DNA from: Minisyncoccota bacterium
GTDB lineage: Bacteria; Patescibacteriota; Minisyncoccia; Phycocordibacterales; UBA1550
Length of the DNA stretch: 34,934 bases
NCBI GenBank assembly: GCA_028712595.1
Contig: JAQTPS010000006.1
Location: forward strand, 1-34,934
Direction of reading: 5' to 3'
Shown here: positions 1 through 34,934 of the stretch, in pieces
How positions within the stretch are numbered: position 1 is the first letter of the stretch
How the letters are laid out: every line of letters begins with the position of its first letter
The notes under the pieces: generated by a model
What the model was told of the DNA's origin: nothing
The model's input: only the letters and a program-made list of their open reading frames with translations
Database searches by the model: none
Program-made: the position numbers and the translations under genes

Positions 1-593
1 GCTACTACACCTGCCCCCGCAAGGGCGATTTTCTTTTTGTTGACTGGGTCTATATCCTTTCGATACTGTACAATTGTAAAAACTATCACTAAAACTATGT
101 AAAAAAACTCCAAACACGAAAGATAGTTCGCAACATAAGTATGATTGTTTAGCGCTATTCCGGTTGGAACAGAAAAAATACTGATATCTACACTAAATAA
201 TGTTATCACCAAAGTAGGAATGAGCGTGATCGTCGTCAGTACCTTCTGCCAAAGAGGCAGGTCGTGGTCTTTTATAAAAGAATATAAGAACCAATAAGAT
301 ACTATGAAAAAGGCGGTGCTAAAAATATCTACGGTTGCCCACGAAAACATTACCGCCTTAGCGTATGGAATCCACGCGACAAAATCAATCAAACTAAAAA
401 GCGCAAATACTGCACACAAAATAAACAAATATAAACTTGATAGCTTTTTTGCTTTTATTAGAAGGAATGTACCGAAAGCAATAGCTACTACAGCAGCCCC
501 TAGATAAGAATAGGACAAAAAAGAAAACGACGTCTGGTTAATGGTGACATACCATCCATAAGGGGAAATAAATGAGAAGGGAGGAGTAATCAT
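1..593 (-). CDS. Multi-pass membrane protein, N-terminal part (possible 7TM sensor domain)
   Basis: This reading frame is open from an ATG at 593 to the window edge, so the C-terminus is missing and only about 197 codons are visible. The first 26 residues look extracytoplasmic. Hydrophobic segments follow at about residues 27-46, 52-75, 82-105, 117-137 and 157-178, with a sixth beginning near 189. This layout resembles the 7TM N-terminal region found on many Parcubacteria histidine kinases, but no kinase domain is inside the window, so that is inference. The start is convincing because it overlaps the stop of the upstream cysteine-rich gene in the sequence TAATG, sharing one base, which implies translational coupling. 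Confidence 0.6.
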   Translation of the reverse strand, partial: MITPPFSFISPYGWYVTINQTSFSFLSYSYLGAAVVAIAFGTFLLIKAKKLSSLYLFILCAVFALFSLIDFVAWIPYAKAVMFSWATVDIFSTAFFIVSYWFLYSFIKDHDLPLWQKVLTTITLIPTLVITLFSVDISIFSVPTGIALNNHTYVANYLSCLEFFYIVLVIVFTIVQYRKDIDPVNKKKIALAGAGVV

Positions 594-1057
594 TATGGTA
601 TTGTTGTTATTACACCGTCTTCCATTTTGGGCGCTTCTGCACACACCTCCCCATCTTCCACATTGCCGGGGTTTGCCTCGTCTACATAAGGTTCACAGGT
701 GGTTATGATGCAGGTCTCATCACCTGCTACACAGATTTGTGAAGCTTCATCTGGTGTACAATTCTCTTCAATCAAACAATTAGGAGCCTTTGCATAAGGA
801 AGTTCAATCTTCTTGTAAGGTGAACCATCTGCATTTACGATACCAGACTCTGTATCACACTCGGTGCATTCAATGTCTCCTTCTGCGCAAGTCGTCTCGC
901 AATCTTGTCTGAAGCAAGACTCGGTAGCAGGGTCGCAAGGAATGTTTGCAACCAAAGTGAAGTCTTTGTCAATAATAAACTGCTTAAACTTGTATCCAAC
1001 TAGAAGTACGATAACAAGACCAACAAAACTTAAAAAGTATTTACTGTTACGATCCAT
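593..1057 (-). CDS. Small membrane-anchored cysteine-rich protein, unknown function
   Basis: I do not recognise this 154-residue protein. Residues 9-22 form one hydrophobic segment after a short basic N-terminus, so it is probably anchored with its C-terminus outside. The outer part is acidic and has 12 cysteines, at residues 41, 48, 53, 57, 64, 67, 94, 100, 109, 116, 121 and 139. An even number suggests up to six disulfides (inference). Several cysteines sit in short repeats of acidic residue, x, C, of the type seen in small disulfide knots. Its stop overlaps the start of the next membrane protein gene (TAATG), so the two products are probably made together. Confidence 0.65.
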   Translation of the reverse strand: MDRNSKYFLSFVGLVIVLLVGYKFKQFIIDKDFTLVANIPCDPATESCFRQDCETTCAEGDIECTECDTESGIVNADGSPYKKIELPYAKAPNCLIEENCTPDEASQICVAGDETCIITTCEPYVDEANPGNVEDGEVCAEAPKMEDGVITTIP

Positions 1058-1061
1058 AGTA

Positions 1062-1092
1062 TATATATTCGCACATTAGTAAATAAATGCAA
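1062..1092 (-). promoter_or_regulatory. Possible promoter of the cysteine-rich protein gene
   Basis: On the minus strand TTGCAT (1092-1087) lies 17 to 19 bases before an AT-rich stretch (1069-1062) that offers several -10-like hexamers such as TATATA. The ATG follows at 1057, so any leader would be very short. The exact -10 cannot be chosen by eye. Confidence 0.35.
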
Positions 1093-1127
1093 ACATTAAA
1101 AAGTGCATTTCTCTCCTGGGAGTATTT

Positions 1128-1466
1128 TTACCTTGCAGTATTGGCTGAATCGATTATAACAATGCCGGAAGTATCAACATTTTGTGTCGAAGTTGCAGTA
1201 TTTTTGGTCGTCGTGGTTGCTGTTCCTCCAGCCATTTCACTGTCCCCATAACTCGGCATTTGGGAACCAATATTTTTTACATCATTGGCAAAATTTTGGA
1301 AAATAGTCATGAACCCAGCCAAAGGACTTAACGTCTCTGTAGGAGACGCCTCTGCTTTTTTCGAAGAAATCCAGACCACAGATATGATACTAAAAATAAT
1401 TCCCGACACAACCAAGGCTATCCCTCTTTTTACGTTGTCAGATTTTGCCCTAAGTTTTTCAAGCAT
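1128..1466 (-). CDS. Small single-span membrane protein, unknown function
   Basis: From the ATG at 1466 this gives 112 residues: a basic N-terminus, one hydrophobic segment at about residues 16-34, then a Thr/Ser/Ala-rich outer tail. I do not recognise the family. A GTG at 1496 would add 10 residues and lies 5 bases after the stop of the upstream MBL gene. I prefer the ATG because it gives the usual short basic N-terminus before the membrane segment; neither start has a clear ribosome binding site. The short gap after the MBL gene suggests one transcript. Confidence 0.55.
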   Translation of the reverse strand: MLEKLRAKSDNVKRGIALVVSGIIFSIISVVWISSKKAEASPTETLSPLAGFMTIFQNFANDVKNIGSQMPSYGDSEMAGGTATTTTKNTATSTQNVDTSGIVIIDSANTAR

Positions 1467-1501
1467 AAAGATATGAATAAATATCGGGCACACCACTTAT
1501 C

Positions 1502-2128
1502 TTATGAACTTTTTACAACCACAATGCTCCCCTCCTTGCCCTCTAGGTCTTTCTTTTTGAAAGTAAATTTTTCAACTGTTTCGGCCGTATCGTCTCCTTC
1601 TTTGATAAAATGTTTCAACGAGTCGTCGCCGTTATAGTCCATCGGCACGACTACCTTCGCGTCGAGTGTTATTGCAAGTTTGTACGCGTCAGATGGAGAA
1701 AGTAATTCCCCGCCTGCGATTGAAATAAACAAAACATCCATCTCGCCCAACCCCTCTCTCACCTCTCGAGAAAGAGATTCCGCAGAAGAAAGAGCGCCCA
1801 AAAAACCGAGATTGATGCCTTCGAACATCACGCCGTAAACTGTATTTATTTTTTTCTCGCCACCATATTTTGTTTCTGTTCCAAAACCTTTAATGAAAAT
1901 ACCGCCAACTTCATATTCGCCCGGTCCTTGAATTACTGCTGGTTTTTTGTCTCCATAAGAACACTGCTCCACACCGTTGAAGTCCGGGTGATGCAGAGAC
2001 GAAAGCACGATATCCGCGCCGAAACGAGAACCTTCGTGTTTTGAATCTTTGCTTATTGGGTTATAGGCAATTACCTTATCCCCCAGCTGTATCTTAAAAA
2101 ATTGCTTTCCGTAGTATGTGACAATCAT
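1502..2128 (-). CDS. Metallo-beta-lactamase-fold protein (UlaG-like, COG2220 type), probably altered metal site
   Basis: The 208-residue protein begins MIVTYYGK and carries the GPGEYEVGG element typical of small UlaG-like MBL proteins in Parcubacteria and archaea. Two metal-site motifs are changed. The usual SHDHPDFN-type element reads SLHHPDFN (residues 44-51), so the first histidine is leucine. The usual PMHY element reads PMDY. It may bind metal differently or not be a hydrolase (inference). A longer frame reaches 2209, but that extension runs through a palindrome. The ATG at 2128 is supported by an extended -10 (TGCTACACT) ending 7 bases upstream, which predicts a leaderless mRNA. Confidence 0.7.
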   Translation of the reverse strand: MIVTYYGKQFFKIQLGDKVIAYNPISKDSKHEGSRFGADIVLSSLHHPDFNGVEQCSYGDKKPAVIQGPGEYEVGGIFIKGFGTETKYGGEKKINTVYGVMFEGINLGFLGALSSAESLSREVREGLGEMDVLFISIAGGELLSPSDAYKLAITLDAKVVVPMDYNGDDSLKHFIKEGDDTAETVEKFTFKKKDLEGKEGSIVVVKSS

Positions 2129-2135
2129 AGACCAT

Positions 2136-2164
2136 AGTGTAGCAAAAAGTTCATAAAGTTGAAA
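2136..2164 (-). promoter_or_regulatory. Promoter of the MBL-fold gene, leaderless
   Basis: Reading the minus strand, TTTCAA (2164-2159), a 17-base spacer and TACACT (2141-2136) preceded by TGC form an extended -10 promoter. The hexamer ends 7 bases before the ATG at 2128, so transcription should start at or next to the start codon. Confidence 0.5.
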
Positions 2165-2170
2165 GTTTGT

Positions 2171-2232
2171 AATTTCCCATAGGCCCGGCCGATGTGTGTC
2201 CGGGGTCACATCGGCCGGGCCTATGGGAAATT
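2171..2232. repeat. 26-bp perfect inverted repeat with 10-base loop
   Basis: The arms at 2171-2196 and 2207-2232 are exact reverse complements, separated by ten bases. Each arm has an AT-rich outer end and a very GC-rich inner part (GGCCCGGCCGATGTG). The repeat sits between the predicted -35 boxes of the divergent MBL and rpsA genes, about 6 and 8 bases away. There is no T-tract on either side, so it is not a normal terminator. It could be a regulator site, an extragenic palindrome or a small mobile repeat. Confidence 0.9.
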
Positions 2233-2240
2233 GCTGGGGC

Positions 2241-2269
2241 TTGCTTTTTACCTCGATTTAAGATAGATT
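2241..2269 (+). promoter_or_regulatory. Promoter of rpsA
   Basis: TTGCTT (2241-2246), a 17-base spacer and TAGATT (2264-2269) fit a housekeeping promoter. Transcription should start near 2276, giving a leader of about 104 bases before the rpsA ATG. Confidence 0.5.
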
Positions 2270-2275
2270 ATAAAG

Positions 2276-2379
2276 CGTTAATAACAAGCACGAGCCAAGG
2301 TTAACCCTCTGCGACCCCGACATTTCCGTTACGCAGAGACCCACGGCTCTTCTTCCCGCTTGTCGGGAATTTTTTAATC
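2276..2379 (+). promoter_or_regulatory. Structured 5' leader of rpsA with terminator-like hairpin
   Basis: Three stems can be drawn. GAGCC (2292-2296) pairs with GGCTC (2345-2349) and encloses CTCTGCG (2307-2313) paired with CGCAGAG (2332-2338). Downstream, TTCCCG (2353-2358) pairs with CGGGAA (2364-2369) and is followed by six T residues (2370-2375), ending four bases before the ATG. No Shine-Dalgarno sequence is present. The last hairpin has the form of an intrinsic terminator, so the leader could attenuate transcription or act as a translational operator. In E. coli the rpsA leader also has successive hairpins, lacks a good Shine-Dalgarno and is autoregulated by S1. Confidence 0.55.
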
Positions 2380-3489
2380 ATGAAAGAAAAAAAAGAAGTA
2401 GAAAAAGTAGTAGAAGCTCCTCTTTCCTTGATGGCAAAGCTGATGGTGGATTCCAAGAATCCTCCGGAAATCGATGCCCTTGTTGAGGGTCCGGTTTTGA
2501 GTGTAGAAAAGTCGAGTGTATATATTGACCTCGGCCCAGTTGGCACAGGAATTATTTATGGACGTGAGTTCATCAATGCTCGCGATGTTATAAAGAAATT
2601 AAACATCGGCGACATCATCACTGCGAAAGTTGTAGACACAGACAATAGCGACGGATATATAGAACTTTCTCTCAAGGAAGCTCGTCAAGCTATCATTTGG
2701 AGCGAAGCCGAGGAAGCAATCAAATCCAAGAAAGCTCTCGAGCTCATGGTAAAAGACGCAAATAAGGGCGGACTTATCGTTGAGTGGCAAGGTATTCAAG
2801 GCTTTCTCCCTGCATCACAACTAAAAAGCGAGCACTATCCACGCATCGAGGACGGCGACAAAGATAAAATATTGGTGGAATTGAAGAAACTCATCGGCAA
2901 GCGCATCGCGATGACTATCATCTCTGCGCTTCCAAAAGAAGGCAAGCTCATCTTTTCTGAAAAAGAGCGAGGCGTTAAGGAAAAACGCGAAATTTCAGGT
3001 AAATATTCTGTCGGCGACGAACTTGATGGTTCTGTCTCGGGACTTGTTGACTTCGGAGTGTTCGTAAAACTCGAAGATGGGATCGAAGGACTTGTTCACA
3101 TTTCCGAAATTGGATGGGGGCTCGTTGATGATCCACGAAAAATCTTCAAGATAGGAGAAAAAATCCGTGTAAAGGTTATCGAAATAAAAGACGGTAAAAT
3201 TTCTCTCTCTATAAAAGCTCTCAAGGAAAATCCTTGGAAAGAAGCGGAAAAACGCTATAAGAAAAGTGATGAAGTTACGGGTGTTGTTATCAAATTCAAT
3301 CACTATGGCGCGCTTGTGTCTCTAGAGGAAGGTATTGCCGGATTGGTTCACATTTCTGAATTCGGCACAGAAGAAAAACTTAGAAAAACTCTTGAACTAG
3401 GAAGAACATACTCATTTGTTATCACGCTCTTTGATTCAAAAGAGCAAAAAATGACTCTTTCATACAAAGAGAAAAAGGAAACCAAATAA
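2380..3489 (+). CDS. rpsA: 30S ribosomal protein S1
   Basis: The 369-residue protein consists of four S1 RNA-binding repeats at about residues 34-102, 119-197, 208-281 and 296-365. The third and fourth have the classical form (GVFVKLEDGIEGLVHISE and GALVSLEEGIAGLVHISE). Six repeats are usual in proteobacteria, and four is common in Gram-positive bacteria and CPR. S1 binds mRNA on the small subunit and helps structured or leaderless-poor messages to be translated. The N-terminus is highly charged. The gene stands alone, with its own promoter, a structured leader without Shine-Dalgarno, and a strong terminator 7 bases after the stop. Confidence 0.93.
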   Translation: MKEKKEVEKVVEAPLSLMAKLMVDSKNPPEIDALVEGPVLSVEKSSVYIDLGPVGTGIIYGREFINARDVIKKLNIGDIITAKVVDTDNSDGYIELSLKEARQAIIWSEAEEAIKSKKALELMVKDANKGGLIVEWQGIQGFLPASQLKSEHYPRIEDGDKDKILVELKKLIGKRIAMTIISALPKEGKLIFSEKERGVKEKREISGKYSVGDELDGSVSGLVDFGVFVKLEDGIEGLVHISEIGWGLVDDPRKIFKIGEKIRVKVIEIKDGKISLSIKALKENPWKEAEKRYKKSDEVTGVVIKFNHYGALVSLEEGIAGLVHISEFGTEEKLRKTLELGRTYSFVITLFDSKEQKMTLSYKEKKETK

Positions 3490-3495
3490 GTCATA

Positions 3496-3533
3496 GAAAA
3501 CGCCGAGCGCCAAAAATGGCGCTCGGCGTTTTC
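3496..3533. terminator. Bidirectional intrinsic terminator between rpsA and pth
   Basis: A 17-bp perfect stem (arms 3496-3512 and 3517-3533, GC-rich core GCCGAGCGCC) with loop AAAA has an A-run on one side and a T-run on the other. It can end both rpsA from the left and pth from the right. Confidence 0.92.
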
Positions 3534-3538
3534 TTATA

Positions 3539-4135
3539 TTAATTAACTTGCCCTGTGGCTTGTTCGCGTCCAATCTCCAAAATCAGCCCGAGGGCTTCCG
3601 CCGCTTTTTTGGCTGTTTTGTCTATGGCTGGAATTTCGGCTTTTTTGTATTTCCCAATTATGAAATCTATCGTCGCGTCTTCCCCTTTTGGTTTTTTTAG
3701 TTTGCCGGAAGCAGTAGTTGGACTTATGCCTATTCGCAAACGCGCGAAAGCGGTCGTTTTTAGCGCCTTGATGACAGATTCAAGACCTTTGTGTCCACCA
3801 GAACTTCGGTTAAAAGAAATTCTCATTGTGCCAAGAGGCAAATCGAGGTCGTCATACACCACGACGGTACGTTCCGCGTCTTTGCTATTTTTAATGAGAG
3901 ACGAAATGCTTTTGCCAGAAAGATTCATATAATTATCCGGCTCAACAAGAACAACTTTCTTTTTTTCTTTTCCAAATGTTCCTTTTGACAAGAGCGCTTT
4001 CAAGTTTTTGTCTTTTTCCCATTCTGGGAAATCATATTTCTTTCGAAATTGTTCCAAAACCCTGCGACCAGTATTGTGTCGCGTTCCTTCATATTCTTCT
4101 CCCGGATTTCCGAGACCAACTATTACATATTGCAT
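3539..4135 (-). CDS. pth: Peptidyl-tRNA hydrolase
   Basis: This 198-residue enzyme frees tRNA from peptidyl-tRNA that has dropped off the ribosome. The N-terminal GLGNPG motif supplies N10, and the catalytic histidine is H20 in TRHNTG. The other site residues are visible: N71 in YMNLSG, D95 in YDDLDLP and H115 in GGHKGL. The residue after H115 is lysine where E. coli has asparagine, a variation known in other bacteria. The length is normal. The start is supported by a TATACT hexamer ending 7 bases upstream, which predicts a leaderless mRNA. Confidence 0.95.
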   Translation of the reverse strand: MQYVIVGLGNPGEEYEGTRHNTGRRVLEQFRKKYDFPEWEKDKNLKALLSKGTFGKEKKKVVLVEPDNYMNLSGKSISSLIKNSKDAERTVVVYDDLDLPLGTMRISFNRSSGGHKGLESVIKALKTTAFARLRIGISPTTASGKLKKPKGEDATIDFIIGKYKKAEIPAIDKTAKKAAEALGLILEIGREQATGQVN

Positions 4136-4142
4136 GAGATGT

Positions 4143-4148
4143 AGTATA
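4143..4148 (-). promoter_or_regulatory. -10 element of pth, leaderless
   Basis: TATACT on the minus strand (4148-4143) ends 7 bases before the pth ATG at 4135. No good -35 is visible at 17 bases. Its position predicts a transcript that starts at or beside the start codon. Confidence 0.45.
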
Positions 4149-4211
4149 TCAAAGATGATGGAATCCTCCCAAATATTTTACGCAATCTTTACTACAACAC
4201 ATCTTTTACCT

Positions 4212-4240
4212 TTGTAGCAAGAGCATTCTCGTTATATGAT
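4212..4240 (+). promoter_or_regulatory. Promoter of lepB-hisS
   Basis: TTGTAG (4212-4217), a 17-base spacer and TATGAT (4235-4240) lie 15 bases before the lepB ATG, so the leader would be about 8 to 9 bases long. The AAAGA just before the ATG is the only purine-rich stretch in that leader. Confidence 0.5.
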
Positions 4241-4255
4241 GAGTTGACTTAAAGA

Positions 4256-4855
4256 ATGAATGAAGATCTTACAAAGGTTGTAGTAGAGACGATTGCAAAA
4301 AAACGCAATTCATTTGGCAGAGAAGTGCTGGAGACCCTGCGCTTTATCGCCATTGCGCTTGTTGTTGTGATTCCTATTCGCTATTTTGTCGCACAACCAT
4401 TTATTGTGAGTGGCGCGTCAATGGATCCAACTTTTACTAACGGGCAGTACCTTATTATTGATGAACTTTCTTATAAAATAGGAGAGCCATCTCGTGGAGA
4501 TATTGTCGTCTTTAAATATCCAAACGACACTTCAAAATATTTTATCAAACGTGTCATTGGGCTTCCGGGTGAAACGATAGATGTTAACCAGTCTGGGCAA
4601 GTATCCATAAAAAGTTCAGACGGAAAGAATGCTTTCATCTTGGAAGAACCGTATATAGAGTACCCAAAAAACGATTCTATAGAGCGAACACTTGCCAAGG
4701 ATGAGTATTTTGTTATGGGAGACAACCGAGCTGGAAGTTTTGATTCTCGCATATGGGGACCGGTTCCACGCAATCTTATAATAGGAAAGGCGTTTCTTCG
4801 TTTATTCCCCATTAGCACATTGAGCATTTTCCCCGGCCAATTTAGACAAAAATAA
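4256..4855 (+). CDS. lepB: Signal peptidase I
   Basis: This 199-residue membrane protease removes signal peptides from exported proteins. A single membrane segment lies at about residues 29-46. The catalytic serine is S55 in SGASMDPT and the general-base lysine is K98 in YFIKRVIGLPGE. The later conserved box GDNR is present (MGDNRAGSFDSR). Its size and single anchor match the Gram-positive and CPR type rather than the longer E. coli enzyme. hisS follows 19 bases after the stop on the same transcript. It would process the secreted proteins seen in this window. Confidence 0.94.
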   Translation: MNEDLTKVVVETIAKKRNSFGREVLETLRFIAIALVVVIPIRYFVAQPFIVSGASMDPTFTNGQYLIIDELSYKIGEPSRGDIVVFKYPNDTSKYFIKRVIGLPGETIDVNQSGQVSIKSSDGKNAFILEEPYIEYPKNDSIERTLAKDEYFVMGDNRAGSFDSRIWGPVPRNLIIGKAFLRLFPISTLSIFPGQFRQK

Positions 4856-4874
4856 ATAGGCCTTCGATAAAAAT

Positions 4875-6206
4875 ATGAAAGCATCCGACAAATCAAAAAA
4901 AATAAAAAGTGAGGATATCGCAAGCCCAAAGGGAATGCGGGATATTCAAGACCGTGAATATTATTCTTATCAAGGATTATTTGAGAAAGCTTCCGAGGTT
5001 GCAATTTATTATGGTTTCCGTCCGATAGAAACACCTATACTAGAGCGCGAAGCTGTGTTTACTTCGAGTTTGGGTGTTGGAACGGATATCCGCGACAAGG
5101 AGATGTATGTGCTTAAAACCAAAGGTGGGGAACGCCTCGCTATGCGACCCGAAGGCACTGCAGGAGCTATGCGCGCCTATATAGAAAATGGAATGCAAGC
5201 GCTCCCACAGCCAGTGATGCTCTACTACTACGGGCCATTTTTCCGACACGAAAATCCACAAAAAGGACGTTTGCGCGAGCTTCGCCAGTTCGGACTTGAA
5301 ATCATCGGTACTCCAAAGAGCATAATGGATGCGCTCATTATTCGAACGACAACTCTCATTTTGGAAGAAGCCGGATTTAAAAATCTATGTGTGGAAATAA
5401 ATTCGATTGGCGACAAAGAATGCCGAGGAGGGTACATCCGTGAGCTCATAAATTATTACAAAAAACACATTGATGAGCTTTGCGCAAATTGCAAAGATAG
5501 AATGAGAACATCCCCCTTGCGACTTTTGGATTGCAAAAATCCAGATTGCCAAGGCGTAAAATTAAATGCCCCATCTCCTATTGATTCACTTTGCAACGAT
5601 TGCAGACATCATTTTAAAGAAGTGATCGAGTATATAGAAGCGTTAGAAATTCCGTATCGCATAAACAACAACCTTGTTCGAGGACTAGACTACTACACAC
5701 GAACTGTCTTTGAGGTTGTGGATTTGGGAAATGCAGAAAACGGTGAAATGGAAGCAACTTCCCTTTCCCTTGCCGGTGGCGGACGATATGACTATCTTGC
5801 ACGCGCGCTTGGTTCAAAAAAAGATGTCCCAGCTGTCGGTGTAAGTATCGGCGTCGACAGAGTAATTATGTCTCCGTCACACAAACCCATTGATCCTCGT
5901 ATCCTAAAAAAGCCAAAAGTATATTTCATTCAGCTTGGGTTTGAAGCAAAGCTAAAAAGCTTGTCTATTATTGAGGTTCTCCGTAAGGCGCGAGTGCCAA
6001 TGGCGCAATCTCTGTCGAAAGACGGCCTTGGACAACAACTTGCTATGGCGGAAAGGAGTGGCGCGCCATTCACAATAATATTCGGACAGAAAGAAGCTAC
6101 TGACAATACAGTAATCGTTCGCAATATGGAAACGCGTTCGCAGGAGACGGTCAAACTCGAGAATTTGCCAGATTTTGTAAAACACCTCAAAGAGGAACTT
6201 CGGTGA
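4875..6206 (+). CDS. hisS: Histidyl-tRNA synthetase
   Basis: This class II synthetase of 443 residues charges tRNA-His. Motif 2 is at residues 122-136 (FFRHENPQKGRLREL), the histidine-binding HisA box is at 269-280 (RGLDYYTRTVFE), and GGGRYD is at 301-306. Motif 3 reads GVSIGVDRV, with aspartate where glutamate is more common. An inserted domain has six cysteines (203, 206, 220, 225, 240, 243) in pairs that look like a zinc knuckle; a similar cluster exists in other bacterial HisRS. The start at 4875 lies 19 bases after lepB without a Shine-Dalgarno sequence. The stop is TGA. Confidence 0.95.
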   Translation: MKASDKSKKIKSEDIASPKGMRDIQDREYYSYQGLFEKASEVAIYYGFRPIETPILEREAVFTSSLGVGTDIRDKEMYVLKTKGGERLAMRPEGTAGAMRAYIENGMQALPQPVMLYYYGPFFRHENPQKGRLRELRQFGLEIIGTPKSIMDALIIRTTTLILEEAGFKNLCVEINSIGDKECRGGYIRELINYYKKHIDELCANCKDRMRTSPLRLLDCKNPDCQGVKLNAPSPIDSLCNDCRHHFKEVIEYIEALEIPYRINNNLVRGLDYYTRTVFEVVDLGNAENGEMEATSLSLAGGGRYDYLARALGSKKDVPAVGVSIGVDRVIMSPSHKPIDPRILKKPKVYFIQLGFEAKLKSLSIIEVLRKARVPMAQSLSKDGLGQQLAMAERSGAPFTIIFGQKEATDNTVIVRNMETRSQETVKLENLPDFVKHLKEELR

Positions 6207-6257
6207 GGGAAATTCCCCTTTTGGTTCAAAATCTAGAATTTGCACCAAAAATCCTTT

Positions 6258-6263
6258 TATGAT
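6258..6263 (+). promoter_or_regulatory. -10 element of rpsU, leaderless
   Basis: TATGAT ends 6 bases before the ATG at 6270, so transcription should begin at the start codon. No convincing -35 is seen. The frame stays open upstream to 6240, but a start there would precede the transcript. Confidence 0.5.
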
Positions 6264-6269
6264 AGAGTC

Positions 6270-6524
6270 ATGCCTATGTCAGTAAACGTAGAAGTTAAGA
6301 AAAATCCAAATGAAAACGGCGTAAGTTTAATCCGCCGTTTTACAAAGCGCATGCAAGGCGCAGGAGTTATTCCTCGCATTCGTTCGATTCGTTGGGCTTC
6401 TCGAAAGCCATCTGAACTAAGACGAAAGAAGAATGCACTCGTGGTTCTCGAAAAGCGCGCACAGTACAAACTCTTGAAAAAACTCGGCAAACTTCCCGAG
6501 GAAAAACCAAGAGGAAGACGATAA
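6270..6524 (+). CDS. rpsU: 30S ribosomal protein S21 (bS21)
   Basis: The 84-residue basic protein matches bS21: an N-terminal VNVEVKKNPNE strand, then FTKRMQGAGVIPRIRS and an arginine/lysine-rich helix ending in PRGRR. bS21 sits on the small subunit platform near the 3' end of 16S rRNA, where the anti-Shine-Dalgarno lies. The start at 6270 is chosen from the -10 element; an ATG two codons later (6276) is also possible. It is longer than the usual 70 residues through an N-terminal extension and a basic tail. ybeY follows after 7 bases. Confidence 0.9.
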   Translation: MPMSVNVEVKKNPNENGVSLIRRFTKRMQGAGVIPRIRSIRWASRKPSELRRKKNALVVLEKRAQYKLLKKLGKLPEEKPRGRR

Positions 6525-6531
6525 TTCATAG

Positions 6532-6909
6532 ATGTCGATTTCAATAACAAATACCACGAAAGGCAAGCTTCCCCGCTTGCCTTTTGCAAAAATAGCGGAA
6601 GCCGTACTCGGCAAAGAGTATGACTGTTCTCTTGTAATAGTGAGCCCGCGTAAATCGCGTTCTTTAAATAATTTTTACCGAGAGAAGGACAAGCCAACAA
6701 ATATACTTTCATTTCCACTTGATAAAAATCAGGGTGAAATATTTTTGGATTTGGAGACATGCAAGAAAGACGCTCCCAATTTTGACCGTTCTTACTCCAA
6801 TTTCATAGGGTTTCTTTTTATACACGGACTTTTCCACTTGAAGGGGCTTGACCATGGGGCAAAAATGGAAAAACAGGAGCAAAAAATAAGGCGTTTGTTT
6901 AAAATATAG
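6532..6909 (+). CDS. ybeY: Endoribonuclease YbeY (rRNA maturation factor)
   Basis: This 125-residue zinc-dependent RNase takes part in 16S rRNA 3' end processing and ribosome quality control. The three zinc histidines H98, H102 and H108 are in HGLFHLKGLDH. The family element with KDKPTNILSFP is at residues 52-62. It is shorter than the E. coli protein (about 155 residues) but keeps the whole core. It is 7 bases downstream of rpsU, so a small-subunit protein and a small-subunit maturation enzyme are probably co-expressed. No Shine-Dalgarno sequence is visible. Confidence 0.93.
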   Translation: MSISITNTTKGKLPRLPFAKIAEAVLGKEYDCSLVIVSPRKSRSLNNFYREKDKPTNILSFPLDKNQGEIFLDLETCKKDAPNFDRSYSNFIGFLFIHGLFHLKGLDHGAKMEKQEQKIRRLFKI

Positions 6910-6930
6910 TAGCCCATTTACAAAATTTTT

Positions 6931-6938
6931 GTTAAGAT
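6931..6938 (+). promoter_or_regulatory. Possible extended -10 promoter of ftsA
   Basis: TAAGAT (6933-6938) with an upstream TG (TGTTAAGAT) lies 17 bases before the ftsA ATG, giving a leader of about 10 bases. There is no clear -35, so confidence is low. Confidence 0.35.
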
Positions 6939-6955
6939 AGTGTACATATACCTCT

Positions 6956-8119
6956 ATGCGTACACCTATCAGAAGAATCTCAACTGGAATTGATGTTGGA
7001 ACGCACACCACGCGAGTGGTCATAATGGAACAGGTGCGAGGCGGGATACCGCGCATTATCGGAACAGGTTCAGCGGAAACAAAGGGTCTTCGTCATGGAT
7101 ACATTGTCAATAAAGCTGACGCAACACAGAGTATAAAAAACGCAATTGCTCAGGCAGAAAAAATGGCCGAGCTTAAAATTAAAAACGTATTTCTTTCCGT
7201 GGGAGGAATAAGTCTCGAGTCAGCTATCTCTCACGGAGTAGCTATCATCTCGCGCGCCGGAGGAGAAGTTGATGAAAAGGATTTGCAGAAAGCATCTCTT
7301 GAGGCTGAACGAAATCTCTCAAACATTACAAACAAAAGAATTGTTCATCGAACCCCTATTCGTTATAAGCTCGACGGAAAAGAAGTTTTCGGAACTCCTT
7401 GCGACATGATTGGCTCTAAACTCGAGGTTAAGATGCTTTTCATTACTTACCTAGACCAGCACCTCCAAGACCTCATAAAAACCGTTGAAGAGGCGGGCGT
7501 TGAAGTCGACGAGGTCATTCCATCTCCAATTGCCGCAAGTCAGGTAGCTCTTAGCAAAAAAGAACGAAATGTCGGTTCAACCCTTGTAAATATAGGCGCG
7601 GAAACGGTTTCAATCGCAGTTTTCGAGAACGATGTCGCCATTTCTCTGCAAGTATTCCCTATCGGTTCAACCGATATAACAAATGACATAGCGCTAGGGC
7701 TTAAGATTCCGCTCGAAGAAGCCGAAAGCCTAAAAGTAACCAAAACTTCTGGTTCATACTCAAAGAAAAAACTTGAAGAAATAATTCAAGCTCGCTTGTG
7801 CGATATTTTTGAACTCATCGAGTCGCATTTGAAAAAAATAAATCGCAATGGGCTTCTTCCTGCTGGAATAGTTCTAACAGGTGGAGGTGCCGGCATTGCT
7901 ACCATCGAAGATCTTGCTAAGGGAGTTTTGAAACTTCCATCTTCTGTTGCGCGTCCTGCTCTGGCAAATTCTGGTAAACAACCCGTCAAAGATTCTTCGT
8001 GGCTTGTTGCGTATGGACTTGCTGATTACGCGCTCACAAAACAAGGAGATTTCAAAAAAACAAACTGGGGCGATGTTTGGGGTACTATGAAAAGTTGGGT
8101 AAAGCCGTTTTTGCCATAA
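6956..8119 (+). CDS. ftsA: Cell division protein FtsA
   Basis: FtsA (387 residues) is an actin-like ATPase that ties the FtsZ ring to the membrane. The phosphate-1 loop GIDVGTHTTR is at residues 11-20 and the adenosine motif LTGGGAG lies near residue 303. The 1C subdomain occupies roughly residues 84-165. The C-terminus ends in an amphipathic, tryptophan-rich helix (WGDVWGTMKSWVKPFLP), the membrane-targeting sequence of the family. ftsZ follows after 167 bases with its own promoter, the classical ftsA-ftsZ order. The gene is complete and of normal length. Confidence 0.95.
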   Translation: MRTPIRRISTGIDVGTHTTRVVIMEQVRGGIPRIIGTGSAETKGLRHGYIVNKADATQSIKNAIAQAEKMAELKIKNVFLSVGGISLESAISHGVAIISRAGGEVDEKDLQKASLEAERNLSNITNKRIVHRTPIRYKLDGKEVFGTPCDMIGSKLEVKMLFITYLDQHLQDLIKTVEEAGVEVDEVIPSPIAASQVALSKKERNVGSTLVNIGAETVSIAVFENDVAISLQVFPIGSTDITNDIALGLKIPLEEAESLKVTKTSGSYSKKKLEEIIQARLCDIFELIESHLKKINRNGLLPAGIVLTGGGAGIATIEDLAKGVLKLPSSVARPALANSGKQPVKDSSWLVAYGLADYALTKQGDFKKTNWGDVWGTMKSWVKPFLP

Positions 8120-8212
8120 TTCGATAAAATATCTCGTAGCAGAGCTACAATGACCACAATTTTGATACCGGAATAGCCGATTTTTGCGTGGCTGTGGACA
8201 AGTTTTTCTCAT

Positions 8213-8241
8213 TTGTATTCCCCTTTACGTTCTGCTATTCT
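8213..8241 (+). promoter_or_regulatory. Promoter of ftsZ
   Basis: TTGTAT (8213-8218), a 17-base spacer and TATTCT (8236-8241) lie 45 bases before the ftsZ ATG. Upstream, GTAGC-AGA-GCTAC (about 8137-8149) can form a small hairpin after ftsA but has no T-run. Confidence 0.55.
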
Positions 8242-8286
8242 ATCTAGTATCAGTAGATTTTATTAGTTTAATTAGCCTATTATTCC

Positions 8287-9501
8287 ATGCCCAAAGTAGA
8301 ACCAGAAGTACAAGCATTTGCGCGCATTAAGGTTGTCGGACTCGGAGGGTCAGGCAAAAATGCCGTGAACCACATGATAAACTCGAAGATAAAAGGTATC
8401 GAGTTTATCGCGATGAACACAGACGCTCAAGACCTTCATCATTCACTAGCCCAGAAAAAAATCCACATAGGAAAAAACTTAACCAAAGGACTTGGAGCCG
8501 GAGGGAATCCAGAGATTGGTCGCAAGGCCGCCGAAGAAACAAAAGAAGAGATTCAGGGCGTACTCAAGGGTTCAGACATGGTCTTTATCGCTTGCGGTCT
8601 TGGTGGAGGTACGGGTTCACTAGCAAGTTCCGTTATCGCTTCTGTCGCAAAGGAACAAGGCGCTCTTACTATCGGAGTAGTGACAAAACCATTTTCTTTT
8701 GAAGGTTCTCACAGAGGACGTGTTGCCGAGCAAGGATTAAGTGAATTAAGCAAACAAGTAGATGCCCTCATCATCATTCCTAATGATCGCGTGATGAATA
8801 TGGCAACGAAAGAAATGACTTTCAAGTCGGCTTTCACAATGTGCGACGAGGTCCTCCGCCAGGCAGTGGAAAGTATTTCTGACCTCATAACAACTCCGGG
8901 AATAATTAATGTGGACTTTGCCGATGTGCGCGCAATCCTCTCGGATTCTGGTTCTGCCCTTCTTGGTATCGGTTCAGCAAGTGGTGAAAACCGTGCGCAG
9001 GAAGCGGCTACTATGGCAATAAATTCTCCACTCCTCGAAACTTCAATGTCGGGCGCAAAGGGCGTTCTATTTGCAATAGCAGGCGGGGACGACCTACTTA
9101 TGCACGAAATAAACGAGGTCGCCAAGATTATTACCGATTCTATCGACTCAGAAGCAAAGGTTATTTTTGGGGCTATTCACGACGAAAAACTCAAGAAAAA
9201 CGAAATTAAAGTTACCGTCATCGCATCTGGTTTTACAGATATGCCTGAAAAGAAAAGTCTTTTCTCTGGTGAAGCAAAACGCGAGGAAAAACGAGAGATC
9301 CACAATGGTCTTATTGAACGAGACCCAAAAGATGTAAAGGAGCCAAAAAAAATAGACATAACTACTTGGACTCCTGACCCAGCTCCTACTTCAAAAACAA
9401 CCGGGAGCGGAGACAAAGAGCCAGTAGCTATCATTGATCTTGAAAATGAAATTGACGAGGACTGGAGTGTAGTACCCGCATTTCTCCGAAGGAAGAAATA
9501 A
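8287..9501 (+). CDS. ftsZ: Cell division protein FtsZ
   Basis: FtsZ (404 residues) is the tubulin-like GTPase that forms the division ring. The first nucleotide loop reads GLGGSGKNAVN (residues 18-28). The signature loop reads GGGTGSLAS (106-114) where most FtsZ proteins have GGGTGTGAAP, so the last signature glycine is leucine and the following proline is lost. The T7 catalytic loop is intact (NVDFADVRAIL, with N208, D210 and D213). After a variable acidic linker the protein ends in VPAFLRRKK, the conserved tail that binds FtsA. trxB-like gene follows after 11 bases. Confidence 0.95.
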   Translation: MPKVEPEVQAFARIKVVGLGGSGKNAVNHMINSKIKGIEFIAMNTDAQDLHHSLAQKKIHIGKNLTKGLGAGGNPEIGRKAAEETKEEIQGVLKGSDMVFIACGLGGGTGSLASSVIASVAKEQGALTIGVVTKPFSFEGSHRGRVAEQGLSELSKQVDALIIIPNDRVMNMATKEMTFKSAFTMCDEVLRQAVESISDLITTPGIINVDFADVRAILSDSGSALLGIGSASGENRAQEAATMAINSPLLETSMSGAKGVLFAIAGGDDLLMHEINEVAKIITDSIDSEAKVIFGAIHDEKLKKNEIKVTVIASGFTDMPEKKSLFSGEAKREEKREIHNGLIERDPKDVKEPKKIDITTWTPDPAPTSKTTGSGDKEPVAIIDLENEIDEDWSVVPAFLRRKK

Positions 9502-9512
9502 AAAAACCAAGG

Positions 9513-10439
9513 ATGGAACTTTACGATCTCATAATTGTGGGCGGAGGACCCGCAGGCGCTGCGGCTTCTGTCTATGCAGCAAGGAAGCGCTTAAAAACAC
9601 TTCTTCTCGCTAAAGAATTCGGCGGTCAGTCGACTGTTTCTCCTGATATACAAAATTGGATTGGTACGCCTACGATTTCAGGAACTCTACTTGCGGAAAA
9701 TCTAAAAAAACACGTAAAAGCTTATGCAAGCGATATATTGAAAATTCGCGAAGGCGAGAATTTGATTAGCGCAAAAAAAGATAAAGATATTATTGTCCTA
9801 AAAACCGATGGAGGAGAATACAAGACCAAAACCCTCCTCATTGCTACCGGAAGCGACAGGCGCAAGATTACAGTTACAGGAGCGGACAAATTTGAACATA
9901 AGGGTCTCACTTACTGCGCTTCATGCGATGGGCCTTTGTTTTCAGAAATGGATGTAGCTGTCCTCGGTGGTGGAAACGCAGCTTTTGAAACTGCTGCCCA
10001 ACTTTTCGCCTACTGTAAAAGTGTCACACTCATTAACCGCAGTAACGAATTTCGCGCTGACCCTATAACCGTTGAGAGAGTTTTGAAAAATCCAAAAATG
10101 CGTGTGGCAAAAAATGCAGAAGTGCTTGAGGTCAAAGGAGACAAGATGGTGTCTGCTATCGTTTACAAAGACATCACAAAAAATGAAGTTATTGAGCTTC
10201 CTGTAAAAGGGATTTTTGTGGAAATAGGGCAAATCCCAAATACTTCTTTTGTAAAGGACTTAGTTTCAATGAACAAGCTTAACCAAATTATTATTGACCC
10301 ACGCACTCAGAAAACAAGTGTACCTGGAATTTGGGCGGCTGGGGATTGTACAGACGTTCTCTACCATCAAAACAACATCGCTGCTGGCGATGCCGTCCGA
10401 GCCCTCGAAGATATCTATGTGACTATTCACACGAAATGA
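9513..10439 (+). CDS. trxB: Thioredoxin reductase-like flavoprotein
   Basis: This 308-residue pyridine nucleotide-disulfide oxidoreductase has an FAD loop (GGGPAG, residues 10-15), the redox pair C135-A-S-C138 in CASCDG, and the C-terminal FAD motif AAGDC. The second nucleotide loop is GGGNAAFE (152-159), closer to AhpF-type proteins than to classical TrxB. The NADPH-selecting HRRxxxR motif is replaced by NRSNEFR (175-181), so the electron donor may be NADH or another reductant (inference). It lies 11 bases after ftsZ. Its stop is 3 bases from the stop of the convergent transglycosylase gene, with no terminator between. Confidence 0.85.
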   Translation: MELYDLIIVGGGPAGAAASVYAARKRLKTLLLAKEFGGQSTVSPDIQNWIGTPTISGTLLAENLKKHVKAYASDILKIREGENLISAKKDKDIIVLKTDGGEYKTKTLLIATGSDRRKITVTGADKFEHKGLTYCASCDGPLFSEMDVAVLGGGNAAFETAAQLFAYCKSVTLINRSNEFRADPITVERVLKNPKMRVAKNAEVLEVKGDKMVSAIVYKDITKNEVIELPVKGIFVEIGQIPNTSFVKDLVSMNKLNQIIIDPRTQKTSVPGIWAAGDCTDVLYHQNNIAAGDAVRALEDIYVTIHTK

Positions 10440-10442
10440 TAA

Positions 10443-11840
10443 TTAAAGTTGAGACTGAACCGAGGTTGCATTAGCTAAATTACCTCCAATAGTATCAATG
10501 TCTTTTTGATATTTATCGGCGTATTCCATCGTTTGAGAACCATAAAATGCAAGAGATGGCTTGTTTGCGTTTGCCCAACCAGCTAGATAACGGAGGGCAG
10601 CAAGACGCTCTGAAGCGCGAGTTCCGGCGTCTGCGCCGTTATCTTTCATCAGTAATGCTGTAGCAAATATTGCGTCGCGGGCATTCCAAGGATTTGGAGG
10701 ATTGGAACCCGACATCGCAGCAATTCTTTTTTCATAAAGAATCCATGTCGAAGGAATAAACTGCGAAGGCCCCATTGCCCCTCCCCAGCCATAACCGCAA
10801 GAGACACCGGGACCGACTCTGTCTCGCTCTGCTTTGCTACAAGGCCTTGCAGAAACAGGCATTTTGTCGGGGTCTAATCCAAGACGCGACGTAATGTCCT
10901 TAAAAATCGGAATATCGCGCTTTGGATGCATATCTGCCTGCCATGTGCCAGTCCCCTGGTTCTCTCCGAGGTTTGATTCTATTGTTAAAATTCCCAAAAT
11001 AACTGCTGGGCGTACGCCTGTTTTTGCGCTCGCTTCGTTGGCATAAGCAAGAGCAGTTCCAAATGGAATTGATTTCGTTCCATTCAATCTGAAGAGTTCT
11101 GAGCGAATAGCAGCGGCGGCCTGTTGATTTTTCTTTAAATCTTCTTGTTGTTCGGCAAGAGTTTTGTTGGTAAGGGTCAATAAATGTTGTTTTTGGGTCT
11201 GGCTTATTGTAACATTCTTTTTTTCAAGTTCTTGTATTTTGCGGAGCGCTATTGTTTCAGCCTGCTTATCCTCTAAAGCTGTTTTCTGTTCTTCGGTTAT
11301 TTTCTTTGCAGTATCAATCTTTACGAGAGAATCTTTTATTGACTGATTAAGATAATCAAATGAGTCTAGATCCGCAAAAAAATCCGATATTTTTTTATCT
11401 GAAAGCATCACTTCTGTGAGTGAATAAGAATCAATTTCGTTGGTTTTTCTAATAAGTTGCGCTAGGGAATCCCGTTCGCGGTCAATTTTTGCTTGGTAAT
11501 TATTGATAGTTTGACTCTTTAGCGTAATATCTTGCCCAAGATTGTTAATAACTGCAGTGCGTAGCTTTATGGAATCCTCCGCTTTTTTTATTCGAGCTTT
11601 AAGTGAAGTGAGTTCTTTGCTCACAGTGGTTTTTACATTGAGGGTGCTTTCCTCCGCTTTTTTCAGTGCTTCTTCTTCTTTTGTGCATTCCGCCAGCGCA
11701 TTCTCAAGCTCTGTCTTGCTAAGCCCCGTAAATACCTCCGGGCATCCTCCTTCAGCGCGAGCAGAAGGAACAGAAGCCCTAAATTGAGAAACGAGCAACA
11801 AAAAAGCTACTGAAACTATAATGAGAAGACCTTTTTTCAT
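10443..11840 (-). CDS. Secreted coiled-coil protein with MltB-like lytic transglycosylase domain
   Basis: This 465-residue protein has a signal peptide (about residues 1-29, ending SARAE), a long charged coiled coil (about 42-250) and a C-terminal lysozyme-like domain (about 258-450). The catalytic acid is E288 in LTIESNLG, and the hallmark GYGWGGAMGPSQFIPSTW lies at 349-366 as in MltB/SLT_2 enzymes. It should cleave peptidoglycan outside the cell. The coiled coil resembles that of PcsB and EnvC, which couple wall cutting to division, but here the fused enzyme is a transglycosylase (inference for the role). An extended -10 (TGATATAAT) ends 9 bases before the ATG. Confidence 0.88.
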   Translation of the reverse strand: MKKGLLIIVSVAFLLLVSQFRASVPSARAEGGCPEVFTGLSKTELENALAECTKEEEALKKAEESTLNVKTTVSKELTSLKARIKKAEDSIKLRTAVINNLGQDITLKSQTINNYQAKIDRERDSLAQLIRKTNEIDSYSLTEVMLSDKKISDFFADLDSFDYLNQSIKDSLVKIDTAKKITEEQKTALEDKQAETIALRKIQELEKKNVTISQTQKQHLLTLTNKTLAEQQEDLKKNQQAAAAIRSELFRLNGTKSIPFGTALAYANEASAKTGVRPAVILGILTIESNLGENQGTGTWQADMHPKRDIPIFKDITSRLGLDPDKMPVSARPCSKAERDRVGPGVSCGYGWGGAMGPSQFIPSTWILYEKRIAAMSGSNPPNPWNARDAIFATALLMKDNGADAGTRASERLAALRYLAGWANANKPSLAFYGSQTMEYADKYQKDIDTIGGNLANATSVQSQL

Positions 11841-11849
11841 GTGTAGTTT

Positions 11850-11857
11850 ATTATATC
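11850..11857 (-). promoter_or_regulatory. Extended -10 promoter of the coiled-coil transglycosylase gene
   Basis: TATAAT (11855-11850 on the minus strand), preceded by TG and one base, ends 9 bases before the ATG at 11840. The leader would be only 2 to 3 bases long. Confidence 0.5.
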
Positions 11858-11899
11858 AAAAAATCCACCCAGCGTCATTCTGGCGCTAGGCGGATTTTT
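11858..11899. terminator. Intrinsic terminator after rplY
   Basis: The arms AAAATCC..CC..AGCG and CGCT..GG..GGATTTTT (11858-11874 and 11884-11899) pair with two symmetric single mismatches. The A-run on the left becomes the T-run of a minus-strand transcript, so it ends rplY just before the promoter of the next gene. Confidence 0.75.
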
Positions 11900-11943
11900 G
11901 TGTAAAAACAGAGTTTTGCTGAAAATTAAAGAAGAATTTAGTA

Positions 11944-12636
11944 CTACTTTTTGGCTGAAGGTTTCTCTTTTTCTTTTTCTGCTGGTTTTTCTGCTTCTCC
12001 CTCGATAGCACCTTCACCTTCTTCATCTTTCTTGCCTTTCTTTTCAACTTCAATTGAGGATAGATCCACAACTGGCTCTTCTATTACTTCTTCTTTTGCT
12101 TCAGCGACAGCCACGACGACTTCACCCGGGTTGGTTACTAACGTTACGCCCTTTGGAAGTTTAATGTCTTTTGCGGAAATCTTACTATCAAGAGCAACGA
12201 GGGAAGAAAGATCTACAGATATATTGTGAGGCAAATTTTCAGGTTGAGCCTTGATTTCAAGTTCGTGGAGAACCTTGATGAGGTTAGCGCCCAAATCTTT
12301 AACAGCAGGAGCAACGCCGATGAATTCGATAGGAACTGCAACATATACTTCCTGGCCTTTTTCAATTACGTAAAAATCAGCGTGAATTGGTTCCCCGCGC
12401 ACTGGGTCCATTTGTACTTCGTAAATAAGAGCGTTTAATTTGCCCTTTGGCACTTCAAGAGAAATAACAGTGGATTCTCCGGCCGTTTTCCAAACCTTCT
12501 TGAATTCGTTCATACTAAAAGCGCAGGAAGTCGCCTTTTCCTTGTGACCATAATAAACTGCCGGAATAAAGCCCTTTTTGCGCATTTCCGCAAGCTTGGT
12601 TTTACCGTCGCGAAGTTCTCCTTTGAGAGTAAGCAT
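11944..12636 (-). CDS. rplY: 50S ribosomal protein L25 (CTC/TL5 form)
   Basis: The 230-residue protein binds 5S rRNA. The N-terminal L25 domain (about 1-92) contains RKKGFIPAVYYG and MDPVRGEPIHADFYVI. A second beta domain (about 93-180), as in TL5/CTC proteins, is followed by an acidic and lysine-rich low-complexity tail to the C-terminus. This long form is usual in Gram-positive and CPR genomes. The start is supported by TATACT ending 7 bases upstream, which predicts a leaderless mRNA, and a terminator lies downstream, so the gene is probably monocistronic. Confidence 0.94.
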   Translation of the reverse strand: MLTLKGELRDGKTKLAEMRKKGFIPAVYYGHKEKATSCAFSMNEFKKVWKTAGESTVISLEVPKGKLNALIYEVQMDPVRGEPIHADFYVIEKGQEVYVAVPIEFIGVAPAVKDLGANLIKVLHELEIKAQPENLPHNISVDLSSLVALDSKISAKDIKLPKGVTLVTNPGEVVVAVAEAKEEVIEEPVVDLSSIEVEKKGKKDEEGEGAIEGEAEKPAEKEKEKPSAKK

Positions 12637-12643
12637 AGGGAGT

Positions 12644-12649
12644 AGTATA
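12644..12649 (-). promoter_or_regulatory. -10 element of rplY, leaderless
   Basis: TATACT on the minus strand (12649-12644) ends 7 bases before the ATG at 12636. The -35 is not obvious. Confidence 0.45.
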
Positions 12650-12661
12650 CGGATTATGGGG

Positions 12662-12704
12662 AAAAAGGCAAGCGATAGGGGTTTAAAGGCCTTTTTTGCC
12701 TTTT
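12662..12704 (-). terminator. Probable terminator of fba
   Basis: AAAAGGCAA (12663-12671) pairs with TTGCCTTTT (12696-12704) across a 24-base loop. On the minus strand the stem ends in a T-run, as needed to stop fba transcripts. The large loop makes this less certain than the others. Confidence 0.5.
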
Positions 12705-12719
12705 ACCTAGAACCAGCCC

Positions 12720-13589
12720 TTAGAACATATTGAAGAGGCGTAGGCGTTTTTCCACAACAGACGAAATCGCATCCACGGAGCTTTTTGCAAATTTGTAGGG
12801 AACTATTTCGTCAGGATTTTCCTTGAGAAATTTCTCTAATGCATTCCTATATGCCACACGAATTTCCGTATTAATGTGAACCACGGCAATTCCAGCTTTA
12901 ATCGCAGAAACAAAATCCTCGTCGCTTGTCCCAGAACCTCCATGCAAAACAAGTGGAATTCCAGTAGACTTGCGGATTTCTCGAATGCGGTCTATGTTCA
13001 AACGCGGTTCAGGAATATTTCGAAACATTCCATGAATATTCCCGACCGACGGAGCAAAAAGGTCGACTCCGGTTTCTTTCACAAAACGTTTTGCATCTTC
13101 GGGCGTCGTAAGATTTTCAAGAGAAACTCCTTCTGGAATTGCATCCAAAACTTTTGATGATGTGCCGATGTAGCCGAGTTCCGCTTCAACAAGAACTTCC
13201 CTGCCTACGCTTCGCGCGTACTCTACACACTTCTTTGCTAGCGCCCTATTTTCTTCAAAAGAAAGTTTTGCGCCGTCAAAAATAACGGAGTCAAAACCCG
13301 CATCGATAGCTTCTTTTACGCGCTCGAAAGAATATGTATGGTCGGCATTTAGATAAATTGGGTAATTTATTTCCTCGCGCAAGCTTTTTACCATTGCAAC
13401 AACTTGCTTTACCCCAATAAAATCACGTTCCCCTTCTGAAACGCCAATAATAACAGGAATACTGAGAGCCCTAGCGCCATTTACTACACCCCAAAAACCA
13501 ACGCTGTCTGAAATATTAAAGTGTCCCAGAGCTACGCCTTTTGCTTCTGCATTTTTGATCGCTTCTTTAAGTGGTGGAATGTTACTCAT
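12720..13589 (-). CDS. fba: Class II fructose-bisphosphate aldolase family protein
   Basis: This 289-residue zinc aldolase joins or splits fructose 1,6-bisphosphate. The family motifs are in order: NADHTYS (81-87, D83 and H84), DGAKLSFEEN (105-114), EAELGYIG (135-142), SVGNIHG (181-187, H186), LHGGSG (215-220, H216) and HINTEIR (238-244). H84, H186 and H216 are the expected zinc ligands. It is smaller than E. coli FbaA and close to the GatY/KbaY and Bacillus FbaA type, so a tagatose-bisphosphate substrate cannot be excluded. It is divergent to a PfkB-family kinase, which fits a shared sugar phosphate step. Confidence 0.9.
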   Translation of the reverse strand: MSNIPPLKEAIKNAEAKGVALGHFNISDSVGFWGVVNGARALSIPVIIGVSEGERDFIGVKQVVAMVKSLREEINYPIYLNADHTYSFERVKEAIDAGFDSVIFDGAKLSFEENRALAKKCVEYARSVGREVLVEAELGYIGTSSKVLDAIPEGVSLENLTTPEDAKRFVKETGVDLFAPSVGNIHGMFRNIPEPRLNIDRIREIRKSTGIPLVLHGGSGTSDEDFVSAIKAGIAVVHINTEIRVAYRNALEKFLKENPDEIVPYKFAKSSVDAISSVVEKRLRLFNMF

Positions 13590-13595
13590 TTATAT

Positions 13596-13624
13596 ATTAT
13601 ATCGTCAAACGAGTGGCACAGCAA
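13596..13624 (-). promoter_or_regulatory. Promoter of fba, leaderless
   Basis: On the minus strand TTGCTG (13624-13619), a 17-base spacer and a consensus TATAAT (13601-13596) end 6 bases before the fba ATG at 13589. The transcript should start at the ATG. Both boxes lie in the left arm of the palindrome described at 13599-13662. Confidence 0.7.
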
Positions 13625-13662
13625 ACACTACTGTATTTGCTGTCCGCGAGTGCCGACGATAT
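13599..13662. repeat. 64-bp interrupted palindrome over the fba/pfkB promoters
   Basis: ATATCGTC (13599-13606) mirrors GACGATAT (13655-13662), and ACAGCAAA (13618-13625) mirrors TTTGCTGT (13636-13643). Both pairs share the same centre (between 13630 and 13631). The 11-base stretches between inner and outer arms are not complementary. The symmetry makes identical -35 boxes facing both ways. It may be a shared operator or a duplicated promoter. Confidence 0.75.
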
Positions 13663-13665
13663 ATG
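13637..13665 (+). promoter_or_regulatory. Mirror promoter towards the PfkB kinase gene
   Basis: TTGCTG (13637-13642), a 17-base spacer and TATATG (13660-13665) mirror the fba promoter around the palindrome centre. It would give a leader of about 38 bases before the ATG at 13710. It may act together with the later extended -10 element. Confidence 0.4.
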
Positions 13666-13693
13666 TAATCATATACCACCATAAAGTCAGCTG

Positions 13694-13702
13694 TGCTATA
13701 AT
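13694..13702 (+). promoter_or_regulatory. Extended -10 promoter of the PfkB kinase gene, leaderless
   Basis: TGCTATAAT (13694-13702) is a perfect extended -10. It ends 7 bases before the ATG at 13710, which predicts transcription starting at that ATG and argues against the in-frame ATG at 13701, which overlaps the hexamer. Confidence 0.6.
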
Positions 13703-13709
13703 GAACGAC

Positions 13710-14711
13710 ATGGAAAATCCTTTAGATTTTGTAGCAATAGGTGATACCGCCGTTGATGCATTTATTCGCCTCAAAGAAACCGGAGCTCATACCGACCACC
13801 GTGTGGACAAAAATCTGGGTGAGCTTTGTATGCCATTCGGAGCAAAAGTTCCTTATGATTTTGTAAAAATAGTATACGCAGAAGGTAACGCGGCAAATGC
13901 GTGCGTGTCCGCAGCACGCTTGGGTCTCAAAACAGCCCTTGTAACCGATATGGGAAAGGACGATGCTGGAGAAAAGTGCTTAAAATCACTCACGGCAGAA
14001 GGAATCGACTCAAGATACATAGAAATGAATGAGGGTATGAAAACGAGCTACCACTATGTGCTTTGGTATGGAGATGACCGTACTATTCTCACCAAACACG
14101 AAATCTTCCCCTACAAACTTCCTCTCACCGGCCCTGCGCCAAAGTGGTTTTACCTCACTTCTTTGGGCGAAACATCTTTAGAGTTCCACAACGAAATCGC
14201 AGATTATCTTTCCTCCCACCCAGAAACTAAGCTCGCCTTTCAGCCCGGAACATTTCAAATCAAACAAGGCGCTGAAACACTCAAGCATATCTACGCTAAG
14301 ACAGAGGTTTTTTTCTGTAACGTGGAAGAAGCTCGCCTAATTTTAAAAACTGAAGAGCCGGAACCAAAAAATCTTGCAAAAATGATGACGACTTTAGGGC
14401 CAAAAATTGCTGTCATAACGGATGGCTCAAATGGCGCTTACGTCTATGACGGGAAGGATTCATGGTTTATGCCTATTTACCCCGATCCACAGCCCGCATA
14501 CGAGCGTACAGGCGCAGGAGACGCCTTTTCCTCGACGTTTGTCTCGGCTCTCGCTCTTGGGAAAACACCCGCCGAGGCAATTACTTGGGCGCCTATCAAC
14601 TCAATGTCTGTGGTACAAAAAATCGGCGCCCAAGAAGGACTTCTTACTCGCGCAAAAATCGAAGAGGCACTTGCAACCGCTCCCGCTTCATACAAAGAAG
14701 CAAGACTTTGA
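13710..14711 (+). CDS. PfkB-family carbohydrate kinase
   Basis: The 333-residue protein has the ribokinase fold: the N-terminal strand FVAIGDTAVD, the GNAAN box (59-63) and the C-terminal signature ERTGAGDAFSSTF (265-277) with catalytic base D271 and its anion hole. It phosphorylates a sugar or nucleoside with ATP. The substrate cannot be read from the sequence. Its position opposite fba makes a phosphofructokinase or fructokinase role attractive (inference), and adenosine kinase or ribokinase are alternatives. The frame is open upstream to 13521, but that part overlaps the fba start on the other strand and precedes the promoter. The stop is TGA. Confidence 0.85.
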   Translation: MENPLDFVAIGDTAVDAFIRLKETGAHTDHRVDKNLGELCMPFGAKVPYDFVKIVYAEGNAANACVSAARLGLKTALVTDMGKDDAGEKCLKSLTAEGIDSRYIEMNEGMKTSYHYVLWYGDDRTILTKHEIFPYKLPLTGPAPKWFYLTSLGETSLEFHNEIADYLSSHPETKLAFQPGTFQIKQGAETLKHIYAKTEVFFCNVEEARLILKTEEPEPKNLAKMMTTLGPKIAVITDGSNGAYVYDGKDSWFMPIYPDPQPAYERTGAGDAFSSTFVSALALGKTPAEAITWAPINSMSVVQKIGAQEGLLTRAKIEEALATAPASYKEARL

Positions 14712-14725
14712 TAGAGCTTCACGGG

Positions 14726-14765
14726 AAAAATCCGCCCCAAGATTTGTCGAGGGGCGGATTTTTTT
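14726..14765. terminator. Bidirectional terminator between the PfkB kinase and histidine kinase genes
   Basis: AAAAATCCGCCCC (14726-14738) pairs perfectly with GGGGCGGATTTTT (14751-14763), and two more T residues follow. It serves both convergent genes. Confidence 0.9.
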
Positions 14766-14771
14766 GTGATA

Positions 14772-16142
14772 TTATTTTCCGACTTGGTCTTTGCACACAG
14801 GAAATGAAATTATAAAATCTGTCCCCTTTCCTGATATTGACTCAACAGAAATTTTACCTCCCATATTTTGTATAATCTGACCTGTAATCCAGAGACCCAG
14901 GCCCGTACCCCTAATGTCTTCCGTTTCTTTAGACTTAACTCGATAAAATTTCTGAAATAGTTGCTTCTGATTTTCAGCAGAGATTCCTATGCCAGTATCG
15001 CTCACACGAACAACAAGAGAGTTTCCTTCTTCGTATGCTCGAACCAGAACCTCTCCTGTCTTTGTGTACTTAACAGAATTGCCAATAATATTAACGAGTA
15101 CCTGACGCATCCTTTTCATGTCAGCGTTGACTTCGGGAAGTTGGGCGGGAATATCGGTACGGAGCGCAAGTCCTTTTGCTCGAGCAGGTTCAACAAAAGA
15201 GTCCGCGATCGAAGAAAGGAGCACTTTTGCATCAATTCTCTCTGGAGAAAGCGACATTTTGCCTTGTTGTATGCGCGCGACATCCAAAATATCGGTGATG
15301 AGCTCTCCCAAATCTTTGGCTGATACTTGAATGCGTGAAATATTTTCTCGGTCTTTTTCTGACAAGTTCTGAATTCCATTCAAAAGATCCGCGTACCCTG
15401 AAATCACCGTAAGTGGCGTTCTTAGCTCGTGCGCAGCCATCGAGACGAAGTCATCTTTCATCTTGTCGACTTCTTCGAGTTTTCGATAGAGCACAGTGTA
15501 GTCAACAATTCGCGCGTTTCGAACAAGCAAGAATAGAATGAGAAGAATTATTACTCCGAGGATATAGTAGGCATTTCGAATATTTCGCGCCGAAAGGGCA
15601 TCAACATTGGCCATAGAAATGTCGGACATAATAAAACCAATAGGATTGTTATTGTCGCCAACAATAGCTCGAACCGCTTTCCAGTGGCGTACACCACCGA
15701 CAGATTCTTTGAAAATAAGTGAGGAACCAAGATGTAGCGCCGTGCTTTGATAATATTCCTTATTTTCAATATCTTCCTGCCCTATTTCGTTGTCCTTGAG
15801 AGACGCAATTATAGTTTCTCTCCCATTGTCGTACGATACTACTCGAAATTGTTCGATAGAATTGTTTTGTTTTGCAATCGAGTCAATGCGCGCGCGGAGA
15901 AATGAGGGATCATTCATTCGGTCTTTAGCAAACTCTACAAAGACGTCATGCATCGTGCCAATGCGCTCTTTTTCCGCTCGTTCTTGGTTTTTAAGCGCGG
16001 CCTGGAGGAAATTATTTCCGCTTACCAAAAAAGCAATTGGAATTACCACTAGCAAGAAGATGGTGTAGAGAATCTGCGGATTTTCTTTTGCAAAAATAAT
16101 CCATCGACGTATTTTCTCGGCAAGTTTTTCAAAAAAAGACAT
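14772..16142 (-). CDS. Sensor histidine kinase
   Basis: From the ATG at 16142 this is a 456-residue membrane kinase. Membrane segments at about residues 24-42 and 190-208 flank an outer sensor domain of about 145 residues, of a PAS/Cache-like size. The HisKA helix carries the phosphorylated H238 in HELRTPL. The ATPase domain has the N box (NIIGNSVKYT, 351-360), DTGIG (382-386) and GTGLGL (412-417). No response regulator gene is adjacent. It starts 4 bases after the stop of the surface protein gene, so the two are likely cotranslated. A longer frame to 16199 lies inside that gene and is rejected. Confidence 0.9.
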   Translation of the reverse strand: MSFFEKLAEKIRRWIIFAKENPQILYTIFLLVVIPIAFLVSGNNFLQAALKNQERAEKERIGTMHDVFVEFAKDRMNDPSFLRARIDSIAKQNNSIEQFRVVSYDNGRETIIASLKDNEIGQEDIENKEYYQSTALHLGSSLIFKESVGGVRHWKAVRAIVGDNNNPIGFIMSDISMANVDALSARNIRNAYYILGVIILLILFLLVRNARIVDYTVLYRKLEEVDKMKDDFVSMAAHELRTPLTVISGYADLLNGIQNLSEKDRENISRIQVSAKDLGELITDILDVARIQQGKMSLSPERIDAKVLLSSIADSFVEPARAKGLALRTDIPAQLPEVNADMKRMRQVLVNIIGNSVKYTKTGEVLVRAYEEGNSLVVRVSDTGIGISAENQKQLFQKFYRVKSKETEDIRGTGLGLWITGQIIQNMGGKISVESISGKGTDFIISFPVCKDQVGK

Positions 16143-16146
16143 TTTA

Positions 16147-18336
16147 TTATGAGATTGATGGCATATTAGGTGGAGTGTCATTCGATCCTTCGACTGCACT
16201 CTTTCTTTTTAATAGGCCTAGCGCTACGAGGAGAAGGACTCCTGCTCCAGACAGTATCATGCCAATATTTATACCACTAAAGAATCCTACTGGCTCCGGA
16301 CTACTTGTAGGAACAAAATTCTGGCTCTCCTCCACCGTAACAGCTTGAGCTTCCTTTACGAATCTAAATCCTTCTGATTTTGCAACGATTTTCCCGACGT
16401 TGTCGGTGATCGCTACATACACCTCGTGGTTTCCATTATCAATCTCCTTGTCGAGCACATACGACCAATCGCCTTCGCTGTCGGCTTTTACGGTCACAAC
16501 GATAGGAAGACTGTAGATGTAAACAGTGACAAAACTATTTGGGATGGCTTTGCCGGAGAATTTAATTGTTTTTTCTTCTTGAACTTCTGGGGTAGAAGTA
16601 GAAACCGTCGCGGGCGTTGATGTCGCGGATGTGGATGTTGCCGTTTCCTCCACCACCGGTACTGCAACAATCCCGAGAACCTTCATGCTCTGAATAATGG
16701 GAGCCGTTTCAACAGTTCGTGGGTCTTCATAAACGATAGGCGTTGGCTTGCCAACTGCAACAGGGTTATTCCCGCTTAAAATTTCTTTACCGTCAGGAAT
16801 TCCGTTTTTGTTGGTGTCCGCCATATTGGGATTTGTGTGGTAAATATTTACCTCATCGTAGTTTGAGATGCCGTCTTTGTCGCTATCCTGTAAAGCTTCT
16901 GGCGGACGAGACTCGATTTTGGTAGCTAGCTCGGTATTAACCTGAAGTTCGTGTTGTATTTCTTCTTTCGTAAGAGTTGGGGTATTTACTGCCGTTCCTT
17001 CTTGCACATTTGTAGAAACCGGCTTTATTTTACTTGTCTCCTCCGTTACTGGGATCTTTTTTACAGTAGTTACATTTTTCTCCGGAGCAACAGCCGGAAT
17101 GGTTTCTTTGATTGTAGTGGGCAGTGGAACAGGTACTTCTACCTTTGTCGAATTAGAAACAGTAATATGTGCACCTTCAAATTCTGTAGCTACATCACCC
17201 TCTTTAGTTCTTAAACCAAGGTAATATTCTCCGTCCGGGACTTCTGTCGTGTCCCACAAATAAGTCCCCTTTGTTCCTTCATTTTCGTCGGAATCGAATG
17301 TGTCTAGGTGTTTTTCTGAAACAGAGGATGCTTTTTGTTGAACTAGATAAAGTTCTAGCCCTGTCATGTGCTGAAGCGTCTCAACAACTACTGTTTGTAG
17401 TCCAGAGACACTTCCACCTGCTGGAAATTTTATGCTTGCAAGGGACGTAGTATTACTACTTAACCCAGAGCAAACAGCGTTTAGAGTAAAAGTTCCTTCA
17501 AGCGGTGAAATTCCCTTGAATGTTTCTTTGACATTTGCTCGCCAAGAATATTTTCCGTTCGGCAGGAAATATTGTTGTGCTCCAAATTCATCAAAAATCT
17601 GTCCATTTTTAAAAAGAGTGATGCTTCCCCCTCCAGTTGGGGTTACTTGGAAATATGTCGACGTAGTAGGATTATTGTTTTGGCAATCAACTGTCCCTGT
17701 ATAATTCACCGTAAATTTTACATCAGTGCCAGTAGCGGTAACTCCGGAGGAACTACCACTTGTGTTGGTAGTAGGCGTGGTGACTGCGATTGCGCTTGTT
17801 CCGCCACTAGACGCAGTGGTGGTATTAGTAGTAGGCGTGGTGCCGCTTATTCCACCAGTGGATGTATTGGTGGCGCTAGTGTTTCCAGTAGTTGTCGTGC
17901 CACTTGTGCCAGTACTGCCAGACGTATTATTGGTAGTGGTGGCAGTTGTCGTTGTTGTCGGAGTGGGGCAAGTAGCGTTTAGTGTAAAGGTTCCATCAAA
18001 TGGGGTAACTACTCTGTAAGAAGAGACGGCGATTCCGTGCCATATATAAGTTCCGTTGGATAAAAGTTTTGTTGGCACCGTAATTGTTGTGGCGGCGCTT
18101 AGTGTGTTTGAAGAAAGCGTGAAAAATCCAGCATTACTTGGATTGGCAATGAAAGAAACAGCAGTTTTTGGATTTCTGTAATCGCTACAGTCTGTATTGC
18201 TGGCTGTTTTCACAGAAAAGGTAACAGACGGCAATCCTGTTCCTGTAGTTTGCGCAAAAATGGAATGTGAGAGCAACAACACTCCTGCAAAGCTTACAAA
18301 AGAGACTGCAACTGTGAACCAAAATTTTTTATTCAT
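16147..18336 (-). CDS. Large modular surface protein with C-terminal membrane anchor
   Basis: This 729-residue protein has a signal peptide (1-28), two related modules of about 85 residues (37-123 and 205-290, each ending in GTFTLNA and a cysteine), and a Thr/Ser/Gly/Asn-rich linker between them. An Ig-like stretch (about 300-395) and a Pro/Thr/Glu linker follow. Two calcium-loop repeats of the thrombospondin type 3 kind are DSDKDGISNYDE (484-495) and DTNKNGIPDGKE (507-518). A second Ig-like domain spans about 588-662, and a membrane segment at about 689-709 precedes KRKS and a short tail. It is probably an adhesin or host-contact protein (inference). There is no LPXTG motif. Confidence 0.8.
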   Translation of the reverse strand: MNKKFWFTVAVSFVSFAGVLLLSHSIFAQTTGTGLPSVTFSVKTASNTDCSDYRNPKTAVSFIANPSNAGFFTLSSNTLSAATTITVPTKLLSNGTYIWHGIAVSSYRVVTPFDGTFTLNATCPTPTTTTTATTTNNTSGSTGTSGTTTTGNTSATNTSTGGISGTTPTTNTTTASSGGTSAIAVTTPTTNTSGSSSGVTATGTDVKFTVNYTGTVDCQNNNPTTSTYFQVTPTGGGSITLFKNGQIFDEFGAQQYFLPNGKYSWRANVKETFKGISPLEGTFTLNAVCSGLSSNTTSLASIKFPAGGSVSGLQTVVVETLQHMTGLELYLVQQKASSVSEKHLDTFDSDENEGTKGTYLWDTTEVPDGEYYLGLRTKEGDVATEFEGAHITVSNSTKVEVPVPLPTTIKETIPAVAPEKNVTTVKKIPVTEETSKIKPVSTNVQEGTAVNTPTLTKEEIQHELQVNTELATKIESRPPEALQDSDKDGISNYDEVNIYHTNPNMADTNKNGIPDGKEILSGNNPVAVGKPTPIVYEDPRTVETAPIIQSMKVLGIVAVPVVEETATSTSATSTPATVSTSTPEVQEEKTIKFSGKAIPNSFVTVYIYSLPIVVTVKADSEGDWSYVLDKEIDNGNHEVYVAITDNVGKIVAKSEGFRFVKEAQAVTVEESQNFVPTSSPEPVGFFSGINIGMILSGAGVLLLVALGLLKRKSAVEGSNDTPPNMPSIS

Positions 18337-18360
18337 ATTATTAAAATTAAATTAATAAAT

Positions 18361-19332
18361 TTACAAAACTCCACGCACCGCAACTTTAATTGCGTCCTTG
18401 TCCATTCCGTAGTGTTTTATGAGTTCGGTAGGTGTGCCTGACTGACCAAACTTGTCCTTAACCCCAACAAATGCCATACGAGTCGGGCGCTCTACAGAGA
18501 GAACTTCTGCGACAGCACTTCCAAGGCCACCAGCAATTTGGTGTTCTTCTGTTGTAATTATAACATTACATTCGTTTGCAAAATCAACTACCGCATGGCG
18601 ATCCAACGGCTTCACAGAGCCAATATTCATAACAGCGACTCCTATTCCCTCTTGGTCGAGTTCTCGCGCGGCAATAATTGAATTATAAACGAGAGAACCG
18701 CATGCGATTATTCCGGCCTTAAGTGGAGCTTGGGGGCGATAAAAAATTTGCGCTTTGCCAATATCAAAAGAAGTTTCTTCGGTTGTAATAATCGGAGTTT
18801 TGTCGCGGGCAAGACGAATGTATGTTGGAACACTTATTTTTGCAGCCAAAACTGTTGCTTTTTTCGCTTCAATCGCGTCGCATGGAGTGAGAACCACCAT
18901 ATTTGGAATTACGCGCATAAGAGCGATGTCTTCGATTGCCTGATGAGTTCCTCCGTCGGGACCAACCGAGACACCAGCGTGCGAACCAGCGATTTTTACA
19001 GGGCGGTCGTTGTAGCAAATAGTGGTGCGAATTTGTTCCCAGTTGCGTCCGGGGCTAAACATTGCGTACGACGCAATAAACGGAATTTTGCCCATTGCCG
19101 CCATTCCCGAAGCTACAGCAGCAGCCGATTGTTCCATAATTCCCATCTCAAAAAATCGGAGAGGAAATTCTTTTGCAAACGCGTCCATTTTTGTAGATTC
19201 AGTCAGGTCGCAACAAAGACCAACGACTCTCTGGTCCGCGCGACCCGCAATGACAAGCCCTTCGCCGAAACCTTGGCGGATTGAAACCTGCTCTACATCT
19301 GCATCAAAAAGTTTTGGATTGAGGGGAATCAT
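18361..19332 (-). CDS. Transketolase, C-terminal half (pyrimidine-binding subunit)
   Basis: This 323-residue protein is the second subunit of a split transketolase, which moves two-carbon units between sugar phosphates in the non-oxidative pentose phosphate pathway. It holds the pyrimidine-binding domain with the cofactor-activating glutamate in FFEMGIMEQS, the conserved SHAGVSVGPDGGTHQ stretch, and the C-terminal transketolase domain. Its ATG at 19332 follows the stop of the DUF1653 gene in the sequence TAATATG, so translation is probably coupled. Split transketolases are common in archaea and CPR. The surface protein gene starts 24 bases downstream. Confidence 0.9.
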   Translation of the reverse strand: MIPLNPKLFDADVEQVSIRQGFGEGLVIAGRADQRVVGLCCDLTESTKMDAFAKEFPLRFFEMGIMEQSAAAVASGMAAMGKIPFIASYAMFSPGRNWEQIRTTICYNDRPVKIAGSHAGVSVGPDGGTHQAIEDIALMRVIPNMVVLTPCDAIEAKKATVLAAKISVPTYIRLARDKTPIITTEETSFDIGKAQIFYRPQAPLKAGIIACGSLVYNSIIAARELDQEGIGVAVMNIGSVKPLDRHAVVDFANECNVIITTEEHQIAGGLGSAVAEVLSVERPTRMAFVGVKDKFGQSGTPTELIKHYGMDKDAIKVAVRGVL

Positions 19333-19333
19333 A

Positions 19334-19552
19334 TTATTCTCGTATAAATATAAATCTTGGGGTTTTCTTGCCGTTTATTTCTACAATTTCTGTAAACATT
19401 GCTATCGGGCGAACCCAAAATTTTGATTTTGGATTTTCATAAAGCGCTTCATAAACCACGAGGTCTTCAAGTGTCTCGCTATGCTTTGCCAGACAAACGA
19501 CTCGATATTCATTGCCCGTCTTTGCGTGTTTGTATATTCCTATTTTAATCAT
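19334..19552 (-). CDS. DUF1653 domain protein
   Basis: This 72-residue protein is almost entirely a DUF1653 domain: GIYKHAKTGNEYRV, ARHSET-like KHSETLEDLVVYEALY, WVRPIAMFTE and PRFIFI. The biochemical function of the family is not established. The ATG at 19552 is preferred because the upstream transketolase half ends in TAA one base before it (TAATATG); an ATG three codons earlier (19561) would overlap that gene. The same TAATATG junction leads into the other transketolase half, so the protein is made in step with both subunits. Confidence 0.82.
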   Translation of the reverse strand: MIKIGIYKHAKTGNEYRVVCLAKHSETLEDLVVYEALYENPKSKFWVRPIAMFTEIVEINGKKTPRFIFIRE

Positions 19553-19553
19553 A

Positions 19554-20423
19554 TTATTCATGTTCACTTGCAATTTGTCCGCCTAACGTGCGAAGTTCGG
19601 CAAGCGCGCTTCCGCCCTGCTTTTGGTCGGGAGGATTGCCGTGCCATTTGTAATCATTCTGGAACATCTTTACTCCTTTCCCAGGAATAGTGTGAGCAAT
19701 AATTATAGACGGCTTTTCAAAAATAGCTTTTGCTTCCTCGACCGCATTGACGATTGCTTCCATGTTGTGTCCGTCAATTTCGAGAACGTGCCAGCCAAAA
19801 GATTCAAACTTATCGCGTAACGGTTCAAGGGGCATTACGTTTTCTGTAAAGCCATCAATCTGAATATTGTTGCGGTCAACTATGGCGATTAGGTTGCGAA
19901 GTCGTTCTTTGCCAGCAAGCATCATCGCTTCCCACACTGCTCCTTCGTCGAGCTCGCCGTCACCCATAAAGCAGTAAATAAACCGACTCGACGAAAATCC
20001 TTTATCAAGGCGGTCGGCAAAAGCCATACCGATTGCCTGCGAAAGACCATGACCAAGTGGACCCGAACTTGTTTCAAGCATAGGCAGGAATTCTCGATGT
20101 GGATGACCTTGAAGCCGTGAACCAAATTTGCGGAGAGTTTTAAGTTCTTCAACTGGGAAATATCCGGAATGGGCCATCGCCGCGTAAAGCACCGGACAAA
20201 TGTGACCATTAGAGAGCACTAGTCGATCGCGTTCTTCCCAAGACGGATTCCTTGGGTCGTGTTTTAAAATATGAAAATAAAATGCGGAAAAAACATCCGC
20301 CATTCCGAGCGAGCCGGCAGTGTGACCGCTCTTTGCTTCCATCAGCATTTCAACAATTGATTTTCTGATTTCAAGGGCTTTTTCTTCAAGGAACGTTATT
20401 TTGTCATCACTAAGATGAAGCAT
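19554..20423 (-). CDS. Transketolase, N-terminal half (TPP-binding subunit)
   Basis: This 289-residue protein carries the thiamine diphosphate domain of transketolase. It shows SGHTAGSLGMAD (32-43), the HPHREF and SSGPLGHGLSQAIGMA stretches, and the cofactor motif GDGELDEG (154-161) ending in DRNN (183-186). It works with the C-terminal subunit encoded two genes downstream. Its start at 20423 lies 4 bases after the stop of the rpe-like gene. The gene belongs to the gap-rpiB-rpe-tkt cluster, which would convert pentose phosphates into fructose 6-phosphate and glyceraldehyde 3-phosphate. Confidence 0.92.
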   Translation of the reverse strand: MLHLSDDKITFLEEKALEIRKSIVEMLMEAKSGHTAGSLGMADVFSAFYFHILKHDPRNPSWEERDRLVLSNGHICPVLYAAMAHSGYFPVEELKTLRKFGSRLQGHPHREFLPMLETSSGPLGHGLSQAIGMAFADRLDKGFSSSRFIYCFMGDGELDEGAVWEAMMLAGKERLRNLIAIVDRNNIQIDGFTENVMPLEPLRDKFESFGWHVLEIDGHNMEAIVNAVEEAKAIFEKPSIIIAHTIPGKGVKMFQNDYKWHGNPPDQKQGGSALAELRTLGGQIASEHE

Positions 20424-20427
20424 GGTT

Positions 20428-21102
20428 TTATTCTACCAAATTTCGAAGGTCTCCGATAGCGTTTGAAACATCCGCGCTTTGTAAAATTGCCGATCCAGAG
20501 ACAAGCCGAGTCGCGCCGGCATTTACAAGCTGTTTTGCTGTATCAAAATTCACTCCACCGTCAACGCTGATTGGAAATTCGGGCTTTAGTTTGCGAAGCG
20601 CCTTAATATTTTCAAGGACTCGCTCGTCAAACGGCTCACCCTGAAAACCAATTTTTGCAATCCCCATACACTGCACAAAATCGACACGATCAAGATAAGG
20701 TTGAAGCGTGGAAATTGGGGTTTCTGGATTTATCGCAAGCCCAAGTTCAATGAAAAAAGGAGGAATTGCATTTCTTATCGCGTCAAAATTTTTCACTCCC
20801 TCCACGTGAACAATGATGCGTTTTGCGCCAGCTTTTACCCATTTCGTTATAGATTCTTCGGGGTTCTCAATCATCAGGTCAACTTCAAAATTGAGCGTTT
20901 CCCACTCCGGCATTTTCTCTTCTTCGGAAATAATTCTTGCAAACTCTGAATCTGCGGGGCCATAAGGCCAAGTGCGCGCCTTAACAAATTTGCCGTCCAT
21001 AATATCAAACTGAACAAGCGGTACAACGCCGGCAAAAAGCGCCGATTTTTCGGTAAGGTCTCGATAGTTTTTCGGCATTACTGCAGGAATGATTTCTATC
21101 AT
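20428..21102 (-). CDS. rpe: Ribulose-phosphate 3-epimerase-like protein with altered metal site
   Basis: The 224-residue TIM-barrel protein follows Rpe along its length: IIPAVM (canonical xxPSIL), QFDIMDGKFV (canonical HxDxMDGHFVPN), NFEVDLMIENPE (canonical DxHLMI), SVDGGVN and the phosphate-binding VSGSAI. Of the four usual metal ligands, the two histidines are Q31 and D75, while D33 and D181 remain. The PSIL serine is alanine. The operon position between rpiB and transketolase argues strongly for an epimerase role, but the chemistry or metal may differ. A related isomerase or decarboxylase of the same fold is the alternative. Confidence 0.75.
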   Translation of the reverse strand: MIEIIPAVMPKNYRDLTEKSALFAGVVPLVQFDIMDGKFVKARTWPYGPADSEFARIISEEEKMPEWETLNFEVDLMIENPEESITKWVKAGAKRIIVHVEGVKNFDAIRNAIPPFFIELGLAINPETPISTLQPYLDRVDFVQCMGIAKIGFQGEPFDERVLENIKALRKLKPEFPISVDGGVNFDTAKQLVNAGATRLVSGSAILQSADVSNAIGDLRNLVE

Positions 21103-21132
21103 TTGATTTCCCAGAATTAAAACTGCGGATTT

Positions 21133-21573
21133 TTAAGCGTCGATTTTTTTGATACGACGAGCGTGTTTTTCTTCCCCGCCAAAAGGAGTTGCGAGCCACA
21201 CGCTCACAACTTTTTCCGCTTCTTTGTCTTCAATAAAACGAACACCAAGCGACAAAATGTTCGCTTCGTTGTGTTCACGCGACAAAATAGCGATATCAAT
21301 AGGACCGCCATAATAAACTGCCGCTCGGACTCCGGGAATACGGTTTGCGCACATTGCTTCCCCCTGCCCAGAGCCACCGAGAATTATCCCTCGACTATTT
21401 TTATCACCTGCCACCGCCACAGCCACGGGGCGAATAAAATCTGGATAATCATCCCATGCTTCGTAAGAATAAGCGCCAAAATCCTTCACCTCGTGTCCAA
21501 GTTTTGTCAAAAACGACACAAGACGATTTTTTAATTCAAAACCAGCGTGATCGGTGCCAATATAAATTTTCAT
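21133..21573 (-). CDS. rpiB: Ribose-5-phosphate isomerase B
   Basis: This 146-residue enzyme interconverts ribose 5-phosphate and ribulose 5-phosphate. It begins MKIYIGTDHAGFELK, with the family D8-H9 pair, and has the phosphate loop GGSGQGEAMCANR and the SREHNEAN motif. The catalytic position that is cysteine in E. coli RpiB is not in the loop start (GGSGQG), as in the mycobacterial type. It lies 3 bases after gap and 30 bases before the rpe-like gene, in the same transcript. Confidence 0.93.
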   Translation of the reverse strand: MKIYIGTDHAGFELKNRLVSFLTKLGHEVKDFGAYSYEAWDDYPDFIRPVAVAVAGDKNSRGIILGGSGQGEAMCANRIPGVRAAVYYGGPIDIAILSREHNEANILSLGVRFIEDKEAEKVVSVWLATPFGGEEKHARRIKKIDA

Positions 21574-21576
21574 AGA

Positions 21577-22638
21577 TTATAGAGATTTCGCCATTTTCAC
21601 TACATGCTTCACGAGAGTATTTGTGTACCCCATTTCGTTGTCGTACCAAGACATTACTTTCACAAGGTTGCCGTCAACAACACGCGTCAAATCAAGGTCG
21701 GCAATCGCGCCATAAAGCTGACCAACAATATCCGAAGAAACAATCGGCTCGTCTGTTACTGTAAAAATGCCTTCCCAGCGAGGGTCTTTTGATGCATCAC
21801 GAAGAATTTTGTTCACTTCTTCTACGGAAGTATTTCTCTTTGCAATGAAAGTAACGTCAGCAATCGAGCCTGCCACAACAGGAACACGCACCGAGATACC
21901 ATCAAATTTGTTTTTCAAGCTTGTCACAACCTCGGTGACAGAAATTGCCGCTCCGGTTGATGCAGGAATCATGTTTTGCGCCGCTGCTCGACCTCCGCGA
22001 AGATCTTTTCCGCCCGGACCATCTACTATTTTTTGCGTTCCGGTATAAGCGTGAGTTGTGTTAAGAATAGCTTTTTCTATACCAATTGTGTCGTTCAAAA
22101 TAACTATCAAAGGAGAAACTGCGTTTGTAGTGCAAGAAGCGTTGGAAGAAATCTGGCAAGAAGAAAGCTCTCCGTCGTTTATTCCCATTAGTACGGTGGC
22201 GCTGGCAATTCCCGGAACCTGCTGACCTTTTACAGGAGCTGTTATCACAACTCTTTTAGCGCCGGCATCCAAATGAACTTTTGCTTTTTCGTAGGTGGTG
22301 TAAAAACCTGTGGACTCGACAACAATATCAATATTGTATTTTGCCCATGGAAGTTTTGTAGGGTCTTTTTCCTGAACGAGAATCACTTTTTCTCCGTCTA
22401 CAGTAAATCCCGGCTCTACGCCTTCTGATGCAGGTATAACCTTCACATCAAATTTTGCCCTGCCGTATGCTGTGTCATATTTGAGGAGATAGTCCATATT
22501 CTCGGGGTCGCCGAGGTCATTTACCGCGACAACCTCTATTTCTGGATGTAGGCGCGCTAATTTGTAAAATGCCCGCCCGATGCGACCAAACCCGTTAATT
22601 GCTACTCGTACTTTTTTCACCCCGTTAGAGTTTCCCAT
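21577..22638 (-). CDS. gap: Glyceraldehyde-3-phosphate dehydrogenase
   Basis: This 353-residue enzyme oxidises glyceraldehyde 3-phosphate with NAD. The Rossmann motif is INGFGRIGR (14-22), the catalytic cysteine is C169 in SNASCTTN, and the catalytic histidine is in THAYTGTQ. The aspartate in NDLGD fits NAD preference. The first six residues (MGNSNG) precede the usual family start and are encoded by a 14-bp element that occurs again, inverted, 78 bases upstream. A GTG at 22620 would give the usual start VKKVRVAING, so the true start is open. It leads the pentose phosphate cluster. Confidence 0.93.
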   Translation of the reverse strand: MGNSNGVKKVRVAINGFGRIGRAFYKLARLHPEIEVVAVNDLGDPENMDYLLKYDTAYGRAKFDVKVIPASEGVEPGFTVDGEKVILVQEKDPTKLPWAKYNIDIVVESTGFYTTYEKAKVHLDAGAKRVVITAPVKGQQVPGIASATVLMGINDGELSSCQISSNASCTTNAVSPLIVILNDTIGIEKAILNTTHAYTGTQKIVDGPGGKDLRGGRAAAQNMIPASTGAAISVTEVVTSLKNKFDGISVRVPVVAGSIADVTFIAKRNTSVEEVNKILRDASKDPRWEGIFTVTDEPIVSSDIVGQLYGAIADLDLTRVVDGNLVKVMSWYDNEMGYTNTLVKHVVKMAKSL

Positions 22639-22724
22639 AATATTTTTAATTATTTAATAATTGTTATTAATCCGCAATCTTCTATTATGTCACCCGTTCT
22701 GCGTTCATTAAAACTCTAACGGGG
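22620..22724. repeat. 14-bp inverted repeat around the gap start
   Basis: CCCCGTTAGAGTTT (22620-22633, inside the gap N-terminal codons) is the exact reverse complement of AAACTCTAACGGGG (22711-22724). The sequence ATATTATG preceded by AT-rich bases occurs on the minus strand before both copies, so leader and start codon look duplicated while the core is inverted. Confidence 0.8.
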
Positions 22725-22729
22725 TTCAT
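22685..22729 (-). other. Possible 14-codon leader ORF upstream of gap
   Basis: A minus-strand ATG at 22729 opens a frame encoding MNPVRVLMNAERVT and a TAA stop. It follows the same AT-rich sequence and ATATTATG as gap itself. Whether it is translated is unknown. It may be a decayed repeat rather than a gene. Confidence 0.25.
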
Positions 22730-22784
22730 AATATTTTAATTTAATTACTATTGTCTATGGACTTTATTTTATCACACATAGAGA

Positions 22785-22810
22785 AAAAGACATCTTTTGC
22801 GATGCCTTTT
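22785..22810 (-). terminator. Intrinsic terminator of gatB
   Basis: On the minus strand AAAAGGCATC pairs with GATGTCTTTT (10 bp with one G-U), with loop GCAAAA and a T-run continuing after the stem. It lies 28 bases after the gatB stop and separates gatB from the gap cluster. Confidence 0.7.
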
Positions 22811-22837
22811 CTTTCTAACTTAAGTTTTCGTTTAAAA

Positions 22838-24250
22838 CTACTTAAGCAACTGTTCAAATAGTTTTTTGAGAGTGCTCGGATTTGCGCTTCCTTTTGAGGC
22901 CTTCATTCCCTGCCCAACTAGAAACTGCATTGCTACGACTTTCCCTCCACGATATTCGTCGGCAACTTTCGGATTGTCTTTAATTATTTTTTCACAAATT
23001 GCTTTGAGGGCGCTCTCGTCGTTTGTTTGCATAAAGCCCTTTTCTTTGGCAACAGTTTCTGCATCCCCACCATTTGTGTACAAAACTGCAAGAGTATCTT
23101 TTGCGCCACGAGAAGAAAGTTTGCCTTCATTTATCATCCGAATAAGTTTTGCGAAAGAAACCGGCGTTAAAGCACCGACAGAAGAACCGCCTTTGGCTAG
23201 TCCGACAACGTCAGAAGTTAGATAGTTTTCAGCAAGCAATACAAGTTTTTTGTCTTTGAGCAAAGTCACCGTGTCTTCAAAAAATTTCCCTAGCGTTAAA
23301 TCGCCCAAGAAAAGGTCAACTGAGATTGGCTTTAGAGAATAGTCACGCACGAGACGCGCGCGTTTTTCCCAAGGCAATTCCGGCATTTCTTTTTGAAGTG
23401 CCTCTTTCGAAAGTTCCGGGATTTCGCTTAATTGAAGTTTAGGCAAATCGGGGTCTGGGAAATATCTGTAATCATGAGCGCTTTCTTTTTTTCGTTGAGT
23501 GAAGGTAATTTCTTTTATTTCATCCCACCCTCTCGTCTCCTGCACAATTTCCCCTTCGCCGGTGTCCAAAATGTGGGTCATGCGCTCAACTTCGTAGGCA
23601 ACAGCTCGCTCGACAGAGCGGAATGAGTTTAGGTTCTTCACTTCGACTTTTGTGCCAAGCTCTCCTTCTTTGTTTGATATTGAAATGTTTGCCTCAACAC
23701 GCATTTCCCCTTTTTCCATATTTGCGTCAGAAACACCAAGCGTTCGAAGCAAAAGTTGCAGTTCGCGCGCAAAAGCGCTTGCTTCCTCCGCCGAGTGTAT
23801 CGTCGGAGTCGTCACGAGTTCCATGAGTGGAACACCAGCGCGGTTGTAGTCCACCAAACTTCCCCTGCTTCCTTCGTGAATAGAAGTTGCGGTGTCTTCT
23901 TCAAGGTGAATACGTTCAAGCAGGACGCCGTTTATGCTACCGCCAGAAACGAGAGGATATTTGTACTGACTAATTTGATAACCTTTTGGGATGTCGGGAT
24001 AAAAATAATTTTTCCGGTCAAATTCGCTGAAGTCGGCGAGCTTTCCTCCGACAGCAAGTCCTACTTTCAAAACATGCTTCACCGCCTCTTTGTTAATAAC
24101 AGGAAGAGTGCCGGGGTGTGCCATACACACAGGACAAATGTGAACATTCGGCTCCGAATTAAACGGGTTGTTTGCAGAATTGCAGAACATTTTTGTCTTT
24201 GTTTTCAGTTCTGCGTGAATTTCCAAACCAATAGTGAGAGTGTAACTCAT
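22838..24250 (-). CDS. gatB: Aspartyl/glutamyl-tRNA amidotransferase subunit B
   Basis: GatB (470 residues) is the kinase and tRNA-binding subunit of GatCAB, which converts Glu-tRNA-Gln or Asp-tRNA-Asn to the amidated form. It begins TIGLEIHAELKT and contains the NPFNSEPN, CPVCMAHPGTLP, DRKNYFYPDIPKGYQISQY and DYNRAGVPLMELVT blocks. The C-terminal third is the YqeY-like tail domain. gatA and gatC are not in the window. The start is supported by an extended -10 (TGGTACAAT) ending 7 bases upstream, inside the intergenic edge of obg, which predicts a leaderless mRNA. Confidence 0.95.
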   Translation of the reverse strand: MSYTLTIGLEIHAELKTKTKMFCNSANNPFNSEPNVHICPVCMAHPGTLPVINKEAVKHVLKVGLAVGGKLADFSEFDRKNYFYPDIPKGYQISQYKYPLVSGGSINGVLLERIHLEEDTATSIHEGSRGSLVDYNRAGVPLMELVTTPTIHSAEEASAFARELQLLLRTLGVSDANMEKGEMRVEANISISNKEGELGTKVEVKNLNSFRSVERAVAYEVERMTHILDTGEGEIVQETRGWDEIKEITFTQRKKESAHDYRYFPDPDLPKLQLSEIPELSKEALQKEMPELPWEKRARLVRDYSLKPISVDLFLGDLTLGKFFEDTVTLLKDKKLVLLAENYLTSDVVGLAKGGSSVGALTPVSFAKLIRMINEGKLSSRGAKDTLAVLYTNGGDAETVAKEKGFMQTNDESALKAICEKIIKDNPKVADEYRGGKVVAMQFLVGQGMKASKGSANPSTLKKLFEQLLK

Positions 24251-24257
24251 AAAAATG

Positions 24258-24266
24258 ATTGTACCA
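24258..24266 (-). promoter_or_regulatory. Extended -10 promoter of gatB, leaderless
   Basis: TGGTACAAT (24266-24258 on the minus strand) ends 7 bases before the gatB ATG at 24250. It sits just after the obg stop, so gatB can be transcribed apart from obg. Confidence 0.55.
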
Positions 24267-24275
24267 TAAAAGCCC

Positions 24276-25250
24276 TTATTCCGAAGCGCGCAAAAGTTTT
24301 ATGAGCTCGTCTCTGAACGATTTCATCGCTTTGTCGTCGAGGACAGAAATAGCAAAAACTTCTTTGTTTACTTTTTTCATTTTTTCAATCGTTGCCTTCA
24401 CGTGAGATGGAGTTACCATGTCTGTTTTTGTAAGAATAACTATTTCGTGTTTTTTTGTGAGCTCGTCGTCATAATCAGAAAGTTCTTTGCGAATAGTTTT
24501 GTACGCGCCAATTACATCCTCGTTTTCCAAAGATACGAGGTGAGCCAGAACTTTTGTGCGACGAACGTGGCGGAGAAACTTATGCCCGAGACCTTTTCCT
24601 TCGCTTGCGCCTTCAATCAACCCAGGAATATCCGCAAGAATAAATCCAAAAAATTCTCCTAAGTTTGGCTCAAGGGTGGTGAATGGGTAGTCGGCAGTTT
24701 TTGCATTCGCGCGCGACAAAGCATTCAAAAGACTAGATTTCCCTGCGTTTGGGAGACCAATTAAGCCAATATCGGCGACAAGCTGAAGTTCTATAGAAAA
24801 ATCCGCCTCTTGCCCAACCATTCCTGGTATATGCTCTACCGGCGAACGATTTGTTGCACTCTTAAAATGCTCATTCCCAAAACCACCGCGTCCGCCTTTC
24901 AATAGCAAAACTTGCTCGCCATCTCGAAGCAAAGAAACTTCTTCTCCTGTACTCAAATTTTTTACAATAGAACCAATTGGAAGATCCAGAATCAAATCCT
25001 CTCCGTCTTTGCCATGCAAACTGTCCCTTCCGCCATCACCAGCTCTCTCGGCAAGGAATTCTTTTTGATTGCGATATTTTGAGAGAATGTGAACATCGCG
25101 GACAGCGCGTATGTACACATCTCCGCCTTTCCCGCCGTCACCTCCGGATGGTCCGGCAAATTCTCTTCCTTTTTCGTGTTTCCAGCGCAAAACACCGTTA
25201 CCGCCGTTCCCTGCTTTCATATAAATCGTCATTTCATCAACAAATGCCAT
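24276..25250 (-). CDS. obg: GTPase Obg
   Basis: Obg (324 residues) is a ribosome-associated GTPase involved in 50S assembly and stress response. The glycine-rich OBG domain spans about residues 1-157 (GNGGNG, GPSGGDGGKGG, GGRGGFGN). The G domain follows with G1 GLPNAGKSS (165-173), G2 in DYPFTTLEPN, G3 DIPG (207-210) and G4 TKTD (about 272-275) instead of the common NKxD. The C-terminal OCT domain of some Obg proteins is absent. It starts 13 bases after the MYG1-family gene. No Shine-Dalgarno sequence is visible. Confidence 0.95.
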   Translation of the reverse strand: MAFVDEMTIYMKAGNGGNGVLRWKHEKGREFAGPSGGDGGKGGDVYIRAVRDVHILSKYRNQKEFLAERAGDGGRDSLHGKDGEDLILDLPIGSIVKNLSTGEEVSLLRDGEQVLLLKGGRGGFGNEHFKSATNRSPVEHIPGMVGQEADFSIELQLVADIGLIGLPNAGKSSLLNALSRANAKTADYPFTTLEPNLGEFFGFILADIPGLIEGASEGKGLGHKFLRHVRRTKVLAHLVSLENEDVIGAYKTIRKELSDYDDELTKKHEIVILTKTDMVTPSHVKATIEKMKKVNKEVFAISVLDDKAMKSFRDELIKLLRASE

Positions 25251-25263
25251 ATGTTTATCAATA

Positions 25264-26157
25264 TTAGTTGTTAAGAGCTAATTCAGCAAGTTTAAGCGCG
25301 CCGGCTTTTGAACCCGCAACTGCGACAAAACAATTTACGTGACAAAAGATCGAATCCTTAACTCCTGTTATTTTTGCAAATTCTTCTCCTTTCTTGCCAG
25401 ACCATTTTACAGGAAGAAATTTACGCGCTTCAAAAGAATCAGAACCCTTGCGAACGGTTTTCACTTTCCATTTGGTCTCATCTTGGTGGTCTGGTTTAAC
25501 GACAAAAAGCGGTTCGCTAAATTTCAAAAGAATTTCATCACAAGGATAATGCCCTTCTATAACTATCACTCTTTTATCTTTTGCTTTGTTGTAAGCCTTC
25601 AAAACAAATTTGTTTGCCTCTATTTGATCTCTGGCAATCTTTATCTCGCGTAAAAGTATATCCTTTGCAAGGTTCAAAGCTACTGCAAACCCTTCATCTA
25701 TGGATTCCTTGTCTCCGGCTTCTTCTTTCCACGTCGGACGAAGCGCGCCAAGGACATTATTTATAGAATAAGGAAAAACTTCCGGGTTAATCAAAGAAAA
25801 CAAGCTGACACCGCTATCTACAGCATCTATCGGCTGTACTAGTTTCTCATCAACGAGCTTTGCAACCTCTGCACTGCCAGAAACTTTCTTTCCGTAAAGT
25901 TTCCACACAAGACCCATAGAAGAATATGGGATGCCATTTTCGCGCTTGCCTCCTCCTCCCACTTGGTGGTGGTCAAATCGGTTTTTCTTTTCGTTGTGTA
26001 CACCGCCAACATCTACAACATAATCTCCCATCTCCCAAACTTCGGGGTCTCTGCTTCGAATTATCTCAACTTTATTGTTGTTCAAAATAGAAAGAATCGC
26101 ACACGCAAAAATCTCGTCAGCGTGGAAACTGCCGTTATGAGTTATTATTTTTTTCAT
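25264..26157 (-). CDS. MYG1-family (UPF0160) putative metal-dependent phosphoesterase
   Basis: From the ATG at 26157 the protein has 297 residues and matches the MYG1/GAMM1 family: ITHNGSFHADE at the N-terminus, DVGG and FDHHQ in the middle, then conserved acidic and aromatic residues. The family is related to DHH phosphoesterases, and eukaryotic MYG1 is a 3'-5' RNA exonuclease; the bacterial role is not settled. A longer frame (to 26205) adds a non-conserved arginine-rich stretch and is rejected. The start overlaps the end of the upstream membrane protein gene by 23 bases, so the genes are probably cotranslated. Confidence 0.82.
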   Translation of the reverse strand: MKKIITHNGSFHADEIFACAILSILNNNKVEIIRSRDPEVWEMGDYVVDVGGVHNEKKNRFDHHQVGGGGKRENGIPYSSMGLVWKLYGKKVSGSAEVAKLVDEKLVQPIDAVDSGVSLFSLINPEVFPYSINNVLGALRPTWKEEAGDKESIDEGFAVALNLAKDILLREIKIARDQIEANKFVLKAYNKAKDKRVIVIEGHYPCDEILLKFSEPLFVVKPDHQDETKWKVKTVRKGSDSFEARKFLPVKWSGKKGEEFAKITGVKDSIFCHVNCFVAVAGSKAGALKLAELALNN

Positions 26158-26569
26158 TTTTTGACAATTCATCTTTAATCTTCGCCAAGCTTCCAATAAC
26201 CACATCGAGTTTAGAATTAAGGAGCGCTATTTTGTTTTCTTCTTCTTGGATGTCCTTTGCTGTTCTATCGGTGACTTTTTTTTCGTTTTTTAGTCCAGAA
26301 ATAATAACTCTTTCTCCGATAAGATTGGAGACAAAAAGACCTGTCATCAAAAGAGCTACTGATGTCCAAATAATTGTAATTGGTTCGTAAAACATCCAAG
26401 CCCAAAAACCGCCCTTCCTCATCAGTATATCTCCGGAATGCCAAACCCCGCGCCAAAAAAGTATCGTGCAAACACCGCCAATAAGGGCATAAAGTATGGA
26501 ACGGTGACTGAGTCTCATTCGAACCCTATCTTCTAATTTATCGAAAAATTTAACAACAAAACTGAACAT
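26135..26569 (-). CDS. Small membrane protein, unknown function
   Basis: The 144-residue protein has a basic N-terminal stretch, two membrane segments at about residues 26-43 and 62-83, and a charged C-terminal helix (about 90-140) that may form a coiled coil. The RGVWHSGD and SNLIGERVIISGLKNEKK stretches look conserved in similar hypothetical proteins of Parcubacteria, as far as I recall. No function can be assigned. Its last codons overlap the start of the MYG1-family gene. Confidence 0.65.
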   Translation of the reverse strand: MFSFVVKFFDKLEDRVRMRLSHRSILYALIGGVCTILFWRGVWHSGDILMRKGGFWAWMFYEPITIIWTSVALLMTGLFVSNLIGERVIISGLKNEKKVTDRTAKDIQEEENKIALLNSKLDVVIGSLAKIKDELSKNEKNNNS

Positions 26570-26650
26570 GGTGGAAAAATCAAATTACATTAATATGTTT
26601 GGAGAATATCACAAAAAAGCCCAAAAATCAAATATCAAACGGCAATTCCA

Positions 26651-27001
26651 CTATTTTTCGTCTCGATTTTTTAGAATAAAGTTTACTAGGAATCCGGCGA
26701 CTGCCATAACGAGCGCGCCCAAAAATGCTGGGACAAACCCCGCAACTTCAAATCCTTTTACGAAAGACCCAATTCCCCAAAGCAAAAGGGCATTCAGAAC
26801 AAAAGTAAATAACCCAAGCGTGAGAAGATTCAGTGGTAAAAAGAGTAGAAGGAGAATTGGCTTAATGACAACATTTACCAAACCCCAAAAGAACGCGACA
26901 ACAAGAGCGGTAGTGAAGGACGAAACTGCTATCCCCGGAATTATTACTGGAAGCAGTAGAAACGCGAGCGCCAATAATATCCATTTTGCAATTAATTTCA
27001 T
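26651..27001 (-). CDS. Small integral membrane protein of the phage holin 4 / YvlD family
   Basis: The 116-residue protein is almost all hydrophobic, with four membrane segments (about 5-24, 30-52, 58-78 and 85-110). The GLVNVVIKPILLLLFLP stretch and the late GFxPAFLGALVMAV element are typical of the widespread YvlD-like family annotated as phage holin. No phage gene is nearby, so a lytic role is unlikely; the real function is unknown. It begins 3 bases after the stop of the dehydrogenase gene, in the same transcript. Confidence 0.78.
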   Translation of the reverse strand: MKLIAKWILLALAFLLLPVIIPGIAVSSFTTALVVAFFWGLVNVVIKPILLLLFLPLNLLTLGLFTFVLNALLLWGIGSFVKGFEVAGFVPAFLGALVMAVAGFLVNFILKNRDEK

Positions 27002-27004
27002 ATT

Positions 27005-28018
27005 TTATTTTTTCTGAATAACTATGTTTTTAGGTTTGCCAAACGAAAAAGATAGAATGTTCTCTGCGGAAGTATCGAGGATACGCCTGATTGCTTCATC
27101 GGTATTAAATGCGTTGTGTGGCGAAATAATAGCCCGTGGATGTTCAATCAAATAATGATTGGCAAGAGTAGTTTTCAAACTTTCTTCGTTAGGGTGAGGC
27201 GCAAAAAAGAGCTTCGTCTCATCCTCAATGTACCCCTCTTCCTCTAGGACGTCGAGCCCAACACCGATAAGTATGCCTTCGCGCAATCCTTTTACTATTG
27301 CGTTCGTTTCAACCAACGCCCCGCGCGCAGTGTTGATGAGTATGCTTCCTTTTTTCATTTTCCCAATGTTTTCGCTGTTCAAGATGTGGTGCGTTTCTTT
27401 CATATAAGGAAGATGCATACTGACCACATCGGATTTCGCAAGAATTTCGTCAAAAGATGTGTATCTAAATCCGAGCTCGGCCGTCATATTTTCTTTAGGA
27501 TACGCGTCAAACGCAAGGACATTCATTCCAAAACCTTTTGCGATTTGTATCATATGCATACCAATATTGCCCGTTCCAACCACTCCCATCGTTTTTCCCC
27601 TCAAATCAAATCCTCGCAGTCCCTCTTGAGAAAATAATCCCTCGTCTTGAACTTTCTTTATGCATTCATACAACTTGCGAGAAACAGTGAGAAGAAGCCC
27701 GAACGCAAATTCAGCAACTGTGTTTGCGCCATATGCAGGCACAAAAGAAACACTAATTCCCCTCTTCGAAGCTTCCTCGACGTCCACGTTGTCATATCCA
27801 GTAGAACGAGCGGCGATATTTTTCAAGTTTGGGAAACGGTCAAGTTCTGCCTTCCCTACTTTGGAATTCACAAATACAGAAAGTACTTCCGCAGATTCGT
27901 CGCGAAGATCCGGATAATCGTCTAGTGAGCCCTTTAAAAACGTGATTTCGTGTCCTGCTAGCTTGTCTTTTACGTATGATGTCTCCCATTCTTCGTTGTA
28001 AAAATATGTGATTTTCAT
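27005..28018 (-). CDS. D-2-hydroxyacid dehydrogenase (D-lactate dehydrogenase-like)
   Basis: This 337-residue NAD-dependent dehydrogenase reduces a 2-oxoacid, most likely pyruvate to D-lactate. The nucleotide loop is GVVGTGNIG. The catalytic arginine is in NTARGALVET, the glutamate in the GLDVLEEEG stretch and the histidine in SPHNAFNTDEA. The SPHNAF form is close to D-lactate dehydrogenase. Fermentative lactate formation would re-oxidise the NADH from gap (inference). An extended -10 (TGATATAAT) ends 10 bases before the ATG, and the small YvlD-like gene follows. Confidence 0.88.
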   Translation of the reverse strand: MKITYFYNEEWETSYVKDKLAGHEITFLKGSLDDYPDLRDESAEVLSVFVNSKVGKAELDRFPNLKNIAARSTGYDNVDVEEASKRGISVSFVPAYGANTVAEFAFGLLLTVSRKLYECIKKVQDEGLFSQEGLRGFDLRGKTMGVVGTGNIGMHMIQIAKGFGMNVLAFDAYPKENMTAELGFRYTSFDEILAKSDVVSMHLPYMKETHHILNSENIGKMKKGSILINTARGALVETNAIVKGLREGILIGVGLDVLEEEGYIEDETKLFFAPHPNEESLKTTLANHYLIEHPRAIISPHNAFNTDEAIRRILDTSAENILSFSFGKPKNIVIQKK

Positions 28019-28028
28019 GTTGTCTCGT

Positions 28029-28037
28029 ATTATATCA
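28029..28037 (-). promoter_or_regulatory. Extended -10 promoter of the dehydrogenase gene
   Basis: TGATATAAT (28037-28029 on the minus strand) ends 10 bases before the ATG at 28018, so the leader is only about 3 to 4 bases. Confidence 0.5.
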
Positions 28038-28069
28038 TATTTTTGTGAATGGAATGGCGAGGCCTCGTG

Positions 28070-28098
28070 TTGCTACTTTGGCTAAAATTGGGTATAGT
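28070..28098 (+). promoter_or_regulatory. Promoter of the GT2 glycosyltransferase operon
   Basis: TTGCTA (28070-28075), a 17-base spacer and TATAGT (28093-28098) predict a start near 28105. This is after the in-frame GTG at 28101, so that GTG is unlikely to be used. Confidence 0.6.
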
Positions 28099-28112
28099 GG
28101 GTGAACGGTTTG

Positions 28113-28127
28113 GTCCGAGGAGGACCC
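28113..28127 (+). promoter_or_regulatory. Leader hairpin carrying the only strong Shine-Dalgarno-like sequence
   Basis: GGTCC-GAGGA-GGACC (28113-28127) can form a 5-bp hairpin within the 32-base leader. GAGGAGG (28117-28123) ends 13 bases before the ATG at 28137, longer than the usual spacing. The hairpin would hide part of the purine stretch. Confidence 0.4.
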
Positions 28128-28136
28128 TTTCTAAAA

Positions 28137-29378
28137 ATGATTCCAACAATCTTAACCAGTATTCTTTACGTTTTTTTGTTTGTAACACTTTATCTTCAGG
28201 TGTTCTTTATCATTACCTTTTTTGAGGAACGAGAGGGGCTTGCTTTAGCGCCAAAAAAAACCAAGCTTTCATACTATCCATCCACAACTATCATTATTCC
28301 CTGCTGGAATGAAGAAAAAACTGTTGGGGCTACAATAAGGTCGGTTCTTAATTTGAATTATCCGAAAAATAAATTGAATATTGTGGTGGTTGACGATGGC
28401 TCAACCGACAAAACTGCGGAGGTTGCAGAGAGTTTTACAAAGAACCCGCAAATCACTCTTATAAAAAAAGAGAACGGGGGCAAAGATACAGCGCTTAACA
28501 CTGCCATTGCAACAATTAAAACCGAGCTCATCGGATGCCTCGATGCCGATTCGTTCGTAGACAAAGATGCTTTGACTGAAATAGCTCGAGCTTTTAATGG
28601 AGATCCTCTCCTTATGGCAGCGACACCAATGCTCATTATCCACGAGCCCAAAACAATCATCCAAAAGATGCAGAAAACAGAATACCATCTTGGGGCTTTT
28701 CTCAAGCGAATGCTTTCTTCTTCTGATGGTCTCAATGTCACTCCTGGACCTCTTTCTATTTTCCGAAAAGAAGTATTTGAAAAAATCGGTCTCTACAAAA
28801 AAGCCCATAATGTGGAAGATATGGAATTTGCTCTTCGAATGCAAGCAAACCATATGCGCATACGGAATATTCACACGGCCCATGTTTATACGTCCGGCCC
28901 GAAAACTCTCTATCGGCTCTATAAACAACGTTTGCGCTGGACTTATGGAACGATGAAGAACACCATCGACTATCGTTTTATGATATTCAAGCGCGAATAT
29001 GGTGTTCTCGGGATGATCACGCTTCCGCTTTCATTTGTTGGGGTTTTTATATTTCTTTATAACTTCGGGTTTATGCTCTTTCGCATAGGCCACACCGCTT
29101 TTGACAAAATTACACAAATAAGCGTTGTCGGACCTTCTTTGACTCTGCCGACATTCGATTCTTTCTTTTTCAACACCAACGTTATGGCAATTCTTTGGTA
29201 TGTTTTCTTGTTCATTAGCCTTGCCTTCATATGGCATGGGGTAAAACTCGCCGAGGGTCGTTTCCGCCCGAGTATGAGCATCGTTTACTTTATTGTGCTT
29301 TATATGTTAATTGCCCCTTTGTGGATAACGCGCACAATTTTCAATCTCGCTTTCTCACAAAGCACAACGTGGCGTTAA
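28137..29378 (+). CDS. Processive GT2 glycosyltransferase (polysaccharide synthase-like)
   Basis: From the ATG at 28137 this is a 413-residue membrane enzyme. One N-terminal membrane segment precedes a GT-A domain with PCWNEE, VVDDGSTD, the metal-binding DAD in LDADSF, the catalytic ED in NVEDMEF, and QRLRW (QxxRW). At least three membrane segments follow. The D, DxD, ED, QxxRW set is that of processive beta-glycan synthases such as IcaA, NodC and hyaluronan synthase. It probably makes and exports a surface polysaccharide (inference). The upstream GTG at 28101 lies before the predicted transcript start and is rejected. Confidence 0.88.
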   Translation: MIPTILTSILYVFLFVTLYLQVFFIITFFEEREGLALAPKKTKLSYYPSTTIIIPCWNEEKTVGATIRSVLNLNYPKNKLNIVVVDDGSTDKTAEVAESFTKNPQITLIKKENGGKDTALNTAIATIKTELIGCLDADSFVDKDALTEIARAFNGDPLLMAATPMLIIHEPKTIIQKMQKTEYHLGAFLKRMLSSSDGLNVTPGPLSIFRKEVFEKIGLYKKAHNVEDMEFALRMQANHMRIRNIHTAHVYTSGPKTLYRLYKQRLRWTYGTMKNTIDYRFMIFKREYGVLGMITLPLSFVGVFIFLYNFGFMLFRIGHTAFDKITQISVVGPSLTLPTFDSFFFNTNVMAILWYVFLFISLAFIWHGVKLAEGRFRPSMSIVYFIVLYMLIAPLWITRTIFNLAFSQSTTWR

Positions 29379-29394
29379 AATATTTTAAAAATCT

Positions 29395-30120
29395 ATGCAA
29401 ACGAAAATCGGAACAAAAAAATACGTTATCACTTTTATCATTACTGCCATCGTTTTTTTTGGCGCAATTTTTACAAGTAATTATTTTTCAGGGCAAAGGA
29501 TTGAGGAGTTGAAATTAATAGAAAATAAAATATCGTTAGACATTCTCTCGTCGGAAACTCAGTTCGCTCTTCTCAAAGATTCTTCTTGTAAAGCAATAGA
29601 CCACGGAACCGCTTTTTCGGAAGAACTTACAAATTTGTCCCAGAAACTTGAATACATGGAAGAAACTCTTGGGACCAAAGACGCAGATGTTATAAGCCTT
29701 AAAAAATATTATTCACTCCTTGAAATAAAAGACTACCTCCTCGTCGGACAGGTTAATGAGAAGTGCGGTATAAAACCTATTACCATTATTTATTTCTATT
29801 CAAACCAAGGCGACTGTAATGACTGTAAAAAGGAGGGGTATGTCCTGACAAAACTCCGAGAAGAATACCCGGACCTTCGTATTTATTCATTCGATTACAA
29901 CCTTGATCTTTCGGCTGTCAAAACAATGAAGTCGATCTATCAAATCAAATCCTCGCTTCCAGCTTTGGTTATAGGTGGTGAACCATATTATGGTTTTAAA
30001 AATGTTGGAGACGTGGAAAACTTAAGTCCACAACTAAAGAAGCTCCGAGAAGCCCGCGACAAAGCACTTTTGGAACAACAGTCAGCAACGACAACGGGAA
30101 CCCAAGCGACAAAGCAATAA
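29395..30120 (+). CDS. Membrane-anchored thioredoxin-fold protein
   Basis: The 241-residue protein has one N-terminal membrane segment (about 11-31), a helical region (about 35-110) and a thioredoxin-like domain from about 127. The redox pair is C141-N-D-C144 in GDCNDCKK, and the cis-proline is P189 in SSLPALVIGG. Two further cysteines are C65 and C124. The C-terminus is a Thr/Gln-rich tail. It probably acts outside the membrane on disulfides (inference). It follows the glycosyltransferase gene by 16 bases. A cysteine-rich surface protein lies near the left window end. Confidence 0.78.
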   Translation: MQTKIGTKKYVITFIITAIVFFGAIFTSNYFSGQRIEELKLIENKISLDILSSETQFALLKDSSCKAIDHGTAFSEELTNLSQKLEYMEETLGTKDADVISLKKYYSLLEIKDYLLVGQVNEKCGIKPITIIYFYSNQGDCNDCKKEGYVLTKLREEYPDLRIYSFDYNLDLSAVKTMKSIYQIKSSLPALVIGGEPYYGFKNVGDVENLSPQLKKLREARDKALLEQQSATTTGTQATKQ

Positions 30121-30131
30121 AAAACAATACG

Positions 30132-30171
30132 AACAAACCCCGGATGTTTTGTAAAACATCCGGGGTTTGTT
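30132..30171. terminator. Strong bidirectional terminator
   Basis: An almost perfect 40-base palindrome (core AACCCCGGATG / CATCCGGGGTT) with A- and T-rich ends follows the thioredoxin-fold gene and faces the convergent glucosaminidase-like gene. Confidence 0.92.
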
Positions 30172-30188
30172 TAAATGCGTCTTAATTT

Positions 30189-30746
30189 TTAATTATCTCC
30201 CGCCTCAATAAGTTCCATAAACTTAACTATTTGTGAAGTATAGGTTGGAATCACTGAATTATAGCGAGCAAGTTTTTCTTCTGTCGTTTTATCTTTATAA
30301 TATCGAGCTGTTTTCGGATTATTGCCTCCGACGTTTCGAGCCACGACTTCTATTGCTTCGTTTAGGCTATCAAACTTTATCTTGCATGAACCCCACCCAA
30401 ACGGATTGTTGCCACAAGCAAACTTTCCGCCCGTGGACTCCTTTATGGAGATAGCGGGCAAAAGACGCCAATCAATGTCGTTCTTTTGAGCTTCTAGAAC
30501 CATCTTTTCGCCGTAGCCAGCTAGCGGCATACCGCGCTTTTCATAATAAGCATCTATTTTGTCGGCATGCTCTTTTGAAAGATCCTCTTGTAGTGGCTTT
30601 GTCGGGCCAATGGCAACATAGTTACTCTTAGTTACGTCTTCTTCCCTGGGAACTATGGTATTTTGTAAGATTGCTAGCGAGGAACTTGTTGTTAAAAACG
30701 GAATGAGCACTAAACTTCGCACGGATAATATTATTTGTTTTTTCAT
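30189..30746 (-). CDS. Secreted glucosaminidase / lysozyme-like protein
   Basis: The 185-residue protein has an N-terminal signal or anchor segment (about 6-28) and a lysozyme-like domain from about residue 75. The likely catalytic acid is E103 in SIKESTGG, followed by CGNNPFGWGSC, DSLNEAIEVVARN and a C-terminal YTSQIVKFM helix. These match small glucosaminidase-type wall hydrolases. C111 and C121 could form a disulfide. It would cut peptidoglycan outside the cell. The leader is unusually long and structured for this window. Confidence 0.78.
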   Translation of the reverse strand: MKKQIILSVRSLVLIPFLTTSSSLAILQNTIVPREEDVTKSNYVAIGPTKPLQEDLSKEHADKIDAYYEKRGMPLAGYGEKMVLEAQKNDIDWRLLPAISIKESTGGKFACGNNPFGWGSCKIKFDSLNEAIEVVARNVGGNNPKTARYYKDKTTEEKLARYNSVIPTYTSQIVKFMELIEAGDN

Positions 30747-30853
30747 AGAACGGCGGTATGTGCTCCGCCAACTTCGTGTTTGATTTGTCGTTTAGGGTCC
30801 GAATGTCTTTAAAAAAGCACCTCGCAAGGTGCCAGTAAACCTCAAAAACGACA
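30747..30853 (-). promoter_or_regulatory. Structured leader with internal terminator, candidate attenuator
   Basis: On the minus strand GCACCT-TGCG-AGGTGC (30832-30817) is followed by TTTTTT (30816-30811), an intrinsic terminator well before the coding region. GTCGTTT (30852-30846) can pair with AAACGAC (30793-30787) and enclose it. GGCGG and CCGCC (30769-30765 and 30756-30752) form a hairpin 5 bases before the ATG, and its loop (AGCAC) can pair with GTGCT of the terminator arm. The arrangement suggests attenuation or a regulatory RNA. Confidence 0.45.
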
Positions 30854-30859
30854 GTGTCC

Positions 30860-30888
30860 ATCCTATCATAATCGAGGCAAAGAGTCAA
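30860..30888 (-). promoter_or_regulatory. Promoter of the glucosaminidase-like gene
   Basis: TTGACT (30888-30883), a 17-base spacer and TAGGAT (30865-30860) on the minus strand predict transcription from about 30853, giving a leader of about 107 bases. Confidence 0.55.
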
Positions 30889-31043
30889 TGATTTTTAGGG
30901 TTAAGTTTAGACAAAAAATGCCTTAAATGCGTTGTTAAATAAGGGGTTTTAAGAACCTCCTTTCTGCACCATCTTTTTTTAGTATGTGTTTTGAATTAAT
31001 CCTTTTTCAAAATCGAAGTTCACAACTAGTAAAGCAAATTAGG
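30889..31043. other. Intergenic region between divergent promoters
   Basis: This AT-rich stretch completes a 309-base gap between two divergent genes. I see no ORF with good support. AAGGGGTT (30941-30948) and AACC(T)CCTT (30954-30962) can form a hairpin with one bulged base, without a directly following T-run. Nothing else stands out. Confidence 0.4.
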
Positions 31044-31049
31044 TATACT
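31044..31049 (+). promoter_or_regulatory. -10 element of capA, leaderless
   Basis: TATACT ends 6 bases before the ATG at 31056. A weak TTCACA (31019-31024) lies 19 bases upstream. The transcript should begin at the start codon. Confidence 0.5.
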
Positions 31050-31055
31050 TTAGAC

Positions 31056-32057
31056 ATGAAGTACTTCCTTGCGACCGCAGGTGTTATCGTATTTATATTT
31101 GGACTTGTGTGGTTCCAAACCAAAACAGACACGCCAAATATTCCAAAAATTACTTCAACCATTCCAAAGGTTGTTCCAGCGACTACGCCACTCTCAAACA
31201 AGGCAACCTTGCTTTTCGGCGGTGATGTTATGCTCTCACGAGGTATCGGAAATCTAATGCTAAAAAACAATGACTTCACTTATCCATTTCAGGCAATCGC
31301 TCCAACCCTAAAAAACGCCGACCTTCGAATTGTAAATTTAGAAAGTCCGATTTCTTCGGTTGGTAAAAATATTGGAAGTATTTATTCTTTTCGAGCCAAC
31401 CCGCGTTCTGTAGAGGGTCTTTCGTTTGCGGGGATTGACGTGGTCTCGCTTGCGAACAACCATTCTGGAGATTATGGCCCTCTCGCGCTTTCGGAAACTC
31501 TAGAGCTTTTGTCAAAAGCAAGAATTGGAGTTGCTGGGGCAGGAATAGACGAAACTCGTGCGCATACACCACTTTTCTACGAAATAAATGGACTTAAAAT
31601 AGCTTTCCTTGGGTATACTCCTCTTGCTCCGCTCTGGCTCACTGAAACTGGGGCAAGTCCTGCAGTTGCAGACCTTAATGAAACGAGAGCAAAAGAAGAC
31701 ATCTCCACGGCGCGGAACCAAGGCGCGGATATAGTAGTGGTGATGATACATTCTGGCGAAGAATATGACACCAAACAATCATCATACCAAGAAATTTTCG
31801 CGCGGAATTTAATTGACGCCGGAGCAACGATAATAATCGGACACCATCCGCATGTAGTGCAAGACGTCGAACGATACAACGGAGGTGTGGTCGCCTACAG
31901 TTTGGGCAATTTTGTATTTGACCAAAATTTCTCAGAAGATACCCGTAACGGACTTCTTTTGAAGGTCACAGTATCAAAAAAAGAAGTTCTCGATATTGAG
32001 AAAATTCCTATTCGCTTTTCCGACACATTTCAACCGTACGCGGGGTTAAAAAATTAA
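31056..32057 (+). CDS. CapA-family protein (metallophosphatase-like, membrane-anchored)
   Basis: From the ATG at 31056 the protein has 333 residues: a membrane segment (about 3-21), a Thr/Pro-rich linker, and a CapA/PgsA-type domain with GGDVMLSRGIG, VNLESPIS, SLANNHSGDYG, MIHSGEEY and IIGHHPHVVQ. These are the conserved metal-site elements of the poly-gamma-glutamate synthesis family, whose exact chemistry is unsettled. A capsule or cell wall role is possible, but no pgsB or pgsC is nearby. The frame is open to 30984, but the -10 element fixes the start. The stop overlaps the secA stop by two bases. Confidence 0.86.
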   Translation: MKYFLATAGVIVFIFGLVWFQTKTDTPNIPKITSTIPKVVPATTPLSNKATLLFGGDVMLSRGIGNLMLKNNDFTYPFQAIAPTLKNADLRIVNLESPISSVGKNIGSIYSFRANPRSVEGLSFAGIDVVSLANNHSGDYGPLALSETLELLSKARIGVAGAGIDETRAHTPLFYEINGLKIAFLGYTPLAPLWLTETGASPAVADLNETRAKEDISTARNQGADIVVVMIHSGEEYDTKQSSYQEIFARNLIDAGATIIIGHHPHVVQDVERYNGGVVAYSLGNFVFDQNFSEDTRNGLLLKVTVSKKEVLDIEKIPIRFSDTFQPYAGLKN

Positions 32058-34564
32058 ACCTTTTTCTCTGACATTAGATGCTGATGTTCATCGGTGTTTA
32101 ATTCTCCGCACTTTTTGTATTTTTTACCCGAACCACAGGGGCAAGCGTCGTTTCTGCCTACTTTTTCAGAATGAACTGGCGCAGATGCGCTACCTTTTTC
32201 TTCCCCTCCCCCAAGTGTAATCACATTCTTAATCACCTCTTTAGCTTTTTCTTCTTCCTTTACAAAGGCGCCAGCTCCAATACTAGGAATTATGTGCAAT
32301 ATTTCATTGTTTACTGACTCTTTCATTTCACGGAACATACGAAGTCCTTCTCTTTTGTATTCTACAAGAGGGTCGCGCTGACCGTAGGCGCGGAGATTGA
32401 CCGAGGATTTTGTGTATTCCATCGACTCAAGGTGTTCCATCCACATCATATCCATTACCTGCAAAATAAGACGTTTGGCTGCATTATAAAATTCCTCTTC
32501 GCCGAGGGTGGCCACTTTTTCTTCAATTTGTTTTTTAAGTTCGGGCACTGTGACAGTCATTTCCTCAAGATATGCTTTTGCTGCTTTCATTCCACCAATC
32601 AAAATCTCCCGACGTTTGCCGTAGACGAAATTACGTTGCTGGGTCATTACGTCGTCGTAGGAGAGAACATTTTTGCGCGCATCAAAGTGAAATCCTTCAA
32701 TTTTTTCCTGCGCCGTTTCAAGAGAGCGGGAGATCATTCTATTTTGGATAGCTTCATCTTCGGCGATTCCAAGTCTTCCCATCATTCTCTTTACTACATC
32801 AGAGGCAAAAACTCGCATCAAGCTGTCTTCCATAGATACAAAAAATTGCGTTTCTCCGGGGTCTCCTTGACGTCCAGCACGACCGCGAAGCTGGTTATCG
32901 ATGCGACGAGCTTCGTGTCGTTCTGTTCCCAATACATACAAACCACCGAGAGCTTTTACTTCATCATGAAGTTCTTGAGAACCCGGGGCACCACCAAGCT
33001 TGATGTCGACTCCACGTCCTGCCATGTTGGTAGCTATAGTCACGCCACCTTTTTTACCTGCTTGCGCGATAATCTCTCCTTCTTTTTCGGCAAATTCAGG
33101 TTTCGCATTCAAAAGAGTATGTGGAATTCCCTCTCGCTTTAAATAATTCGAAAGAAGCTGGTTCTTTTCGATAGAAACAGTACCAATAAGTATTGGCTGG
33201 CCTTTTTCGTTCAACTCTTTCACTTTGCGAGCAATTGCTTTGAATTTACCGGCTTCTGTTTGAAAGATAAGGTCGTTATGGTCGATGCGGGCGACTTTTT
33301 GGTTCGTTGGTATTTTGAACACCTCCAATTCATACACTTTGTAAAATTCTTCGCTCGAAGTTGCGGCGGTACCTGTCATGCCCGCAAGCTTTTTGTAAAG
33401 GCGGAAATAATTTTGGAATGTAATAGATGCGTAGGTGCGAGATTCTTGCTGGATTTTTACACCTTCTTTTGATTCAATCGCTTGATGAAGTCCATCTGAC
33501 CAACGTCGTCCCGGCTGAAGACGACCAGTCGAAGGATCGACGATAATAACCTCGCCGTCTTTTACGATGTAATCAACTTCGTTTATGAAAATCGCCTTTG
33601 CTCGGACTGCTGTCTCGAGATGGTGAACATACTTAACACCTTTTTCGCTGTAAATATTCTCAACGCCCAAAAGTTTTTCCGCCTTATTTATGCCTTCGTC
33701 GGTAATCTGGATAGCTTTCAATTTTTCGTCTACCGTGTAATCTTTTTCTTTCTCCATTTTCCCGGCGATAATGGAAAAAACCTCATACAGATTTCCCGCA
33801 TCCCCTACGGGCCCTGAAATAATGAGCGGAGTCCTTGCTTCATCAATAAGGATTGAGTCAATTTCGTCAACTATCGCATAGTTGTAATCACGCTGGACGA
33901 GATCTTCTTGAGAATATGCAATGTTGTCGCGGAGGTAGTCAAAACCGAACTCATTGTTGGTGCCGTAGGTGATGTCAGCTTGGTATGCCTCGCGTTTTGT
34001 TGCGGGGCGCATAAACTCGTGAACAACCTTGAACGCGCCGACTTCGTCACGCACTGCGTCAAGTTCTTCTGGGGCAGGAGTGTAAAGGAAAGACGAAGCG
34101 TGGTTAAGCACTCCGACAGAAAGACCAAGGAACGAGTAAATTTGACCCATCCATGTTGCGTCGCGACGAGACAAATAATCGTTTACAGTAACAATGTGCA
34201 CACCCTTGCCTTCGAGAGCGTTTAGGTATGCCGGAAGAGTTGCAACGAGTGTCTTTCCTTCTCCGGTCATCATTTCAGCAATTATTCCCTCGTGCAGAGC
34301 GAGTCCTCCCATGAGTTGAACATCATAGTGTCGCTGGCCAAGAGTTCGGCTAGAAGCCTCCCGAACTACGGCAAAAGCTTCCGGGAGGATATCATCAAGG
34401 GAGGCGCCCTTGCTTAAGCGCTCCTTAAACTCTGCTGTTTTCCCTTTAAGCGCATCGTCGGAAAGAGCCTTTATTTGGGGCTCAAGATTGTTAATTTTTG
34501 CGACAATGGGCTTGTATTTCTTGGCAGGCCCGGCGCCTTTAAATAAAGTGTCTAAAAACGACAT
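32054..34564 (-). CDS. secA: Preprotein translocase ATPase SecA
   Basis: SecA (836 residues from the ATG at 34564) drives proteins through SecYEG. Walker A is in MMTGEGKTL, Walker B in VDEID, and TNMAGRGVDIKLG and QLRGRAGRQGD mark the second helicase domain. The C-terminus has a zinc-tail motif RNDACPCGSGKKYKKCGEL, where the residue after the third cysteine is glycine, so the usual fourth ligand (H or C) is missing. The length matches the Gram-positive type. An ATG at 34582 would add six residues (MLNFLN) and is less likely. No Shine-Dalgarno is seen and no terminator separates it from the convergent capA. Confidence 0.95.
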   Translation of the reverse strand: MSFLDTLFKGAGPAKKYKPIVAKINNLEPQIKALSDDALKGKTAEFKERLSKGASLDDILPEAFAVVREASSRTLGQRHYDVQLMGGLALHEGIIAEMMTGEGKTLVATLPAYLNALEGKGVHIVTVNDYLSRRDATWMGQIYSFLGLSVGVLNHASSFLYTPAPEELDAVRDEVGAFKVVHEFMRPATKREAYQADITYGTNNEFGFDYLRDNIAYSQEDLVQRDYNYAIVDEIDSILIDEARTPLIISGPVGDAGNLYEVFSIIAGKMEKEKDYTVDEKLKAIQITDEGINKAEKLLGVENIYSEKGVKYVHHLETAVRAKAIFINEVDYIVKDGEVIIVDPSTGRLQPGRRWSDGLHQAIESKEGVKIQQESRTYASITFQNYFRLYKKLAGMTGTAATSSEEFYKVYELEVFKIPTNQKVARIDHNDLIFQTEAGKFKAIARKVKELNEKGQPILIGTVSIEKNQLLSNYLKREGIPHTLLNAKPEFAEKEGEIIAQAGKKGGVTIATNMAGRGVDIKLGGAPGSQELHDEVKALGGLYVLGTERHEARRIDNQLRGRAGRQGDPGETQFFVSMEDSLMRVFASDVVKRMMGRLGIAEDEAIQNRMISRSLETAQEKIEGFHFDARKNVLSYDDVMTQQRNFVYGKRREILIGGMKAAKAYLEEMTVTVPELKKQIEEKVATLGEEEFYNAAKRLILQVMDMMWMEHLESMEYTKSSVNLRAYGQRDPLVEYKREGLRMFREMKESVNNEILHIIPSIGAGAFVKEEEKAKEVIKNVITLGGGEEKGSASAPVHSEKVGRNDACPCGSGKKYKKCGELNTDEHQHLMSEKKV

Positions 34565-34620
34565 ATTGAGGAAGTTTAGCATAAAAATAAGGGTTTGCCG
34601 AGTATAAAATTCATTAAAAG

Positions 34621-34649
34621 CAAAAACCCCGCCTTAAGCGGGGTTTTTG
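34621..34649. terminator. Bidirectional terminator between secA and the lysine-rich ORF
   Basis: CAAAAACCCCGC (34621-34632) pairs perfectly with GCGGGGTTTTTG (34638-34649) across a 5-base loop. It ends minus-strand transcripts of the lysine-rich ORF before secA. Confidence 0.92.
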
Positions 34650-34671
34650 TGAAAGTTCAGTTAGAAGTGCA

Positions 34672-34743
34672 TTATACGCGCTTTGCTGATTTCTTTCCTT
34701 TCTTTGCTTTCTTTGTCTTCTTTGCCTTTTTCTTTGCTGCCAT
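34672..34743 (-). CDS. Lysine/alanine-rich basic peptide (histone H1-like tail)
   Basis: This 23-codon frame reads MAAKKKAKKTKKAKKGKKSA and then KRV before TAA. Half of the residues are lysine, with none acidic. The frame is intact, begins with ATG, and is followed 22 bases later by a strong terminator, which argues for a real gene. Similar KKAAKK-type peptides are nucleic-acid binding in other bacteria, for example Hc1-like proteins, so DNA or RNA binding is likely (inference). The plus-strand frame over the same bases is a shadow. Confidence 0.6.
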   Translation of the reverse strand: MAAKKKAKKTKKAKKGKKSAKRV

Positions 34744-34934
34744 TTTCTTGTTCAGTACTTTTCAAAATGCTGTTCGCATTTTTGAAGTATGTTTAAATTA
34801 TTATCTGCAATAATTTTCGACCGATTACAAACAAAATTTTGTTCGTAATAATTTTTAATTATCGGATCAGTCGCATATGAAAATATTTTTCATACTTTGT
34901 ACTGTGATCTACTATTATTATCACGCATAGCAAC
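34744..34934. other. AT-rich non-coding end region with palindromes
   Basis: No supported gene is seen. CTTCAAAAATGC and GCATTTTGAAAAG (about 34761-34790, read on the minus strand) can form a hairpin just upstream of the lysine-rich ORF. A 26-bp palindrome with one mismatch pair lies at 34824-34849. TATGAAAA (34876-34883) mirrors TTTTCATA (34887-34894). These may belong to regulation of the lysine-rich ORF or a gene beyond the window. Confidence 0.5.

Follow-up and report, generated by a model that had tools for sequence, protein, structure and literature searches.

The leader of rpsA in an uncultured Parcubacterium of the Candidatus Yonathbacteria (103 nt; positions 2277-2379, + strand, of the 34,934-nt stretch of DNA that was analysed, hereafter the window) is very probably a conserved cis-regulatory RNA, as judged from comparisons with related leaders. 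Within this genus we favour, with moderate confidence, the reading that it is an r-leader by which ribosomal protein S1 limits its own synthesis via transcription attenuation. The preliminary description had proposed an attenuator or a translational operator of rpsA, and the cis-regulatory sense of that proposal is supported by compensatory changes and by a predicted transcript start upstream of the stems.

Anatomy of the leader and its neighbourhood

The gene downstream of the leader (2380-3489, + strand) encodes a 369-aa homologue of ribosomal protein S1 with four S1 domains (PF00575 x4, E 8.7e-41), and NCBIfam models for 30S ribosomal protein S1 match its product below their full-length cut-offs. 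The protein was matched in all 61 relatives searched, in a few of them with weak matches only. Next to rpsA lie pth, signal peptidase I and hisS, plus a gene with a beta-lactamase fold in the opposite orientation.

Upstream of the leader, positions 2171-2232 form an inverted repeat of 26 bp, without mismatches, around a 10-nt loop. It ends about 8 nt before the -35 box of rpsA and is perhaps a bidirectional terminator or an insulator; hairpins of other sequence occur at about the same place in loci L005, L010, L012 and L013. Sub-threshold Rfam matches of miRNA and snoRNA families on this palindrome were dismissed as chance. For the beta-lactamase-fold ORF (1502-2209, - strand), the GTG listed as its start falls within the palindrome, and the true start is probably an ATG at about 2129.

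The predicted promoter (2241-2269, + strand) consists of TTGCTT (2241-2246), a 17-nt spacer and TAGATT (2264-2269), the latter a weak -10 hexamer, and places the transcript start at about 2276-2277. Most leaders of the same genus show TTGC(N)TTTTT ... TATANT aligned about 7 nt 5' of [AG]TTAA (GTTAAT), which would make the leader the first part of the transcript. The predicted start thus lies upstream of all the stems, and not downstream of them, which the preliminary description had named as evidence against regulation.

The leader would start with an A/U-rich, single-stranded 5' end, GTTAATA (2277-2283), a possible S1 contact whose TTAA is invariant in 14 leaders of the genus. It continues with ACAAGC (2284-2289), the 5' strand of an anti-terminator-like pairing, P0, whose partner is GCUUGU (2358-2363; 98.8% of cells paired). 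P1 is formed by GAGCC (2292-2296) and GGCTC (2345-2349), and is extended by P1b, GG (2299-2300) with CC (2341-2342), in the RNAalifold consensus. A conserved internal-loop motif, UUAACC (2301-2306), separates these stems from the P2 hairpin (2307-2338), made of CTCTGCG (2307-2313) and CGCAGAG (2332-2338); its order-wide core, UAAY, has flanking stems in rpsA leaders. There follows an intrinsic-terminator-like hairpin (2353-2375), with TTCCCG (2353-2358), the loop CTTGT, CGGGAA (2364-2369) and six T residues (2370-2375), and AATC (2376-2379) leads to the ATG at 2380. Inspection of the sequence located at these bases all the stems that had been named, together with the T-run, AATC and the ATG; P0 and the UAAC internal loop were not among the elements named at that stage. 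The P0 3' strand lies inside the terminator-like hairpin, in its loop.

The hairpin and its T-run have the sequence-level make-up of an intrinsic terminator 5' of a coding region. However, the folding energy of a 161-nt fold was not significant (z = -0.94, with 36 of 200 shuffles equally good), and the A/T-rich window contains six terminator-like sites against 3.3 expected by chance. A comparison with other leaders was therefore needed.

The preliminary description was right that rpsA lacks a Shine-Dalgarno sequence, but this is not distinctive, because none of the 27 genes of the window has GGAG, GAGG or AGGA in the usual place; we hence discarded it as evidence of regulation. Around ten TATAAT-like hexamers occur among these 27 genes at a distance of 3-12 nt 5' of the start codon, as compared to 0.8 per 10 nt further upstream. 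Genes with such hexamers include 3539-4135, 10443-11840, 11944-12636, 12720-13589, 19554-20423, 22838-24250 and 27005-28018, all on the - strand. Leaderless genes, or genes with very short leaders, thus seem common in the window, the rpsA leader being an exception.

Covariation and a candidate competing pairing within the genus

We aligned 14 distinct leaders of the same genus, from GTTAAT through the terminator. For P0, P1 and P2 together, 90.0% of the cells were paired, against 75.9% after shuffling, and none of 500 shuffles did as well. There were 40 cells changed on both sides (13.4 in shuffled alignments), 12 of the 18 pairs showed double changes, and the covariation score was 0.458 versus 0.200; shifting the partners by 1-3 columns lowered pairing to 29-44%. 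Individually, P2 has double changes in 7 of 7 pairs and 92.8% of its cells paired, and P1 in 4 of 5 pairs with 75% of cells paired, its pairing being poor in L004, L006 and L010. Three of the six P0 pairs are invariant, and its outer pair appears as AU in seven leaders, GC in five and GU in two, without a single mismatch among the 14. RNAalifold independently returned the same stems plus the GG:CC extension (P1b). Likewise, in 15 of the 16 genomes of the genus the covariance model R1 matched exactly one site; the remaining genome, G015, has its rpsA truncated at the start of a contig. Compensatory changes in homologous leaders, whose lack would have spoken against the preliminary description, are thus abundant, both here and in the Nomurabacteria (see below). 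As far as comparison of sequences goes, the fold is conserved and P0 covaries in this genus.

A hairpin with a T-rich tail is present in all 14 leaders, with a variable inner part. In four of them (L004, L012, L014 and L015) the terminator stem includes GCUUGU, so that P0 and the terminator would be mutually exclusive; in L001, L005, L006 and L009 most of GCUUGU falls in the loop. In the window, P0 shares one base pair with the terminator stem and otherwise spans its loop; since the overlap amounts to one pair only, the two structures would exclude each other less strictly here than in the sister species. With its P0 3' strand in the terminator hairpin, the leader could switch between anti-terminator-like and terminator forms. 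Computed energies for the window leader, -23.1 kcal/mol for P1, P2 and terminator versus -19.7 kcal/mol for P0, P1 and P2, make the terminator form the more stable one and count against this reading. In L009 and L016 about 85-130 nt separate the terminator from the ATG, so that transcription is a likelier target than translation; the interval in L009 contains about 85 nt of additional A/T-rich DNA.

Long P0 matches overlapping the terminator also occur in L040, L052 and L056. An automatic search for P0 complementarity in all leaders with a terminator was positive for 23% of them versus 10% of control pairs, a modest excess obtained with a relaxed motif that misplaced some cores. P0 is consequently well supported by sequence in this genus only, and is suggestive elsewhere.

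The UAAC core in other lineages of the order

Across the order, we examined 205 non-redundant regions upstream of rpsA with a descriptor that scores the stems flanking TAAC. At a score of at least 26, TAAC with flanking stems was found in 76 of the 205, versus 6-24 for other letter orders (median about 9), the top control permutation, AATC, also picking up the variant TAATC. At a score of 30, the descriptor retrieved 63 of the 205 leaders versus 1.8% of 855 random segments from the same loci. About 45% of the leaders of the order fall below the descriptor threshold of 24. What recurs order-wide is the core formed by P1, the UAAC internal loop and P2, and many other lineages also have a 5' end resembling ATTATTA or ATTAAAA. 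Where the terminator is lacking, the distance from the end of the P1 3' strand to the ATG is usually about 8-15 nt; in those lineages the core would accordingly act on the start of translation, probably by masking the start region.

The covariation in the order-wide alignment A4 involves some circularity, since the descriptor had served to select the sequences and the central part of the P2 loop had been removed. This does not apply to a hold-out model, R3, which we built from 22 other lineages and no member of the window's genus. Its sole match in the window at E <= 10 was the leader, at 2284-2351 (E = 0.055). A search of 197 genomes of the order gave 13 matches at E < 0.05, every one of them immediately 5' of rpsA; six had not been used for training, and one of the six is closely related to a training sequence. 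At weaker E-values (about 0.05 and above) there were off-target matches elsewhere. As a genome-wide finder R3 was rejected, since it holds too little information and misses the window leader at whole-genome scale. Another model, R2, matches Nomurabacteria-like members only.

Leaders of the Nomurabacteria have the same layout in other letters, GC(A)GGAU-UUAGG-GUAACC-P2-AA-CCUAA-...-AUCCGC, then GCGGAU-TTTTT. The pairing partner of GC(A)GGAU, AUCCGC, doubles as the 5' strand of the terminator AUCCGC..GCGGAU-T5, and covariation is seen. In L137 (2406-2476) and other leaders of this group, the 3' part CCUAAGCCUUAUAUCC offers two partners for UUAGG, CCUAA or CCUUA, both conserved, and these alternatives might represent a second switch. 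The stretch GGGUAACC...GAACCU in L095, L108 and L137, with its GGUAACC...GAACC, resembles the helix 45 region at the 3' end of 16S rRNA, and these leaders may perhaps mimic rRNA.

Beyond the order, 40 regions upstream of rpsA in the rest of the phylum yielded no signal of the core above control; R1 matched neither these 40 regions nor the E. coli rpsA leader, and the descriptor did not match the latter either. Of the two origins that the preliminary description had offered, an ancestral version of the Candidate Phyla Radiation (CPR) finds no backing in these results, which agree with the other, independence from the E. coli leader. At the gathering threshold, no family of Rfam release 15 matched the leader, either in the window or among 40 related loci; the sole match in the related loci was an RNase P elsewhere in L146. 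We see roughly even chances that the UAAC core defines an order-wide family of S1 leaders in Parcubacteria, containing in some lineages an S1-controlled terminator/anti-terminator switch, that evolved separately from the gamma-proteobacterial operator.

Proposed mechanism and relation to known systems

In the mechanism that we propose for this genus, transcription would begin at about position 2277, the nascent RNA would fold into P1 and P2 with the conserved UAAC loop between them, and ACAAGC could close the element by pairing with GCUUGU. Because GCUUGU is within the terminator hairpin just before the ATG, P0 and the hairpin would compete. With little free S1, P0 and P1 would persist, disfavouring the terminator and allowing the transcription of rpsA. 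Excess S1 would bind the A/U-rich 5' end or the UAAC region and the P0 strand would be melted or sequestered; with this strand lost, the terminator would form and transcription would stop before the ATG. Given that S1 of E. coli has a preference for A/U-rich single strands and opens RNA structure, the melting of P0 is a plausible route; it is less likely that S1 stabilises P0, which would result in positive feedback. We infer the ligand, the direction of control, by which excess S1 frees the terminator, and actual termination. S1 is named as the ligand because rpsA is the only common downstream gene, which is the criterion used for r-leaders (Eckert and Weinberg 2020, PMC7247131).

It is rather unlikely that the leader acts at translation only, with S1 or free 30S competing at P1 or at the terminator-like hairpin and the T-run hairpin being an operator stem. 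E. coli S1 does work so (PMC10931766) and, with P1 kept close to the ATG in most hairpin-less lineages, a translational role may be ancestral; however, the hairpin in this genus always has its T-rich tail and an inner part that varies freely, as expected of a terminator, and in L009 and L016 it is too far from the ATG for an operator. We consider it somewhat less probable still that rpsA is the target of a signal other than S1, be it another ribosomal protein, the assembly state of the 30S, a small molecule, temperature or a translation factor: the identity of the ligand is indeed read from the downstream gene, but the leader was found only upstream of rpsA, where tested, it matches no Rfam riboswitch, and S1 binds RNA and, in E. 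coli, controls its own synthesis. That this is an ordinary 5' UTR, whose hairpin is a readthrough terminator or an mRNA-stability stem with no regulatory role, would agree with the unremarkable single-sequence folding and the chance terminator-like sites of A/T-rich DNA, but is very improbable given the strong covariation, the conserved UAAC loop, the restriction to rpsA and the hold-out detection.

If S1 attenuation is true, it would be a second, unrelated solution to S1 autoregulation, in the CPR, and S1, a protein with little sequence preference, would have gained, more than once, a specific site in the mRNA that encodes it. Such control would also operate in organisms whose other genes mostly lack a Shine-Dalgarno sequence and often seem leaderless. 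The UAAC loop offers a concrete test of RNA recognition by S1, and the leader a rare handle on gene regulation in mostly uncultured bacteria that apparently use little Shine-Dalgarno pairing.

The 20 r-leader candidates of Eckert and Weinberg (2020, PMC7247131) belong to the same class of element and follow the same ligand criterion; the text of that paper mentions neither rpsA nor Parcubacteria, its three "protein S1" strings being mentions of S15 or S16. According to a review, S1 autoregulation is documented in gamma-proteobacteria only, and in E. coli S1 autorepression acts at translation, which sets a precedent for S1 feedback (PMC10931766). Within the papers searched, the literature on S1 control likewise covers gamma-proteobacteria only, and an order-wide family of S1 leaders of the r-leader type is apparently undescribed so far. 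Like the gamma-proteobacterial operator, exemplified by E. coli, the present element is a structured rpsA leader that lacks a Shine-Dalgarno sequence and, by our reading, would mediate S1 feedback; in contrast, it shares no sequence or model match with it, has a UAAC internal loop and a candidate terminator/anti-terminator layout, and occurs in an organism most of whose genes lack a Shine-Dalgarno sequence anyway. R-leaders with transcription attenuation are established in the L20, S4 and L10 leaders of Bacillus. The leader described here differs from these in its protein, S1, and in its fold, which is not in Rfam release 15, but resembles them in being a conserved leader with a candidate alternative pairing and a predicted intrinsic terminator before the first ribosomal-protein gene.
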